Positions 1 to 64,000 of a stretch of DNA of 64,000 nucleotides are shown here, piece by piece (position 1 is the first letter of the stretch; each line of letters begins with the position of its first letter). Below the pieces are notes generated by a model that ran no database searches, had not been told where the DNA came from, and saw nothing but the letters and a program-made list of their open reading frames with translations. This stretch comes from Bacteroidia bacterium (GTDB lineage: Bacteria; Bacteroidota; Bacteroidia; Bacteroidales; Prolixibacteraceae): contig JANYKW010000087.1 of the NCBI GenBank assembly GCA_025358025.1, positions 62,001 through 126,000 on the forward strand. The letters are read 5' to 3'. Made by a program: the position numbers and the translations under genes.

Positions 1-843
1 ATGAAGTCCGAATATACTGGTGCTGTAATCATGAGAAAATGCAGCAACATTGGCAGAATTTGATGTGACATTGTACGCATAGAAAAGCGAATCTTTGGTT
101 GCCGTATGGTAATAGATTCCGATCGCTGATCCGGCAGCAGAAAGCCCTACGAGGGTTCCTTTTCTTTCAGCAGCATCAGATTCAACATAAAGACCCTTGA
201 AATGCTTCAGGAACTCCTCGTTCGATATCATGCTCAGTGAATCCATTTTTAATAACCGGTTTCCAAGAGCAGGACTAAGTCTGAAGCGAATATATTGCGA
301 CGTTGTATCTATCTGGGACGAATCTGTTTTAAATTTTGGAATAAAACTGGAAATTCCGATCACGGTAGGTGATGCAAGGGATTTCAATTTGAATGATGAC
401 AGGTATTTGGCATCGTAATCCATGTCACTGGTCAGTTCAAATACTTTTAATGTTTGTTTGGTGGCAGTATCACCGTAAATTCGCTTATAGGTCAATCTTA
501 GTATAATTGAATCAAGCTTGGAAGTGTTATCGTAATCAGGATTGGATGAAATCCTGTATTGGGCTGCGAATCCACCATCGGTGCGGCCAAATAGTGGATC
601 GTTGAAACTTCCTATGTAGTTAAATCCCGGGTGATCAACCCTGATTTTCTCATCGGTAAAGGTAAAAGATCGTATGGATTCTGATTCTGTGAAGTTTCTG
701 GTATATATTTCAGTATTACCGGGCATAAGATTCAGACCCAGACTTTCATCCCCGCTTTTGCAACTGGTGATTAGGAGAGAGACAATAAATAAAGCCCCTA
801 TCAGGGCGAAAGCTTCAAAATTTCGATTTTTCAATGGAATCAA
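1..843 (-). CDS. DUF4270-like lipoprotein, C-terminus beyond window (partial)
   Basis: Open minus-strand frame from TTG at 843: MIPLKNRNFEAFALIGALFIVSLLITSCKSGDESLGLNLMPGNTEIYTRNF...; lipobox ITSC; DUF4270-style layout. Not in ORF track because it has no ATG and runs off the edge. Confidence 0.65.
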   Translation of the reverse strand, partial: MIPLKNRNFEAFALIGALFIVSLLITSCKSGDESLGLNLMPGNTEIYTRNFTESESIRSFTFTDEKIRVDHPGFNYIGSFNDPLFGRTDGGFAAQYRISSNPDYDNTSKLDSIILRLTYKRIYGDTATKQTLKVFELTSDMDYDAKYLSSFKLKSLASPTVIGISSFIPKFKTDSSQIDTTSQYIRFRLSPALGNRLLKMDSLSMISNEEFLKHFKGLYVESDAAERKGTLVGLSAAGSAIGIYYHTATKDSLFYAYNVTSNSANVAAFSHDYSTSIFGLH

Positions 844-866
844 CTTTTTAGTAAAATCGGCGCAAA

Positions 867-1670
867 TTATAAAATTTTATTGTAAAAATCGAAATAGGAA
901 TCAATGTAACTTTCTTTCGGCTGATAGTCGAGAAATTGCATTCCCGAGGTCTTGATATGCTGTTCGATGTTTGAATTAATCACTTCACTTCCCTGAATAA
1001 CCGCATCCGAATTGGAGAGCGCCAGCTTCGTATAATTTTCGAATGTTGGATCATTGATAACAGAAATATCTTTGAGATCAATGCCATCTTCAGCAATTTT
1101 TCGTGCCATCTCACTGTTTAGAGGGTTCTTAAATTCATCGTTGTAAACGGAATAAACGATTCGTGTATTGGCAAACAATGGATTGTCTTTGTAAGTTTTC
1201 TTAACAAAAAGTGGAACCATGCCAGTGAACCAGCCATGGCAATGGATGATGTCTGGTGACCAGCGAAGCTTGATAACTGTCTCGAGAACTCCACGGGCAA
1301 AGAAAATAGCACGTTCATCGTTGTCTTCAAATTCCATTCCATTCTCATCCTGCAGTGAATATTTTCTTTGAAAGTAATCTTCATTGTCGATAAAATAAAC
1401 CTGCATACGAGCTGTCTGAATCGATGCAACCTTTATTATCAAAGGGTGATCGTTGTCATTGATGATCAAATTCATTCCTGATAAGCGAATCACTTCATGG
1501 AGCTGGTTTCTTCGTTCGTTCACATTCCCGAAGCGTGGCATGAAGGTGCGGATCTCTTTTCCCCGTTCCTGTATTCCCTGTGGCAGATGGCGGCCAATTT
1601 CAGCAATCTCTGATTCAGGGAGATAAGGCGTGATTTCTTGTGAGATAAATAGAACCTTCTTTTTTTCCAT
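867..1670 (-). CDS. Standalone glycogen/starch synthase N-terminal (GT5-type) domain protein
   Basis: MEKKKVLFISQEITPYLPESEIAEIGRHLPQGIQERGKEIRTFMPRFG... and PDIIHCHGWFTGMVPLFVK resemble the GT5 N-terminal domain; only 267 aa, no C-terminal GT-B half. Confidence 0.8.
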   Translation of the reverse strand: MEKKKVLFISQEITPYLPESEIAEIGRHLPQGIQERGKEIRTFMPRFGNVNERRNQLHEVIRLSGMNLIINDNDHPLIIKVASIQTARMQVYFIDNEDYFQRKYSLQDENGMEFEDNDERAIFFARGVLETVIKLRWSPDIIHCHGWFTGMVPLFVKKTYKDNPLFANTRIVYSVYNDEFKNPLNSEMARKIAEDGIDLKDISVINDPTFENYTKLALSNSDAVIQGSEVINSNIEQHIKTSGMQFLDYQPKESYIDSYFDFYNKIL

Positions 1671-1692
1671 TTCTATAACTTAAAATATCTTG

Positions 1693-1700
1693 CAAAAATA
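1693..1700 (-). promoter_or_regulatory. Bacteroidota -7 element (TATTTTTG) for the GT5-N gene
   Basis: CAAAAATA on +, i.e. TAnnTTTG on -, about 22 nt upstream of the ATG at 1670. Confidence 0.45.
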
Positions 1701-1740
1701 TATAAAATTTCCGCAACTTTCAATCATTTTCAATATGCTA

Positions 1741-1895
1741 AAAGTTAAACAAAGTGAAAGTGACAAAAGTGACAAAAGATACCAGCGTGACTAAAGTTAA
1801 CTGTAGCGATCAAAAGCGACCTAAAGTTAACTAAACAAAATTTGAGACTCCATTCGTACTTTAGTCACTTAAGCTCACGCGAATCACTTATATTT
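1741..1895. repeat. Degenerate word array with inverted copies (AAAGTGAC / CTAAAGTTAACT)
   Basis: AAAGTGACAAAAGTGACAAAAG, GCGTGACTAAAGTTAACT and GCGACCTAAAGTTAACT on the left; inverted forms (TACTTTAGTCACTTAAGCTCACGCGAATCACTTA) on the right. Confidence 0.6.
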
Positions 1896-1899
1896 TCTA

Positions 1900-1907
1900 T
1901 AACTTTG
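1900..1907 (+). promoter_or_regulatory. Bacteroidota -7 element TAACTTTG for panC
   Basis: Exact TAnnTTTG, 16 nt upstream of the ATG at 1923; supports 1923 rather than 1842 as the start. Confidence 0.55.
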
Positions 1908-1922
1908 CATGTTGATTTCAAT

Positions 1923-2774
1923 ATGACAATGGAACTTTTGAAGACGATAAAGAGGTTGCAGCAGGTACTCAGCCGTGACAGAAACAGCGGTCTTACGATT
2001 GGTTTCGTTCCAACAATGGGCGCTTTGCACCAGGGCCACCTTTCATTGGTGGAGCGGGCAGGGCAGGAGAATGATCGTACAGTGGTTTCAATTTTTGTAA
2101 ATCCCAATCAGTTCAACGATCCAAACGACCTTAAGAACTATCCCAGAACGCTGGAAGCAGATCTGAAATTGCTGTCAACATTGCCATGTGATTATGTTTT
2201 TTCGCCTGACGCGGATGAGATATATCCTTACCCGGATACCCGTAAGTTCGATTTTGGTTCTTTAGAAACTGTAATGGAAGGACATTTCAGACCCGGCCAT
2301 TTTAATGGAGTTGCACAAGTCGTCAGCAGGTTATTTGAAATTGTTGGTCCGGATAAAGCCTACTTTGGACTGAAAGATTTCCAGCAATATGCAATTATCA
2401 GGAAAATGGTTGCTATGTTGAGACTTCCGATAGCGGTCTTTGGATGTGATACTGTGAGAGAAGCAGACGGGCTTGCCATGAGTTCCAGAAATGCGCTGCT
2501 CTCAAAAGATCACCGGGCTGTTGCTCCACAAATTTACTGTATCTTGCAGGAGGCACAAAAAGAGGCCCGGATTTTTTCTCCCGAAGAAGTTAAAAGACAT
2601 GTAACAGAAAAAATCAATTCGATCGGATTACTTCGCGTTGAATATTTTGAAATCGCCGATGAACTGACGCTCAAATCTGTCAATTCATGGGAAGAAAAGG
2701 GGACAAAGGTGGGCTGCATCGCTGTATTTGCCGGATCAGTCCGTTTAATTGATAATATCGTTTTTGATAAATAA
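1923..2774 (+). CDS. panC: Pantothenate synthetase (pantoate--beta-alanine ligase)
   Basis: [40 protein letters not shown]; start trimmed from 1842. Confidence 0.95.
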
Positions 2775-2785
2775 CAATATACCAG

Positions 2786-3136
2786 ATGTTTATAGAAGTT
2801 TGCAAATCAAAAATTCACCGGGTCACTGTAACAGGTGCTGATCTCCAGTATATTGGAAGCGTAACCATTGATGAGGATCTGATGGATGCATCCAACCTTA
2901 TTGAAAATGAGAAGGTGCAGATCGTCAATATCAACAATGGAGAACGTTTTGAAACCTATGTCATTAGAGGGAAAAGGAAATCTGGTGACATTATACTCAA
3001 CGGTCCTGCAGCACGAAAGGTGGTTGTGGGCGATGTTGTTATTATTGTTTCCTACGCTTCCATGGATTTTGAAGAAGCCAAAATTTTTGAACCTTGTATA
3101 ATATTTCCGGACACAGAAACCAACAGGTTGGTATAG
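2786..3136 (+). CDS. panD: Aspartate 1-decarboxylase proenzyme
   Basis: Short protein with the self-cleavage context [14 protein letters not shown]; adjacent to panC. Confidence 0.95.
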
Positions 3137-3142
3137 AATAAA

Positions 3143-4525
3143 TTGGCAAAGCTTAAAACATCTTTCGTCTGTCAGAATTGCGGTTATGCCTCTCCTAAAT
3201 GGATTGGGCATTGCTCTTCTTGTGGAGAGTGGAATACATTTCAGGAAGAGGTATCTCAACCTTCAAAAAGTCTTTCGTTCAATTCGGCAGCGCCTTTATC
3301 CTCCAAGCCTGTTACCCTCAATGAGATTGATCTGCTTGATTTGCCCCGGATCGACACAGCGAATGCTGAGTTTAACCGGGTGCTGGGTGGCGGGATGGTA
3401 CCCGGCGGACTGATTTTACTGGGAGGCGAACCCGGCATTGGAAAGTCTACGCTTGTGCTCCAGATTGCGTTGCAGCTGAAACTCCGGAAGGTACTTTATA
3501 TCTCAGGGGAGGAGAGTCTGCAACAGTTGAAGATGCGTGCTGAACGCCTGGAAGGGAATAATCCGGCCTGTTTTTTCCTTTGTGAAACGATACTCGAATC
3601 TGTTCTGGTTCATATAGACCGGGAGTCGCCTGATATTGTGATTATTGACTCCATACAGACCGTCAGCAGTGAGACGATTGAGTCGACAGCCGGTAGTGTA
3701 ACCCAGATCAGAGAGTGCACCATCGCTATCATGAAACTGGCCAAAGCAAGAAATATTGCGGTGATTCTGATCGGACATATTAACAAGGAAGGTAGTCTGG
3801 CAGGCCCCAAGGTGCTCGAGCATATCGTCGATACAGTATTGCAGTTTGAAGGAGACAGAAACCATTTATACCGGATCGTCAGATCTGTCAAGAATAGGTT
3901 TGGCTCTACATCTGAACTTGGGATTTATGAGATGCAGCAAACCGGTTTGAGGGAGGTAAGCAATCCTTCCGAGATGCTCCTCTCTTCACATAACGAAGGA
4001 TTAAGCGGAACATCTACAGCAGCAGCCATTGAAGGTATGCGTTCCTTCCTGATTGAAGTTCAGGCGTTGGTTGGCTCTGCTGCATATGGCACACCGCAAC
4101 GTTCGTCAACAGGCTACGATCTGCGCAGAATGAATATGCTGCTGGCAGTTCTGGAAAAGAGGGCAGGATTCAAATTAATGGTCAAAGATGTCTTTCTGAA
4201 TATTGCAGGAGGATTGCGGGTAGATGATCCGGCCATGGATCTGGCTGTCATTTGTGCCATTCTCTCTTCCAATTTTGATGTGGCGATAGATAAGGGAATT
4301 GCCTTTTCAGGAGAGATAGGATTGACCGGAGAGATTCGCCCTGTAGGAAGAGTGGAGCAACGCATTGCAGAAGCCCAAAAACTTGGATTTAAAGAGATTT
4401 ACATATCGAAATACAACAAGGGGGTAGATTTCTCCCGATTCGATATAAAAATTCACCAGATCGAACGGGTAGAGAAATTGGTGAGAGCCTTGTTTAGTAC
4501 TCCCACAAATCCTGCTCGTAATTAA
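3143..4525 (+). CDS. radA: DNA repair protein RadA (Sms)
   Basis: CxxC zinc motif FVCQNCGYASPKWIGHCSSCGEWNT, Walker A GGEPGIGKST, C-terminal Lon-like domain; TTG start. Confidence 0.95.
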   Translation: MAKLKTSFVCQNCGYASPKWIGHCSSCGEWNTFQEEVSQPSKSLSFNSAAPLSSKPVTLNEIDLLDLPRIDTANAEFNRVLGGGMVPGGLILLGGEPGIGKSTLVLQIALQLKLRKVLYISGEESLQQLKMRAERLEGNNPACFFLCETILESVLVHIDRESPDIVIIDSIQTVSSETIESTAGSVTQIRECTIAIMKLAKARNIAVILIGHINKEGSLAGPKVLEHIVDTVLQFEGDRNHLYRIVRSVKNRFGSTSELGIYEMQQTGLREVSNPSEMLLSSHNEGLSGTSTAAAIEGMRSFLIEVQALVGSAAYGTPQRSSTGYDLRRMNMLLAVLEKRAGFKLMVKDVFLNIAGGLRVDDPAMDLAVICAILSSNFDVAIDKGIAFSGEIGLTGEIRPVGRVEQRIAEAQKLGFKEIYISKYNKGVDFSRFDIKIHQIERVEKLVRALFSTPTNPARN

Positions 4526-5375
4526 AGATTAAATTTTTAATCCTATCCGATTCTTGTGAAGCATATGCATCAGCAGCATATTGGAGGATTGCGCGGTTAT
4601 CATATACGTTCTCCTCCTTGATGATATAACCATCAAAATTTCGCAGCAAAAACAGATCATCAAAACTGAAATTCCTTGCCCCATTCCGTTGGTTCAGCGA
4701 TTCGTTCCTGGCAAGCAGACTCCTGATCTCGGGATAGTATACCCAGAATAGTTTCTTCCTCTGAACAACTTCTTGTGCAACATCTTCCGGCCGGTAGAAT
4801 AGACGGATCGGGCAAATGCCCATAATGCGAACCTGTAAGGTAGATTTCTGCTTGTCAAAATACCAGATCTCTTTTACAATCAATTGCTTGACCTCTTCAG
4901 AGGGTATTTCTTGCTGAATAGTTACATCTTCCATCTGACCAGTCTCAAAGTTTCTGCGAGACACTGTCTTTGTAGCTGCGCCAAATTGAGATTTTACCTG
5001 ATCATAGCTTATCGGGACAGAAAATTCATTTTCATCATTGACAGGTGCATCGAAGGCTGTGATCGTATTTTCCTTGATTCCTTTCAAAAGCAGGTTAATA
5101 AGATTTATTCTTCCCTGCATTTCCACCGTGGGGAAATAGAATTTCTGGTTCATTTTTTCACGCAGGTCTATCAGTCGCCATACAGTCTTCGACCAGGTAA
5201 CATCTGCCTCACGAACACCGGGTAATGGTGCGGGTTTACGCTCTAAAGTGATCTTTTTTTCGTAAGCACTTGCATTCCTGTTTTTTACGAGATCCTCTAT
5301 ACCCTGACCCATCAGGGAGCTAAAGGAGGATACCCCAATTAAAAAGATCATTAAGAAAAACAATTTTTGTCTCAT
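4494..5375 (-). CDS. gldN: Type IX secretion / gliding protein GldN (PorN)
   Basis: WYFDKQKSTLQVRIMGICPIRLFYRPED... and position as last gene of gldKLMN; overlaps radA tail-to-tail. Confidence 0.9.
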   Translation of the reverse strand: MRQKLFFLMIFLIGVSSFSSLMGQGIEDLVKNRNASAYEKKITLERKPAPLPGVREADVTWSKTVWRLIDLREKMNQKFYFPTVEMQGRINLINLLLKGIKENTITAFDAPVNDENEFSVPISYDQVKSQFGAATKTVSRRNFETGQMEDVTIQQEIPSEEVKQLIVKEIWYFDKQKSTLQVRIMGICPIRLFYRPEDVAQEVVQRKKLFWVYYPEIRSLLARNESLNQRNGARNFSFDDLFLLRNFDGYIIKEENVYDNRAILQYAADAYASQESDRIKNLIFNYEQDLWEY

Positions 5376-5468
5376 AGCTTTATATTTTGTTTTTCAATTG
5401 CCATTGTATCTTGCTAAAATATGCTTGAATGTACCTGGTGTAATTCTTGCTCATTGGTTGTTTATCGC

Positions 5469-7010
5469 TTAATTAATTTTAAAGCTGATTGCAGATAAGG
5501 TTCTGGTAAGTCCGTCCTCACCTTTGACCAGGATGTTTTCGATATATAGGCGATTTCCGCGGGTCAGACCTTTAAATAGATCCTGTTGCTCTTGCGAAAA
5601 GCGGGCTCCATTTGTTGGTTTGTCGACAATAAATCCGCCTTTGGATGTGGATACTATAAATGAAAGAACCTGAAATTTCATCTCAAAATCAAAATCAGGA
5701 ATTTCCGCAAAGACTCCTTGTTCGGCCATCAATTCATTCTTGGATATTAATCCCTCATTTTTTCCGGCCACAGTAGCAATTGGGTTTGGTACACGTTTTA
5801 CCCTGAACTCAGCTGTTCCCATTTGTTTTGTCACCTTATCAATGGTGGCACTAACTGTAATGTATGATTTTTCAGTGATTTTTTCGGGGTAAGCCAAAAA
5901 TCCACTGGCAGTCCGTTCAATACGTCCATTTGTCATTGTGACTGAAATATCCCTTGATGAGATTCCTGGCACAGAGATTGAAATAGGATTAGCTAAACCA
6001 AAATAGAGAATATTCATCCTGGTTGGGGAAACGGTCATGGAAGGTTTAGCTACCTGATATTCCTGTTGAAAATAATAAGGTACTATCTGCCCGCTGGGAT
6101 TTTTATAGTTGATTACTCCTTTCCAGACATAGGTTCCTTCATTGGCTACCGTTGACCGGTACAATCCGGCATTCTCACCAGGAATAATAGGCAGTTTGTT
6201 GCCATTCACCAGAATTTCAGGAACTGCAGTAGTGTCGATGGCTGAAATAAATACTTTGGCTTCATATACGTCCCCTTCAAGAACGTAGTTGGATTTGGGT
6301 ATTACCTGTGCCTTCAGATTGTTGAATTTGAAAGAAGATGCATCGATCATTGTGAAAAAATAGTTGATTACATCTGATTCACTGTTGCGGATATCGCTTT
6401 GCATTTTCGACATCAGCGTCACCACAGCGATCAATGGATACCCCTGGAATTTGCTGCTTTCCCAGGATGGAGAGGTACCTTCAACACCCGGAGGATCGGA
6501 TGTGTCCAAACTTTTCATGATAGAAGCCCTCAAAGAGGTCTGACTTGTATCAATGTTGGAAAGCAGGAACGCCCGATAATCTTCGATTGCTTTTCTCAAC
6601 AAAAGACCATTTTTTTTTGTCATCATAATTTCCTCGGCAAAATTCAGATCTTCCTTGTTGACAATATCGTCCACCTTTCCTGCAGGACCATCAGCTTTCT
6701 TGACAATCATCTCTTTGAAATGTGTGATATAATTGTACAAGGTATCTGTGCGTTCTTTGATTTTGAGAACTGTGCGATTTAACTCTCCGACTTTTTCGGG
6801 ATTCTCCTGAGCGGCATTGTTAAAGTTGCTGTATACGCTTTGGTTTTTGTTGTTGAAATTTTCAATTGTCTTCATGAATCCCTGATCAACCAGTGCAAAT
6901 GCATCTACAACGGATTTGTCAACATTGAGTGCCAGCATAGCCGTTAAAACCAGGTACATCAGGCTGATCATTCGTTGCCGGGGCGTTTCCGGACAGTTTT
7001 TTACTCCCAT
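5469..7010 (-). CDS. gldM: Type IX secretion / gliding protein GldM (PorM)
   Basis: MGVKNCPETPRQRMISLMYLVLTAMLALNVDKSVVDAF N-terminal TM; position between gldL and gldN. Confidence 0.95.
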   Translation of the reverse strand: MGVKNCPETPRQRMISLMYLVLTAMLALNVDKSVVDAFALVDQGFMKTIENFNNKNQSVYSNFNNAAQENPEKVGELNRTVLKIKERTDTLYNYITHFKEMIVKKADGPAGKVDDIVNKEDLNFAEEIMMTKKNGLLLRKAIEDYRAFLLSNIDTSQTSLRASIMKSLDTSDPPGVEGTSPSWESSKFQGYPLIAVVTLMSKMQSDIRNSESDVINYFFTMIDASSFKFNNLKAQVIPKSNYVLEGDVYEAKVFISAIDTTAVPEILVNGNKLPIIPGENAGLYRSTVANEGTYVWKGVINYKNPSGQIVPYYFQQEYQVAKPSMTVSPTRMNILYFGLANPISISVPGISSRDISVTMTNGRIERTASGFLAYPEKITEKSYITVSATIDKVTKQMGTAEFRVKRVPNPIATVAGKNEGLISKNELMAEQGVFAEIPDFDFEMKFQVLSFIVSTSKGGFIVDKPTNGARFSQEQQDLFKGLTRGNRLYIENILVKGEDGLTRTLSAISFKIN

Positions 7011-7030
7011 GAGGGTTGCAGTTGATTAGA

Positions 7031-8005
7031 TTAACCTTTGATATTCATTGCCCCAAGCATATTCCCGTAAACCTGGTTTAGTGCTTCCAGATTTTTGTTC
7101 ATGCGCTCAGTTAATTGATGGTATTTTTTAGCTTCGTCCATGGTATCGTTGACCAATCTTTGTAACCCTTCCTGATCAGTTACGCTCCTAGAAGAAGTTT
7201 CCGTCAATTTTTTTACATTTTGAAGATGAAGCTCATAGGATGAATTCAATGAAGCAAGACTGGAATTCATTTTTAAAATCTCTCCGGAATATGATTTTGA
7301 ATTTTCGTTGAGGGACGAAAAATCCTTGTGGATAGAATCTGAAAATTCCTTGTATGAAGAGGATAATTTTTCGGTAGTGGAAGCAAGCTGCTGGTTGATT
7401 TTTTTTGTTGAATCGGTAAAAGATTCTGCCATTTCCTTGGAGGAGCCTGAAATTAACCTGGAGGAATGTTCGTAACTGTGAACAAGATCGCCAAGAGAGC
7501 GTTCGACAGCTACTGTAGCTTTGTTGTTCACTTCCGAGAATGTATTCATCGACTGGGAAGCACTTCCGAGGTTTTTTATATACATTTCTGTAGCCAGGGT
7601 GGCAGTAGAAATTTCTGATATACCTTTTGCCGTATTGGTCAGATCCTGAAGTCCCTTTTTTAGTTTGTTTAACATTTCGGGCGTGATCTCAGCTTTTTCA
7701 AGCATCTCATCAAGCCCCTGGGTTGGAGATTTCACCGGAAGATTGATTTCCTCTTCAAATTCGAAATCAGGACTTAGCTGAGGATAAACTTTGGCCCAGT
7801 CCGGAGTTTCAACCATTGGTTCGAATGCCGAAAGAAAAAATATCAGTGCTTCGCACGACATTCCAATCATCAGCATTGTTCCGCCTCCAGTCCAATGTTG
7901 TAATTTAAAAAGAGCTCCCAACAGCACGACAGATGCGCCAATGCTGTAAAAATAATTCATGGTGGATCTCCATTTGTGAGAGTGTGTCAGTTCAATTATT
8001 CCCAT
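7031..8005 (-). CDS. gldL: Type IX secretion / gliding motor protein GldL (PorL)
   Basis: MNYFYSIGASVVLLGALFKLQHWTGGGTMLMIGMSCEALIFFLSAFEP two-TM N-terminus; start trimmed from 8101 to MGIIELTH. Confidence 0.93.
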   Translation of the reverse strand: MGIIELTHSHKWRSTMNYFYSIGASVVLLGALFKLQHWTGGGTMLMIGMSCEALIFFLSAFEPMVETPDWAKVYPQLSPDFEFEEEINLPVKSPTQGLDEMLEKAEITPEMLNKLKKGLQDLTNTAKGISEISTATLATEMYIKNLGSASQSMNTFSEVNNKATVAVERSLGDLVHSYEHSSRLISGSSKEMAESFTDSTKKINQQLASTTEKLSSSYKEFSDSIHKDFSSLNENSKSYSGEILKMNSSLASLNSSYELHLQNVKKLTETSSRSVTDQEGLQRLVNDTMDEAKKYHQLTERMNKNLEALNQVYGNMLGAMNIKG

Positions 8006-8027
8006 TGTATGTTTATTTCTGTAATTA

Positions 8028-9374
8028 TTAAAAATCGTCACCAAATGAGGAACGCACACATCTAAATCCGACATAGGACTTTGCAGTATCCTGGTATTCA
8101 AAAGTACGTGTTCCGACCTGAATGTAATAAGCTATATCTTTCCATGAACCTCCTCTGATTACTTTGCGTTTCATTGTCGGAGGATCATCGGGTAATGCAT
8201 TGTATTCGAAATTTGGGTTCAGATCATGCATAAAATTGTACGTAGACTCGTCGTATGCAGTAATTGTCCATTCCGCCACATTACCTGACATATCATATAA
8301 TCCGTAGCCGTTAGGTTCATAGGTAGCAACTTTGATGGATGCTTTTCCACCATCATCACTGTAATTGCCTCGCATTGGTTTAAAATTTGCCAGAAAACAG
8401 CCTGTTCTTGAGCGTGTATAGTAACCTCCCCATGGGTACATTGAATTATCCAGACCACCTCGGGCTGCAAGTTCCCATTCGGCTTCAGAAGGTAGCCTGT
8501 AGTCCTGCACAGCATAATCTCCTTTGTCGGAAAGGCTTTTGTTTTTGAAATTGGTTCTCCACATGCAGAACGCTTTGGACTGTTTCCAGCTAACGCCTAC
8601 AACCGGATAGTCATCGAAACTGGGATGAGAAAAATACATCTTGGCCCAGGGTTCGTTGAAGGCGTAAGTGAAGTCACGTATCCACACCAGTGTATCCGGA
8701 TAGATGTTTACGGCTTCAGTCATGACAAAACTGGAACGGTTTTGTATTGGAACAACTTTCCCGCTTTGATCGACTATACTACCAGTATAGGCTTGTTTCG
8801 CATAATCGTATGAATTCTGGCGGCGGGCAGCTTGCTGAAGATCAACCCAATAGTAGTTGTAATTCAGTTTTCTGATGTCAAGCTCTTTTTTTCCAAAAAT
8901 TCTTTCGCTCTTGTCGTAGTAGAGTTGCTCCAGTTCAGGAGCAAAATCTGCCTTTCTCCAGTTTAATGTGACACTCCAGTCCAGAATGGCAGGATCAATA
9001 GGATCGCCTTTGCGGGTTGTTGTTGGCTTAAATTCAGGAAATTTTTGCGACAACAAATCCCTGGCAATGGAATCACGAACCCAGTAAACAAACTGCCGGT
9101 ATTCGTTGTTGGTAATTTCGGTGTCATCCATCCAGAAAGAGGCCAAGTCCACTGTTCTGGTTGGTGTGGTAACTCCTGTGATATCCTGATCGGAAGGCCC
9201 CATATTGAAGCTGCGTCCTGGTATCAATACCATCCCCTGGGGAGACGGTTCCAGGTATTTCCCTCTTTTTTGAACACCCACCAATTCACCATTTCCGGAA
9301 TTTCGACATCCGGAAAATAGCAGCATGACTGACATGCTACCATAAGCAAACAATCGTTTTATCGTTCGACTCAT
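8028..9374 (-). CDS. gldK: Type IX secretion / gliding lipoprotein GldK (PorK), FGE-sulfatase domain
   Basis: Lipobox LLFSGC; FGE motifs MVLIPGRSFNMG, DYRLPSEAEWELAARGG, NGYGLYDMSGNVAEW, KVIRGGSW. ORF extends to 9398; start 9374 preferred. Confidence 0.95.
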   Translation of the reverse strand: MSRTIKRLFAYGSMSVMLLFSGCRNSGNGELVGVQKRGKYLEPSPQGMVLIPGRSFNMGPSDQDITGVTTPTRTVDLASFWMDDTEITNNEYRQFVYWVRDSIARDLLSQKFPEFKPTTTRKGDPIDPAILDWSVTLNWRKADFAPELEQLYYDKSERIFGKKELDIRKLNYNYYWVDLQQAARRQNSYDYAKQAYTGSIVDQSGKVVPIQNRSSFVMTEAVNIYPDTLVWIRDFTYAFNEPWAKMYFSHPSFDDYPVVGVSWKQSKAFCMWRTNFKNKSLSDKGDYAVQDYRLPSEAEWELAARGGLDNSMYPWGGYYTRSRTGCFLANFKPMRGNYSDDGGKASIKVATYEPNGYGLYDMSGNVAEWTITAYDESTYNFMHDLNPNFEYNALPDDPPTMKRKVIRGGSWKDIAYYIQVGTRTFEYQDTAKSYVGFRCVRSSFGDDF

Positions 9375-9405
9375 ATCTTGTGAACCAATATATTTCATTC
9401 CAAAG

Positions 9406-10347
9406 TTATAAAAACCTTACACTTTTGGTTTTTTGACCTCTATTTTTATTTAAAAGAACAGCGTAAGATACGGAAAGTTCGTGAGAACCAGAATTATAGT
9501 GAGACAAAACAGATGTATTCAAATCGTATGAATAACCTATTTTTAACCCGTTTTGCATTTCAAAGCCCAGTAATACAATAACTGCATCTTTGTTTCTATA
9601 CCCAAGTCCGCCCCAAAATCTCTTATTATATTCAATAATTAGATCCAGATCGACCTGGGATGTTGTCCCATCAGATTTAAAAAAGAACGAAGGTTGAACG
9701 GTAAAACGGTCATCGTTCATTTCCAAGTTGTAGCCACCAGTAAGATAGTAATGTCTTATCAACGAATAATGACCTTTCTCCTCAAAACCAAAGGAGGGTT
9801 GATTTAGGTGGGTTGAAGATATAGCCAAAAAATATTTTTTGTGTCTGTAAAAAAGCCCGGCACCAATATCGGCTAAAACTCCACTAACCGCCTGTTTAGG
9901 TAAAGCCGGATCTGAGCCATCCACAAGATCACCTCCTTGTGTTTCAGCCCAACCCGGGTTAAGATTCTTATTCATCATGCCCAACGATACACCACACCCC
10001 AACTGGCCTTGTCCAAGTTGAAAGCGATATGCGTAATCAAATCCAAAAGAGACGTTGTTTTCATATCCGATTGCATCTTTCACTACAGTCAAACCTAACC
10101 CATCTGCATCTCCTATTAGTTTCAAAGAAGCGTCAGTTTGAAAAACGGTCGTAACCGGTGCTCCGGGAAAACCTACCCATTGTTGTCTGTTTAACAGCAT
10201 GAGATTTATCACTCCTGAATTTCCTGCAAACCCGGGATTGATCATCAAATGATTGAACATATGCTGACTAATCTGCGGATCTTGTTGTGCACGCGTTGCG
10301 AATGTACATATATTTAACAAAATCCACAAAAGTTTGAAAAATTTCAT
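9406..10347 (-). CDS. porP: PorP/SprF family type IX secretion outer membrane protein
   Basis: QQDPQISQHMFNHLMINPGFAGNSGVINLMLLNRQQWVGFPGAP is diagnostic; upstream of gldK. Confidence 0.93.
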   Translation of the reverse strand: MKFFKLLWILLNICTFATRAQQDPQISQHMFNHLMINPGFAGNSGVINLMLLNRQQWVGFPGAPVTTVFQTDASLKLIGDADGLGLTVVKDAIGYENNVSFGFDYAYRFQLGQGQLGCGVSLGMMNKNLNPGWAETQGGDLVDGSDPALPKQAVSGVLADIGAGLFYRHKKYFLAISSTHLNQPSFGFEEKGHYSLIRHYYLTGGYNLEMNDDRFTVQPSFFFKSDGTTSQVDLDLIIEYNKRFWGGLGYRNKDAVIVLLGFEMQNGLKIGYSYDLNTSVLSHYNSGSHELSVSYAVLLNKNRGQKTKSVRFL

Positions 10348-10449
10348 ATCTATAATATCGTTCACAAAAAATTAGGAAAAATGGTTTTAACCTATTGATA
10401 TACAGTTATTTATACGCATTTTAACATATTTTATTGTTTAGCAATTTAA

Positions 10450-11598
10450 TTAATATATTTTATTGAAAGCTGTCCACCACCTGTCGGGGATCTCATTTTT
10501 GCATGCTTTTTTGTAATCTTTTTTAGAGCAGGGGATCCTGTGTGGAAACAGTTCGCAGTCGGGTGAAGGTACTTCGATCCACCATCTTTTGGATACCGGA
10601 TGCTTGAGAAACGTGACAGGTTCAGGAATTCCTTCGACAGAAACAATAAAATGCATAAAGTCGATTGCTTCTTCCAGCGGTACTTCATCAATCTTCTTGG
10701 ATTTTCCGTTTAAAAAATACCAAACGATCTGAGCTGCCATCATCGCCCCGGTCTTGTCAGGATCTTTTGCAGGCTGGTAACCAAAAAGGGAGAACCAGAC
10801 CGGGTTTGTGGAAATTCCTGCATACCAGGCAAGCTGACATGCTTCCTCTCCGGACAGGCCATTGGGCGAATTTCGGATCTGGCCTGGCGCTTCACAGAGT
10901 TTTAATGAACCAAAATCAAAACTAACCAGATCAGTTTCACGAAGATAAGGCTCCATCTCTCTGATTCCATTTCTTAACTCACCCAGCGTGAAGAGGGTAC
11001 CGTTTAACTCCTCGGAAAATGTTTCTTTACTTTCGGGTGACACAAAGAAAGACTGTACGGCCATTACATTGACAATCGTTTCTGATGACAGATTATTTAG
11101 AAATGCTTCATCCACCGTACTGTCCTTATGAGATTCATTGTCAATCCGATCATCAATTACCGTAAGAATTGCTCCGGTTTTGTCTATTCCTTCAAGAAGG
11201 GGAATTGTAAAGCTTTGATTTCCACCTAAAATCAGGATAGGAATGCCCAATGAAAAAAGTTCTTCTGATACCACGCGAACTGCAGCAATCGAATCACTGT
11301 ACTCCTTGCCAGCTTTTACATTACCCAGATCCACGATGCGAAAAGGTGTTGAAAATCCATTGAGTTGATAAAGCTGTTCTCGGATAACGTCAGAAGTTCC
11401 TAATAATGAGGGTAATGCAGAATTCCGATGATCTGTAATTCCAATAATTGCCACATCCGGTAAATTTAGTTCGCTCCATACCGAATCTATTATCATGGTT
11501 CCCAGACGGTCGTCATCACCTGAGAAATTTTTAACAACCGGTAGCGCACCAGCTGGAATAATAAGCTCCTTCAACATAGGTTCTGGTTTTACCGACAA
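10450..11598 (-). CDS. Arginase/formimidoylglutamase-fold protein with degenerate metal-binding motifs
   Basis: Ureohydrolase-like layout (ILILGGNQSFTIPL, LTVIDDRIDNES, LVSFDFGSLKLCEAPG), but GGDH, DAHxD and SxDxD are altered. Confidence 0.75.
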   Translation of the reverse strand: MSVKPEPMLKELIIPAGALPVVKNFSGDDDRLGTMIIDSVWSELNLPDVAIIGITDHRNSALPSLLGTSDVIREQLYQLNGFSTPFRIVDLGNVKAGKEYSDSIAAVRVVSEELFSLGIPILILGGNQSFTIPLLEGIDKTGAILTVIDDRIDNESHKDSTVDEAFLNNLSSETIVNVMAVQSFFVSPESKETFSEELNGTLFTLGELRNGIREMEPYLRETDLVSFDFGSLKLCEAPGQIRNSPNGLSGEEACQLAWYAGISTNPVWFSLFGYQPAKDPDKTGAMMAAQIVWYFLNGKSKKIDEVPLEEAIDFMHFIVSVEGIPEPVTFLKHPVSKRWWIEVPSPDCELFPHRIPCSKKDYKKACKNEIPDRWWTAFNKIY

Positions 11599-11641
11599 TA
11601 TAAAAAACTTTCCGCAATAAACGCCTCTTCAAAAATTTATT

Positions 11642-13972
11642 CTATTTCGATTTTTTCTGTTTCGGCTTTTTAATTTCTGCATCAATCACTTCTTTGCATA
11701 AAGAATAGGTGAGCTGGTCCAGTTTGATATCTTTTTTGAGTTTGAAATTTTGTTTTTTGTAGGAGATGTAGGGGCCCCACCGACCCTCCAGAATCCGGAC
11801 ATCGGGATCTTCTGAAAAGGTTTTCAACAAGGAGCTCGAAATTTTTTCACGTCTCTCAAGTATCAGCTCAATAGCCCTGTCAATAAGAACAATGTATGGA
11901 TCGTCCACTCCTTTTTTTAGAGATACGAAGTTGGAGTCATGTTTTACATAGGGGCCGAATTTCCCAATCCCTATTGTCACTTTCTTTCCTTCATAATCTC
12001 CCAAATCCCTGGGCATATCAAAAAGTTTCATCCCCTGCTCAAGGGTGATTGTTTCAATACTTTGTCCTTGCTGTAAACTGGCGAATACCGGTTTCTCACT
12101 CCCGTCTTCTGAGGTTTCTCCAAGCTGTATAAAAGGACCGAATCGTCCGATTTTTGCCGAAACAGTTTTTCCAGTAGCAGGATCGACTCCCAGGACTCTT
12201 TCACCCCGTGCCCGCTCTGAATTGGCCATGGCATCTTCAATTTGACGATGAAATGGCAGATAAAACTGGTCGATCATCTCTTGCCAGACCAGACTTCCTT
12301 CCGCAATTTCATCAAATTGTTTTTCAACAGATGCTGTAAAATTGAAATCAACAATGGGTTCGAAATGTTTCATTAAGAAGTCGTTGACAACCAATCCGAT
12401 GTCTGTGGGGAAAAGCTTGGATTTTTCTGTTCCGGCCATTTCAGTTTTTTCTTCGCGACGGATTTTCCCGGACTTCAATATCAATTGAATATAAGAACGC
12501 CCGGTTCCTGCCCGGTCTTCTTTTACGACATAGTCTCTTTGCTGGATGGTAGTGATTGTCGGAGCGTATGTGGATGGCCTGCCAATGCCGAGTTCTTCGA
12601 GTTTTTTTACCAGGCTTGCCTCGGTATAACGCGGAGGTTTAAGTGTAAAGCGCTGGAGAGCCTGTATAGATTCTGCATCTAATTTTTGTTTGACAACCAG
12701 TGGCGGCAACAAGCCTTTCTCTTCGTCTGATATATTCTCTTCATCGCTTGATTCCAGATATACCCCCAGAAAACCATCAAACTTAAGCACCTCGCCTGAA
12801 GCGAGGAATCGTTCTGTTGTATTTGATATATTGATAGTAACACTGGTACGTTCCAATTCGGCATCTGCCATTTGCGAGGCCAGCGTTCGTTTCCAGATCA
12901 GGCTGTATAATTTTTGTTCCTGCGATGAGCCGTGTATCTCTTCTTCGAAGAAATTGGTGGGGCGAATGGCCTCATGGGCTTCCTGCGCTCCCTTGGCATT
13001 GGTTTTGTAATGTCGTATTTTGACATATTTTTCGCCGTACGACTCCGTAATTTTCTTTTTTGCACTGTTCAGTGCCGTTTGCGAAAGATTGGTTGAATCG
13101 GTACGCATGTAAGTAATCTTACCTGCTTCGTAGAGTCTTTGCGCTACAGACATGGTCAGTGAAACCGGGAAGCCCATTTTCCTGCTAGCTTCCTGTTGAA
13201 GCGTCGAAGTTGTGAAGGGAGGTGCAGGTGATTTTTTAGCAGGCTTGGTTACAATATCGCCGATGATGAATTCCGCCTCGCTGCATTTTTGCAAAAAAAT
13301 CGTCGCATACTCTTCTTTATCAAAGCGTTCGCTGCATTCTGCTTTTAACAAGGTGGTTTTCCCTGATTTTTCCGGGACGATAAAAAGGGCGGTTACTTTA
13401 AAGTATGGTGCGGATTCGGTATTGATTATCTCGCGCTCCCGTTCAACGATCAATCTTACTGCTACCGACTGTACTCTCCCGGCAGAGAGTGAAGGTTTCA
13501 CTTTTTTCCACAAAACGGGTGAGATTTCAAAGCCAACCAGGCGGTCCAGAATACGTCGTGCCTGTTGTGCGTCCACAAGATTCTTGTTCAGGTGACGGGG
13601 ATGTTCAATGGCGCGTTGAATGGCATCTTTGGTAATCTCGTGAAAAACGATCCTGTTGGTAGTTTTCGGATCCAGTTTAAGAACCTCCATCAGGTGCCAG
13701 GCAATTGCCTCCCCTTCGCGGTCCTCATCCGATGCGATCCAGATGGTTTTAGCCGTTTTGGCAACTTTCTTCAATTCGGCGACAACTTTCTTCTTATCCT
13801 CAGAAACGATGTAGTTGGGTTGATACCGGTTGTTCAGGTCCACTCCAAAATCTTTCTTTTCCAAATCCCGGATATGACCGAAACTGGATTTTACCAGATA
13901 GTCTTTGCCTAAAAATTTTTCAATGGTTTTTGCCTTGGCAGGAGACTCAACGATGACCAGATTTTCTTCCAT
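11642..13972 (-). CDS. topA: DNA topoisomerase I
   Basis: MEENLVIVESPAKAKTIEKFLGKDY, SAGRVQSVAVRLIVERE, YMRTDSTNLS active-site region. Confidence 0.97.
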   Translation of the reverse strand: MEENLVIVESPAKAKTIEKFLGKDYLVKSSFGHIRDLEKKDFGVDLNNRYQPNYIVSEDKKKVVAELKKVAKTAKTIWIASDEDREGEAIAWHLMEVLKLDPKTTNRIVFHEITKDAIQRAIEHPRHLNKNLVDAQQARRILDRLVGFEISPVLWKKVKPSLSAGRVQSVAVRLIVEREREIINTESAPYFKVTALFIVPEKSGKTTLLKAECSERFDKEEYATIFLQKCSEAEFIIGDIVTKPAKKSPAPPFTTSTLQQEASRKMGFPVSLTMSVAQRLYEAGKITYMRTDSTNLSQTALNSAKKKITESYGEKYVKIRHYKTNAKGAQEAHEAIRPTNFFEEEIHGSSQEQKLYSLIWKRTLASQMADAELERTSVTINISNTTERFLASGEVLKFDGFLGVYLESSDEENISDEEKGLLPPLVVKQKLDAESIQALQRFTLKPPRYTEASLVKKLEELGIGRPSTYAPTITTIQQRDYVVKEDRAGTGRSYIQLILKSGKIRREEKTEMAGTEKSKLFPTDIGLVVNDFLMKHFEPIVDFNFTASVEKQFDEIAEGSLVWQEMIDQFYLPFHRQIEDAMANSERARGERVLGVDPATGKTVSAKIGRFGPFIQLGETSEDGSEKPVFASLQQGQSIETITLEQGMKLFDMPRDLGDYEGKKVTIGIGKFGPYVKHDSNFVSLKKGVDDPYIVLIDRAIELILERREKISSSLLKTFSEDPDVRILEGRWGPYISYKKQNFKLKKDIKLDQLTYSLCKEVIDAEIKKPKQKKSK

Positions 13973-14176
13973 AATGTGAACGTAAATTACCAGTGGTTTC
14001 TAAAAAACTTTGCAAATTAACGAAAATCAAAACCTAAGTTCCAAGTATTTAGAGCATTTAATATTTAACTAATTCATTAAATGTCCAAAAGTGACTGAGA
14101 ATTCATGCTGAATATCAGATCATGACCTCCTCATTTTATACAAGTTAAGGGAAATTTTTGACCTCCCAAAATGGAA

Positions 14177-16564
14177 TTAAAATTCAATCATTATTCCGAT
14201 TGTTGGAAGGATGGTTCCGGAGGATGAGGTGATGGTTTTCAATAAATACCTCGAAGAATCATTTGGATCTGTCAGCGGGATGCCATTGGCATCGGATTGC
14301 TGTATCAGGATTGGTGGCAGGTCAGCTTTGAAATTATAGGCATTCTGTATGTCAAAATAGAACATCATTGACCAGTTCTTATAATAGTAGGCTTTATCGA
14401 TTCGCAGATCAAGTTGCTGAAATGCATTGAGCCGCAGTTTGTTGAACTTACTGTAGTCGAGATAACCGCGGCCCTGTGCGTCCCATGCCTCTTTTATGGA
14501 AGACTTCTCTATATCCCAGGGAGTGTAGGGAGAACCTCCGATAAACCGCCACTTGAACCCAAAATCCCAGTCATGTTTAAAGCTTCGGGTAGAAGTGACA
14601 ACAAACAAATGACGGTTATCCCAGGCAGATGGGATATATACTCCTTTAATATCAGTGAATTCACTTCTGACATAAGTATAGGTTATTACTCCCTTGAACC
14701 CCAAAAGATCTTTGTACCGGGCCAACACTTCTGCCCCATAGGCGCGTCCATTGCTTGCGGAGGTAACTTCCTCATTGCCAAAAACTTCAAAATCAGCACC
14801 TTTACTGGCAAGTGAAACTGAATCCTTCATTGAGAAGGGATAATGGTCATAGCCCTTGTAGAATCCTTGGAGCGACATCTGAGTGGTCGTATTGGGTCTG
14901 AAATCAATCCCGGCAACCAGGTGATTGGCCCTTATCATCCGGATACCATTCTCCTTGTTAACCAGAACTCCTGCTCTGTTGCGGTACCCCAGCGTCGTGT
15001 ATGCCGGCAATTGCATGTACCTGCCTGCATTGAAGTTCAATGAGGTTCTGCCGCTCAACTGATAACTGGCTGAAAGCCTTGGTGAGAGATTGCTGAGCGG
15101 ATTGGCCATCTCAGAAGAATAGCTGTTTCCGTCTCCCCTGAGTCCAAGTGAGAGTAACAACCTCTGATCCAGCACATCTTTGGCAACCTGACCGAATAAT
15201 CCATATTTTACGAGATCGAGGTTGGACAAATAATTGAAGGATACTGCATTGCCCGATTCATATACTTTTTGGAAGGTCTGGTTGTAATAATTGGCATACT
15301 GCAAATCAGTCCCGTAGGTTATTTTATATTTGGATTTGGACAGGTAGTAATGTTCAAACCTGAATTTTGTCTCACTTTCGCGGGAATCATAATCCAAAAT
15401 CAGTTTAGCCGGATCTTCGGTATTATCCTGGTATTTTATCTGTTTGTTGTTGAGTGTATTGCGACTAACCACGTAGGTATTGTATCCGGAGGCATTGTAA
15501 TGCTTCAAAACCACCCCCAGGGTATAGTTCCATTGTTTGTTTTCAGGAAGATAGCTCAGGATATACCTTTGTTCTTCAGTCTCATTGGCATTAAGGTTTA
15601 GGACGGAATTGTCCAGGGCACCCAGACCAATAAAAGAAAGTTCAGTCTTGTCATTGATCTTCGTTTTAACTTTAAATTGAAAATCATTGTAGGTAGGAAG
15701 AAATGGAAGTTGCAAGGCACTAAATAAAAGCTGGAGGTAGGATCTTCGAACCGATGCCAAATAGGTGGTTTTTGCTGAAATCGGACCCTCGGACGAGAAG
15801 GCCAGGTCGGAAGCACCCACCGTCGCGCGGAATTTTGCTTTTTCGGCATTGGCGTTTTTCTGGGTGAATTCAAGAACCGAACTCATAGCATTACCTCGGG
15901 CAGATGGAAAGGCTCCGGAGTAGAAATTGACCTCCCTTACATAATCGACATTGATAATTCCTACAGGACCACCCGATGCACCTTGTGTGGAAAAGTGGTT
16001 CAAATTGGGTATTTCGACCCCGTCGAGGTAAAACTTGTTTTCGCTCGGACCCCCGCCTCTCACGATCACATCATTCCTGAAGGAGGCAGCGGAGGAGACC
16101 CCCGGAAGTGATTGAATTACCTTGGTTATATCACGATTACCTCCGGGATTTTTTTCTATCTCATCGATTCCGATGGTTCGCAGTGAGGTTGGGCTCTCTT
16201 CCCTTTTCGGAAAGAAATTCGGACGAACAACCACCTCTTCCAGCCGGACATCCTCCTCTTCCATGGGGATGTTGATGGTGGCACCTGCGGCCATGGTAAT
16301 TCTGAATGCTTCTGAGATATAGGTCTTAAAGCCTATAGCCGAGACTTTTAATTGGTAAAAACCGGGTGCAATATCTTTTAAAAGGAAATTGCCATCAAGA
16401 TCACTGTTGATCCCGTTCAGGGTATTTTGAATTATTACGGTTGCAAATTCGACAGGTTCGTTGTTTTTGGCGTTGTAAACACGTCCTTTGATGGTTCCCA
16501 CTGATTTTTGGGCCGAGGCATAAAAAACTGAGAGTAAGGAGAGTAATAGTATATATTTTCTCAT
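14177..16564 (-). CDS. TonB-dependent receptor with carboxypeptidase-like regulatory domain
   Basis: Signal peptide, GTIKGRVYNAKNNEPVEFATVIIQ, plug domain (SLPGVSSAASFRNDVIVRGGGPSENKFYLDGVEIPNLNHF), beta-barrel. Confidence 0.92.
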   Translation of the reverse strand: MRKYILLLSLLSVFYASAQKSVGTIKGRVYNAKNNEPVEFATVIIQNTLNGINSDLDGNFLLKDIAPGFYQLKVSAIGFKTYISEAFRITMAAGATINIPMEEEDVRLEEVVVRPNFFPKREESPTSLRTIGIDEIEKNPGGNRDITKVIQSLPGVSSAASFRNDVIVRGGGPSENKFYLDGVEIPNLNHFSTQGASGGPVGIINVDYVREVNFYSGAFPSARGNAMSSVLEFTQKNANAEKAKFRATVGASDLAFSSEGPISAKTTYLASVRRSYLQLLFSALQLPFLPTYNDFQFKVKTKINDKTELSFIGLGALDNSVLNLNANETEEQRYILSYLPENKQWNYTLGVVLKHYNASGYNTYVVSRNTLNNKQIKYQDNTEDPAKLILDYDSRESETKFRFEHYYLSKSKYKITYGTDLQYANYYNQTFQKVYESGNAVSFNYLSNLDLVKYGLFGQVAKDVLDQRLLLSLGLRGDGNSYSSEMANPLSNLSPRLSASYQLSGRTSLNFNAGRYMQLPAYTTLGYRNRAGVLVNKENGIRMIRANHLVAGIDFRPNTTTQMSLQGFYKGYDHYPFSMKDSVSLASKGADFEVFGNEEVTSASNGRAYGAEVLARYKDLLGFKGVITYTYVRSEFTDIKGVYIPSAWDNRHLFVVTSTRSFKHDWDFGFKWRFIGGSPYTPWDIEKSSIKEAWDAQGRGYLDYSKFNKLRLNAFQQLDLRIDKAYYYKNWSMMFYFDIQNAYNFKADLPPILIQQSDANGIPLTDPNDSSRYLLKTITSSSGTILPTIGIMIEF

Positions 16565-16693
16565 TTTTTGAATCAAATTGCATCATTTGCTATTAAACGG
16601 TTAGGAGAAAACAAATGTAACAATGAAATTATTTTTTAAAACCAAATTAATTATTTCTTAATGTTCAGTTCAGTAATCCCGGAAGTGAAGGCG

Positions 16694-16758
16694 TATATTC
16701 TTTCCATGAAAATACACTGGCAATTGCCAGCCAAATTTGAGATCATAGAAAGAATATA
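16694..16758. promoter_or_regulatory. Nested inverted repeats upstream of sdhC
   Basis: TATATTCTTTC (16694-16704) and GAAAGAATATA (16748-16758) are perfect inverted repeats around the 14-bp palindrome CTGGCAATTGCCAG (16717-16730). Confidence 0.6.
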
Positions 16759-16763
16759 AATTG

Positions 16764-16771
16764 TATCTTTA
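16764..16771 (+). promoter_or_regulatory. Bacteroidota -7-like element TATCTTTA for sdhCAB
   Basis: One mismatch to TAnnTTTG, just downstream of the inverted repeat. Confidence 0.4.
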
Positions 16772-16864
16772 TGGTTACACTATTTGTTTATAAGCTATCA
16801 ACCTCTATTTTTGATAAGATATTTTACCAGCGATATTCTACAATATAAATTAATACATGTTTTT

Positions 16865-17545
16865 ATGAGCAGCTTCATGAGCGCCTCGATAGGTCGAAAA
16901 TTCTTAATGAGCATTACGGGTATCTTCCTGATCTCATTTCTTTTAATTCATCTCACTTTGAATCTGTTTCTCACTTTTGATGATTCCGGGGATCTTTTTA
17001 ACCTTGCCGCGAATTTTATGGCAACAAATCCCTTCATCAGAATAATGGAACCAATGCTGGCTATTGGATTTGTGATTCACATCATCTGGTCAGGATGGAT
17101 CACCCTTGAAAACATGAGAGCCCGTCCGCAAAAGTACGAATTTGGTGACCAGTTGCTGAGCTGGTGGGCACCGGCAAAGAACATGTTTTTACTGGGCAGT
17201 ATGATCATGATTTTTCTGGTGATACATATTTTTAATTTCTGGGTAAAGATGAAGTTTACAGGCGATCCACTCCTGGCAGGTGTCCATGTTGGCGGAGCGG
17301 AGATGCACAATGCTTACGCTTTGGTTAGCAACCTGTTCAAGAATCCCTGGTATGATTTGCTTTACATTGTGGGAGGGATTCTGGTTGGTCTTCACATGAG
17401 CCACGGTTTCTGGAGCGCCTTCCAGACCATCGGTTTCAGCAACCAAATCTGGCTGAAGAGACTCAAGTGCCTTGCCATCACAATTGGCGTGGTATTTGCC
17501 CTTGGATTTTGCTTCATTCCACTTTATTTTATGATAAAATTCTAA
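16865..17545 (+). CDS. sdhC: Succinate dehydrogenase/fumarate reductase cytochrome b subunit
   Basis: MSASIGRKFLMSITGIFLISFLLIHLTLNLFL; 5-TM cytochrome b558-type; followed by flavoprotein and Fe-S subunits. Start trimmed from 16784. Confidence 0.93.
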   Translation: MSSFMSASIGRKFLMSITGIFLISFLLIHLTLNLFLTFDDSGDLFNLAANFMATNPFIRIMEPMLAIGFVIHIIWSGWITLENMRARPQKYEFGDQLLSWWAPAKNMFLLGSMIMIFLVIHIFNFWVKMKFTGDPLLAGVHVGGAEMHNAYALVSNLFKNPWYDLLYIVGGILVGLHMSHGFWSAFQTIGFSNQIWLKRLKCLAITIGVVFALGFCFIPLYFMIKF

Positions 17546-17569
17546 ATTGAACTTCAAAGTATCTAGGAT

Positions 17570-19510
17570 ATGAGTACACTTAATTCAAAAATACCTTCGG
17601 GCCCGATTGCCGAAAAATGGTCTAACCACAAAGCAAAGATAAAAGTTGTCAGTCCTGCCAATAAACGTAAATTGGATATAATTGTTGTCGGTACGGGCCT
17701 TGCAGGAGCTTCTGCAGCAGCTTCCCTGGCGGAGCTGGGGTACAATGTAACTGCTTTCTGTTACCAGGACAGCCCAAGAAGGGCACACTCGATCGCAGCG
17801 CAAGGTGGGATAAATGCTGCCAAGAATTACCAGAACGACAATGATTCTGTTTATCGTCTTTTCTATGACACCATTAAGGGAGGAGACTATCGTGCACGCG
17901 AGGCCAATGTGCACCGCCTTGCTGAGGTTTCGCCCAATATCATCGACCAGTGTGTGGCACAAGGTGTTCCTTTTGCACGTGAGTACGGAGGCACTTTATC
18001 GAACCGTTCCTTTGGAGGGGTATTGGTGAGCCGCACTTTCTATGCGCGCGGTCAGACAGGTCAACAGCTGTTGCTGGGAGCCTATTCAGCGCTCAACCGT
18101 CAGATCCATGAAGGCAATGTAAAGATGCATACTCGCCACGAAATGCTGGAGCTCGTTGTCATAGAGGGGAAAGCGCGTGGAATTATTGCCCGTGACATGG
18201 TAACAGGCGAAGTAAAACGTTTTGGAGCGCATGCCGTGGTACTGGCAACAGGAGGCTATGGAAACGTATTCTTTCTTTCCACCAACGCGATGGGGTGCAA
18301 TGCATCCGCCTCGTGGGTGGCTTACAAGAAGGGGGCATTTTTTGCAAATCCCTGTTATGTCCAGATACACCCGACCTGTATTCCGGTTCATGGATCACAG
18401 CAATCCAAGCTAACGCTGATGTCTGAATCGTTACGTAACGACGGTCGTGTGTGGGTTCCCAGGAAAGCTGAAGATGCAGCAAAATTGAGAAAAGGAGAGA
18501 TTAAGCCAAATGATATTGCCGACGAAGACCGTGATTTCTATCTTGAGCGCAGATATCCTTCTTACGGGAATCTGGTGCCGAGGGATGTTGCCTCCAGGGC
18601 AGCTAAAGAGCGATGTGATGCAGGCTTTGGTGTGAATAAGGAGGGGATGGCTGTTTACCTCGATTTTAAATATTCTATTCAAAGACTTGGACAAGAGACT
18701 ATTGCCAAGCGTTACGGTAACCTTTTTCAGATGTATGAGAAGATTACCGATGTTGATCCATACAAGGAGCCCATGCAAATTTATCCTGCAATCCATTACA
18801 CCATGGGTGGAACCTGGGTTGATTACAACCTGATGACTTCCATCCCGGGACTATATTCCCTGGGAGAGGCAAACTTTTCAGATCATGGAGCCAACCGTTT
18901 GGGGGCCTCTGCACTTATGCAGGGACTTGCTGATGGATATTTTGTATTGCCTTATACGATCGGAGATTACCTGGGCAATGAGATCATGGTTCCAAAGATC
19001 AAAACAGATCTTCCGGAGTTTGATGCAGCCGAAAGGGCAGTAGTTACTAAACTGGAGATGCTTTTCAACATCAAAGGCAAGACCCCAGCCGACCACTTCC
19101 ACAAAAAACTGGGTACCATTCTATGGGACAATGTAGGAATGTCACGCAAAGAGGCAGGATTGAAAACAGCCATCCTGGAGATTCAAAAACTCAGAAAGGA
19201 GTTTTATTCCGACCTTCTGGTTCCCGGAGAGCTCAAAAATGTTAATCCTGAGTTGGAGAAAGCGGGGCGGGTAGCAGATTTCCTTGAATTGGGTGAGTTG
19301 CTTGCGCGAGATGCACTCAACCGCAAAGAATCCTGCGGTGGCCACTTCCGTGAAGAGTCTGCGACAGATGATGGTGAGGCCAGGCGCGACGACGAGAACT
19401 TCGCCTATGTAGCTGCATGGGAATACAAGGGGATGGATGAAGAGCCATTTCTCCACAAAGAGGATCTTTTATTCGAAACCATCGAATTAACACAGAGGAG
19501 TTATAAATAA
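17570..19510 (+). CDS. sdhA: Succinate dehydrogenase/fumarate reductase flavoprotein subunit
   Basis: [60 protein letters not shown]. Confidence 0.96.
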
Positions 19511-19532
19511 TTGCAGAAATAAAACGATAAAA

Positions 19533-20294
19533 ATGGCAGATATAATTCTAAACAAAATATATGTAAAGGTTTGGAGACAAAATAGTCCAAAGTCCAAAGG
19601 ACGGTTTGAGACCTACCTGGTTGAAACCGTGTCGCAAGGCACCTCTTTTCTGGAGATGATTGATATCCTGAACGATAAACTGATTTTGGAAGGGAAAGAT
19701 CCAATAGCCTTTGACCACGATTGCAGGGAAGGGATCTGCGGGATGTGCTCCATGTATGTAAATGGTCATGCACATGGTCCGGATGCAGAAGTGACAACAT
19801 GCCAACTTCACATGCGCAAGTTCAGCGAAGGACAAACTATCGTGGTCGAACCATGGCGTGCGGCGGCATTCCCCGTAATCAAAGATATGATGGTTGATCG
19901 GACTGCCTTTGAAAAAATTCAGCAGGCCGGTGGTTATGTTTCAGTTAATACCGGTGGAATTCCGGATGGAAATGTTATTTTGATCGGGCAGGATGATGCA
20001 GAAGAAGCCATGGATGCAGCTGCATGCATTGGCTGCGGTGCATGTGTTGCAACCTGCAAAAATTCTTCAGCCATGCTGTTTGTTGCAGCCAAGGTATCGC
20101 AACTGGCAAAATTGCCCCAGGGCCGGATTGAAGCAAAGAAGCGGGCGAAAGCCATGGTAGCCAAAATGGATGAGTTAGGGTTTGGCGGATGTACCAATAC
20201 GGGGGGGTGCGAACTGGCATGCCCCAAAAGCATCTCCATAGCACACATTGCCCGGCTTAACCGCGAATACCTGCGTGCTAAATTTTCGGACTGA
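19533..20294 (+). CDS. sdhB: Succinate dehydrogenase/fumarate reductase iron-sulfur subunit
   Basis: [18 protein letters not shown] (2Fe-2S) and [22 protein letters not shown] (4Fe-4S). Confidence 0.96.
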
Positions 20295-20326
20295 GGGATA
20301 TCTGATGCAAGAAGCAGGATGGTCCG

Positions 20327-20371
20327 AATGTAATACAGGAGATTTTCAAAGCTAATCTCCTGTATTACATT
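20327..20371. terminator. Perfect 18-bp inverted repeat, 9-nt loop, downstream of sdhB
   Basis: AATGTAATACAGGAGATT-TTCAAAGCT-AATCTCCTGTATTACATT; no long T tract on +. Confidence 0.6.
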
Positions 20372-20505
20372 TAGTCAGCAATTGCGCTTATCAACAGCAG
20401 ATAGTTCATAACTCTTTCCGGCATTATATAAGCAAAGAACATTTGTTTTTTCATATTATCTAACTTCGCCTCGTTACATGGAAATTCTTCCATAAAACCG
20501 AAACG

Positions 20506-21231
20506 ATGCCCTATAGAAGATTACCCAATACAGACCAGGCAAGGTTAAGAGCTATCAATACCGCAATATTGATGGGACAGAAAAAAGCTATTGAAGAACT
20601 TGCATTTTCTGTTGGGACGCTCAATCGGTTAAGGGCTTTTTTCCCAGCTTTTGAAACAAATCTTATCCACCACAAACTGGCAAGAGCCCAACAGGATAAA
20701 AACAGTCGCTGTTATCTTGAAATTGCAAAAAAGGCCAGAATATACCTTTCTCACTTTATACAGATACTAAATTTTTCTATTCAACGCGGTGATATGAAGG
20801 CAGACGCCCGTAATTATTATGGGATGGTTGGCGATAAAAAATCACCCTCCTTAATTTTAGAATCTGAATTGCTTGAGTGGGGCAAGAAGATGATTGAGGG
20901 CGAGCATCAAAGGGTTCTTCACGGTGGGAACCCACTCTACAATCCTTCCATTGCTGTTGTCAAAGTAAAGTTTGATCAGTTCGTAGATGCATACCATTTC
21001 CAGAAAACGCTACAAAACAATACGGTCAGATGGACCCAAAAAGTGGCAGGGATGCGCGCCGAAGCCGACGAGATAATTTTGGATATCTGGAACGAGGCAG
21101 AGGAATATTATGCATCCTATCCCGAGGAGATTAAAAGGGAGAGGGCTGCTGAATACGGGGTTGTGTATGTCTTTCGTCCCAATGAGAAACATCGGAGTAA
21201 TGCCGGTATCAGAAGTAAGCATGATTTTTAA
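20506..21231 (+). CDS. Uncharacterised Bacteroidota alpha-helical protein
   Basis: 241-aa ORF beginning MPYRRLPNTDQARLRAINTAILMG; function not recognised. Confidence 0.75.
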   Translation: MPYRRLPNTDQARLRAINTAILMGQKKAIEELAFSVGTLNRLRAFFPAFETNLIHHKLARAQQDKNSRCYLEIAKKARIYLSHFIQILNFSIQRGDMKADARNYYGMVGDKKSPSLILESELLEWGKKMIEGEHQRVLHGGNPLYNPSIAVVKVKFDQFVDAYHFQKTLQNNTVRWTQKVAGMRAEADEIILDIWNEAEEYYASYPEEIKRERAAEYGVVYVFRPNEKHRSNAGIRSKHDF

Positions 21232-21277
21232 GACCCTTCCGGTTCCCTTACCTTCCAAGGTGTAAATATCTTATTTT

Positions 21278-21334
21278 AATGGCCTCATAAAATCGAAGAT
21301 TTGCCTCGCTGATCTTCGATTTTATGAGGCCATT
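21278..21334. terminator. Perfect 23-bp inverted repeat, 11-nt loop
   Basis: AATGGCCTCATAAAATCGAAGAT-TTGCCTCGCTG-ATCTTCGATTTTATGAGGCCATT, 3' of the DUF gene. Confidence 0.7.
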
Positions 21335-21353
21335 TATGAATAAGGAATTTGTG

Positions 21354-21361
21354 TAGTTTTG
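21354..21361 (+). promoter_or_regulatory. Bacteroidota -7 element TAGTTTTG for the sulfatase gene
   Basis: Exact TAnnTTTG, 33 nt upstream of the ATG at 21395. Confidence 0.5.
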
Positions 21362-21394
21362 TTCACTTTAAACAATACTAACTGAGGAGATAGG

Positions 21395-23332
21395 ATGGAT
21401 TTGAAGACAATTGTAACGAAAGAGCGCAATGCCACCCTTATGCTGATGTGGAGACTGATGATGATCTACTGTCTTTATTCGGTTCAGCGCATACTTTTTT
21501 ATCTGTTTAACAGCAGTTATTTCCCACAGATGCAATTGGCTCATTTTGGTGTACTGATGGTTTCCGGACTTAAGTTTGATCTGTCAGCACTTCTCTATGT
21601 AAACAGCTTATTTATCCTTTTAATGCTCCTTCCAATCCGTCAGAAGTATAACAACGGGTATAAAAAATTTGCAAAAGTTATTTTTCTGTTAACAAATTCA
21701 ATTGCCCTTTTAGCCAATTTTATCGATGTGGTTTACTTCAGGTATGTATTGAGAAGGACTGATTTCAGCATTTTTTCAGAATTCAAAAACGAGTCCCATT
21801 TGTGGAAAATCATTGCGATCGGTCTGGTACAGTATTGGTATCTGGTGGTTATTATTGTATTGATGGTTCTATTTCTAATGTGGGTATATGGAGATCATAA
21901 AAGCAGCAGGTTAATCAGATCAAATGCCTTGTTTTATTCAATTTCCACCATTGTGATGCTTCTGTTTTCCGGATTGACTGTTGCCGGTATGCGGGGCGGA
22001 TTTACCGGGACAACCCGTCCCATCACCATTAGCAATGCCATTGAAAGGGTGAATAAACCCATTGAATCTTCCATTGTGCTCAACACTCCTTTTTCCATCA
22101 TCCGGACCATTTCTGCAAAAACATTTGAAGAGGTGAGGTTCTTTGAAGAGAAAGATGCTGAAAAGATTTATAGTCCCATTCATAATGGTTATCCTGCCGG
22201 AAGTTTTAATCCGATGAATGTGGTTGTGATAATTTTGGAAAGTTTTACAAAAGAGGTGGTTGGATCACTTAACAAAGATTTGGAACAAGGTAATTATAAG
22301 GGATATACTCCATTTTTAGATTCTTTGATACACAAAAGTTATACCTGGAAATACTCATTTGCCAACGGGGTTAAATCCATTGATGCCATCCCTTCTGTGA
22401 TTGCAGGAGTGCCTTCACTTGTTCAGCCATTTGTGCTTTCACGTTATTCGTTGAATGAGATGGAAGGACTTGCTTCAACTTTAAAGAAGAAAGGATACGA
22501 CGCCGGGTTTTTTCATGGGGCTCCCAATGGTTCCATGGGATTTGATGCGATTACCCATATGCTCTCCATTCAGAAATATTTTGGACAGAATGAGTATGGT
22601 CGCAAAGATGATTCAGACGGGTACTGGGGGATTCCGGATGAGCTATTTCTGAACTACTGTGCGAACAATTTCAGTCAGCTGAAGGAACCGTTTATCGCAT
22701 CAGTCTTCACACTATCCTCACATCATCCCTATATTCTCCCAAAAAAATATGAGAATACCTTCAAAGGCGGTCCCAATCCGCTTTATAAATGTATCGAATA
22801 CAGTGACTATTCATTAAGGGAATTTTTCAGGGAGGCATCCCGGCAACCCTGGTATAAGAACACACTTTTTGTATTAACGGCAGATCACTCACTCCCCTCG
22901 AACGACCATAAGGAGTACATTACTTCAACCGGTCTTTTTTCCATACCAATCATCTTTCACCATCCGAATAGTGACCTGGCAGGCATGGACTCCTCTTTGA
23001 TCCAGCAGATTGATATCTTTCCGACTGTCATGGGATACCTGAAATATGATGCACCTTATTTCGCTTTCGGCAGCGATCGCTTCAATCCCCGCGAGCATCC
23101 ATATACTATTAACTATGTAAATGGATATTACCAGTTTATGGAGGATGATATCCTTCTTCAGTCTGATGGGAAAAACCTTTTGGCCGCCTATCATTTCAAA
23201 GAAGATCCTCAGTATCTTCGCAATCTTTCAGGAAGCAGGGACAGTACGATTACCATGCACTTCCAGCGATTCAAGGCTTTTCTTCAACAGTACAACAACA
23301 GAATGGTCGAAAATCGTCTGACAATCAAATGA
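21395..23332 (+). CDS. LTA synthase-like membrane sulfatase/phosphoglycerol transferase
   Basis: Five N-terminal TMs; sulfatase fold NVVVIILESFTKEVVGSL, FVLTADHSLPS, FHGAPNGSMGFD. Confidence 0.9.
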   Translation: MDLKTIVTKERNATLMLMWRLMMIYCLYSVQRILFYLFNSSYFPQMQLAHFGVLMVSGLKFDLSALLYVNSLFILLMLLPIRQKYNNGYKKFAKVIFLLTNSIALLANFIDVVYFRYVLRRTDFSIFSEFKNESHLWKIIAIGLVQYWYLVVIIVLMVLFLMWVYGDHKSSRLIRSNALFYSISTIVMLLFSGLTVAGMRGGFTGTTRPITISNAIERVNKPIESSIVLNTPFSIIRTISAKTFEEVRFFEEKDAEKIYSPIHNGYPAGSFNPMNVVVIILESFTKEVVGSLNKDLEQGNYKGYTPFLDSLIHKSYTWKYSFANGVKSIDAIPSVIAGVPSLVQPFVLSRYSLNEMEGLASTLKKKGYDAGFFHGAPNGSMGFDAITHMLSIQKYFGQNEYGRKDDSDGYWGIPDELFLNYCANNFSQLKEPFIASVFTLSSHHPYILPKKYENTFKGGPNPLYKCIEYSDYSLREFFREASRQPWYKNTLFVLTADHSLPSNDHKEYITSTGLFSIPIIFHHPNSDLAGMDSSLIQQIDIFPTVMGYLKYDAPYFAFGSDRFNPREHPYTINYVNGYYQFMEDDILLQSDGKNLLAAYHFKEDPQYLRNLSGSRDSTITMHFQRFKAFLQQYNNRMVENRLTIK

Positions 23333-23450
23333 TGATGTTGTGATTCGCTGATTTGCAGTTTGTTCAATAGGTGGTTAGATGAATGGGGTTGAAACTTATT
23401 TTGTCAAATCTGAGTAAAAGGGGATAGATGAACATTTTAACAATCAGATT

Positions 23451-24404
23451 ATGAGATATAAATTGAATCAGAATATTGCCCGCAATCCATTATTTTGCAT
23501 CATATTGTTGGCATTTCTGGTTTCAGGATGTTTGGCAAAACCTGTCGCTGAGACACCTCCAAACAATGGATTCAATTTTTTTGTGCTCTCCGACATGGGT
23601 TCAACAGGTCCATTCCGTGAAGACTCTGTGGCGCACACTGTGAACAGGCTTTCCGGCATTTTGCATCCCAGGTTTGTGATAAATCAGGGAGATTTTTTCC
23701 ATGATCAGGGTGTCAGAGATACACTGGATTCACTTTGGAATGCGCAGTTTGAGAAAATGTTTTCTGCTCCCGAATTAAATATCAAATGGTACTCCATCGC
23801 AGGAAACCACGAATATATTGGTAATCCTCAAGCCTTGATCGATTATGGGAAGCACAATGGGAGATGGACCATGCCTGCCCGCAATTATACATTTGTTCAG
23901 AAGGTAGACAGCAATACATCCATCCGCTTTGTTATGATTGACACCTCTCCTTTTGTGACCTTCTACCATCACGATCCAAAATACTTTGCTGTGAAGTCGC
24001 AAAATCCTGCTAAAACCGTTGCCTTCGTTGACAGTGTTCTGGCCTGCTCGCGAGAAACCTGGAAGGTGGTTGTTGGTCATCACCCTATCTATACTTCAGA
24101 CTTTACACAGGGAAATACGTATGGACTTATTGAGCAAATTGCTCCGCTTCTGCGAAAGTACCAGGTTGATTTCTACCTGAATGGTCATGTACATAAATTT
24201 GAGCATTACCAAAGAGAGGGAATAGACTATATGATTACTACAACAGGAGTAAAGCCCCGCTGGACAAATCCATGGTTTTTCACCAAATATGTGCAAAAAT
24301 CTTTGGGATTTACGGTTTGCCATGTAACATCTCATGAATTTGCTTTTTACTTTATCAATGAGAAAGGCGAGTCGCTATATTCCTATCGGAGGAAGAAAGA
24401 TTAG
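23451..24404 (+). CDS. Metallophosphoesterase lipoprotein (purple acid phosphatase-like)
   Basis: Lipobox LVSGC; FVLSDMG, NQGDFFHDQG, AGNHEYIG, VVGHHPIYTS, NGHVHKFEHY. Confidence 0.88.
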   Translation: MRYKLNQNIARNPLFCIILLAFLVSGCLAKPVAETPPNNGFNFFVLSDMGSTGPFREDSVAHTVNRLSGILHPRFVINQGDFFHDQGVRDTLDSLWNAQFEKMFSAPELNIKWYSIAGNHEYIGNPQALIDYGKHNGRWTMPARNYTFVQKVDSNTSIRFVMIDTSPFVTFYHHDPKYFAVKSQNPAKTVAFVDSVLACSRETWKVVVGHHPIYTSDFTQGNTYGLIEQIAPLLRKYQVDFYLNGHVHKFEHYQREGIDYMITTTGVKPRWTNPWFFTKYVQKSLGFTVCHVTSHEFAFYFINEKGESLYSYRRKKD

Positions 24405-24452
24405 GATAATGTGTTGAATAGCCGATGTGATGATTGGGCTATATGAAAATCA

Positions 24453-25250
24453 TCATAGCTTCTGGTTATTCATATTTCGTGAACCACTTTTATTCATGTT
24501 TTGATTATTTTCATTTTGCAGATCTTCCTCTTCGTCCGAATCTGTACGTTTTGGGGAGGCAGACTTAAGTGGTTTTGGCAGGGTTTTGGTTTTAATGATT
24601 GGGAAACGATAGGAGACAGTAGCCGAAAAATCAAAAGGCACCTCTTTGTTGGTATAACCCAATCCGGGAATAACATAGGGGTTTACGTGCATATCATCGG
24701 TGTGTGCCAGGAGAAATTTTGCACGAACCGACCATCCAAAAAAGATATTAGGAAGCAATTCACCCTTTAATCCAAACAAAAGTTCTGCCCAATGCGCATT
24801 CAGGTAGTCTTTGGGGAAAATGGTGTTGAGGGTACCCCAATAGTTGGTGTAGCTGGCTGAGAGTGTCTCTTGCGAAAAATGAGTATAGCCGTAACGCACG
24901 CCAACAAATACCAGGTCATTGTCTGACAGTGATTCAAATTTGTTGATGTTCACATCCACCCCGATTCTGCCGTAAGGACCTTTGTTGGTATAATGAAAAT
25001 TCTCGTTATCATCATCGACACTCAAATAGCCAACTTCAACGGTAGGGAAAAAATTTCCTTTATATGGATAATCTGCCTGAATCTCGAATCCACTTCGTGT
25101 TGATTTCTGGATATAGGGCATCAGAAACCTGGACACATCGAGCCCTATGCGGGGCCCTTCATATCTCCACACCTCGCTCTTTTTCTGCCCAAAGCCTATA
25201 AGAGGATTAAGGAGTAGTAAGATGAAGATAGATCTTAATGTTTTGTCCAT
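24453..25250 (-). CDS. DUF6048-like outer membrane beta-barrel protein
   Basis: MDKTLRSIFILLLLNPLIGFGQ signal peptide; barrel-like strands with low-complexity C-terminus; paired with the DUF6452-like gene. Confidence 0.6.
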   Translation of the reverse strand: MDKTLRSIFILLLLNPLIGFGQKKSEVWRYEGPRIGLDVSRFLMPYIQKSTRSGFEIQADYPYKGNFFPTVEVGYLSVDDDNENFHYTNKGPYGRIGVDVNINKFESLSDNDLVFVGVRYGYTHFSQETLSASYTNYWGTLNTIFPKDYLNAHWAELLFGLKGELLPNIFFGWSVRAKFLLAHTDDMHVNPYVIPGLGYTNKEVPFDFSATVSYRFPIIKTKTLPKPLKSASPKRTDSDEEEDLQNENNQNMNKSGSRNMNNQKL

Positions 25251-25698
25251 TGGTTTCATATATTTCAACAGATTTGGGATCTACATGCAGATCGGAAATC
25301 TTTATAGAGTCAATCAGTGAGCTATGCCTGGAAGCAATGAGTTGGTAATATGGTGCAAAGCCGCAGGGTTGTGAGATCAGTTTAATGATCATCGTGTGTT
25401 TCAGCCAGAAGGTACCGGATTTACCATTGGCATATACATTAAATCCTGTCGAATCGGCGGTAAGAGATAACGGCAAGCCAACTTTTGAGGTTAATGCAGG
25501 TGTTTTACTATATTCCAGTGTATCTCCAACGGCATTTCTTTGGTAACCGGTAACCAGAATCGATTGAATATTAACGGAGGTGCTTCCTGAAAAGATGGTA
25601 ATCATCAAGGTCTCTGCCGACTCGTAACAGTGAGAGCCATTGTTACAGGAGAAGAGTAACATGACTGTAAAAATGACTGATGTGAACCGAAAACGCAT
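25207..25698 (-). CDS. DUF6452-like lipoprotein
   Basis: MRFRFTSVIFTVMLLFSCNNGSHC lipobox; start moved to 25698 because the ORF-track TTG lies inside the -7 element. Confidence 0.6.
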   Translation of the reverse strand: MRFRFTSVIFTVMLLFSCNNGSHCYESAETLMITIFSGSTSVNIQSILVTGYQRNAVGDTLEYSKTPALTSKVGLPLSLTADSTGFNVYANGKSGTFWLKHTMIIKLISQPCGFAPYYQLIASRHSSLIDSIKISDLHVDPKSVEIYETNGQNIKIYLHLTTP

Positions 25699-25728
25699 TC
25701 GTCGAAGGGGTTTGTTGTGTATCTTGCG

Positions 25729-25736
25729 CAAATATA
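25729..25736 (-). promoter_or_regulatory. Bacteroidota -7 element (TATATTTG) for the DUF6452-like gene
   Basis: CAAATATA on +; exact TAnnTTTG on -. Confidence 0.5.
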
Positions 25737-25778
25737 ATCAAATTGGGCGGACAGGATTTATACCCCCGAAATAATTGA

Positions 25779-25786
25779 TAGTTTTG
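25779..25786 (+). promoter_or_regulatory. Bacteroidota -7 element TAGTTTTG for the metallophosphoesterase gene
   Basis: Exact TAnnTTTG, 20 nt upstream of the ATG at 25806. Confidence 0.5.
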
Positions 25787-25805
25787 CCCTTCTAATTTCA
25801 GGATC

Positions 25806-26954
25806 ATGAGGACACTTACTTTTATGATTTTTTTCAGTGTTGTATTGTTGGTATATTCTTCAATCAACTATTACGTCTTTACCCGGGGCTTGCTGGTCTT
25901 TTCCTGCAATCCTGTCATGAAGCGATGGTATACTGTCCTTTTCTGGAGTGTTGTCTCTTCTTTCCTCCTCGGGATGTTCTGGGAACGCACTGCTTCTTCC
26001 ATCGTGAGTGAATGGGTATATCGGGTCGGCGCTTTCTGGCTGGCATTTTTCTTCTACTTCCTTATGATTCTGGCTCTTATTGACCTGATCCGGCTCACAG
26101 ATTATTTTTTCCATTTTTTACCCGATTTTTCCCCTGCAGGGAAGTTAAAGCTCGGATTCTCCGTGATCGGTTTTGTGACGCTGATTGTTTTAGGAGGGTA
26201 CATTAACGCGTTGTCAACCAGGATCAAAGAAATTCCATTAACGATACATAAGAAGGTGACCGGGAGTAAAGATTTAAAGATTCTAATGGCATCGGATATA
26301 CACCTGGGGGCTTTGATAGGTGAACGGCAGGAGCTCAAGCTGGTGCGGATTATCAATGAGCAAAAACCGGATTTGGTATTGCTTTGCGGCGATCTGGTTG
26401 ACGGCGATATCGGTCCGGTAATACGAAAGGGGTTGGGAAGGCATATCCAGGAGATCCGCACTCCACTTGGAGTCTTTGCCATTACCGGTAATCATGAATA
26501 CATCGGAGGTATACAGAATACCCTGCCATATCTGAAAGGGATCAATATTAAAATGTTGCTTGACGAGGTTGTGACTCTTCCAAACGGGATACAGCTGGTA
26601 GGACGTGATGACCGCGACAGGCGAAGAATGGGAGGGGCCGACAATCCGCACGAGCTGAAAGTGCTGGTCAAAGATGTGGATCACTCCAAGCCTGTCATCG
26701 TGTTAAACCACCAGCCTTTTCACCTCGACGAGGCCGTTGAGGCAGGTGCTGACCTGCATCTTTCGGGTCATACCCACAACGGACAAATGTGGCCTCTCAA
26801 CTATCTGACTGATGCGATTTTCGAGTTAAGCTGGGGATTGAAACAAAAAGGAAACACCACCTTTTACGTCTCCTCCGGATTCGGATCGTGGGGCCCTCCG
26901 GTTCGTGTAGGTAATCATCCGGAGGTGGTAGTCTTTCAGATTAAATTTGATTGA
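25806..26954 (+). CDS. Membrane metallophosphoesterase (YaeI/YkuE-like)
   Basis: N-terminal TMs then LMASDIHLG, LLCGDLVDGD, ITGNHEYIGG, LNHQPFHLD, LSGHTHNGQMWPLNYL. Confidence 0.92.
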   Translation: MRTLTFMIFFSVVLLVYSSINYYVFTRGLLVFSCNPVMKRWYTVLFWSVVSSFLLGMFWERTASSIVSEWVYRVGAFWLAFFFYFLMILALIDLIRLTDYFFHFLPDFSPAGKLKLGFSVIGFVTLIVLGGYINALSTRIKEIPLTIHKKVTGSKDLKILMASDIHLGALIGERQELKLVRIINEQKPDLVLLCGDLVDGDIGPVIRKGLGRHIQEIRTPLGVFAITGNHEYIGGIQNTLPYLKGINIKMLLDEVVTLPNGIQLVGRDDRDRRRMGGADNPHELKVLVKDVDHSKPVIVLNHQPFHLDEAVEAGADLHLSGHTHNGQMWPLNYLTDAIFELSWGLKQKGNTTFYVSSGFGSWGPPVRVGNHPEVVVFQIKFD

Positions 26955-27026
26955 TCCAGAACGAGCTGATTAATTCTTCAGCCATTATCCTTTCCCCTTT
27001 TTCCCGAATTGCAGCATATAAAATAA

Positions 27027-27998
27027 TTAACTTTTTTGGGCATCAAACCATGCTACAAATCTCCTGATGCCTTCCTGAAAGGGTATTCCCGGGTGATAGC
27101 CCAACAGTTTTTCTGCCTTCCTGATGGAGGCGAAAGTGTTTTCCATATCGCCGGGTTGTTGCTTACTGTAAACTATTTCCGGAGTACAACCTGATTCCTT
27201 TCCCAATATGTGGATCATCTGTGACAGGGCAATGGGTCTTCCGCTACCGAGGTTGATGGATTCATATACTTTTTCATGTGATAAAACGTAGCTGACAGAA
27301 CTTTCAATACCCGCCACAATATCATCAACATGCGTATAATCCCGGGTAGAATTGCCATCCCCGTAGAGCACAACCACTTCGCCGAGCCGCATTGCCATCA
27401 GAAACTTGTGGATTGCAAGATCCGGACGCTGTCCGGGACCGTACACAGTAAAGAACCTCAGATTGACTACATCCAGCCCGTTTTGCCGGTGGTAGGTAAG
27501 ATTGATTTGTTCACAGGCTATTTTTGTCGCGGCATAAGGCGACAAGGGTGCAGACAAGTCAGAAGTCTCCACAAAAGGCGACTCAGTCGTATTCCCATAA
27601 ACAGAGGAGGAAGAGGCAAAAACCAGTTTCCGGATACCCCGCTTCAGCATCCACTTCAGCAAGCATTCCGTGCCATACAGATTGGTATGGAAATAACCTT
27701 CCGGATCTTTCAATGAGGATCTTACGCCAACTTTGGCTGCCAGGTGTACTACGATCTCAGGCCGGAGCTTTTCAGGTAATACCTCAAGGGCTTTTTGATC
27801 AGTAAGATCCGCTTCACAGAATGTAAAATTCGGATAACTGAGGAGTAAAAAATTATTCTGCTCTTTTACCTGCCGGGGATAGTTGGGATCGAAGTTGTCT
27901 ATGCCAAAAACTGTATGGCCTTGTTTTAAAAGTGAAAGACAAATGTTGGATCCAATAAATCCCGAACAGCCGGTGACGAGTATGGTGGTTGGTTTCAC
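27027..27998 (-). CDS. NAD-dependent epimerase/dehydratase (UDP-glucuronate 4-epimerase-like)
   Basis: TGCSGFIGSNICLSLL, SSSSVYGNTTESPF, SPYAATKIACEQ (YxxxK), VYGPGQRPDLAIHKF. Confidence 0.9.
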   Translation of the reverse strand: MKPTTILVTGCSGFIGSNICLSLLKQGHTVFGIDNFDPNYPRQVKEQNNFLLLSYPNFTFCEADLTDQKALEVLPEKLRPEIVVHLAAKVGVRSSLKDPEGYFHTNLYGTECLLKWMLKRGIRKLVFASSSSVYGNTTESPFVETSDLSAPLSPYAATKIACEQINLTYHRQNGLDVVNLRFFTVYGPGQRPDLAIHKFLMAMRLGEVVVLYGDGNSTRDYTHVDDIVAGIESSVSYVLSHEKVYESINLGSGRPIALSQMIHILGKESGCTPEIVYSKQQPGDMENTFASIRKAEKLLGYHPGIPFQEGIRRFVAWFDAQKS

Positions 27999-28080
27999 AA
28001 AAGAAGCTGATGAAAATAAGCATGAAAAGTAGGAGAAAATTCTGATTTATCCACAAATGTAACCCCTTTTCAACCATTGA

Positions 28081-28181
28081 TTACACAAATAAACCCCGCA
28101 CTTCACCACAAATAGCACAAATAGCACAAATAAACCCCGGTTCCCACAACAATTAGCTTAAATGGATACAAATAAACCCCG
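28081..28181. repeat. ACAAATAAACCCCG direct repeats plus CACAAATAG words
   Basis: Exact 14-mer at 28085-28098, 28126-28139 and 28168-28181; (CACAAATAG)n between. Confidence 0.8.
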
Positions 28182-28196
28182 GCTCCCGCCACATGC

Positions 28197-29864
28197 TCAC
28201 TCCTTCTTCTTAAATACAGTCACCCAATTTCTCAAAATATCTCCACCCCATTTTTCCTGAAGGTTTGCATCAAAAAGACCGATGGTTTCAAGGGTATAAC
28301 CTGAGAGGAGTTCCTGTGGGTATAGTTCGCGGGGTTCTTTTGGCGACAATAGCACAAATGAGCGGACATCGGGCAAATCTTTTTTGTCCGGATTTATCGG
28401 ATACTGTATCTTCCTGCCGCAAGCCCAGATCACCTCAATCAGTTTATCATCGCGTTTTTCGCTGAAATAGAAAGGTAAATCTGTCAGTTCGGGATGATTA
28501 CGCAGTTCATTATATGGTCGGTAATATTGGTTTTTATTGATGATCTCAGGTGTTTTCCCCAGCAAAATAACAGTAGTGGATACCACAAGCAACAACATGC
28601 CCAGCCATAATTGCAGCGGTCTTTTCAGTTTAGTCGCCCTTATCAGGAAGAATCCGATCGACCAAAATCCGGCAAAGGCGAAAAATGTTGTTATAAAAAA
28701 TGACGTATCGCCATTTTGCCGTATCATAAAGAGGAAAACAGGAGGGATCAGAAATGCTGCGAGAGCCATTAAAATTCCGTTCACATAAAGGAAGAGTCTT
28801 TCCCATTTGTCTTCCAGGCCTTCCTTGAAGGAACCAATCAGCATCCGGAAATAGTATGCTGTTGCGATAGAGAGGGGAATCAGAACAGGAAACAGGTAGC
28901 GCTCCTTTTTCTCAGGAATGAGAGAGAGTAAAAGCACCGAAGCTAGTGTCCAGAGGACAACCAACAAATATTTATCCTGGACTGCTGACCGTTTTTTAAG
29001 AAAAGGTATGAAGAGTGAGATCGTTGCCGGGAGCACCCATATTCCGGATTGTACCGTGAAACTCCAGTAATGGTAAAGTGGTTTGACTTCGCGGCTTATC
29101 CATGCAGTTGATTCTTTGACTGCAGCAGCAACTGCATAATCATGGAATGAGATAAAAAGATAAACCGGCCAAAATGAACAAAATGCCAATGCCAAAAATG
29201 CCAATACAGCGATCCCTCCCGGATGAAAATTTAGGTTATTGTGTTTTCTGGTAAGATATATGGCAAGGAGATAAGGTAAAAGAAGTGCATAAAATGCAAC
29301 CGGGCCTTTGCTAAGGAAGGAGAGCCCCATCAGTATGGCTGAACCTATAAAAGGGGCATATGTTAATTTATAGTTTTTTAAACCCCTGTGCATCAGCCAG
29401 ATTGCTCCAAGCATAAAGCTGTGGCAGAAAATATCCCAGCTAATGTCCCTTGCTAAAAAGAAGAGGTAGAAAGAAGTGGTAGCGGTGCCGGCTGCCAACC
29501 AAGGAAGCATTGTATCGGTTGTCAATTCCCTGGTGAGCCTGAAGAGAAAAAAGATCAGCAACATGGCTGCAAGTGCGGAGGGAATCCTTAGCAGGGAAAG
29601 ATTATCCTGACCGAAGAGTAGCATGGCAGTTGCAGTGATCCAGGTAGGCAACGGCGGCTTTTCCAGCCGGAGTACACCGTTCAGGGTGGGGTGCATCCAG
29701 TTGTGTTCTGTTACCATTTCCCTGGCCGTTGTAAGATTTCTGGCCTCCATAATATTGGCTGGCAGTACACCGTTATGAACAGCAAAAGTGCATAGCATGA
29801 GGAGCAGGAGTGCTGGGAGGAGCAGTTTTTTATAATCCATGCTGGCTGAATGGTTTATCGGCAT
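28197..29864 (-). CDS. GT39/ArnT-like membrane glycosyltransferase
   Basis: NIMEARNLTTAREMVTEHNWMHPTLNGVLRLEKPPLPTWITATAMLLFG is typical of the ArnT/GT39 family; multiple TMs. Confidence 0.88.
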   Translation of the reverse strand: MPINHSASMDYKKLLLPALLLLMLCTFAVHNGVLPANIMEARNLTTAREMVTEHNWMHPTLNGVLRLEKPPLPTWITATAMLLFGQDNLSLLRIPSALAAMLLIFFLFRLTRELTTDTMLPWLAAGTATTSFYLFFLARDISWDIFCHSFMLGAIWLMHRGLKNYKLTYAPFIGSAILMGLSFLSKGPVAFYALLLPYLLAIYLTRKHNNLNFHPGGIAVLAFLALAFCSFWPVYLFISFHDYAVAAAVKESTAWISREVKPLYHYWSFTVQSGIWVLPATISLFIPFLKKRSAVQDKYLLVVLWTLASVLLLSLIPEKKERYLFPVLIPLSIATAYYFRMLIGSFKEGLEDKWERLFLYVNGILMALAAFLIPPVFLFMIRQNGDTSFFITTFFAFAGFWSIGFFLIRATKLKRPLQLWLGMLLLVVSTTVILLGKTPEIINKNQYYRPYNELRNHPELTDLPFYFSEKRDDKLIEVIWACGRKIQYPINPDKKDLPDVRSFVLLSPKEPRELYPQELLSGYTLETIGLFDANLQEKWGGDILRNWVTVFKKKE

Positions 29865-30498
29865 GAAACATCAGTTTTGATTTGTGTCTGTGGGCCAGTA
29901 TCAGGTTACGTGTGTAGAGAATCGATCCGGTAAGTTGTCCGATCAACAGCACCGGATCTTTTCGAAGGAAAGCGTAACTCAGGATCATGATAGATCCAAC
30001 CAGGCTGATACCCCAAAAAGCATTGGAAAGAACAGACTGGTTCCGTTTTTCGGATTCGAGCCACTGCACCACAAATCGAAGTGTAAAGACCACCTGTCCC
30101 AGACTACCCCAAAGTATCAACCAGTCAGGAATCATGCTGTCTCTGATCAGGTCGTGCCAGTTTCCTGGTGAAGAAGAGAAGAGATAGCCGGCCAGTGCAA
30201 AGGGAAGCAGGATGAATATCAGGCGTATCAGAAGATGGAGTTTTGTCCAGACTTTTTTAAAATGCAAATTGCGCAGGTAGATGAAGTAGACGATTATTTG
30301 TCCTAAGAGGATTGCAAAATCTTTTCTCAGGATTGCATAAAGCAAAAAAAAGAGTGCACCCAGAATACTCATCTCCCAGAACAAAGTTGGAGAAAGTGGG
30401 CGCCCTGCTTTCTCTGACTGGATCCATTGGACAATCATCCTGGACATAAACAGGACCTGAGCGATAAAACCTATCAAAAAAATCAGAATATCACTCAT
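29830..30498 (-). CDS. Membrane protein with two lipid-A-disaccharide synthase N-terminal-like (LABN) domains
   Basis: Two repeated halves: GFIAQVLFMSRMIVQWIQSEK..FW..YAILRKD..LLGQ..YLRNL and GSLGQVVFTLRFVVQWLESEK..FW..YAFLRKD..LIGQ..YTRNL. Start moved to MSDILIFLIG. Confidence 0.88.
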   Translation of the reverse strand: MSDILIFLIGFIAQVLFMSRMIVQWIQSEKAGRPLSPTLFWEMSILGALFFLLYAILRKDFAILLGQIIVYFIYLRNLHFKKVWTKLHLLIRLIFILLPFALAGYLFSSSPGNWHDLIRDSMIPDWLILWGSLGQVVFTLRFVVQWLESEKRNQSVLSNAFWGISLVGSIMILSYAFLRKDPVLLIGQLTGSILYTRNLILAHRHKSKLMFHADKPFSQHGL

Positions 30499-30500
30499 AA

Positions 30501-31220
30501 TCAACCTCTTTCTTCGATGTGGTAATGGATGTGACGGATTTTCATCCAGTGGAATGCAGCAAGGTCGGCCGCAGGACCAATGAGCCGGTTCCATAGATGG
30601 TATTTTGATTTTCCGGCGATACGCGGAAAGTGGTTAACCGGAACAGCGCAGACTTTGCCACCTTCAAGCAAAACCAGGGCTGGTAAAAAACGGTGCATCC
30701 CTTTGAAGAATGGAATTTTCCTTGCCATCTCCGACCTGATTATTTTTAGGGGACAGCCGGTATCGGCGATACCATCACCGGTAACGGTGCTTCTGATAGC
30801 ATTGGCAAGGGAAGAAGAGAGCTTTTTTAAAGGACCGTCCTTCCGTTCTGACCGGATGCCAGTCACAAGATCATGGCCGTCCAATGAATTCAGCAGCAGT
30901 TCAAAATCTTCCGGAGCAGTTTGCATGTCTGCATCAATGTAACCGATCAGTGGAGTTCTTGCCTCGTCGAATCCGGCTTTGAGTGCGGTACTAAGCCCGC
31001 TGTTATTCTTTAACCGGATAAATTGAAACCGTTCGTTTATGTTGCACACCTGCCTGATGATGTTTGTGCTTTGATCGGTTGAACCATCATCGACAAACAG
31101 GACACAGGCATTCCATTTTGAAATTTCCATAAATGCGGAGAGCCTTGTAGCCAGCGAATTCAGGTTTTCCGCTTCATTATAAAGAGGGACAATGATAGTC
31201 AGATCGAAAGAGTGCTCCAT
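30501..31220 (-). CDS. GT2 family glycosyltransferase (polyprenyl-phosphate sugar synthase type)
   Basis: LTIIVPLYNEAENLNSL, LFVDDGSTDQST, GYIDADMQTAPEDFELL; start trimmed. Confidence 0.92.
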   Translation of the reverse strand: MEHSFDLTIIVPLYNEAENLNSLATRLSAFMEISKWNACVLFVDDGSTDQSTNIIRQVCNINERFQFIRLKNNSGLSTALKAGFDEARTPLIGYIDADMQTAPEDFELLLNSLDGHDLVTGIRSERKDGPLKKLSSSLANAIRSTVTGDGIADTGCPLKIIRSEMARKIPFFKGMHRFLPALVLLEGGKVCAVPVNHFPRIAGKSKYHLWNRLIGPAADLAAFHWMKIRHIHYHIEERG

Positions 31221-31335
31221 ATTTTGTAAGATTCGCGGTTCAACTGAACAGATAAACAGCTCAAAAGATGACAAAGGATGTGGTCAGGTGAAACGTATTA
31301 GTAAAGGTATAAAATTTAGCTATCAAAATTTTGAG

Positions 31336-31343
31336 TATCTTTG
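31336..31343 (+). promoter_or_regulatory. Bacteroidota -7 element TATCTTTG for lepA
   Basis: Exact TAnnTTTG, 47 nt upstream of the ATG at 31391. Confidence 0.5.
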
Positions 31344-31390
31344 CCTTGAATTATTTTTAATTGAAGTACAGATTATCAAGTATATAAGGA

Positions 31391-33187
31391 ATGTCAAACA
31401 TGAATAACACCCGAAATTTCTGCATCATTGCCCACATTGACCATGGGAAGAGTACGCTGGCCGACCGTCTGCTTGAGATGACCTCGACGATTAATGCGCG
31501 TGACATGGAGGCTCAGGTGTTGGACGACATGGATCTGGAGAAGGAGCGGGGTATCACCATCAAGAGCCATGCGATCCAGATGGAATATTTCCACCATGGG
31601 GAGAAGTTTCTGCTAAATCTCATCGATACACCGGGGCATGTTGACTTTTCATACGAAGTTTCAAGGTCTATTGCTGCCTGTGAAGGTGCTTTGCTTATCA
31701 TTGATGCAACCCAGGGGATACAGGCACAGACCATTTCTAACCTTTATCTGGCCATTGAGCACGATCTCGAGATCATTCCGATCTTAAACAAGATGGATCT
31801 TCCCAATGCTATGCCAGAGGTAGTAGAAGATCAGATCATTGAATTGACAGGTTGCAAAAGGTCCACAATCATCAGGGCCTCCGGAAAAACCGGTGATGGC
31901 GTTGCCGAGATTTTGGAGCGCATTTTAACCGATATACCTGCACCGGCCGGAGATCCTGACGCACCGCTGCAGGCTTTGATTTTCGACTCGGTATTCAATC
32001 AGTTCCGTGGGGTTATTGCCTACTTTAAAGTTGCAAACGGCACAGTCCGAAAAGGTGATCCGGTCAAGTTTATAGCTGCCGATAAGCAATATGTCGTCGA
32101 TGAGGTAGGCGTATTGAAGATGGGGCTGGAAATCAGGGATGAGTTAAGTGCCGGAGATGTAGGATACATTATCTGCGGGATCAAGTCAGCGCGCGAGATC
32201 AAGGTCGGGGATACCATTACCCATGTGAAAAATCCCTGCAGTTCTATGATCTCTGGATTCGAAGAGGTGAAGCCAATGGTCTTTGCGGGGGTATATCCAA
32301 TCGACAGTGAAGACTATGAAGATCTCCGCAATGCCATGGAGAAACTACAGCTCAACGACGCATCGCTGACCTATGTCCCGGAATCCTCCATGGCACTGGG
32401 TTTTGGTTTCCGATGTGGCTTCCTTGGTTTATTGCATATGGAGATTGTTCAGGAACGTCTTGACCGCGAGTTCGACATGAATGTGATTACAACAGTTCCC
32501 AACGTTTCGTACATGGTTACCACCAGGGCCGGAGAGGTCTTTGAAGTGTACAATCCCGCAGGATTGCCTGAGGCTACGCTAATTGAACAGATTGAAGAGC
32601 CATTTATCCATGCGCAGATCATCACCCGGTCAGAATACATTGGATCGATCATGACGCTGTGCCTTGAGAAGCGGGGGATGATGACCAAACAGGATTACCT
32701 GACAGCCGACCGGGCAGAACTCTCTTTTGATATGCCCCTGGGAGAGATTGTTATCGATTTTTACGACAAACTGAAAAGTATATCAAAAGGCTATGCCTCT
32801 TTTGATTACCACATTACGGGTTATCGCCCAGCCAAACTGGTTAAGCTCGATATCTTACTCAACAGCGAACCGGTGGATGCCCTTTCAACCTTGTTACATG
32901 TCGACAATGCCTATAACTTTGGACGAAGAATATGTGAAAAACTGAAGGAACTGATACCCAGACAGCAATACGATGTAGCCATTCAGGGAGCCATCGGGGC
33001 TAAAATCATCTCCAGAGAAACCGTCAAAGCGGTACGCAAGGATGTAACGGCCAAATGTTATGGGGGTGATATCACCAGAAAGCGTAAACTGCTGGACAAG
33101 CAGAAAAAAGGCAAGAAGCGGATGAAGCAGATTGGCAACGTGGAAGTTCCTCAGAAAGCATTTTTGGCAGTGCTGAAATTGGACTAG
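31391..33187 (+). CDS. lepA: Elongation factor 4 (LepA)
   Basis: [39 protein letters not shown], LepA C-terminal domain. Confidence 0.97.
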
Positions 33188-33188
33188 G

Positions 33189-33293
33189 GAGATATGAGAT
33201 ATGAGATATGAGATATGAGACATGACATAAGACGAGAGTTGTAACGAAAATAACTCTCATCTTATGTCTTATATCTCATATCTTATCTCTCTC
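33189..33293. repeat. GATATGA word array forming a long imperfect hairpin between convergent genes
   Basis: (GAGATAT)n at 33189-33240 and an inverted AACTCTCATCTTATGTCTTATATCTCATATCTTATCTC arm at 33252 onward; 11-nt loop; fills the lepA/response-regulator spacer. Confidence 0.8.
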
Positions 33294-33979
33294 TAAATAA
33301 TCAGCTTGTAGCCCTTCCCGTGGATATTGATGATCTCGATACCCTCCTCATCTTTCAGATGTTTTCTCAGCTTGGTGATATAGACATCCATGCTACGGGC
33401 ATTGAAATAGTTGTCGTCTACCCAGATGGTTTTCAGGGCATAGTTGCGTTCCAGCACCTTATTGGCATTCACACAAAGCAACCGAAGCAACTCAGACTCT
33501 TTGGTTGTCAGTTTTGTGGTGTCATTAACATCCGAAAGGGTTTGTTTTCTGGCATCGAAAGTAAAGCGGCCAAGGGCAAAGATAACCTGGGTATTATCTG
33601 CTTCACCCAAGGTCCTTCTTAATATGGCTTCGATGCGGAAGATAAGCTCTTCCATACTGAAAGGTTTGGTCATATAGTCGTCGGCACCAATGCGAAATCC
33701 TTCGATTACATCCTCTTTCATATTTTTCGCTGTAAGAAAAATGATCGGTATTTCACTGTTAATCATCCGGACGTCTTTAGCCAAAGTGAAACCATCTTTT
33801 TTTGGCATCATCACATCAAAAATACAAAGGTCGTACTGATTTTTCTGGAATCCTTTAAAAGCAGCATCTCCATCGGGATAAAGGTCTGTATCGTAGCCTT
33901 TTGCAATTAAATATTCTCTGAGCAATGATCCCAGATTTTCATCATCTTCACTTAAGATAATTCTCATCTTCTTTTCCAT
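33293..33979 (-). CDS. OmpR/PhoB-family response regulator
   Basis: MRIILSEDDENLGSLL, FDVMMPKKDG, LTAKN receiver motifs; winged-helix C-terminus RSMDVYITKLRKHLKDEEGIEIINIHGKGYKL. Confidence 0.94.
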   Translation of the reverse strand: MEKKMRIILSEDDENLGSLLREYLIAKGYDTDLYPDGDAAFKGFQKNQYDLCIFDVMMPKKDGFTLAKDVRMINSEIPIIFLTAKNMKEDVIEGFRIGADDYMTKPFSMEELIFRIEAILRRTLGEADNTQVIFALGRFTFDARKQTLSDVNDTTKLTTKESELLRLLCVNANKVLERNYALKTIWVDDNYFNARSMDVYITKLRKHLKDEEGIEIINIHGKGYKLII

Positions 33980-33983
33980 AATG

Positions 33984-35507
33984 TTATTCTATTTTGATGA
34001 TAGGGAAATAGATCCTGAATTTGGTACCTTTCCCAACTGTACTTTCCACTTTAATTTTTCCATGGTGCTCTTCTACGATGCGTTTGACGTAGGAAAGACC
34101 CAGCCCGAACCCTTTCACGTTATGCACGTTTCCGGTAGGTATACGGTAAAAGCGTTCAAATATCTGGTTTAAATTTTCTTTTGAAATTCCTATCCCATAA
34201 TCCTTGATTTGAACAATTACCCAGTTGCTTTTGTTTTCAGTCAGAATTTCAATCCTGGGGATATCTTTGCTGTATTTTTCAGCATTATCCAGCAGATTGA
34301 AAATCAAGTTTGTAATATGTACTTCATCCCCGCGGATCAATGAATTTTCTGCCAAAAGGGAAGATTCCAGGGTACCGTTGGCGATTGTTACACGGATCTC
34401 AAAATTGGATGCAGCTTGTGAAACGATTTGGTTAAGGTCGATTTCAGTAAATTTTAATTTCAACTTTCCTTCGTTGAAAACCGCCATTTGAAGTACTTTT
34501 TCGACCTGGCTGCTTAATCTTTTGCTCTCGTCAAAAATAACCCCCGAGATATGGTCGATGGTTGAAGGTGAATGAACCAAAGAATTGTCCTTCAGCATCT
34601 GGGATGCCAGTGATATCGTTGAAATCGGAGTCTTCAACTCATGTGTCATGTTGTTAATGAAATCGTTTTTAATTTGAGATAACTTTTTCTGACGCAGAAT
34701 GATCTGAAGGGTAAAAACAAAGATTCCGATAATGATAAGGGTCAGCAAAAGGGATGGAAGAACAAAATTCGAAATGGCTTTGATCTGTTGTGCATGTTGA
34801 TCGGGAAAGTATACAAACAGAAAATCCGGTCTCGGAGATGTCTGGTCGTAAAATAGTGGTGTTTTGTATTCTCTTGTTCCTTTGAGAGGGCTGTAATCCG
34901 GATCCCCGGCAACCTTCTCTGTTTTCCCCTTGAAAGAGGTCTTGACACAATATTTGAACGGGAGGAAGATGTCTTTTTCTTTTAACTCTATGTCGAGTGA
35001 TTGCCGTATATCCATTTCTATCCTGTTCTGGACTTTCATCTCTGATCTTTCAAGCATATAGCTCTGGAACCGGAGATCCTGCGATTGTTTCTCCCTGCGC
35101 CTGTTGTAGGAGCTCTGCATACTGGGGATGATTATATTCTGAGATTTTCTTATCTCAAAGCTGCCATTTGAGTTTCTTACGGCACTGCTGTTATAGGAGA
35201 CGGACAGTTCTCCAGAACGTCCCAGTTTTTTCAGTGATTCGGAAGGGTCTGAATTTGGATAAAGGCTTAGTCCACCGGATGATATGACTTCAGGAATATA
35301 ATATTTTGCATCCAGTTCATAAAAAAGCTTGATTTCCTGAAAATCGAGCATGTCACTGACATCCGAGAGTGCTCTGTTGACAATAAAATTGAAGTCTTTC
35401 TCTTGAAGTTTTGCAGTTTTATTGATGGTGATTAATTGAACCCATACCATGGCGGCCACGGCAATGGCCATCACAGTAGCGAGAATATTGATCATCTTTT
35501 TGCTCAT
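33984..35507 (-). CDS. Membrane sensor histidine kinase
   Basis: FINNMTHELKTPISTISLASQML H-box, NLLDNAEKYS N-box, GIGISKENLNQIFERFYR, GFGLGLSYVKRI; upstream of the response regulator. Confidence 0.95.
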   Translation of the reverse strand: MSKKMINILATVMAIAVAAMVWVQLITINKTAKLQEKDFNFIVNRALSDVSDMLDFQEIKLFYELDAKYYIPEVISSGGLSLYPNSDPSESLKKLGRSGELSVSYNSSAVRNSNGSFEIRKSQNIIIPSMQSSYNRRREKQSQDLRFQSYMLERSEMKVQNRIEMDIRQSLDIELKEKDIFLPFKYCVKTSFKGKTEKVAGDPDYSPLKGTREYKTPLFYDQTSPRPDFLFVYFPDQHAQQIKAISNFVLPSLLLTLIIIGIFVFTLQIILRQKKLSQIKNDFINNMTHELKTPISTISLASQMLKDNSLVHSPSTIDHISGVIFDESKRLSSQVEKVLQMAVFNEGKLKLKFTEIDLNQIVSQAASNFEIRVTIANGTLESSLLAENSLIRGDEVHITNLIFNLLDNAEKYSKDIPRIEILTENKSNWVIVQIKDYGIGISKENLNQIFERFYRIPTGNVHNVKGFGLGLSYVKRIVEEHHGKIKVESTVGKGTKFRIYFPIIKIE

Positions 35508-35575
35508 AAAGCAAAGATAGAGTTAATAATCTGTTGAGTGAAAAATCATTAACAATTTTTAACAGCAAACAGCAG

Positions 35576-35807
35576 TAAGTTATTAGCTATTAGCTTTTAG
35601 CAATTAGCTTTTAGCTATTAGCCTTTAGTGGAAAGCTTTTAGCAATTGGCTTTTGGACTTTAGCAGTATGATGCAAGCAGTTGGCTGATTGTGTTAGGCC
35701 TGTTCTGATCTGGTAACTACAGGAAGGGTGGGTTAATAGGGAAATCTACTTACAAAGAGTAAGCTAAAAGCTAACAGCTAATAGCTAAAAGCTTGAAGCT
35801 AATAACT
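35576..35807. repeat. TTAGCTATTAGC word array with distal inverted copy
   Basis: Left TTATTAGCTATTAGCTTTTAGCAATTAGCTTTTAGCTATTAGCC (35580 onward) and right inverted AAGCTAAAAGCTAACAGCTAATAGCTAAAAGCTTGAAGCTAATAA (35761 onward). Confidence 0.8.
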
Positions 35808-36539
35808 CTCTTCCGGGCTTAATTTCTCCAGGGCCTGCTGCGCAGCATTTTGCTGGGCTTCTTTCTTTGAATAACCTTCGCCGGTACCCATCACTTTCCC
35901 ATCAATGCAGGCCTCTGATACAAAAGGCATTTTTTCTGAACCGGGATCGGGATTGTTGACAGTTTTAAATTCTACTTCCTGTTTGATCTTTTGTCCCCAT
36001 TCGATCAGCTGGCTTTTGAAGTTGTTATCTACATTCTCCATTTCCCGGATGTCAACGTGTTGGTTGAAGACTTTTTTTATTACAAATTGCCTGGCAACAG
36101 CATACCCGCTGTCAAGGTAAATTGCCCCTATAAAAGCCTCCAGCAGATCTCCGTAAAGGTGGCTTGATTCACTCACTGAACTGGCATTGGATACAACATA
36201 TTTGTTTAGTCCCATCTTAAAGGTAAGCTGGGTCAAAAAGCTTCTGTTGACAACCCGGGATCTTAGCTGTGTCAGAAATCCTTCGTCCTTAAACGGAAAA
36301 CGGTTATAAAGATATTCTGCAACAATGGTGCCGAGAACTGCATCACCCAGGTATTCAAGGCGTTCATTGTTAACTATATTCCCCATTTTATCGACATAGG
36401 AGGCCGATTTGTGTATAAAGGCAATATGGTAAAGTTTGAATTTTAGGGGACAATGGCCTGTCAGGTTTTTGATAAACGAATAAAACTCTTTTCTAGGGGA
36501 AGAAAAGAGTTTTATCATATATATCAGATTCCTGATCAC
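35799..36539 (-). CDS. rnc: Ribonuclease III
   Basis: NNERLEYLGDAVLGTIVAEYLY, DLLEAFIGAIYLD, C-terminal dsRBD (GYSKKEAQQNAAQQALEKL). Confidence 0.96.
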   Translation of the reverse strand: MIRNLIYMIKLFSSPRKEFYSFIKNLTGHCPLKFKLYHIAFIHKSASYVDKMGNIVNNERLEYLGDAVLGTIVAEYLYNRFPFKDEGFLTQLRSRVVNRSFLTQLTFKMGLNKYVVSNASSVSESSHLYGDLLEAFIGAIYLDSGYAVARQFVIKKVFNQHVDIREMENVDNNFKSQLIEWGQKIKQEVEFKTVNNPDPGSEKMPFVSEACIDGKVMGTGEGYSKKEAQQNAAQQALEKLSPEESY

Positions 36540-36542
36540 TTA

Positions 36543-37793
36543 CTAACTAAGTTTTTTGAAGATAACTGTACCGTTATGGCCGCCAAAACCAAAAGTATTG
36601 CTTAAAGCATAATCGATATTTCGTGATTTTGCCTTGTTGAAGGTGAAATCAATTTTCGGATCAACTTCATCATCAAGATCAAATTGGTTGATGGTGGGTG
36701 GAACAATACTGTATTTCATAGCAAGAATGCATGCTATGGCTTCGACTGCTCCTGCAGCTCCCAGCAAGTGACCCGTCATGGACTTGGTCGCACTGACAGC
36801 AACTTTGTAGGTGTGATCTCCGAAAACTGTTTTGATCGCTTTGGGCTCGGCGATGTCGCCTAAACCAGTCGAAGTACCATGAACATTGATGTAGTCAATA
36901 TCTTCAGGTTGAAGACCTGCATCGCTAAGTGCCCTTTTCATAACAAGTGCTGCACCGCCGCCTTCGGGATCAGGAGCTGTCATATGGTAGGCATCCGTTG
37001 ACATTCCTCCGCCAACCAGTTCTGCCCAAATGGTAGCTCCGCGAGCGATGGCATGTTCGTACTCTTCGAGGATCAGTGCACCTGCACCTTCACCCATTAC
37101 AAATCCATCCCTGTCTTTGTCGAACGGTCGTGACGCAGTTGCAGGATCATCGTTTCGGGTAGATAATGCACGCATGGCATTAAAACCTCCGACCCCTGCC
37201 TGTGTAATGGCCGCTTCTGATCCGCCTGCAATAAAAATGTTGGCTTTACCTAAACGAATGTAGGTGGCAGCATCTATCATGGCGTGGGTTGCGGAGGCAC
37301 AAGCAGTGACTGTAGTAATGGTTGGACCTCTGAACCCATATTGCATGGCTATATTCCCGCTGGCCATATTGGCTATCATCTTGGGGATAAAGAAGGGGGA
37401 AAACCTGGGATTGTCCGGGTTGCTATTGAAATCGGTTACAGACTGAAAGAATGTATCCAATCCGCCAATACCTGCTCCCCAAATAACACCTACCTCATCC
37501 TTGTCGATTTTGGTAAGGTCTAATCCGGAGTTTTCAATGGCTTGCGCCGCAGCGATATAGGCATATTGTGCGTACATATCGTGTTTTTGCACCTCTTTCC
37601 GATCCAGGTAATCATTGGGATCGAAATTTTTAATTTCGCATGCAAATCTGGTTTTGAATTTGGAGGCATCAAAACGAGTAATGGGGCCTGCACCGCTGAC
37701 CCCATTCCTTAGGCCTTCCCAAAATTCTTCAACATTTTTGCCAAGCGGGTTGATTGTGCCTAAACCGGTTACAACAACGCGTTTTAATTCCAT
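36543..37793 (-). CDS. fabF: Beta-ketoacyl-ACP synthase II
   Basis: RRVVVTGLGTINPLGKNVEEFW-type start, TTVTACASATHAM active-site Cys, NVHGTSTGLGD, SMTGHLLGAAG. Confidence 0.97.
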   Translation of the reverse strand: MELKRVVVTGLGTINPLGKNVEEFWEGLRNGVSGAGPITRFDASKFKTRFACEIKNFDPNDYLDRKEVQKHDMYAQYAYIAAAQAIENSGLDLTKIDKDEVGVIWGAGIGGLDTFFQSVTDFNSNPDNPRFSPFFIPKMIANMASGNIAMQYGFRGPTITTVTACASATHAMIDAATYIRLGKANIFIAGGSEAAITQAGVGGFNAMRALSTRNDDPATASRPFDKDRDGFVMGEGAGALILEEYEHAIARGATIWAELVGGGMSTDAYHMTAPDPEGGGAALVMKRALSDAGLQPEDIDYINVHGTSTGLGDIAEPKAIKTVFGDHTYKVAVSATKSMTGHLLGAAGAVEAIACILAMKYSIVPPTINQFDLDDEVDPKIDFTFNKAKSRNIDYALSNTFGFGGHNGTVIFKKLS

Positions 37794-37820
37794 ATTGATT
37801 TTTAAGACCTTACTGATTTG

Positions 37821-38057
37821 TTACTTCGCGTTCTCAGTGATGTAGGTAATAGCGTCACCTACTGTGCCGATTTTTTCTGCTTGATCATCAGGGATAGCAA
37901 TACCAAATTCTTTTTCGAATTCCATGATTAACTCAACAGTGTCCAAAGAATCTGCGCCTAAATCGTTTGTGAAAGACGCTTCGTTGGTTACTTCACTTTC
38001 GTCAACACCTAGTTTATCAACAATGATTGCTTTTACCTTAGCCGTCATGTCAGACAT
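37821..38057 (-). CDS. acpP: Acyl carrier protein
   Basis: [28 protein letters not shown] phosphopantetheine site. Confidence 0.97.
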
Positions 38058-38252
38058 AATTTTTTAATTTTACTGGTTACTATTTATAAATTTACACACT
38101 GAGTTTCTCAGCGAGCGCAAAGAAACGAAGAAACAAAAATATCTTCCAAATATTTGGTGAAGAATGTATCAGTTTTGATATCAAATTCATCGCATTCTAA
38201 TTTAGGTTGAACAATATAGTCGAAAGTTCGAATAATATTTCATTGTAAGTAA

Positions 38253-38834
38253 TTGAATATGAAGAAAATAGTCATACTTGCTTCGGGTTCTGGATCAAAT
38301 GCGGAGAATATTATTCGTTATTTCACAAATCATCCTTCCATCCTTGCCGACTCTGTATGGAGTAATAAACAGGATGCTTTTGTATTGGAAAGAGCTGAAA
38401 GACTGAATGTAGAAGCTCATCACTTTACAAGAAAAGAGTTAAATGAGACCGATCAGTTGTTAATCGAATTTAGGAAAAGAGAGATAGATCTGATTGTATT
38501 GGCAGGATTTTTACTCCTGCTACCACAAAAATTCGTCCGGGAATTCCTGGTTGTCAATATACATCCTGCACTTTTGCCTGCCTATGGTGGAAAAGGGATG
38601 TATGGCGAAAATGTTCATAGGGCAGTTTTGGCAAACAGAGAGACAGAATCAGGCATTACAATTCATTTGGTTGATGAGGTATATGATCATGGCAAAATAT
38701 TGTTCAGGGCAAAATGTCCGGTAGATTTTCAGGATACCCCCGAATCCCTGGCAGCCAAAATTCATGTGTTGGAGATGGAGCATTTTCCGCGGACCATTGA
38801 AGCTTTGCTTTTGGGAAGTACTTCGAGTACTTAG
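38253..38834 (+). CDS. purN: Phosphoribosylglycinamide formyltransferase
   Basis: IVILASGSGSNAENIIRYF, VNIHPALLPAYGGKGMYG, GITIHLVDEVYDHGKIL. Confidence 0.95.
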   Translation: MNMKKIVILASGSGSNAENIIRYFTNHPSILADSVWSNKQDAFVLERAERLNVEAHHFTRKELNETDQLLIEFRKREIDLIVLAGFLLLLPQKFVREFLVVNIHPALLPAYGGKGMYGENVHRAVLANRETESGITIHLVDEVYDHGKILFRAKCPVDFQDTPESLAAKIHVLEMEHFPRTIEALLLGSTSST

Positions 38835-38985
38835 AGTACTTTGAGTTGGGAGTACTTCGAGTTGGGAGTAGTTAGAGTTAAGAGACCTTCTGGTACATGG
38901 AGCATTTTGCCTCAATGATTATATGTTCGGAGTCCACCACTTGAAGTACTTGAAGTACTTGAAGTACTCGAAGTACTTTTTTTTA
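38816..38985 (+). repeat. AGTACTT word-array element, copy 1 (with conserved core)
   Basis: AAGTACTTCGAGTACTTAGAGTACTTTGAGT at left; core AATGATTATATGTTCGGAGTCCAC; inverted array ACTTGAAGTACTTGAAGTACTTGAAGTACTCGAAGTACTT then T8. Confidence 0.85.
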
Positions 38986-38987
38986 CG

Positions 38988-38995
38988 TATATTTG
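38988..38995 (+). promoter_or_regulatory. Bacteroidota -7 element TATATTTG for the S66 peptidase gene
   Basis: Exact TAnnTTTG immediately 3' of repeat copy 1, 17 nt upstream of the ATG at 39013. Confidence 0.5.
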
Positions 38996-39012
38996 GTATA
39001 AACATCTAAATT

Positions 39013-39924
39013 ATGAACTACCCCACATTCTTACAGCCAGGAGACAAAATAGCCATGGTTTCCGCGGCTGGGAAAGTTAACAGGGAGCCAGTCGAGAAGG
39101 CAAAGAAATTGTTGGAAGACGAGAAATTTGTGGTCGGGATTGGTGCGCATGCTTTCGATGCCTTCCATATATTTGCAGGTACTGATACTGACAGGGCGGA
39201 GGATTTGCAAAAGGCGCTTGATGATCCTGAAGTGAAGGCCATTTTCTTCACCCGCGGAGGTTATGGATCTTTTCGGACATTGGTTCAAATAAATTGGTCA
39301 GGTTTTTTTAATTATCCGAAATGGTTGGTAGGTTTCAGTGATATCACCGTATTTCATTCCTATCTTTCTGTTAGAGAAATGATCTCCGTACACGGTGTTA
39401 TGCCGGCATTCTATTTCGAAAATGGGGTAAGAACAGATAGTCTGGATCGTTTGCTGGATGTGCTAAGAGGTAAAGTAAATGAATATCAGCTAGATGCACA
39501 CAGAAATAACCGGACAGGAAAAAGTCAGGGAATTCTTGTTGGTGGTAATTTGTCCGTACTGCTAAGTTTAAGGGGTACGCCGCTTGATCAATCATTTGAC
39601 GGGAAAGTTCTTTTTATTGAGGATATTTTAGAATACGATTACCACATAGACAGGATTATGATGAACCTGTTGTATGGAGGGGCATTGGCTAATCTGGCCG
39701 GTTTGATTGTCGGCTATTTTTCTGACACAAAAACCGGCAGTACTCCCTTTGGGCTAAGTGCACTTGAGATAATCGGTGAGGCAGTTACCGGATATGATTA
39801 CCCGGTTGTATACGGTTTTCCTGCAGGACACGAGCTGCCAAACTATCCATTGATCATGGGGAAGGAGATTTCGCTGGATGTATCGGAAAATGAAGTCCTG
39901 ATCAGACAAACGCATTCAATGTAA
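39013..39924 (+). CDS. LD-carboxypeptidase (peptidase S66 family)
   Basis: LQPGDKIAMVSAAGKV, FTRGGYGSFRTL, LVGFSDITVFHSYL, GILVGGNLSVLLSLRGTP. Confidence 0.93.
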   Translation: MNYPTFLQPGDKIAMVSAAGKVNREPVEKAKKLLEDEKFVVGIGAHAFDAFHIFAGTDTDRAEDLQKALDDPEVKAIFFTRGGYGSFRTLVQINWSGFFNYPKWLVGFSDITVFHSYLSVREMISVHGVMPAFYFENGVRTDSLDRLLDVLRGKVNEYQLDAHRNNRTGKSQGILVGGNLSVLLSLRGTPLDQSFDGKVLFIEDILEYDYHIDRIMMNLLYGGALANLAGLIVGYFSDTKTGSTPFGLSALEIIGEAVTGYDYPVVYGFPAGHELPNYPLIMGKEISLDVSENEVLIRQTHSM

Positions 39925-39930
39925 CCAGAG

Positions 39931-40320
39931 ATGAAAAATGGGCCGGAAAAAAATTCAGACTTAGATGATGCAGGTAGGAGAGGTGAGGAGATGGCACGCG
40001 AATATTTGGTTGCAAAGGGATACAACATTTTGGACTTTAACTGGCATCATGGGCACAAGGAGATAGATATTGTTGCAAGACAAGGGGATGAAATCGTGGT
40101 TGTCGAGGTGAAAACCAGAGCGGAAAATTATGCCGAAGAACCTTGGGCGGCAGTAACTAACTTCAAAATCAGAAATATTGTTGAGGTAGCTGATGCCTGG
40201 CTGAGGATACACAAAGTCGATCTTGAAGCCAGGTTTGATGTGATCTCTATCCTGTTAAAAAAGGATGGAAGCTATTCGCTTGAACATTTTGAAGGGGCAT
40301 TTTTGCCACCTGTAAATTGA
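39931..40320 (+). CDS. YraN family (UPF0102) endonuclease-like protein
   Basis: GRRGEEMAREYLVAKGYNILDFNWHHGHKEIDIVARQGDEIVVVEVKTR. Confidence 0.93.
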   Translation: MKNGPEKNSDLDDAGRRGEEMAREYLVAKGYNILDFNWHHGHKEIDIVARQGDEIVVVEVKTRAENYAEEPWAAVTNFKIRNIVEVADAWLRIHKVDLEARFDVISILLKKDGSYSLEHFEGAFLPPVN

Positions 40321-40436
40321 GTACTTCGAGTACTTAGAGTACTTCAAGTACTTCAAGTTGTGGAATCCGAACGAATAATCATTTTGGCGTAAACACTCTA
40401 AGTACTTCAGGCACTCGAAGTACTCGAAGTACTTTC
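40318..40436 (-). repeat. AGTACTT word-array element, copy 2 (inverted relative to copy 1)
   Basis: Reverse complement contains AATGATTATTCGTTCGGATTCCACAACTTGAAGTACTTGAAGTACTCTAAGTACTCGAAGTACTC, about 58/65 identical by eye to copy 1. Confidence 0.85.
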
Positions 40437-40468
40437 TAATTAAAGGTGCCAATGTAATTTATGAAGCG

Positions 40469-40828
40469 ATGCATGTAGAACAAGTAAGACAAATCTGTAT
40501 AGAGAAAAAGGGTGTTTCTGAGGGATTTCCTTTTGATGATGTGACATTGGTTCTGAAGGTGGGGGGCAAAATATTTGCCTTGCTGAGCCTGGATAGAAGC
40601 CCTTCTGTCAATCTGAAGTGCGATCCGGAAAGAGCGACCGATCTGCGTGAACGTTACGATGCAATAATCTCAGGTTACCATATGAACAAACTGCATTGGA
40701 ACACCGTGTTGCTGGATGGTAATTTGCCAGATAGCCTTGTTGCCGAACTGATTGACCACTCTTACGAGTTGGTTTATGCCTCCTTGCCAAAGAAAATAAG
40801 GGAGGAGGTCAGAAGAAGTTATGGGTGA
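40469..40828 (+). CDS. MmcQ/YjbR family DNA-binding protein
   Basis: KKGVSEGFPFDDVTLVLKVGGKIFALLSL, SVNLKCDPERATDLRERY, YHMNKLHWNTVLLDG. Confidence 0.92.
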   Translation: MHVEQVRQICIEKKGVSEGFPFDDVTLVLKVGGKIFALLSLDRSPSVNLKCDPERATDLRERYDAIISGYHMNKLHWNTVLLDGNLPDSLVAELIDHSYELVYASLPKKIREEVRRSYG

Positions 40829-40919
40829 TGAATTCTAATAACAATATTTACTGCTTAATCTGGAAAATCAGTCGTTGGTTGTGTAATGGCGAGTGAGTGG
40901 AAACGCTTAAATATTTCAA

Positions 40920-41129
40920 ATGATATATAATCTGAAAGGTGCTGAATTCATTGAGCTGATCAAGTTGCTCAAACTTTTGAGGATTGCTGAATCCGGCGGA
41001 CAGGCAAAGATGATGGTAGAGGAGGGTGAAGTGACCCTCAACGGATTACCTGAGTCGAGGAAAAGGGCGAAACTGCGTCCGGGAGATGCTGTGCAAATTT
41101 TTGGGAAGAAGATTATGATCGAACCTTAA
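40920..41129 (+). CDS. S4-domain RNA-binding protein (YbcJ-like)
   Basis: IELIKLLKLLRIAESGGQAKMMVEEGEVTLNGLPESRKRAKLRPGDAVQIFGKKI. Confidence 0.9.
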   Translation: MIYNLKGAEFIELIKLLKLLRIAESGGQAKMMVEEGEVTLNGLPESRKRAKLRPGDAVQIFGKKIMIEP

Positions 41130-41258
41130 AATCTGCAAAGAAAGAACCTCCCTTATATGCTTCAACAGCTGCTATCTGTTTATTCTCTTTGTATTTTCCT
41201 GATGCTGGCCGTGAAAAATAATTTTGACAACCTTTTATTTTGTCACTTTACAGGAATA

Positions 41259-43088
41259 CTACTGTTTCAACAAGCCCCTTTCATCCATCTCAGTTATCAC
41301 CCTATCGATAAATTTTCTGGCTGCAAGTTTTTTCACAGCGCTTTTACCGATTAAAATGAATCCCCCGGAGGCATAGCCTTCCATGCGGTCCAGGATATTT
41401 CTGGATAGCCATGTTTTTTTTCTCAGTTGCTGTACGACCGGATTTTCGGTTTCCATTTCTTTGCCAGGATTGTAACTGTTTGACAGGTTGTCCAGAACAA
41501 TCCCGAACCTTGCCTGAACCTTTTTCTCCAGTTCAGTCAGATATTTCAATCCGATAGACGGATAGGGAAACTCCTCTTCAGGAGGTGGCCTGACAATGGA
41601 TGTATTCTCCTGATTCAGGCGAATATCGGGAATTAGGGGAAGAGACTGGAGATTTTTTGCCGAAAGAAATGCTGTTTCATCCCGGGTTAAAGCTCCATAG
41701 CCATATTGGATAATGGGGTTTCCGGCTGCAACCGGAACACACAGATATTGCTGGATAAACCGCTGACAGTTCCGTCGTCCGAGCATATAATCGTGGGTTC
41801 TGAATTTTTTGCTGAAAAACCCGCCAAAGCCACCCACAGATCCGCAGGCAATACCGTATTTTTGTGTTACGGCATTTTTGGTGCGTATAGGGGCAATCAT
41901 GAAACGGGTTAAATCATCCTCATCATAAGCTTTTGCCAGCAAATCTATTTTTACCGCCAGTTGCCCCCGCATTGCGCTGAACAGTTGGAAGGATGTGATT
42001 TTCAGCGCCTGCAGATCAAAATAATTTGATACAGGATGATCGTCATAATTGGGAAAAGGGTCGATCATCAAGATTGTCGTATCAAATGTTGAAGCGTTTT
42101 GAGCAAGGTGGAGGTGTGTAGCTGATTCGTTTGCGTCAGACTCTCTGATCTTCTCTTTTCTTCTGTTGGTCAGGATGATTTCGGTCAGGTCGTATGGTTC
42201 ATTGTTGATTACACCTCCGTCTACACATACTGCATGGTAGTCGGTCAATGGATCAACAATGCAATCTTTACCGTGTGTGATTTTCAATAAGGGGTTGTCA
42301 TTGATGTATTTAGAATCCCTGATCACCATCCTTGGTGCCAACCCTGCAGGAAAAGCACCAGTTGCAATGGCAGCATCCGCCAGGAGGTTTTTGTTCAATC
42401 CGTCTGCTGTTTCAAAATGAAATGGAATTTTGCCATCACCCTGATAGACTCCTGAAGGATTGAGTTGAAAATGAAGAAGATCTTTGTGCATGGTCATCCG
42501 GTCTTCCCGTTTTCCTGCAGCAGTAATAAACTCCAATTGGTAATGAAACCCCCGAAGGTTGGTCAGTGTGGTAAGCAGCTCCAAATCACCGGCAATATAG
42601 GGCCTGTTTATTTTTGGATCCTTCACGATAGAGCCAAGGGTACGGCATGCAATTTCCGCTATGAACAGCGAATTAAAAACCGAGCGAACCTCTTTTTTTG
42701 GATTGAGTAGCGGAGAATCTATAATATCCTGTGGATCGAGCATCTGGCTCATCATGTCATTATTATGTCCTTCCGTCATATTGATCCATGCATCATATAA
42801 AGGATTTTCTTTGGAGGTTTCTGAGGTAAAATTGTGCTGATCTATATGCGGAAAATTCTTCTGAACAGTCGCAGCAGTCACGATTGCAGTCATCCCTCCC
42901 GCAGATGAGCCACCAAGTACTTCAATCACGATGTCGTGTTTGGGGGTGCCAGGCAGATCCAGTTCTTTTGCTTTTTGCCAGTTTTCGAGGGCTTCCAGCA
43001 GATAATCCATGACTCCTGCCGTATATGCGCCGGCAGAGATTGCACCTGCCATAGAGATCCCTATCCGGAATGTCGTCTGTTTTTCCAT
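41259..43088 (-). CDS. Patatin-like phospholipase family protein
   Basis: RIGISMAGAISAGAYTAGVMDYLLEAL; nucleophile elbow VLGGSSAGGM (GxSxG); VCVDGGVINNEPYDL (DGG). Start trimmed to MEKQTT. Confidence 0.85.
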   Translation of the reverse strand: MEKQTTFRIGISMAGAISAGAYTAGVMDYLLEALENWQKAKELDLPGTPKHDIVIEVLGGSSAGGMTAIVTAATVQKNFPHIDQHNFTSETSKENPLYDAWINMTEGHNNDMMSQMLDPQDIIDSPLLNPKKEVRSVFNSLFIAEIACRTLGSIVKDPKINRPYIAGDLELLTTLTNLRGFHYQLEFITAAGKREDRMTMHKDLLHFQLNPSGVYQGDGKIPFHFETADGLNKNLLADAAIATGAFPAGLAPRMVIRDSKYINDNPLLKITHGKDCIVDPLTDYHAVCVDGGVINNEPYDLTEIILTNRRKEKIRESDANESATHLHLAQNASTFDTTILMIDPFPNYDDHPVSNYFDLQALKITSFQLFSAMRGQLAVKIDLLAKAYDEDDLTRFMIAPIRTKNAVTQKYGIACGSVGGFGGFFSKKFRTHDYMLGRRNCQRFIQQYLCVPVAAGNPIIQYGYGALTRDETAFLSAKNLQSLPLIPDIRLNQENTSIVRPPPEEEFPYPSIGLKYLTELEKKVQARFGIVLDNLSNSYNPGKEMETENPVVQQLRKKTWLSRNILDRMEGYASGGFILIGKSAVKKLAARKFIDRVITEMDERGLLKQ

Positions 43089-43134
43089 CGATGCCTTTTT
43101 TCGTAGGTAACAAAAGAAAGGGAACAATGTTTAG

Positions 43135-43455
43135 CTAAGGGGTGATACGCAACGTGTCATTTTTTGATACATACTTAAATATCTCTGCAGTTTGTCCGGA
43201 TGTCAGATTTGCTTTATCAGCCATTCTTCCTACCTGAAACTTCCATTGCACGGCATTGTATTTCTCAGGAAGGAACAAGGTGTGACAACTGCCGCATTTG
43301 TTAATGTAAAGATCTCTTCCTTTTTGCAATTCTTTGAATTCTTCCCGCGAAATGCCGGTATTTTCTTTGGGAATGTACAAAGCAGTGGTGCATGATAGAA
43401 CACACCAATACTGCAGCAATGCAAGACTAAAACGATTTATTTTCTTAAAAAGCAT
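43135..43455 (-). CDS. Small c-type cytochrome-like lipoprotein
   Basis: Lipobox-like CVLSC; KCGSCH haem motif (CxxCH); about 106 aa. Confidence 0.7.
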   Translation of the reverse strand: MLFKKINRFSLALLQYWCVLSCTTALYIPKENTGISREEFKELQKGRDLYINKCGSCHTLFLPEKYNAVQWKFQVGRMADKANLTSGQTAEIFKYVSKNDTLRITP

Positions 43456-44260
43456 AAGAGAAAAGTAATCGAAGTTGAATTTTTTCAAATTCCTCAAGGT
43501 TTAAGGAGCTGTTAGTTTCTCCTTTAAATGACTTAACCTGGGGCATTGCGGTAAAATTCACCCAGAAATTGTCATGAATATATGCGAAACCCAGACCTGA
43601 ATAGACTGCACTGTGTGCCAACCCCTTCTCCATATATACATTCTTGAAGTTATTTTCCTGGGTAAGATGAAATCCGTGTCCAATGGCATATCCAAAGGCA
43701 AGATTGTAATCCGCCTTGTTCTCTTTATCCCAGTTAATTTCATTGTTTGTGTAAACTGGGATAAACTCAGCTTCAAATGTTGCATTTCCGGCAATCGTCA
43801 GATTGTTCATCCTTTTGTCGATAATCAATTTTCCCTCGAGGTCATATTCACTGCTTCCGATTCCATATTCGGCATAAAGTGCCAAACCGACCGGATTGGC
43901 AACCGGATCCATCAATTTTAATTTCCACTCGTTTGAGAAACTTATTTCATTTTCATTTTCAGTCGATTTTTGAGTTCCTTCGATGATTGTTTTGGTTGCG
44001 GTGGTCAGATTCAGGTAAAAGGAGGTTTGGAGGTTTCCACCCAGTCCGATTTCAAACTCTGTACGATTATCCAAACGTGAAAAATAATCCTGTTTACCCA
44101 AACGCAGTGTATTCCAGACTTCCAGTTCCCTTTGGCCTTTGTTCAGTACTGTACTCTGGTAAGCGTAAGTAAATATTCTGTCCTGCGCATTGGAGACAAA
44201 TGAAAATCCCAAAATGCAGAAAAGGGCAAGTTGGGGTGTTATCAATCTTTTTGTGTACAT
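43445..44260 (-). CDS. Uncharacterised outer membrane beta-barrel protein
   Basis: Signal peptide LITPQLALFCILGFSFVSNAQ, alternating strands, C-terminal aromatic LLFSYAF. Confidence 0.7.
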   Translation of the reverse strand: MYTKRLITPQLALFCILGFSFVSNAQDRIFTYAYQSTVLNKGQRELEVWNTLRLGKQDYFSRLDNRTEFEIGLGGNLQTSFYLNLTTATKTIIEGTQKSTENENEISFSNEWKLKLMDPVANPVGLALYAEYGIGSSEYDLEGKLIIDKRMNNLTIAGNATFEAEFIPVYTNNEINWDKENKADYNLAFGYAIGHGFHLTQENNFKNVYMEKGLAHSAVYSGLGFAYIHDNFWVNFTAMPQVKSFKGETNSSLNLEEFEKIQLRLLFSYAF

Positions 44261-44341
44261 ATAAAATTTGTTTTAGTGAGTACACAAATTAACCAGCTAT
44301 AAAACGCTGCTGCAATCCCAATATGTTGGTATTTTGAGGAG

Positions 44342-44899
44342 CTAGTCGATCAAGTTGTTGATGACTGCGTAGAGCGTGAGCCCGGATATGGATTTTATCC
44401 CAAGTTTGGTGGTGATGTGTTTTCGGTGCGTAATCACAGTATGAATGCTGATAAACAGGTTATCAGATATTTGTTTGTTGCTATGACCGGTTGCAACCAG
44501 TTTCAATACGTCGGATTCGCGTGGAGACAGTTGATAAGATGTACTCTTCTGGTTGCCGGATCCGGAAAATTTGTTCAGCTTAGACAGGATAATATTCTGA
44601 TTGTCATTATGATATATGAAATCATTGAACAATAATACATCAAAGTTTTGATGACTGTTAAAATTCAGTCCAACGACGGAGATATTTCTTTTTCCAAGAA
44701 ATTTTTGGTGTTTCAGGATATATTTCCAGTAATTAACATCAATCAGTATCAATGCATCACTCCATTCCGCAAATATTTTGCAATCGGGACATTCCGTGAA
44801 TAGCTCCCTAATTTCAATTTTTAGCGACTGTAATACACTGCGCAGCCCAATCTGAACGATGGGCCATGGATGTATGATCACCGAGCTATTAGCGTGCAT
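44342..44899 (-). CDS. LuxR-family transcriptional regulator with degenerate receiver-like N-terminus
   Basis: LSPRESDVLKLVATGHSNKQISDNLFISIHTVITHRKHITTKLGIKS HTH; N-terminus VIIHPWPIVQIGLRSVL lacks the acidic pair. Confidence 0.88.
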   Translation of the reverse strand: MHANSSVIIHPWPIVQIGLRSVLQSLKIEIRELFTECPDCKIFAEWSDALILIDVNYWKYILKHQKFLGKRNISVVGLNFNSHQNFDVLLFNDFIYHNDNQNIILSKLNKFSGSGNQKSTSYQLSPRESDVLKLVATGHSNKQISDNLFISIHTVITHRKHITTKLGIKSISGLTLYAVINNLID

Positions 44900-45623
44900 G
44901 ATTCCGGGAGTTTATTCCGAATAATTCCAGCAGTCTTGGCACAAGAATTTTATCTTCAAAACGTGCATGATCGATCTGCTCTTTTTCGAAATGTGAAAGG
45001 GTATGCAGCATATCATGGAATAGCTGAAGATCCGCGTGAGCAGGGATGTGTTGAATTATAATCATGATAAGATCACTGATTTCCGTTTCAACATTGGCAT
45101 GTTGGTTAAACAGTTTTTTGAGATTTTTTGCGGTTGTTTTAGCCTCATCTGTTTTACTACTGTTGTTGAGTTTGCCCACCAGCGGAAAAATATTTATCTC
45201 CTCAAATTCGATATGGGCATGCAGCTTATTTACGTATTCCTTCAGGTATTTCTCCAGTGTGACAACCAATTTGGTGTTGGGTAGTTTCTCTTTAAGGTTC
45301 TGCATTAAGCTATGCAGCAATGGGATAGTCACCTGTTTATGATGCAGATGTGTTTTAGTAAGAAAATCGGTCAGTAAGGCAAGATTCACGGAATCGGTAT
45401 TGGGAAAATAATCAGTCGAGTCATAGGTATTCAGGACTGAAACGAGAAAGTCAGCATCGATTCTATTTTTCAGACAAATTTCTGCAACAGAATCCTGCCC
45501 CATGTTTGCGCTGATTCCAAATCTGAATACAATGGACAACAAGTCAATGTTCCGGCCTAATACGTCACATAATTTATCATCGGGATGAATCAACTCATGT
45601 TTTTTTGAAAATAAGTCTTCCAT
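44889..45623 (-). CDS. Hemerythrin-domain protein with ScdA/RIC-type N-terminal domain
   Basis: N-terminal LCDVLGRNIDLLSIVFRFGISANMG; hemerythrin His/Glu pattern LHHKQVTIPLLHSL, LHAHIEFEEINIFPL, LSHFEKEQIDHARFEDKILVPRL. Confidence 0.85.
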   Translation of the reverse strand: MEDLFSKKHELIHPDDKLCDVLGRNIDLLSIVFRFGISANMGQDSVAEICLKNRIDADFLVSVLNTYDSTDYFPNTDSVNLALLTDFLTKTHLHHKQVTIPLLHSLMQNLKEKLPNTKLVVTLEKYLKEYVNKLHAHIEFEEINIFPLVGKLNNSSKTDEAKTTAKNLKKLFNQHANVETEISDLIMIIIQHIPAHADLQLFHDMLHTLSHFEKEQIDHARFEDKILVPRLLELFGINSRNHAR

Positions 45624-45627
45624 TTTT

Positions 45628-47508
45628 TTATTTTTCGTTGCTAACTTCTTTGAATATCTTCATCATACAATTTTTGCAATCAAATTCCAGTTCGAATCTG
45701 TTGTTGCCATCCTGCAAAGAGAATGGCAGCGCAAGATGAGCAGGGAAGGTGCCGCCAAATCTGGAACAGTATCCCAGTTCATATTGCAGGCAGTGTTTGG
45801 TGGTCATCACCTGAAGCCGACCGGTTATTTCTCGTTTTTCGACTCCTAATTCAGGCTTTTCGACTCCGTGGCGGCGGTAAAATTGGACCGCAAGGCGGTT
45901 GCAAATATTTTTCTCAAAATTCCAGGAGTCGATCGGATAGGGCATGGCATCAACAGCAGATGAAGTAGAATTTTGTTTAATCTGTGCAGGATTGGGGGAC
46001 AATCTCAATTGTGTTATCCTGTTAAGCAACCCCCTCCGCAACTCATTCAATTGCTGTGAAGTGAAAAAATATTGTTCGTTGCCACAGGTCTCTATACCGG
46101 TTACCCGGAAATTGGTATCACCGGATTTTGCCAGTTGACGCAAGATATTTTCACGCGATTTTTCAACATCCCGGGCAGGAACCTTTTCCATCGCAAGAGA
46201 ATAGACTATCCCGGCGGACATTGCGGCCACCCCATTCTCCTTCGCGGTGACCTGCTGAAGTTCGAATCCTTGCCGGGTGGCCACCAGGGTCACTCCGACG
46301 GCAATCCTGCGTTCCGAAGTTTTTTTTCCCAGAGCCACCTGAAAAGAGTGGTCCCAATTCCTCCGGAGGGTGGCACCAACAAAAACCCCATTCATTCTGT
46401 CGGGATAAATCGTTCGGGTTTCGACTCTGTTTACTTTCAACCCCGTGCTCTCCCCCATTTTGTTTACAAAGGTCAGACCGTCGTTGTTGGCAATGGCTTT
46501 TGAACCTGATATTTGGAAGGAATCTCCCGTGATTCTGGTGACTACCCCAATCTCTTCCCCAGTTGACTTGGGACTGTCTAAGTTTGCAACAGCATCTTTG
46601 CGCCCGTGAAGAAAATATTCTGTGGCGCCACGGTGAAAGGTTTTTTCCGGATCCGGGGTAAAAAAAATTTTTGTTTTACCTTCTGATGCTGCTGTGCATT
46701 CTGGTTTCCCCTCCAAAATCCGATCAAGCTCTTCGCGGTAGTATGCTGTAATATTTTTTACATAATCCGGATCTTTCAGTCTTCCTTCAATCTTGAAGGA
46801 CCGTATACCGGCTGCTGCAAGTTCGCGCATCGATTTTGAACGGTCGAGATCTTTGAGTGAAAGGAGGTGTTTTTCCCTGACGATAATTTTACCGGCAACA
46901 TCGGACAGTGTATATTTTTTGCGGCATGGTTGAGCGCATGCCCCCCTGTTGGCACTTCTGCCTCCAATGGCATGGCTCATATAGCATTGTCCGCTCAGGC
47001 TGACGCATAATGAACCGTGAACAAATGCTTCGAGTTCAATGGTTGTGTGTGCCGCAATTCCTTCAATCTGACCAAGAGAGAGTTCCCGGGCCAAAACAGC
47101 TCTTTTGAAACCCACGTCTTCCAGAAATTTTATTTTATCCACCGTGAAATTATTGGCCTGTGTGCTGGCATGGATGGCAATAGGAGGTAAATCCATCTCA
47201 AGTATTCCAAAATCCTGGATGATGAGGGCATCAGCACCAGCTTCAATGACCTGCTGAATGATTCTTTCTGCTTCTTCCAGTTCGCTGTCGTAGAGGATCG
47301 TATTGAGGGCGACGTAAGTTTTGGCCCCAAAAAAACGAGCCTCTGTTGCCAGTTTCCTGATCTCATCGATGGAGTTGCCAGCCGCTTCCCTCGCTCCAAA
47401 TTTGGGTGCGCCAATGTACACGGCATCGGCACCATGATGGATGGCTGCGATACCGCATTCCAGGTTTTTTGCCGGAGCAAGGAGCTCAAGTTTGTTTGTG
47501 CTACGCAC
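45628..47508 (-). CDS. U32 family peptidase
   Basis: KLELLAPAKNLECGIAAIHHGADAVYIGAPKFGAR, ELEAFVHGSLCVSLSGQCYMSHAIGGRSANRGACAQPCRKKY; GTG start at 47508 preferred because the upstream extension translates the repeat array. Confidence 0.92.
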   Translation of the reverse strand: MRSTNKLELLAPAKNLECGIAAIHHGADAVYIGAPKFGAREAAGNSIDEIRKLATEARFFGAKTYVALNTILYDSELEEAERIIQQVIEAGADALIIQDFGILEMDLPPIAIHASTQANNFTVDKIKFLEDVGFKRAVLARELSLGQIEGIAAHTTIELEAFVHGSLCVSLSGQCYMSHAIGGRSANRGACAQPCRKKYTLSDVAGKIIVREKHLLSLKDLDRSKSMRELAAAGIRSFKIEGRLKDPDYVKNITAYYREELDRILEGKPECTAASEGKTKIFFTPDPEKTFHRGATEYFLHGRKDAVANLDSPKSTGEEIGVVTRITGDSFQISGSKAIANNDGLTFVNKMGESTGLKVNRVETRTIYPDRMNGVFVGATLRRNWDHSFQVALGKKTSERRIAVGVTLVATRQGFELQQVTAKENGVAAMSAGIVYSLAMEKVPARDVEKSRENILRQLAKSGDTNFRVTGIETCGNEQYFFTSQQLNELRRGLLNRITQLRLSPNPAQIKQNSTSSAVDAMPYPIDSWNFEKNICNRLAVQFYRRHGVEKPELGVEKREITGRLQVMTTKHCLQYELGYCSRFGGTFPAHLALPFSLQDGNNRFELEFDCKNCMMKIFKEVSNEK

Positions 47509-47589
47509 GTTTAATAAGTTTAAAAAATTTGGAATGTTTGAAAAGTTGATGATGCGAAGCAATATAAACATTTTTAAACTTCTCAAACA
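47509..47589. repeat. GTTTAATAAGTTTAAAAAATTT word array with inverted copy
   Basis: Left GTTTAATAAGTTTAAAAAATTTGGAATGTTTGAAAAGTT and right ATAAACATTTTTAAACTTCTCAAAC (reverse complement GTTTGAGAAGTTTAAAAATGTTTAT). Confidence 0.65.
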
Positions 47590-47622
47590 GCCGTATGGAG
47601 AAACGCCCGCAGGGCAAACATT

Positions 47623-47970
47623 TCAGGCTTCCTCCTGGAGTGCTTCCCAGTATTCCAAGGCCCTGCGAGTATGTGGGATAACAATGGTGCCTCCCACCAG
47701 ATTGGCAACAGCAAAAATCTCGAATAGCGCATCAGTGGTAACGCCCTGTTCGAAGCACTTTTCGAGGTGATATTTGACACAGTCGTCACAACGCAAAACC
47801 ATAGAACTAACCAGACCCAGCATCTCCTTTACTTTTGTGGAGAGGGCTCCTTCCATGTAGGTATTGGTGTCAATATTGTAGATCCTTTTCATCACTTTAT
47901 TGTCAGAGGCCAAAATTTTTTCATTCATTTTGGCACGGTAGGCGCGGAATTCAGTAATTTTCTCGTTCAT
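47623..47970 (-). CDS. Carboxymuconolactone decarboxylase (AhpD-like) family protein
   Basis: KEMLGLVSSMVLRCDDCVKYHLEKCFEQGVTTDALFEIFAVANLVGGTI with CxxC. Confidence 0.92.
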   Translation of the reverse strand: MNEKITEFRAYRAKMNEKILASDNKVMKRIYNIDTNTYMEGALSTKVKEMLGLVSSMVLRCDDCVKYHLEKCFEQGVTTDALFEIFAVANLVGGTIVIPHTRRALEYWEALQEEA

Positions 47971-48138
47971 AGGGAATTAATTTTGGATTTTGGATTTGTG
48001 GATGCGCTTGCATTTTAGGGGAGAATTTTTATTGTGGTACTAGTACAACAGTAGAAATGTATTACGAGTGAACAATTTTTTTGTATCATTATGTTGGTGA
48101 ATTTTCCTGGGATCGCAATCCATAATCAAAAATTACTC

Positions 48139-49488
48139 TCAAGAAGGACCAATAGCAGATTCCACCTCCCCGATCAAAGTCGTTTGAGTGCATCCGGTGA
48201 TTTTCACCCGGACAAAATCTCCAATTTCGATACCACTATTCGGAAATACGACCACTTTATTTTGAGAACTGCGGCCAAAGAATTCGTTTTTTTTCTTTTT
48301 GGATATTCCCTCTGCGAGTACCTCCATCGTTTGTCCGATATCGCGCTGGTTGCACTCCAGCGAAAGTCTGTTTTGCAAATGAATGATCTCTTCCAGCCTC
48401 CTTGATTTTACTTCCTCCGGAACATCATCTTTAAAATGATCGGCAGCGTAGGTGCCGGGCCGCATTGAGAATTTGAACATGAATGAAGTATCGAACCGGA
48501 CCTCTTCCATCAGCTGAAGTGATTGCTGGTGATCCTCTTCTGTTTCGGAACAAAAGCCGCAGAAAATATCAGTTGTGATGCCACATTCAGGCAGGGTGTG
48601 CCGAATCGCATTGATCCTGCCAAGATACCAATCCCGGTCATATTTCCGGTTCATTTTTTTCAGGATGACAGAACTTCCCGATTGAACCGGCAGGTGGATA
48701 TGCCTGCAGATATTCGGATAGGCAACCATTATCTTTAACAATTTATCAGACAGGTCTTTGGGATGCGAAGTGGTAAACCGTACACGCAATTTGGGAGAGA
48801 TTTGAGCAACCATCTCCAGCAGATCCGGAAATTTGATTGATTTTCGGGTGGGTTCAGGATGCCAGACATAGGAGTTGACATTTTGCCCAAGGAGGGTCAC
48901 CTCTTTGGTACCGCTTTCAATCAATGCTGTAACCTCATTGAGAATGTCTTTGGGATCACGGCTTCGCTCGCGGCCACGGGTATAGGGAACGATGCAATAG
49001 GTGCAAAAATTATTACAACCTCTTGTAATTGAAACAAAACCGGTGATCCGCTCTTCTCCGATTCTTTTAGGGATGATAGAATCGTATGTTTCATCAATGG
49101 TCAATTCAATATTGACGGCACTTTCACCAAGCCGGGCTTTGTCATATAGGAAGGGTAGGTCCCTGTAGGCATCCGGACCGGCCACCAGATCAACAGTTTT
49201 TTTATCAATGAGTTCATCTCCAATTCTTTCTGCCATACAGCCGATCAGTCCGACTACCAGTTTCGGGTTTTTCTTTTTCAGACTTTTGAAGAAAGACAAC
49301 CTGTTCCATATTTTCTTCTCGGCATTGTCTCGTACCGAGCAGGTATTAACCAGAATGGCATCGGCATCGGCATATTGTCTGGTTATGGTAAACCCGCGGT
49401 CTTCCATTACAGAAGCGACAACTTCACTGTCAGCCACATTCATCTGGCAACCGTAGGTTTCAATGTATAGTTTTTTTTCCGTCATATG
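48139..49488 (-). CDS. miaB: tRNA-2-methylthio-N6-dimethylallyladenosine synthase
   Basis: LYIETYGCQMNVADSEVV, radical-SAM CNNFCTYCIVPYTRGRERSR, TRAM domain at the C-terminus. Confidence 0.97.
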   Translation of the reverse strand, partial: HMTEKKLYIETYGCQMNVADSEVVASVMEDRGFTITRQYADADAILVNTCSVRDNAEKKIWNRLSFFKSLKKKNPKLVVGLIGCMAERIGDELIDKKTVDLVAGPDAYRDLPFLYDKARLGESAVNIELTIDETYDSIIPKRIGEERITGFVSITRGCNNFCTYCIVPYTRGRERSRDPKDILNEVTALIESGTKEVTLLGQNVNSYVWHPEPTRKSIKFPDLLEMVAQISPKLRVRFTTSHPKDLSDKLLKIMVAYPNICRHIHLPVQSGSSVILKKMNRKYDRDWYLGRINAIRHTLPECGITTDIFCGFCSETEEDHQQSLQLMEEVRFDTSFMFKFSMRPGTYAADHFKDDVPEEVKSRRLEEIIHLQNRLSLECNQRDIGQTMEVLAEGISKKKKNEFFGRSSQNKVVVFPNSGIEIGDFVRVKITGCTQTTLIGEVESAIGPS

Positions 49489-49611
49489 ATCTCCAAATAG
49501 CATTGGTATACAGTTGAACCAATGAACTGCAAAGGTAGAATCAATTCTTCCAAATTTTTAATCAATAGATAAACTTTGATTAAACGGGGTTTTTCCCGAT
49601 CTCTTTTTCTT

Positions 49612-49619
49612 TATCTTTG
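49612..49619 (+). promoter_or_regulatory. Bacteroidota -7 element TATCTTTG for the SPOR gene
   Basis: Exact TAnnTTTG, 18 nt upstream of the ATG at 49638. Confidence 0.5.
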
Positions 49620-49637
49620 CAGCAAAATATCCGTGAT

Positions 49638-50126
49638 ATGACCATGTTTAGACTGAAAACCGGCATTTTGCTCTGGATATTTCCGGCAGTATTCAGTTTT
49701 TCATTAAAGGCACAAACGGCCAAATCCAGCGCGCTGGCACCTGCTCTGCCAGAAGGTGCGTATATATGGCAGCGCCTCCAGGTGGAGGCCAGCAGTGAAA
49801 TTTCAGATCTGCTAAGACAACAATACGATCTAAACAGAAAAGCCGGAACTTTCTTTGGTTACAGGCTTCAGCTCTATTTTGGCTCAGGCCTCCAGGCCAG
49901 GGCACATGCAGAAAAAGTTAGGGCAGATTTCAATGCTCTTTACCCTGATGCAAAGGTCTACCTGATTTTTAAATCCCCTGATTTTATCGTAAGGGCCGGA
50001 GATTTCAGAACCAAAAGTGATGCCTTAAAAGTATTAAAGAGTTTAACACCGGGATTTGCGAATGCCTTCATCGTTAACGACGATATTGCTTTTCCAGGGC
50101 CGGTAGTTCAAGGAGAAATTAAATAA
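49638..50126 (+). CDS. SPOR domain-containing secreted protein
   Basis: Signal peptide; FFGYRLQLYFGSGLQARAHAEKVRADFNALYPDAKVYLIFKSPDFIVRAGDFRTKSDALKVLKSL. Confidence 0.85.
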   Translation: MTMFRLKTGILLWIFPAVFSFSLKAQTAKSSALAPALPEGAYIWQRLQVEASSEISDLLRQQYDLNRKAGTFFGYRLQLYFGSGLQARAHAEKVRADFNALYPDAKVYLIFKSPDFIVRAGDFRTKSDALKVLKSLTPGFANAFIVNDDIAFPGPVVQGEIK

Positions 50127-50129
50127 CGT

Positions 50130-52031
50130 ATGAGCGACGAAATCAAACATGAGTGTGGTATAGCCCTGATCAGGCTTCGTAAACCGCTTGAGTACTACCG
50201 CCTGAAATATGGTACCTGGCAATACGGGATCAACAAACTCTATGTGATGATGGAAAAGCAGCATAACCGGGGTCAGGATGGTGCCGGAGCTGTTGGAGTC
50301 AAAGTAAATGTGTCGCCGGGTCAGGAGTACATTTTCAGACATCGGTCCATTGATCCCAATCCCATCCGGGACGTTTTCGCAAAGATTTTTAAAGAGTTCA
50401 ATCACGCTCAACAGAATTTTCAGCAAGCTTTTCACGATCCTACCTGGGCAAAGGCCAACCTCCCTTTTGCCGGGGAACTCTATTTGGGTCACCTGAGATA
50501 TGGCACCTACGGCAGAAACAGCGTTGAATCGACTCATCCGGTGATGCGCCAGAACAACTGGCGTTCCCGTAATCTTGTGCTTGCGGGGAATTTCAACCTT
50601 ACCAATGTGGATGAACTCTTCAACCTTTTGGTGGGATTGGGGCAGTTTCCCAAAGGATTTAATGACACGGTTACGATTCTTGAAAAAGTAGGTCACTTCC
50701 TCGATGAGGAGAATGAACTGCTTTTCAGACAATACAAGAATGAAGGATATGCCAATGTGGATATCTCCCCGCTGATTGAAAAAAACATAGATATACGCAA
50801 AGTACTGGAAAGGGCGAGCCGCGATTGGGATGGCGGATATACCATTGGCGGGATCATTGGTCATGGCGATGCTTTTGTGGCACGTGATCCATGGGGCATC
50901 CGCCCTGCATATTACTACGCAGATGAAGAGATTGTAGTGGTAGCCTCTGAAAGACCTGTTATTCAGACTGTCATGAACGTTGGTTGGAACAGTGTTTCCG
51001 AAATAAAACCCGGACATGCGCTGATCGTTAAGATGGATGGGACCTACAAAGAAGAGCTTGTTCGTGTACCTCAGAAAAGAAGTTCATGTTCGTTCGAACG
51101 GATCTATTTCTCCAGAGGTTCAGACCGGGATATCTATAAGGAGCGTAAAAAATTGGGTTTTCTGCTTGCACCAGCCATTTTGAAGGCAATCAACAACGAC
51201 TTGAAAAATACGGTATTCTCCTTTATTCCCAATACGGCAGAAACTGCTTATTTGGGGATGATGGAAGGCATCCGGGCTGATCTGCTGCAATGGAAAAAGG
51301 AGAAGATTCACGCTTTGGGTGATAAAATGACAGAAGATGAGATTGGTGAGATCATCTCCATACAGCCAAGGATGGAAAAGATCGCCATCAAGGATGTGAA
51401 GATGCGTACCTTTATTGCGGATGATTCAAGCCGTGACGATCTTGTTGGACACGTCTATGATGTAACCTACGGAGTTGTCGAGAATCATGAGGATACGCTT
51501 GTTGTTATTGATGATTCTATTGTCAGGGGAACTACCCTGAAGCAGAGCATTTTGAAGAGTCTGGACAGGCTTAAGCCAAAGAAGATCATCATCATATCCT
51601 CCGCCCCGCAAATCCGCTATCCTGATTGCTATGGCATAGACATGGCGATCCTGGGCAAATTTGTGGCATTCGAAGCGGCTATCGCGCTATTGAAGGAGCA
51701 AGGTAAATCCGGCGTTATTGATGAGGTTTACCGCAAATGCAAAGAACAGCAACATTTGCCCAAAGAGGAGATGGTGAATTACGTGAAGGAGATCTACAAG
51801 CCATTCAGTGATGAGGATATCTCCGGAAAAATCGCCAGGCTACTCAAACCTGCAACGTGCCACGCGGAGGTTCAGATTGTCTACCAGTCTGTCGAAAATC
51901 TGCACATTGCCTGTCCCAATGATTTGGGCGACTGGTACTTCACGGGTGATTATCCGACTCCGGGAGGGAATAAAGTGGTCAACACCTCCTTTATCAATTA
52001 CATTGAGGGAATTGCAGGCCGCGCTTATTGA
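50130..52031 (+). CDS. purF: Amidophosphoribosyltransferase-like (PurF family), long form
   Basis: HECGIALIRL nucleophile Cys, KQHNRGQDGAGAVGV, LGHLRYGTYG, WGIRPAYYY, PRPP loop VVIDDSIVRGTTLKQ. Confidence 0.85.
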   Translation: MSDEIKHECGIALIRLRKPLEYYRLKYGTWQYGINKLYVMMEKQHNRGQDGAGAVGVKVNVSPGQEYIFRHRSIDPNPIRDVFAKIFKEFNHAQQNFQQAFHDPTWAKANLPFAGELYLGHLRYGTYGRNSVESTHPVMRQNNWRSRNLVLAGNFNLTNVDELFNLLVGLGQFPKGFNDTVTILEKVGHFLDEENELLFRQYKNEGYANVDISPLIEKNIDIRKVLERASRDWDGGYTIGGIIGHGDAFVARDPWGIRPAYYYADEEIVVVASERPVIQTVMNVGWNSVSEIKPGHALIVKMDGTYKEELVRVPQKRSSCSFERIYFSRGSDRDIYKERKKLGFLLAPAILKAINNDLKNTVFSFIPNTAETAYLGMMEGIRADLLQWKKEKIHALGDKMTEDEIGEIISIQPRMEKIAIKDVKMRTFIADDSSRDDLVGHVYDVTYGVVENHEDTLVVIDDSIVRGTTLKQSILKSLDRLKPKKIIIISSAPQIRYPDCYGIDMAILGKFVAFEAAIALLKEQGKSGVIDEVYRKCKEQQHLPKEEMVNYVKEIYKPFSDEDISGKIARLLKPATCHAEVQIVYQSVENLHIACPNDLGDWYFTGDYPTPGGNKVVNTSFINYIEGIAGRAY

Positions 52032-52996
52032 AAGCGCATCTTTGGATTATCCTGTTTTTCGAAAAGTTCTTCCAGATAGGTGGATACATGCCGGTCGATT
52101 TTGATATCATACATGTCTTCAATGCTTAACAGGATTCCTGTTTCCTCAACGTCTCCGAATTCATCGCTGATAGCTGTTCCAAATGTTCGCATATTTGGTG
52201 TCAGATTCATGTAGGCATTGATGAGTGGTGGGATATTTTCGCCTAATTTGCGCACCTCTTGTGAAAGGATCTTGTATGCCTCATTGTAACTCTTTTCGCC
52301 GAAAAGTTCATCCATTTTTGCACGATCGGGATGGTAAGCCATCGGTTTTTTTGCCCATACCAAATGATCCGGATCCGAGAAAAATTTACTGAAAAAGTAG
52401 AGAATCAGATCACGGGCTTCCTCATTGTAATGTGTGTACATCGTAACTTTTCCGAAGAAATATTTTACATCGGGATAGTCGATCATCAGCGCTCCCAAGC
52501 CATCCCAGAGGTTGTCGAGGGCAAAGAGTGCTTTTGATCCGACTTTGCTCGACTGGTAGTCGGGTTGAACAAAAGAACGACCCAGTTCAATAACAGATGG
52601 CAGATATTCGGCAATAAATTTGTCGGAAAAATTAAAGAGATGAGCTGTTGCCAACGGGACCTCGCCGTTGGCATCTGTACCCAGTCCGCTGCAGTGGATA
52701 TACCGGTAGCCTCCAAGAATCTCCTTGTTTGCAGGATCCCAGACGATTAATTGCTTGTATGGATGTGCTTCTGAAGTATCGTATTGATCAATATCCAGTT
52801 CCTCCCCGATGCCTCCTCCTGCAGATCTGAAGGTCAGCTCCCTGAGCCGGCCAATCTCGCGCATCAGATTGGGTGAATCGAAGTGAGTAAGGATATAGAT
52901 CTCGTTGTCAGCCTTATTCGTCTTTCTTTGAAATTTATCCGGAGTTAGCTCTGCTTCCAATAATTCCCTTGGAACGGGAGGAATGATCTCCTTCAT
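52025..52996 (-). CDS. glsB: GNAT-type N-acyltransferase of glycine lipid synthesis (GlsB-like)
   Basis: NLMREIGRLRELTFRSAGGGIGEELDIDQYD, ELGRSFVQPDYQ; paired with a PlsC-like gene as in Bacteroides. Confidence 0.75.
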   Translation of the reverse strand: MKEIIPPVPRELLEAELTPDKFQRKTNKADNEIYILTHFDSPNLMREIGRLRELTFRSAGGGIGEELDIDQYDTSEAHPYKQLIVWDPANKEILGGYRYIHCSGLGTDANGEVPLATAHLFNFSDKFIAEYLPSVIELGRSFVQPDYQSSKVGSKALFALDNLWDGLGALMIDYPDVKYFFGKVTMYTHYNEEARDLILYFFSKFFSDPDHLVWAKKPMAYHPDRAKMDELFGEKSYNEAYKILSQEVRKLGENIPPLINAYMNLTPNMRTFGTAISDEFGDVEETGILLSIEDMYDIKIDRHVSTYLEELFEKQDNPKMRFQ

Positions 52997-53038
52997 CGTA
53001 AAACAAGTAATTAGTTCGGCACAAAAATAATAATAATT

Positions 53039-53145
53039 AAACCACAAATTCTACAAATAAGCACAAATCAAATCCCTTCCTTTCCACAAATTTCCTAAGA
53101 TCAAACCTCACCCCTGCCACAAATTGCATTTATTGCCACATCAAT
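53039..53145. repeat. CCACAAAT word array between glsA and glsB
   Basis: CCACAAATTCTACAAATAAGCACAAATCAAAT...CCACAAATTTCC...GCCACAAATTGC. Confidence 0.55.
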
Positions 53146-53959
53146 TAATCACCACATTCTCCGGCATCCCATATACCACTTTCTTCACCTCTTCTGCCCA
53201 CTGGGCGGGTGTTTTGGTGTGGTCAAAACTTTGCCATGGGATCGGTTTTCCAAAAGTGATGGTAAATTTTTTCCCCCGTTGTTTGAACATTTCATCAGGA
53301 AGTAAAAGCATTTCCAGGTTGAATTTAATACCGAGGAATTTCCTGAAGCTGGAGAACCAGTAAAAAAACGGAGAGTTGTTTCCACTCATGAAAACCGGGA
53401 TTACATCTCGTTTGTGTTCGGTTGATTTCTGAATAAAATGTTTGTGCCATTCAAGATCACGAATGATTCCGTGTTTTTTACGGGATGCCAATCCGGCGGG
53501 GAAAATGAGGATTTGGTTATCAGATTCGTAGGCGGTATTAATCAGGTTGATGGAGTTGCGCTGACTCCCATGTTTGTTGATGGGGATAAATAACTCCTTC
53601 AGCTGGGGTATTTTCGTCAGCTCATCCCTTACCAGGAAAAGTGAAGGACCCAGATACCTGGTGGCTCCGTAGGTGAGTATTAATCCGTCGAATCCGCCTA
53701 GCGGATGGTTGGATGCAAGGATGTACCGACCTTTTACAGGTAAATTTTCAGTTCCGCGGAAGTCAAAACTTACATCGAAATAGCCAAGGCTGGAGGCGAC
53801 AAATTCGATGCCTTTTTTATCTCCGTAACGGAAGATTATTTCGTTGAGCTCACGGATATGCAGAAGCCTGCTCATCCAGCCATATACAAACCCGGGAATT
53901 CTCCCTGCCAGCCTGCTGTTCTTTTCTGCAACGAGATCTTTCAGGACAATAGGGTTCAT
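53141..53959 (-). CDS. glsA: Glycerol acyltransferase family protein (GlsA-like O-acyltransferase)
   Basis: ILASNHPLGGFDGLIL (variant HxxxxD block), LFIPINKHGSQRNSINLI, LIFPAGLASRKKHG; start trimmed to MNPIVL. Confidence 0.75.
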   Translation of the reverse strand: MNPIVLKDLVAEKNSRLAGRIPGFVYGWMSRLLHIRELNEIIFRYGDKKGIEFVASSLGYFDVSFDFRGTENLPVKGRYILASNHPLGGFDGLILTYGATRYLGPSLFLVRDELTKIPQLKELFIPINKHGSQRNSINLINTAYESDNQILIFPAGLASRKKHGIIRDLEWHKHFIQKSTEHKRDVIPVFMSGNNSPFFYWFSSFRKFLGIKFNLEMLLLPDEMFKQRGKKFTITFGKPIPWQSFDHTKTPAQWAEEVKKVVYGMPENVVIN

Positions 53960-54230
53960 GATAAGTTGACAATCGAGAAATGACCATGAGCAATGAATAC
54001 GGGTGTGCGTTTTTTCATCACGGGGATATCTAGTTATAATTAAGTGAATCAAATAGTTATGTAGTGATAGTCAATTCACAATTGTAAACTGCCAATTGTG
54101 TCCAAGTTACCCCAATCTCTAATTTGTATCTCCCTGATCTTCAAAAAAATCCCGTCAGATTACCAACAAGTTATTAACAATATTCTGTATTTAAAGTCTT
54201 AAAATTGTTAACAACCTGTTGAGAAATAGT

Positions 54231-54270
54231 TTAGTGTAATAAAGTGTCAAGTATTGTCACAAAGTGTAAT
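54231..54270 (+). promoter_or_regulatory. MraZ-box-like operator: four units with exact 10-bp period
   Basis: TTAGTGTAAT|AAAGTGTCAA|GTATTGTCAC|AAAGTGTAAT at 54231, 54241, 54251, 54261; about 40-80 nt upstream of mraZ. Confidence 0.7.
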
Positions 54271-54276
54271 AATATA

Positions 54277-54284
54277 TACCTTTA
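54277..54284 (+). promoter_or_regulatory. Putative -7 element TACCTTTA of the dcw operon
   Basis: One mismatch to TAnnTTTG; TTG at 54254-54256 about 20 nt upstream, within box 3. Confidence 0.4.
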
Positions 54285-54310
54285 CATTCTATCCGATAAG
54301 TTAGGTAAAG

Positions 54311-54772
54311 ATGGTCTCGTTTTCGAATATATACAGTGCAACCGTTGACGGCAAAGGGCGAATTGTTCTTCCTGCTCCATTCAAAAAGGAGATGGGAGAT
54401 TCGCTTGAGCAACTGTTTGTAGTCGAAAAGGATGTTTATGACGCTTGTTTGAACCTCTATCCATATACTACCTGGCAAACAAAGGTAGAAAGATTAAGGA
54501 GACGGCTGAACATGGACGATCCTGTTCACAGCCAAATGCTGTCGAGGTATTACGAAGGAATTGTGACGGTGACGATGGCCGAAAATGGTCGTTTGAATAT
54601 ACCGGACGAGATGCTTCAATATGCAGGGATAACAAAAGAGGCTGTATTTACTGGTCAGGGAATGCGGATGAGGCTTTGGGAACCTTCCAGACACCAGGCA
54701 TCGAGACTAAGCGATGAAGATTACACCAGGTTGTATAGAGAGCTTCTTGGTGGTCCGATGGAAAATTTTTAA
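54311..54772 (+). CDS. mraZ: Transcriptional regulator MraZ
   Basis: YSATVDGKGRIVLPAPFKKEMG; first gene of dcw cluster. Confidence 0.95.
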   Translation: MVSFSNIYSATVDGKGRIVLPAPFKKEMGDSLEQLFVVEKDVYDACLNLYPYTTWQTKVERLRRRLNMDDPVHSQMLSRYYEGIVTVTMAENGRLNIPDEMLQYAGITKEAVFTGQGMRMRLWEPSRHQASRLSDEDYTRLYRELLGGPMENF

Positions 54773-54790
54773 CAACGTAACATTCGTCGC

Positions 54791-55690
54791 ATGAGTGAAT
54801 ATCACATACCGGTCTTGCTGGAAGAAAGCATTGACGGACTGAACCTGCAACCCAACGGCATCTATGTGGATGTAACTTACGGGGGAGGGGGGCATTCGCT
54901 CCGTATCCTGGAAAAACTTCAGGGTGGAAAACTGGTTGCCTTTGACCAGGATGAGGACGCATTGCAAAATGTAGCAGACGACGAGCGGCTGATATTCGTC
55001 AACCATAACTTTAAATTTCTCAAAAATTTTCTGCGTTACCATGGCATCTCCAAAGTAGATGGTATTTTGGCCGACCTTGGAGTCTCCTCCCATGATTTTG
55101 ACCAGGCCGACCGCGGTTTTTCCTTTCGCTTCGATGGTCAGCTGGATATGCGCATGAACCAGTCGGCAGATAAAGATGCGGTTAAAGTCATTAATGAATA
55201 CGAGGTTTCAAAGCTTGGCGAAATGTTCAGGGAATACGGAGAGATACAAAACTGGCGAAATCTGGCTCAAACCATTGAACAGGCCAGATCGCCGCAAAAA
55301 ATTGTCACCATATCCCAATTTTTGAAAGCCATCGCCCACTGTGTCCCGGCAAAGATTGAGAAAAAATATCTGGCCCAGGTATTTCAGGCCCTGCGCATTG
55401 AAGTGAACAGTGAGATGGAAGCACTGGCATCCTTTCTGGAAAGTACCCTTGAGCTGCTGAATTCCGGAGGCAGGCTGGTCGTTATCTCTTACCACTCACT
55501 GGAGGACCGAATGGTAAAAAATTTTATGCGTTCAGGCCGCATAGATGGTAAAACGGAACAGGATTTCTATGGTCATTACCATCTGCCGCTGGAGGTAATT
55601 ACCCGGAAAGTGATCGTGCCGGGAGAGGTTGAGATTATGCAAAATCCAAGGGCCCGCAGTGCAAAGTTACGAATTGCTCAAAGGAAATGA
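54791..55690 (+). CDS. rsmH: 16S rRNA (cytosine(1402)-N(4))-methyltransferase
   Basis: YHIPVLLEESIDGL, YVDVTYGGGGHSLRIL, GILADLGVSSHDFDQADRGFSFR. Confidence 0.97.
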   Translation: MSEYHIPVLLEESIDGLNLQPNGIYVDVTYGGGGHSLRILEKLQGGKLVAFDQDEDALQNVADDERLIFVNHNFKFLKNFLRYHGISKVDGILADLGVSSHDFDQADRGFSFRFDGQLDMRMNQSADKDAVKVINEYEVSKLGEMFREYGEIQNWRNLAQTIEQARSPQKIVTISQFLKAIAHCVPAKIEKKYLAQVFQALRIEVNSEMEALASFLESTLELLNSGGRLVVISYHSLEDRMVKNFMRSGRIDGKTEQDFYGHYHLPLEVITRKVIVPGEVEIMQNPRARSAKLRIAQRK

Positions 55691-56037
55691 CGATGGAAGA
55701 GACCAGGAAAAATAGCAGGTTTACGTTGGGTGAAATCTTAAATGGCCGATTTTTTGAGAGCGAGTTTTTTGTGCGAAACAAGCTTTTGATGTTTGTCATT
55801 TTTTTGATGTTGGTGGCCAACATATCTGTACGGTTCAAAACCGCCAAAGTTCTGCGTGAAGTCGACACGCTTGAGCGGGAGGTGAAAGAGCTAAGGGCTC
55901 ATTCGATTACCGTGGCAGCCGAAGTGATCAAGCTTACCAGGCCCTCAGAGATTCTTGACAGGATCAGGCAAAGCAACCTTGGACTCGAGACTTCCAAAGA
56001 GCCGCCAAGAAGAATTTATGTAGACAAAGAGTTATAA
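55687..56037 (+). CDS. FtsL-like cell division protein
   Basis: Single TM (LLMFVIFLMLVANISV) plus coiled coil; between rsmH and ftsI. Confidence 0.85.
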   Translation: MTMEETRKNSRFTLGEILNGRFFESEFFVRNKLLMFVIFLMLVANISVRFKTAKVLREVDTLEREVKELRAHSITVAAEVIKLTRPSEILDRIRQSNLGLETSKEPPRRIYVDKEL

Positions 56038-58169
56038 TGGAGATCAAGCATGGCATATTGCAACGGTTCAAGATGATCTATATTTTGATCATTGGGGCAA
56101 CGCTTTGCATATTTGTCTTGTTGGTCAAGATACAGTTTTCACCCAAGTGGAGTGAAAAAAGCAAAATTTTTGAGATCGTTGAGAAGCCGGTGCAGGCTAG
56201 GCGCGGTACGATTTGCGCTGCCGACGGCAGCCCGTTGGCAGCTTCAATTCCCCAATACAGCCTGAGGATGGATTTAACAGTTCCACCATTGAAAAAGTAC
56301 TTTGCCCGGGACGTCGACTCCCTGGCCTGGATGCTATCACGGTTTTTCCGCGACAAGTCGGCTTCTGCCTATCGGCATTCACTCATGGACGCCTATCGCA
56401 GGGGGGACCGTTATTTCCTGATCTCTTCCCGCGAAGTCAATTACGATGAACTGCGGAGAATCAAGAAATTTCCAATCTTCAGGAATGGGCAGTTCAAAGG
56501 GGGCCTGATCACAGAACAGAATTATGAAAGAATCTACCCATTGGGTAATCTCGAGAGCAGAACCCTTGGCAAGATGAAAGAGGGAGTCTCAGATGGAATG
56601 CCTGCCCAGGTAGGTGCATTTGGGTTGGAGGAGTCCTTTGAAGAAGTATTGAAAGGGGAGGCCGGTTTGGCTGAAAACGGAAATGTATCAGGTCGCTCGA
56701 TGGATATTCATCTGGAAGAACCAGTGGATGGATGTGATCTGATCACCACCCTGGATGTCAAATTGCAGGATCAGGTATCCTATTCTTTGCGAAAAATGCT
56801 TGAAAAAACCAGGGCAAAATATGGCACGGCCATTCTGATGGAGGTAAAGACCGGAGATATAAAAGCAATCTCCAATTATGGCCGCAACAGTGGCGGACAG
56901 CTGGTTCAGGGCTACCAGAATTATGCTTTGGGTGCTGCAGGATGTACCGATCCGGGATCTACCTTCAAGCTGGCATCGCTCATGGCTGCCATGGAGGATG
57001 ACAAGATAGATACCTCCACCATTGTTGATACAGAAAATGGAGTCTGGGTGAATAAAAAGTGGAAAGTGACGGATTCAGATCACGATAAAGCCGGTGGTCA
57101 TGGGAAAATCACGGCCAAACGTGTTTTTGAAGTATCCTCCAATATCGGGGTTGCTAAACTTATTACGCAAAACTATGCAGGAGAGGAAATGGATTTTTTC
57201 AAAAGGATACATCAGTTTGGTCTGGATGTTCCTGTTCATGTAGGCATCAGTGGCGAGGGTGCACCTTACATCAATCATCCGGGTGAAAAAACCTGGTCAG
57301 GCGTTAGCCTGACCCAGATCTCGTACGGATATGAGATGAGAATGACTCCAATCCAGATACTTGCCTTTTACAACGCCGTGGCAAACGACGGATGTTTGAT
57401 GCAGCCCCGGCTGGTCAAGGCTGTGATGGAAGAAGGAGAGATCCGTGAAAGCTTCGGAACCAGGACCATCAAACGATCGATCTGTTCAAACAGTACTCTT
57501 CGCCAGGCGCAAGCCATGCTTGAAGGGGTGGTCATCAATGGGACTGGAAAAGGATTGAAGGCAGCAAATTACAAAATTGCAGGAAAGACTGGTACTGCCC
57601 AGGTTGCCAATAAAAATGAGGGCTACAGCCATAATGGGCGCAAAGTTTATCAGGCATCCTTTGCCGGTTATTTCCCTGCCGATGCTCCCAGGTATTCCTG
57701 TATAGTTGTCGTCAACAAGCCTTTGGGAGATTATTACGGGGCCTCAGTGGCCGGGCCGGTATTTAAACAGATTGCAGATTATGTCTATGCCTACGAGATG
57801 GGTTTGAACAGTGACTTCGAATATCATGGAGCTGAAATGAAGGAAGATTATCCCGGATTAGCTGCAGGAAGGAAAAGGGACATGGCCAGGATCCTGGATG
57901 AGCTGGGTATCATGAATGGCTGGAGCCTCTTCAAGTCAGAATGGGTAGAGGCTCAGCGGGAAGATGATGGTGTTGCATTGGTCAGCAGGGAGATAAAGCC
58001 CGGAATGATTCCAAATGTAAAAGGAATGGGTGTTACAGATGCGGTATACCTGCTTGAAAAATCGGGGCTGCGAGTTTCGCTCCGGGGATTCGGAAGAGTT
58101 AAATCACAGTCACTGCGGGCTGGTGATCCAATGAAAAGAGGACAAAACATTGTGATAACGTTAGGATAG
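56037..58169 (+). CDS. ftsI: Penicillin-binding protein / FtsI with C-terminal PASTA domain
   Basis: GSTFKLASLMAAME (SxxK), SSNIG, KTGTAQVANK; PASTA-like MIPNVKGMGVTDAVYLLEKSGLRVSLRGFGRVKSQSL. Confidence 0.95.
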   Translation: MEIKHGILQRFKMIYILIIGATLCIFVLLVKIQFSPKWSEKSKIFEIVEKPVQARRGTICAADGSPLAASIPQYSLRMDLTVPPLKKYFARDVDSLAWMLSRFFRDKSASAYRHSLMDAYRRGDRYFLISSREVNYDELRRIKKFPIFRNGQFKGGLITEQNYERIYPLGNLESRTLGKMKEGVSDGMPAQVGAFGLEESFEEVLKGEAGLAENGNVSGRSMDIHLEEPVDGCDLITTLDVKLQDQVSYSLRKMLEKTRAKYGTAILMEVKTGDIKAISNYGRNSGGQLVQGYQNYALGAAGCTDPGSTFKLASLMAAMEDDKIDTSTIVDTENGVWVNKKWKVTDSDHDKAGGHGKITAKRVFEVSSNIGVAKLITQNYAGEEMDFFKRIHQFGLDVPVHVGISGEGAPYINHPGEKTWSGVSLTQISYGYEMRMTPIQILAFYNAVANDGCLMQPRLVKAVMEEGEIRESFGTRTIKRSICSNSTLRQAQAMLEGVVINGTGKGLKAANYKIAGKTGTAQVANKNEGYSHNGRKVYQASFAGYFPADAPRYSCIVVVNKPLGDYYGASVAGPVFKQIADYVYAYEMGLNSDFEYHGAEMKEDYPGLAAGRKRDMARILDELGIMNGWSLFKSEWVEAQREDDGVALVSREIKPGMIPNVKGMGVTDAVYLLEKSGLRVSLRGFGRVKSQSLRAGDPMKRGQNIVITLG

Positions 58170-58172
58170 AAA

Positions 58173-59639
58173 ATGAGAAAACTGGTTGATTTATTATCAG
58201 GGATAGCAGGGCTGGAGGTATCCGGAAATTTGGAAACCGGCATCTCAGGTATTGCTTTCGATTCGCGTAAAGTACAAAAGGGTACACTTTTCGTGGCTAC
58301 AGCCGGAACCCATACTGATGGCCACCAATACATTCCCCTTGCCATTGAAAATGGTGCAGTGGCCGTATTGTGTTCAATATTGCCGGTGAAAAGAGATTCT
58401 TCCATTACCTGGATTCTATCTCCTGATACTTTGGCTGATCTGGGGAAAGTGGCTGCAAATTTTTACGGTCACCCTTCCCTGAAAATGAAAGTTATCGGGG
58501 TAACCGGTACGAACGGGAAAACTACTACGGCTACCCTGCTTTACAGGTTATTTACTGAGATGGGTCACGCCTGCGGACTCTTCTCAACAGTATGCAACTA
58601 CATTGGGGATAAAAAATCTGCAGCGACTCATACGACTCCGGATGCCCTGCAGATTCAGTCGGTCATGGCCGATATGGCTGAGGCAGGATGTACCTATTGC
58701 TTCATGGAGATAAGTTCGCATGCAATTGATCAACAGCGCATTGCTGGTATTTCTTTCGATGGGGGGATCTTCAGCAATTTAACACATGATCACCTCGATT
58801 ACCACAAGACTTTTATCGAATACCGTAATGCCAAAAAGCGGTTCTTTGATCAATTGCCGGCCGGAGCCTTCTCACTCACGAATGCAGACGACAAAAACGG
58901 CGCTGTGATGGTTCAGAATTGCAAATCCCGGAAATATACCTATTCAGCCCGGACGATGGCCGATTTTAAGGTGAAAGTGATTGAGAGCCATTTTGACGGG
59001 ATGCTTCTTAATGTCAACGGGAAAGAGTTCTGGAACCATTTCGCAGGAAATTTTAATGCATATAACCTGGTGGCCGTTTATGGAGCAGCAGTACTTCTTG
59101 GTGCAGATAGTGATGAAGTACTGCGTGTGATGAGCCTTTTGAAACCTGTAGACGGAAGGTTTGAAATTTTTCGTTCTCCTGTGGGATATTTTGCCGTGGT
59201 CGACTATGCGCACACACCTGATGCGCTCAGAAATGTGCTTTCCACCATCAATGAGACCAGGACCACGGATCAGAAGGTATATTGTGTTGTCGGGGCAGGC
59301 GGAGACCGCGACAAAACAAAAAGACCGGAAATGGCTGCAGAAGCTGTTCAGGCAAGTGACCGGGTCATTCTCACGTCCGACAATCCGCGGTCAGAAGAGC
59401 CTGAGCAGATTATCGCCGATATGATGGCAGGTGTTCCGGCCGGGATGCTTTCCCGGGTATTGGCAATAACCAACCGCAAGGAGGCGATTCGCACAGCCTG
59501 CATGATGGCCCATGAGGGTGATATCATTCTTATTGCCGGCAAAGGTCATGAAGATTACCAGGAGATAAAAGGTGTGAAACACCATTTTGACGATCGCGAA
59601 ATTGTCAGGGAGATATTTAATGCATCCACGCTAAACTAA
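58173..59639 (+). CDS. murE: UDP-N-acetylmuramoyl-L-alanyl-D-glutamate ligase MurE
   Basis: GVTGTNGKTTTATLL, THTTPDALQIQ, FMEISSHAIDQQRI, DNPRSEEPEQI. Confidence 0.97.
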   Translation: MRKLVDLLSGIAGLEVSGNLETGISGIAFDSRKVQKGTLFVATAGTHTDGHQYIPLAIENGAVAVLCSILPVKRDSSITWILSPDTLADLGKVAANFYGHPSLKMKVIGVTGTNGKTTTATLLYRLFTEMGHACGLFSTVCNYIGDKKSAATHTTPDALQIQSVMADMAEAGCTYCFMEISSHAIDQQRIAGISFDGGIFSNLTHDHLDYHKTFIEYRNAKKRFFDQLPAGAFSLTNADDKNGAVMVQNCKSRKYTYSARTMADFKVKVIESHFDGMLLNVNGKEFWNHFAGNFNAYNLVAVYGAAVLLGADSDEVLRVMSLLKPVDGRFEIFRSPVGYFAVVDYAHTPDALRNVLSTINETRTTDQKVYCVVGAGGDRDKTKRPEMAAEAVQASDRVILTSDNPRSEEPEQIIADMMAGVPAGMLSRVLAITNRKEAIRTACMMAHEGDIILIAGKGHEDYQEIKGVKHHFDDREIVREIFNASTLN

Positions 59640-59645
59640 TGAAAA

Positions 59646-60896
59646 ATGCTATACTACCTGTTTAAATACCTTGAAAATTATGATATTCCCGGAGCGAGAA
59701 TGTTCGAATACATCTCTTTCCGTTCATCTATGACTGTAATTCTGGCGCTTTTTATCTCGACCATATGGGGGAAACGGGTGATACGCATCCTGCAACGTCA
59801 ACAGATTGGTGAAGATGTACGTGATCTTGGGCTGGAGGGTCAGATGCAAAAAAAAGGAACACCCACCATGGGGGGAATCATTATTCTTGGCTCCATTTTA
59901 ATCCCAGTGCTCCTTTTCGCACAACTCGAAAATGTTTATATCATCCTGATGATTATCTCCACCATCTGGCTTGGAGTGATCGGTTTTATTGACGATTATA
60001 TTAAAGTTTTCCTGAAAGACAAGCAAGGGCTGGCTGGCAGATTTAAAATTATGGGACAGGTCATGCTTGGGTTGATCGTGGCAGGCACTCTTTATTTTAA
60101 CGATGATGTAATTGTGCGCGACCAGGTTTATCTTCCCAACGGCAAAGTGAAAACTGAATCCGTCATGAATCCCCAGACGGGGAAAAAAGAGGTTCGCCAA
60201 ATCACCATAGATAGAAAATCCACTGAAACTACCATCCCTTTTATTAAGGATCATCAGTTTGACTATAAATGGCTCGTCGGTTTTACAGGCAAACATGCAG
60301 ATAAGTTGGTCTGGTTCTTCTATGCCCTGGTTATCATTTTTATCATTACGGCAGTATCCAATGGCGCAAATCTCACCGATGGGCTTGATGGGTTGGCGAC
60401 GGGAGTCTCCGCTATCAGTGGGACGACACTGGGGGTCTTTGCATACCTCAGTGGTAACTTTATCTACGCCGGATACCTGAATATCATGTACATACCATAT
60501 GTGGGAGAACTAGCAGTGTATATCTCTGCTTTTATCGGAGCCTGCATCGGATTTTTGTGGTACAACTCTTATCCCGCCCAGGTCTTTATGGGTGATACCG
60601 GGAGTCTTTCACTGGGAGGGATCCTTGCAGTCTTTGCCATCATCATCCGCAAAGAGATCCTGATTCCACTGCTATGCGGTATTTTCCTGATCGAGAATCT
60701 CTCAGTGATGATCCAGGTCTTTTGGTTCAAATATACCAAAAGAAAATACGGAGAGGGCAGAAGGGTTTTCCTTATGGCACCCCTTCACCATCATTTCCAG
60801 AAAAAGGGATTTCCTGAAGCAAAAATTGTGACCCGATTCTGGATTGTAGGGATCATATTATCGGTATTAACCATTGCAACGCTTAAAATCAGGTAG
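59646..60896 (+). CDS. mraY: Phospho-N-acetylmuramoyl-pentapeptide transferase
   Basis: [52 protein letters not shown]. Confidence 0.97.
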
Positions 60897-60898
60897 TC

Positions 60899-62239
60899 AT
60901 GGCTAATAAACGGCTGGTTGTTCTGGGTGGAGGAGAAAGTGGCGTTGGTGCCGCGATTCTCGGTGCTGCCAAAGGTTTCGGGACCTTTGTCTCTGATGCC
61001 GGGGAGATTCAGCCAAAGTACAAATCTGATTTGGAGAAGCATGGAATCCCCTATGAGGAGCTTCAGCATACGCCGGCCCTGATACTCAATGCCGATTTGG
61101 TTGTTAAGAGTCCGGGAATTTCCGATAAGGTACCAGTCATTCAGTCGTTGTTGAACGCCGGAATTCCGGTGATATCGGAAATTGAGCTGGCAGGAAGATA
61201 TACCACTGCAACAACCATTTGTATTACAGGTAGTAACGGAAAAACCACGACAACCCTGCTGATATACGATCTGCTCAAACGGGCAGGCTTGAAGGTCGGA
61301 CTGGCAGGAAACATCGGGAAAAGCTTTGCCAGACAGGTGGCAGAGGAGGATTTCGGGTACTATGTGCTGGAAATCTCCAGTTTCCAGCTGGACGGGATGT
61401 TCGAATTCAGAGCCAATCTGGCCATTCTGACCAATATCACTCCGGATCATCTGGACCGGTACGATTATAATATGCAAAACTATACGGACTCCAAGTTCCG
61501 CATCGTTCAAAACCAAACAGAAGAAGATTTTTTCATCTACTGCCACGATGACCCGGTTATTGCTGCGGAGCTCGAGAAGAGGAGTCTGCGCGGAATGAAA
61601 CTGCCCTTTTCTGTTAAACAACCACTTGCTGCAGGAGGATGGGTCGAGGGTGATAAAATGATATTAAATGTATTCAATAATATTTTTGACATGACAATTT
61701 TAGAACTGGCACTACAGGGGAAACACAATTTGAACAATTCTATGGCTGCCGGTATTTCCGGAATGGTGCTGAAACTTCGTAAAGACGATATCCGGGAGTG
61801 TCTGAGCGACTTTCAGGGTGTTGAACACCGGCTCGAGCGTTTCATGCGGGTGCATGAGATCGAGTTTATCAACGACTCCAAAGCGACGAATGTCAACTCG
61901 GTGTGGTACGCTCTCGAAAGCATGTCGACCCGGGTAGTATGGATTGTCGGAGGGATAGATAAAGGCAATGATTACTCGCAACTGATTGATCTCGTGAAAG
62001 AGAAGGTAAAAGCCATTGTCTGCATCGGAGTCGATAACAGCAAGATCAGGACGGCATTTCAAGAGACCGGCATAACCATGGTTGACACAAGAAGCATGGC
62101 AGAAGCGGTTAGAAGTGCCTATTTTCTTTCCGCAAAGGGAGATTCAGTCCTGCTTTCACCAGCTTGTGCAAGCTTCGATCTTTTTAAAAATTACGAAGAC
62201 CGCGGTCGTCAGTTTAAGGAAGCAGTCAGAAATTTATAA
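60899..62239 (+). CDS. murD: UDP-N-acetylmuramoylalanine--D-glutamate ligase
   Basis: CITGSNGKTTTTLLIYDLL, LEISSFQLDGMFEFRANLAILTNITPDHLDRYD. Confidence 0.97.
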   Translation: MANKRLVVLGGGESGVGAAILGAAKGFGTFVSDAGEIQPKYKSDLEKHGIPYEELQHTPALILNADLVVKSPGISDKVPVIQSLLNAGIPVISEIELAGRYTTATTICITGSNGKTTTTLLIYDLLKRAGLKVGLAGNIGKSFARQVAEEDFGYYVLEISSFQLDGMFEFRANLAILTNITPDHLDRYDYNMQNYTDSKFRIVQNQTEEDFFIYCHDDPVIAAELEKRSLRGMKLPFSVKQPLAAGGWVEGDKMILNVFNNIFDMTILELALQGKHNLNNSMAAGISGMVLKLRKDDIRECLSDFQGVEHRLERFMRVHEIEFINDSKATNVNSVWYALESMSTRVVWIVGGIDKGNDYSQLIDLVKEKVKAIVCIGVDNSKIRTAFQETGITMVDTRSMAEAVRSAYFLSAKGDSVLLSPACASFDLFKNYEDRGRQFKEAVRNL

Positions 62240-62274
62240 TTACATCATTTTCTCAGATTAATAAAATATTTCAC

Positions 62275-63498
62275 GTGCAATTCAGCGATTACATTAACAG
62301 GTTAAAGGGTGACAGAAAGATTTGGATGGTGATCTTCCTTTTGACATTCTTCTCAATCCTTGTCGTATACAGTTCGACCGGAGCTTTGGCTTTCCGGCGG
62401 GCAAATGGAAATACAACCTACTATTTTTTCAAACAGATACTGATTCAAGCGGCTGGATTTATGTTTATATTGCTGATGATCAAATATCTGAGTGTAAAGT
62501 TCTACAACAAAATCGCTAACCTGGTTCTGATGGCAGCCATCTTTTTTGTTATCGTGGGGATCGTGATTGGGCGGGGATCAGGACGGACCATTCCCTTGGG
62601 TCCCTTTAGCTTTCAACCCGCAGAACTTGCCAAAGTGGCTGTGATGTTGTGGGTTGCCAGAATTTTGTCCAACACGGGAGAGAGTGATCATGCAAAAAGA
62701 AAATCATTTTTTAAGATTCTGCTGGGAATTGGATTACTGTGTTTATTGCTGATCAAAGTAAATTTCTCCTCCGCGGTTTTGGTGATGGCTACTGCTTTTA
62801 TCATGATGTTTGTAGCTCTGATTCCAATGAGATACCTTGTGGGCGCAATATTATCCGGAACCATTCTCTTTGTATCTTTGTTCCTCGTCCGCAAAACATT
62901 GCCTGAGATCATATACAAAGGCACCAGAATGGAAACGGTTTTTAACCGGATTGACCATTACATCACCGGCTCAGACCCGAAACGCGACGAGGGACTGACA
63001 CAGGATGAATTCGCCAAAATTGCCATCTACAATGGTGGTTTTCTTGGCGTTGGAGCCGGCAAAGGGGATATCAGCAATAGGATGAGTGCAGCATACAACG
63101 ATTTTGTCTTCGCTATCATCGTGGAGGAATATGGATTGGCGGGTGCTGCTGCCATCATCATACTTTACCTGATTTTACTCACAAGAGGTATGATGATTAT
63201 CAAAGCCTGTAAACGGACCTTCCCGCTATACCTGGCTACGGGAGCAGTCACAATGCTTTTACTGCAGGCACTGGTAAACATGGGTGTCTCCTCGGGTGCC
63301 ATACCGGTCACCGGGCAACCCCTCCCATGGATTAGCTGGGGAGGTACATCCCAGATTTTTACGGCATTCATATTCGGGTTTTTGCTTAGCATTAGTGCTG
63401 AGAATCAAGCAGAAATAGGGAAGCAGGATCTCGTAGAAAAGATGGAAGAAGATGATTTTTCGGAAGAAGAGGTTTTCTTGTCAAATATAGAACGGTAA
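62275..63498 (+). CDS. ftsW: FtsW-type SEDS peptidoglycan glycosyltransferase
   Basis: SEDS TM architecture; [43 protein letters not shown] start at 62275. Confidence 0.95.
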
Positions 63499-63502
63499 AA
63501 TT

Positions 63503-64000
63503 ATGAGCAACCATCGGTTCATCATCAGCGGAGGAGGTACAGGGGGACATATTTTCCCTGCCCTGTCTATCGCAGAAGGATTGAAACAGCGTTTTGCGGA
63601 TGCGGAGATTCTCTTCGTCGGGGCGTTGGGAAAGATGGAGATGGAGAAAGTACCTGCAGCGGGATTCCGGATTGCCGGATTGCCTGTAGCCGGTTTTCAC
63701 CGGGGTGAAGTATGGCGCAACCTGCTTTTTCTCCCCAAACTGATAAACTCCCTGTGGAAAGCAAGATCGGTGGTCAGAAATTTCAAACCCGATTGTGTGA
63801 TCGGCGTGGGTGGTTATGCCAGTGGCCCTGTTCTTAAAGTGGCTACCCAGATGGGTATTCCAACCGTATTGCAGGAACAGAACTCCTATGCAGGGGTTAC
63901 AAATAAATTGCTGGGTAAAAAGGCCAACAAAATATGTGTTGCTTATCCGGATATGGAGCGGTTTTTCCCGAAAGACAAGATTGTTCTTACAGGAAATCCA
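63503..64000 (+). CDS. murG: MurG N-acetylglucosaminyltransferase (partial, cut by window end)
   Basis: Translation from ATG at 63503: [31 protein letters not shown]...; position after ftsW. Confidence 0.95.

Follow-up and report, generated by a model that had tools for sequence, protein, structure and literature searches.

The window analysed here is a stretch of 64,000 nucleotides, in which a short row of genes is accompanied by two inverted copies of a non-coding repeat. A purN-like gene (38253 to 38834), an S66 peptidase-like gene (39013 to 39924) and a YraN-like gene (39931 to 40320) follow one another on the + strand, and a MmcQ-like gene lies beyond the next spacer. Copy 1 of the repeat (38816 to 38978, + strand) occupies the purN/S66 spacer with its core forward and GTTCGGAGTCC on the + strand. 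Its left arm (38816 to 38880, +) is built of AGTACTT words and GAGTTGGG words, its core (38881 to 38943, +) contains ..CAATGATTATATGTTCGGAGTCCACCACTTG, and its right arm (38944 to 38978, +) consists of inverted words and is followed by a T run. Copy 2 (40320 to 40434, - strand) occupies the YraN/MmcQ spacer with its core in reverse orientation; it comprises a left arm (40320 to 40358, +), a core (40359 to 40394, -) and a right arm (40395 to 40434, +). Both copies touch the coding sequence upstream. Copy 1 begins within purN and supplies its last codons and its stop codon (38834), and the first A of copy 2 is the final base of the YraN stop codon TGA (40320).

The likeness of the two copies is well beyond chance. 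Copy 1 (38909 to 38977) and the reverse complement of copy 2 (40320 to 40388) are identical at 61 of 69 positions, and the 8 mismatches agree well with the roughly 7 in 65 nt that a sequence-only reading of this DNA had counted by eye. That reading had also described each copy as an AGTACTT array, a core and an inverted AGTACTT array, and both copies are indeed built this way. The cores match at 24 of 30 positions, compared with 19 in the best of 3000 spacer shuffles. The + strand of the window contains 17 AGTACTT words, where base composition predicts 5.6, and 13 of them fall inside the two copies. Comparison with related genomes shows that both stretches belong, as ordinary copies, to a family of non-coding foldback repeats, each about 116 bp long, that is found at the level of the genus.

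The genome holding the window (G000; 4.29 Mb in 221 contigs) is one of eight species, G000 to G007, of one uncultured Bacteroidales genus. The S66 protein is nearest to those of Prolixibacteraceae MAGs, at 48 to 50% identity, and the genome therefore probably belongs to that taxonomic family. The two genes enclosed by the copies are bystanders. The order and orientation of the purN, S66, YraN and MmcQ-like genes are unchanged in G001, G003, G004, G007 and the element-free G002. That the S66-YraN pair is bracketed by two inverted copies had raised the idea of a rearrangeable or mobilised cassette, which is extremely improbable and already contradicted, since synteny is identical where the repeats are absent, the S66-then-YraN adjacency is also present in other genera, and equivalent elements elsewhere enclose no common cargo. 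An inversion of the interval 38985 to 40318 is likewise not seen across five congeners; what flips between species is the core inside an element.

The family is present in seven of the eight species, with none in G002. A BLAST search with copy 1 returned 60 matches in G000, all of which contain an AGTACTT array, in most cases facing an inverted one across a centre that varies. The core pattern GTTNGGAGTCCATAACTTTA, allowing up to 3 mismatches, matched 11 times in G000, 30 in G001, 25 in G003, 34 in G004, 9 in G005, 7 in G006 and 30 in G007, and gave no match in G002. Its reversed control gave 0 to 4 matches in the genomes of the genus, and the pattern itself gave 0 to 4 in 33 genomes outside it. 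Nothing could be learned from a shorter core pattern, GTTCGGANTCCAC, at 2 mismatches, which matched 207 times vs 170 for its reversed control. A covariance model was built from 33 elements and 150 candidates were scored per genome, with strands counted separately; as the element is nearly palindromic, many places are counted on both strands. On this basis the model found 65 matches in G000, 98 in G001, 85 in G003, 91 in G004, 29 in G005, 53 in G006 and 105 in G007, again with no match in G002, and copy 2 of the window (G000:C109:102319-102434) scored 102 bits. Weaker matches to the model were found in two other genera (g18 and g15) among 140 genomes of the taxonomic family. Rfam returned nothing above the gathering threshold, only two sub-threshold miRNA-hairpin matches, and a literature search for the element word sequences gave no relevant match. 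The sequence-only reading had argued that the copies belong to an interspersed family, since they share a core and flanking arrays, and it is upheld by 7 to 34 core-pattern matches and 29 to 105 model matches per genome in seven of the eight congeners; the prospect of a genome without further copies, which would have spoken against it, is set aside by the several dozen present in each of these seven.

Across 89 core-bearing copies that were read, the median length is 114 bp, mostly between 114 and 118. A standard copy of about 116 bp contains four words of 9 to 10 nt, an AGTACTT word, a core of about 30 nt (..GTTCGGAGTCCATAACTTTA) and four inverted words. The 116-bp consensus is AAGTGCCTAAAGTGCCTAAAGTGnCTAAAGTGCCTAAAGTACTTnCGCnACAnnCAnnATTTGTTCGGAGTCCATAACTTTAGGCACTTTAGGCACTTTAGGCACTTTAGGCACTT, with ends AAGTGCC..GGCACTT. 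The arm words, four per arm, come from AGTGCCTAA, AGTGACTAA, AGTGAACTAA, AGTGCGCTAA, AGTATTTAA and others. Each species has altered these words in many of its copies, with the hairpin preserved. As a rule an element has a single AGTACTT, beside the core; in G000 and G004, where the arrays vary in length, this word fills the arms. An AGTACTT triplet pattern matched 107 times in G000, 160 in G004, 22 in G006, 6 in G007 and nowhere else in the genus. Hybrids are found among the G000 copies (L004, L027): one arm has AGTACTT words, the opposite arm AGTGCC-type words. Only in the AGTACTT-word species was the core seen duplicated in tandem, with arms between, at L254 and L258 in G004 and L020 and L021 in G000, with several units in L254. 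Such variable arrays and duplicated cores are what drift of a simple tandem repeat would produce, with 9-mer slippage in spacers and an inverted symmetry and core likeness arising by chance, yet this explanation is scarcely credible: it is contradicted by a shared core far above chance and by the clustering of G001, G003 and G007 copies at 114 to 118 bp with four words in each arm, and stands against changes on both sides that preserve hairpin pairing and against 6 to 9 inverted repeats per contig where Markov shuffles give 0 to 1. The sequence-only reading had likewise argued against such drift, from a shared core with arrays on both sides.

Inverted word arrays of other composition also occur in these genomes. 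In the window, a GAGATAT array with an inverted partner lies between LepA and a response regulator (33189 to 33290); the same spacer holds AGTGCC words with the core in G001, AGTACTT words with the core in G004, and GTTATGAG words in G003. At this site, then, one foldback family takes the place of another from species to species. A TTAGCTATTAGC array with an inverted partner occupies the HK/rnc spacer of the window (35580 to 35804). G000, G003 and G007 have it in clear form and G001 in a degenerate one, and it is absent in G004 and G002. Words of the type CACAAATAG lie in a spacer at 28107 to 28190, with related CACAAATT.. words in other spacers of G000, G001 and G003. Loci L102 to L111 of G003 and G001 carry many more inverted arrays of unrelated words (AAAGGATAAAGG, CACAGAGTTTCACAGAG, GTTTGAAATGTTTG, GGTCCCTGAGCGAAGTCGAAGG), with 8 or 9 inverted repeats per contig where Markov shuffles yield 0 to 1. 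Additionally, AGTGCCTAGAGTGCCTAAAGTACTT words without the core are found in another family of the class (L265, L272; genome G336, family f90), with 45 matches to the pattern in G336 and at least one match in 7 of the 395 genomes searched across the class.

The elements are predicted to fold into a strong hairpin. Folding of 61 full copies gave a median of -55.7 kcal/mol (z -10) with 37 arm-arm pairs, and the alignment contains 35 consensus pairs, of which 17 have changes on both sides. Within the alignment 94.9% of cells pair, compared with 18 to 52% after sliding of the partner. Genome-wide sharing of words may account for part of the covariation excess, as the complementarity of an arm to its own partner is only marginally above that to the arms of other copies in the same genome, so that pairing could be kept largely through a shared word lexicon and not by arm-by-arm compensation. 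A permutation test within elements gave 133 of 5000 in G004 and was not significant in the other three genomes; co-evolution of arms within single elements beyond the genome-wide lexicon is thus marginal and is not claimed here.

The position of the elements is tightly linked to stop codons. Of the stop-facing ends, 80 of 83 lie within 20 nt of a stop codon, at a median distance of 1 nt. By a simple ORF rule, 75 placed elements divide into 49 in codirectional, 17 in convergent and 9 in divergent spacers. In codirectional spacers, 47 of 49 are closer to the stop than to the next start (p 3e-13), and convergent spacers are occupied from stop to stop. Wherever the purN spacer was read, the element provides the purN stop codon. 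Runs of A before the element and of T after it are both enriched (p 1e-11 and p 2e-7).

At least 21 sites are common to two or more species, up to six. At the purN/S66 and YraN/MmcQ junctions, elements with other words are present in G001, G003, G004, G005 and G007, including orthologues of copy 1, and are absent in G002 and in other genera. The ftsA/ftsZ spacer is filled in G000, G001, G004 and G007 and empty in G003, G005, G002 and G009; argB/argE holds an element in six species and none in G002; carA/carB is filled in four species and has a different repeat in G005 and G006, where the spacer is occupied by ACGTTGCATGCAACGTCTCTAC palindromic repeats (L301 and L300). The sequence-only reading had offered separate colonisation of both spacers as one possibility, and this is supported by a dispersed family with shared sites and with empty orthologous spacers, such as those of G002 at purN/S66, YraN/MmcQ and argB/argE.

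At a single site, the arm words differ by species, being AGTGCCTAA or AGTACTTCG/AGTACTTAG. The orientation of the core also varies between species at several sites; at purN/S66 it is forward in G000, G004 and G007 and reverse in G003. Core identity between the purN and YraN copies within a genome averages 0.78, a mean that excludes G001, whose purN copy has a degenerate core, vs 0.71 for orthologues, and 1 of 120 pairings was as good. Taken over all sites, cores at orthologous positions still resemble one another somewhat more than cores at non-orthologous positions do (18.7 vs 14.7), so homogenisation would be only partial. We read the within-genome likeness as partial concerted evolution. 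A tree of six congeners gave no clear branching order, so AGTACTT may have taken over once or several times. A more radical possibility is that the arms are rewritten word by word, in concert across the genome and in complementary fashion, while orthologues in sister species keep their site, length and core and use different words. We regard this as quite unlikely. If true, it would call for a sequence-specific process that actively copies or converts words, or for a writer templated by the hairpin, neither of which has been described for REP-like elements; the further inverted word-array families of these genomes might then arise in the same way.

The family could also represent a non-autonomous transposable element, a MITE or one mobilised by IS200/IS605/RAYT functions, that inserts beside stop codons or terminators and is still moving. 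Terminal inverted repeats, short defined length, absence of coding sequence, multiple dispersed copies and filled vs empty orthologous sites are all features of such an element, and Y1 transposases occur in every member of the genus. However, target-site duplications of 3 to 8 bp were no more frequent than the permuted expectation, and neither the words nor the core were found in the 13 Y1_Tnp loci of the genus that were read, which adjoin different, mostly GC-rich palindromic repeats; a RAYT origin was rejected on these 13 loci. No parent transposon sharing the terminal repeats was seen in the fetched loci (about 1.1 kb flanks), and no copy was found in viral contigs with two exact patterns. 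This agrees with the sequence-only reading, in which no transposase was visible. As at least 21 sites are common to several species, recent movement is not needed, and we hold transposition of this kind to be unlikely. The RAYT-like Y1 genes themselves (L156 to L164, L173, L175 to L177, L180) mostly lie among their own genome-specific, mostly GC-rich palindromic repeats.

The alternative that the elements are dedicated bidirectional transcription terminators, selected in place and not mobile, is possible, if rather doubtful. The hairpin lies between an A-run and a T-run, convergent spacers are filled stop to stop, and the LepA/response regulator spacer holds a hairpin of some word family in four species (GAGATAT, AGTGCC, GTTATGA, AGTACTT). 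The enriched T-run is a feature of intrinsic terminators, but the loop of about 35 nt and the very long stem are atypical of the classical form, with its GC-rich stem of about 5 to 15 bp, short loop and U-tract. Additionally, termination requires neither the core nor the words, nothing equivalent is present at ftsA/ftsZ in species without the element, and elements sit inside likely operons. Strong termination is less likely at ftsA/ftsZ, argB/argE and carA/carB, since the genes flanking these elements are usually co-transcribed.

Several known repeats resemble the family in part. ERIC-like palindromes are imperfect, intergenic, about 120 to 130 bp long and found in transcribed positions; unlike in the family, their arms are not known to be tandem word arrays or to shift words by species, and the likeness is one of size and placement. 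Drosophila foldback (FB) elements have long inverted termini of short tandem repeats around a core, and they are eukaryotic transposons of kilobase size with target duplication, so the analogy is one of shape only. The REP/BIME repeats of E. coli, Pseudomonas and Stenotrophomonas are, like the family, intergenic palindromes in tens to hundreds of copies with compensatory changes, and roles in mRNA stability, termination and translation have been proposed for them. Only a fraction of them lie near stop codons, whereas nearly all copies of the family abut one. REPs are 20 to 40 bp long (PMC3733652). They bear a tag of the GTAG/CGTC type and are linked to RAYT genes, whereas the family is 116 bp long, with word-array arms and no tag or RAYT link: its consensus lacks the head tetranucleotide GTAG/CGTC/GGAG and is not a 20 to 40 bp palindrome, and no cognate Y1 gene flanked by the repeat was found at 13 loci, although many intergenic hairpin-forming copies exist. 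The TAACTGA repeats of Beggiatoaceae, Cyanobacteria and some Bacteroidetes form 7-nt intergenic arrays with a patchy distribution, as direct repeats, and in Ca. Maribeggiatoa lie mostly upstream of start codons (PMC4679880). The family differs in its inverted arms of 9 to 10-nt words around a conserved core, located downstream of stop codons, and does not fall under tandem direct 7-mers without a core (STRR).

Considering the dispersal, length, core, hairpin with compensatory change, abutment on stop codons, filled and empty sites and species-specific words that can be read from the genomes themselves, the family is probably a REP/ERIC-like foldback repeat that acts as an RNA hairpin at 3' ends or between cistrons and is homogenised by ectopic recombination. 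Once transcribed, the element would fold into a long hairpin where the upstream open reading frame ends, and this hairpin would brake translation at the stop codon, protect the 3' end of the mRNA, or partly terminate transcription in both directions. Inserted copies would be kept alike by ectopic recombination or gene conversion, the latter having been proposed for REP evolution, as the title of Higgins et al. 1988, cited in PMC12306157, indicates. Such exchange would carry one word type, AGTACTT, throughout the arms of G000 and G004; the core would be flipped when the inverted arms recombine. REPs at most 15 nt from a stop codon cause ribosomes to stall and reduce translation (PMC12306157). 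As nearly all elements have this spacing, a hairpin at the stop codon, as translation brake or 3' protection, is the best functional guess and a role that we infer.

Uncultured Bacteroidales thus have a defined family of structured repeats linked to stop codons, for which a covariance model and filled and empty orthologous sites are available. The turnover of species-specific words in both arms at fixed orthologous sites makes the long-standing question of how REP-like repeats are homogenised testable by sequence alone. If the hairpin acts like stop-adjacent REPs, the elements at ftsA/ftsZ, argB/argE and carA/carB would set the expression ratios of these genes.
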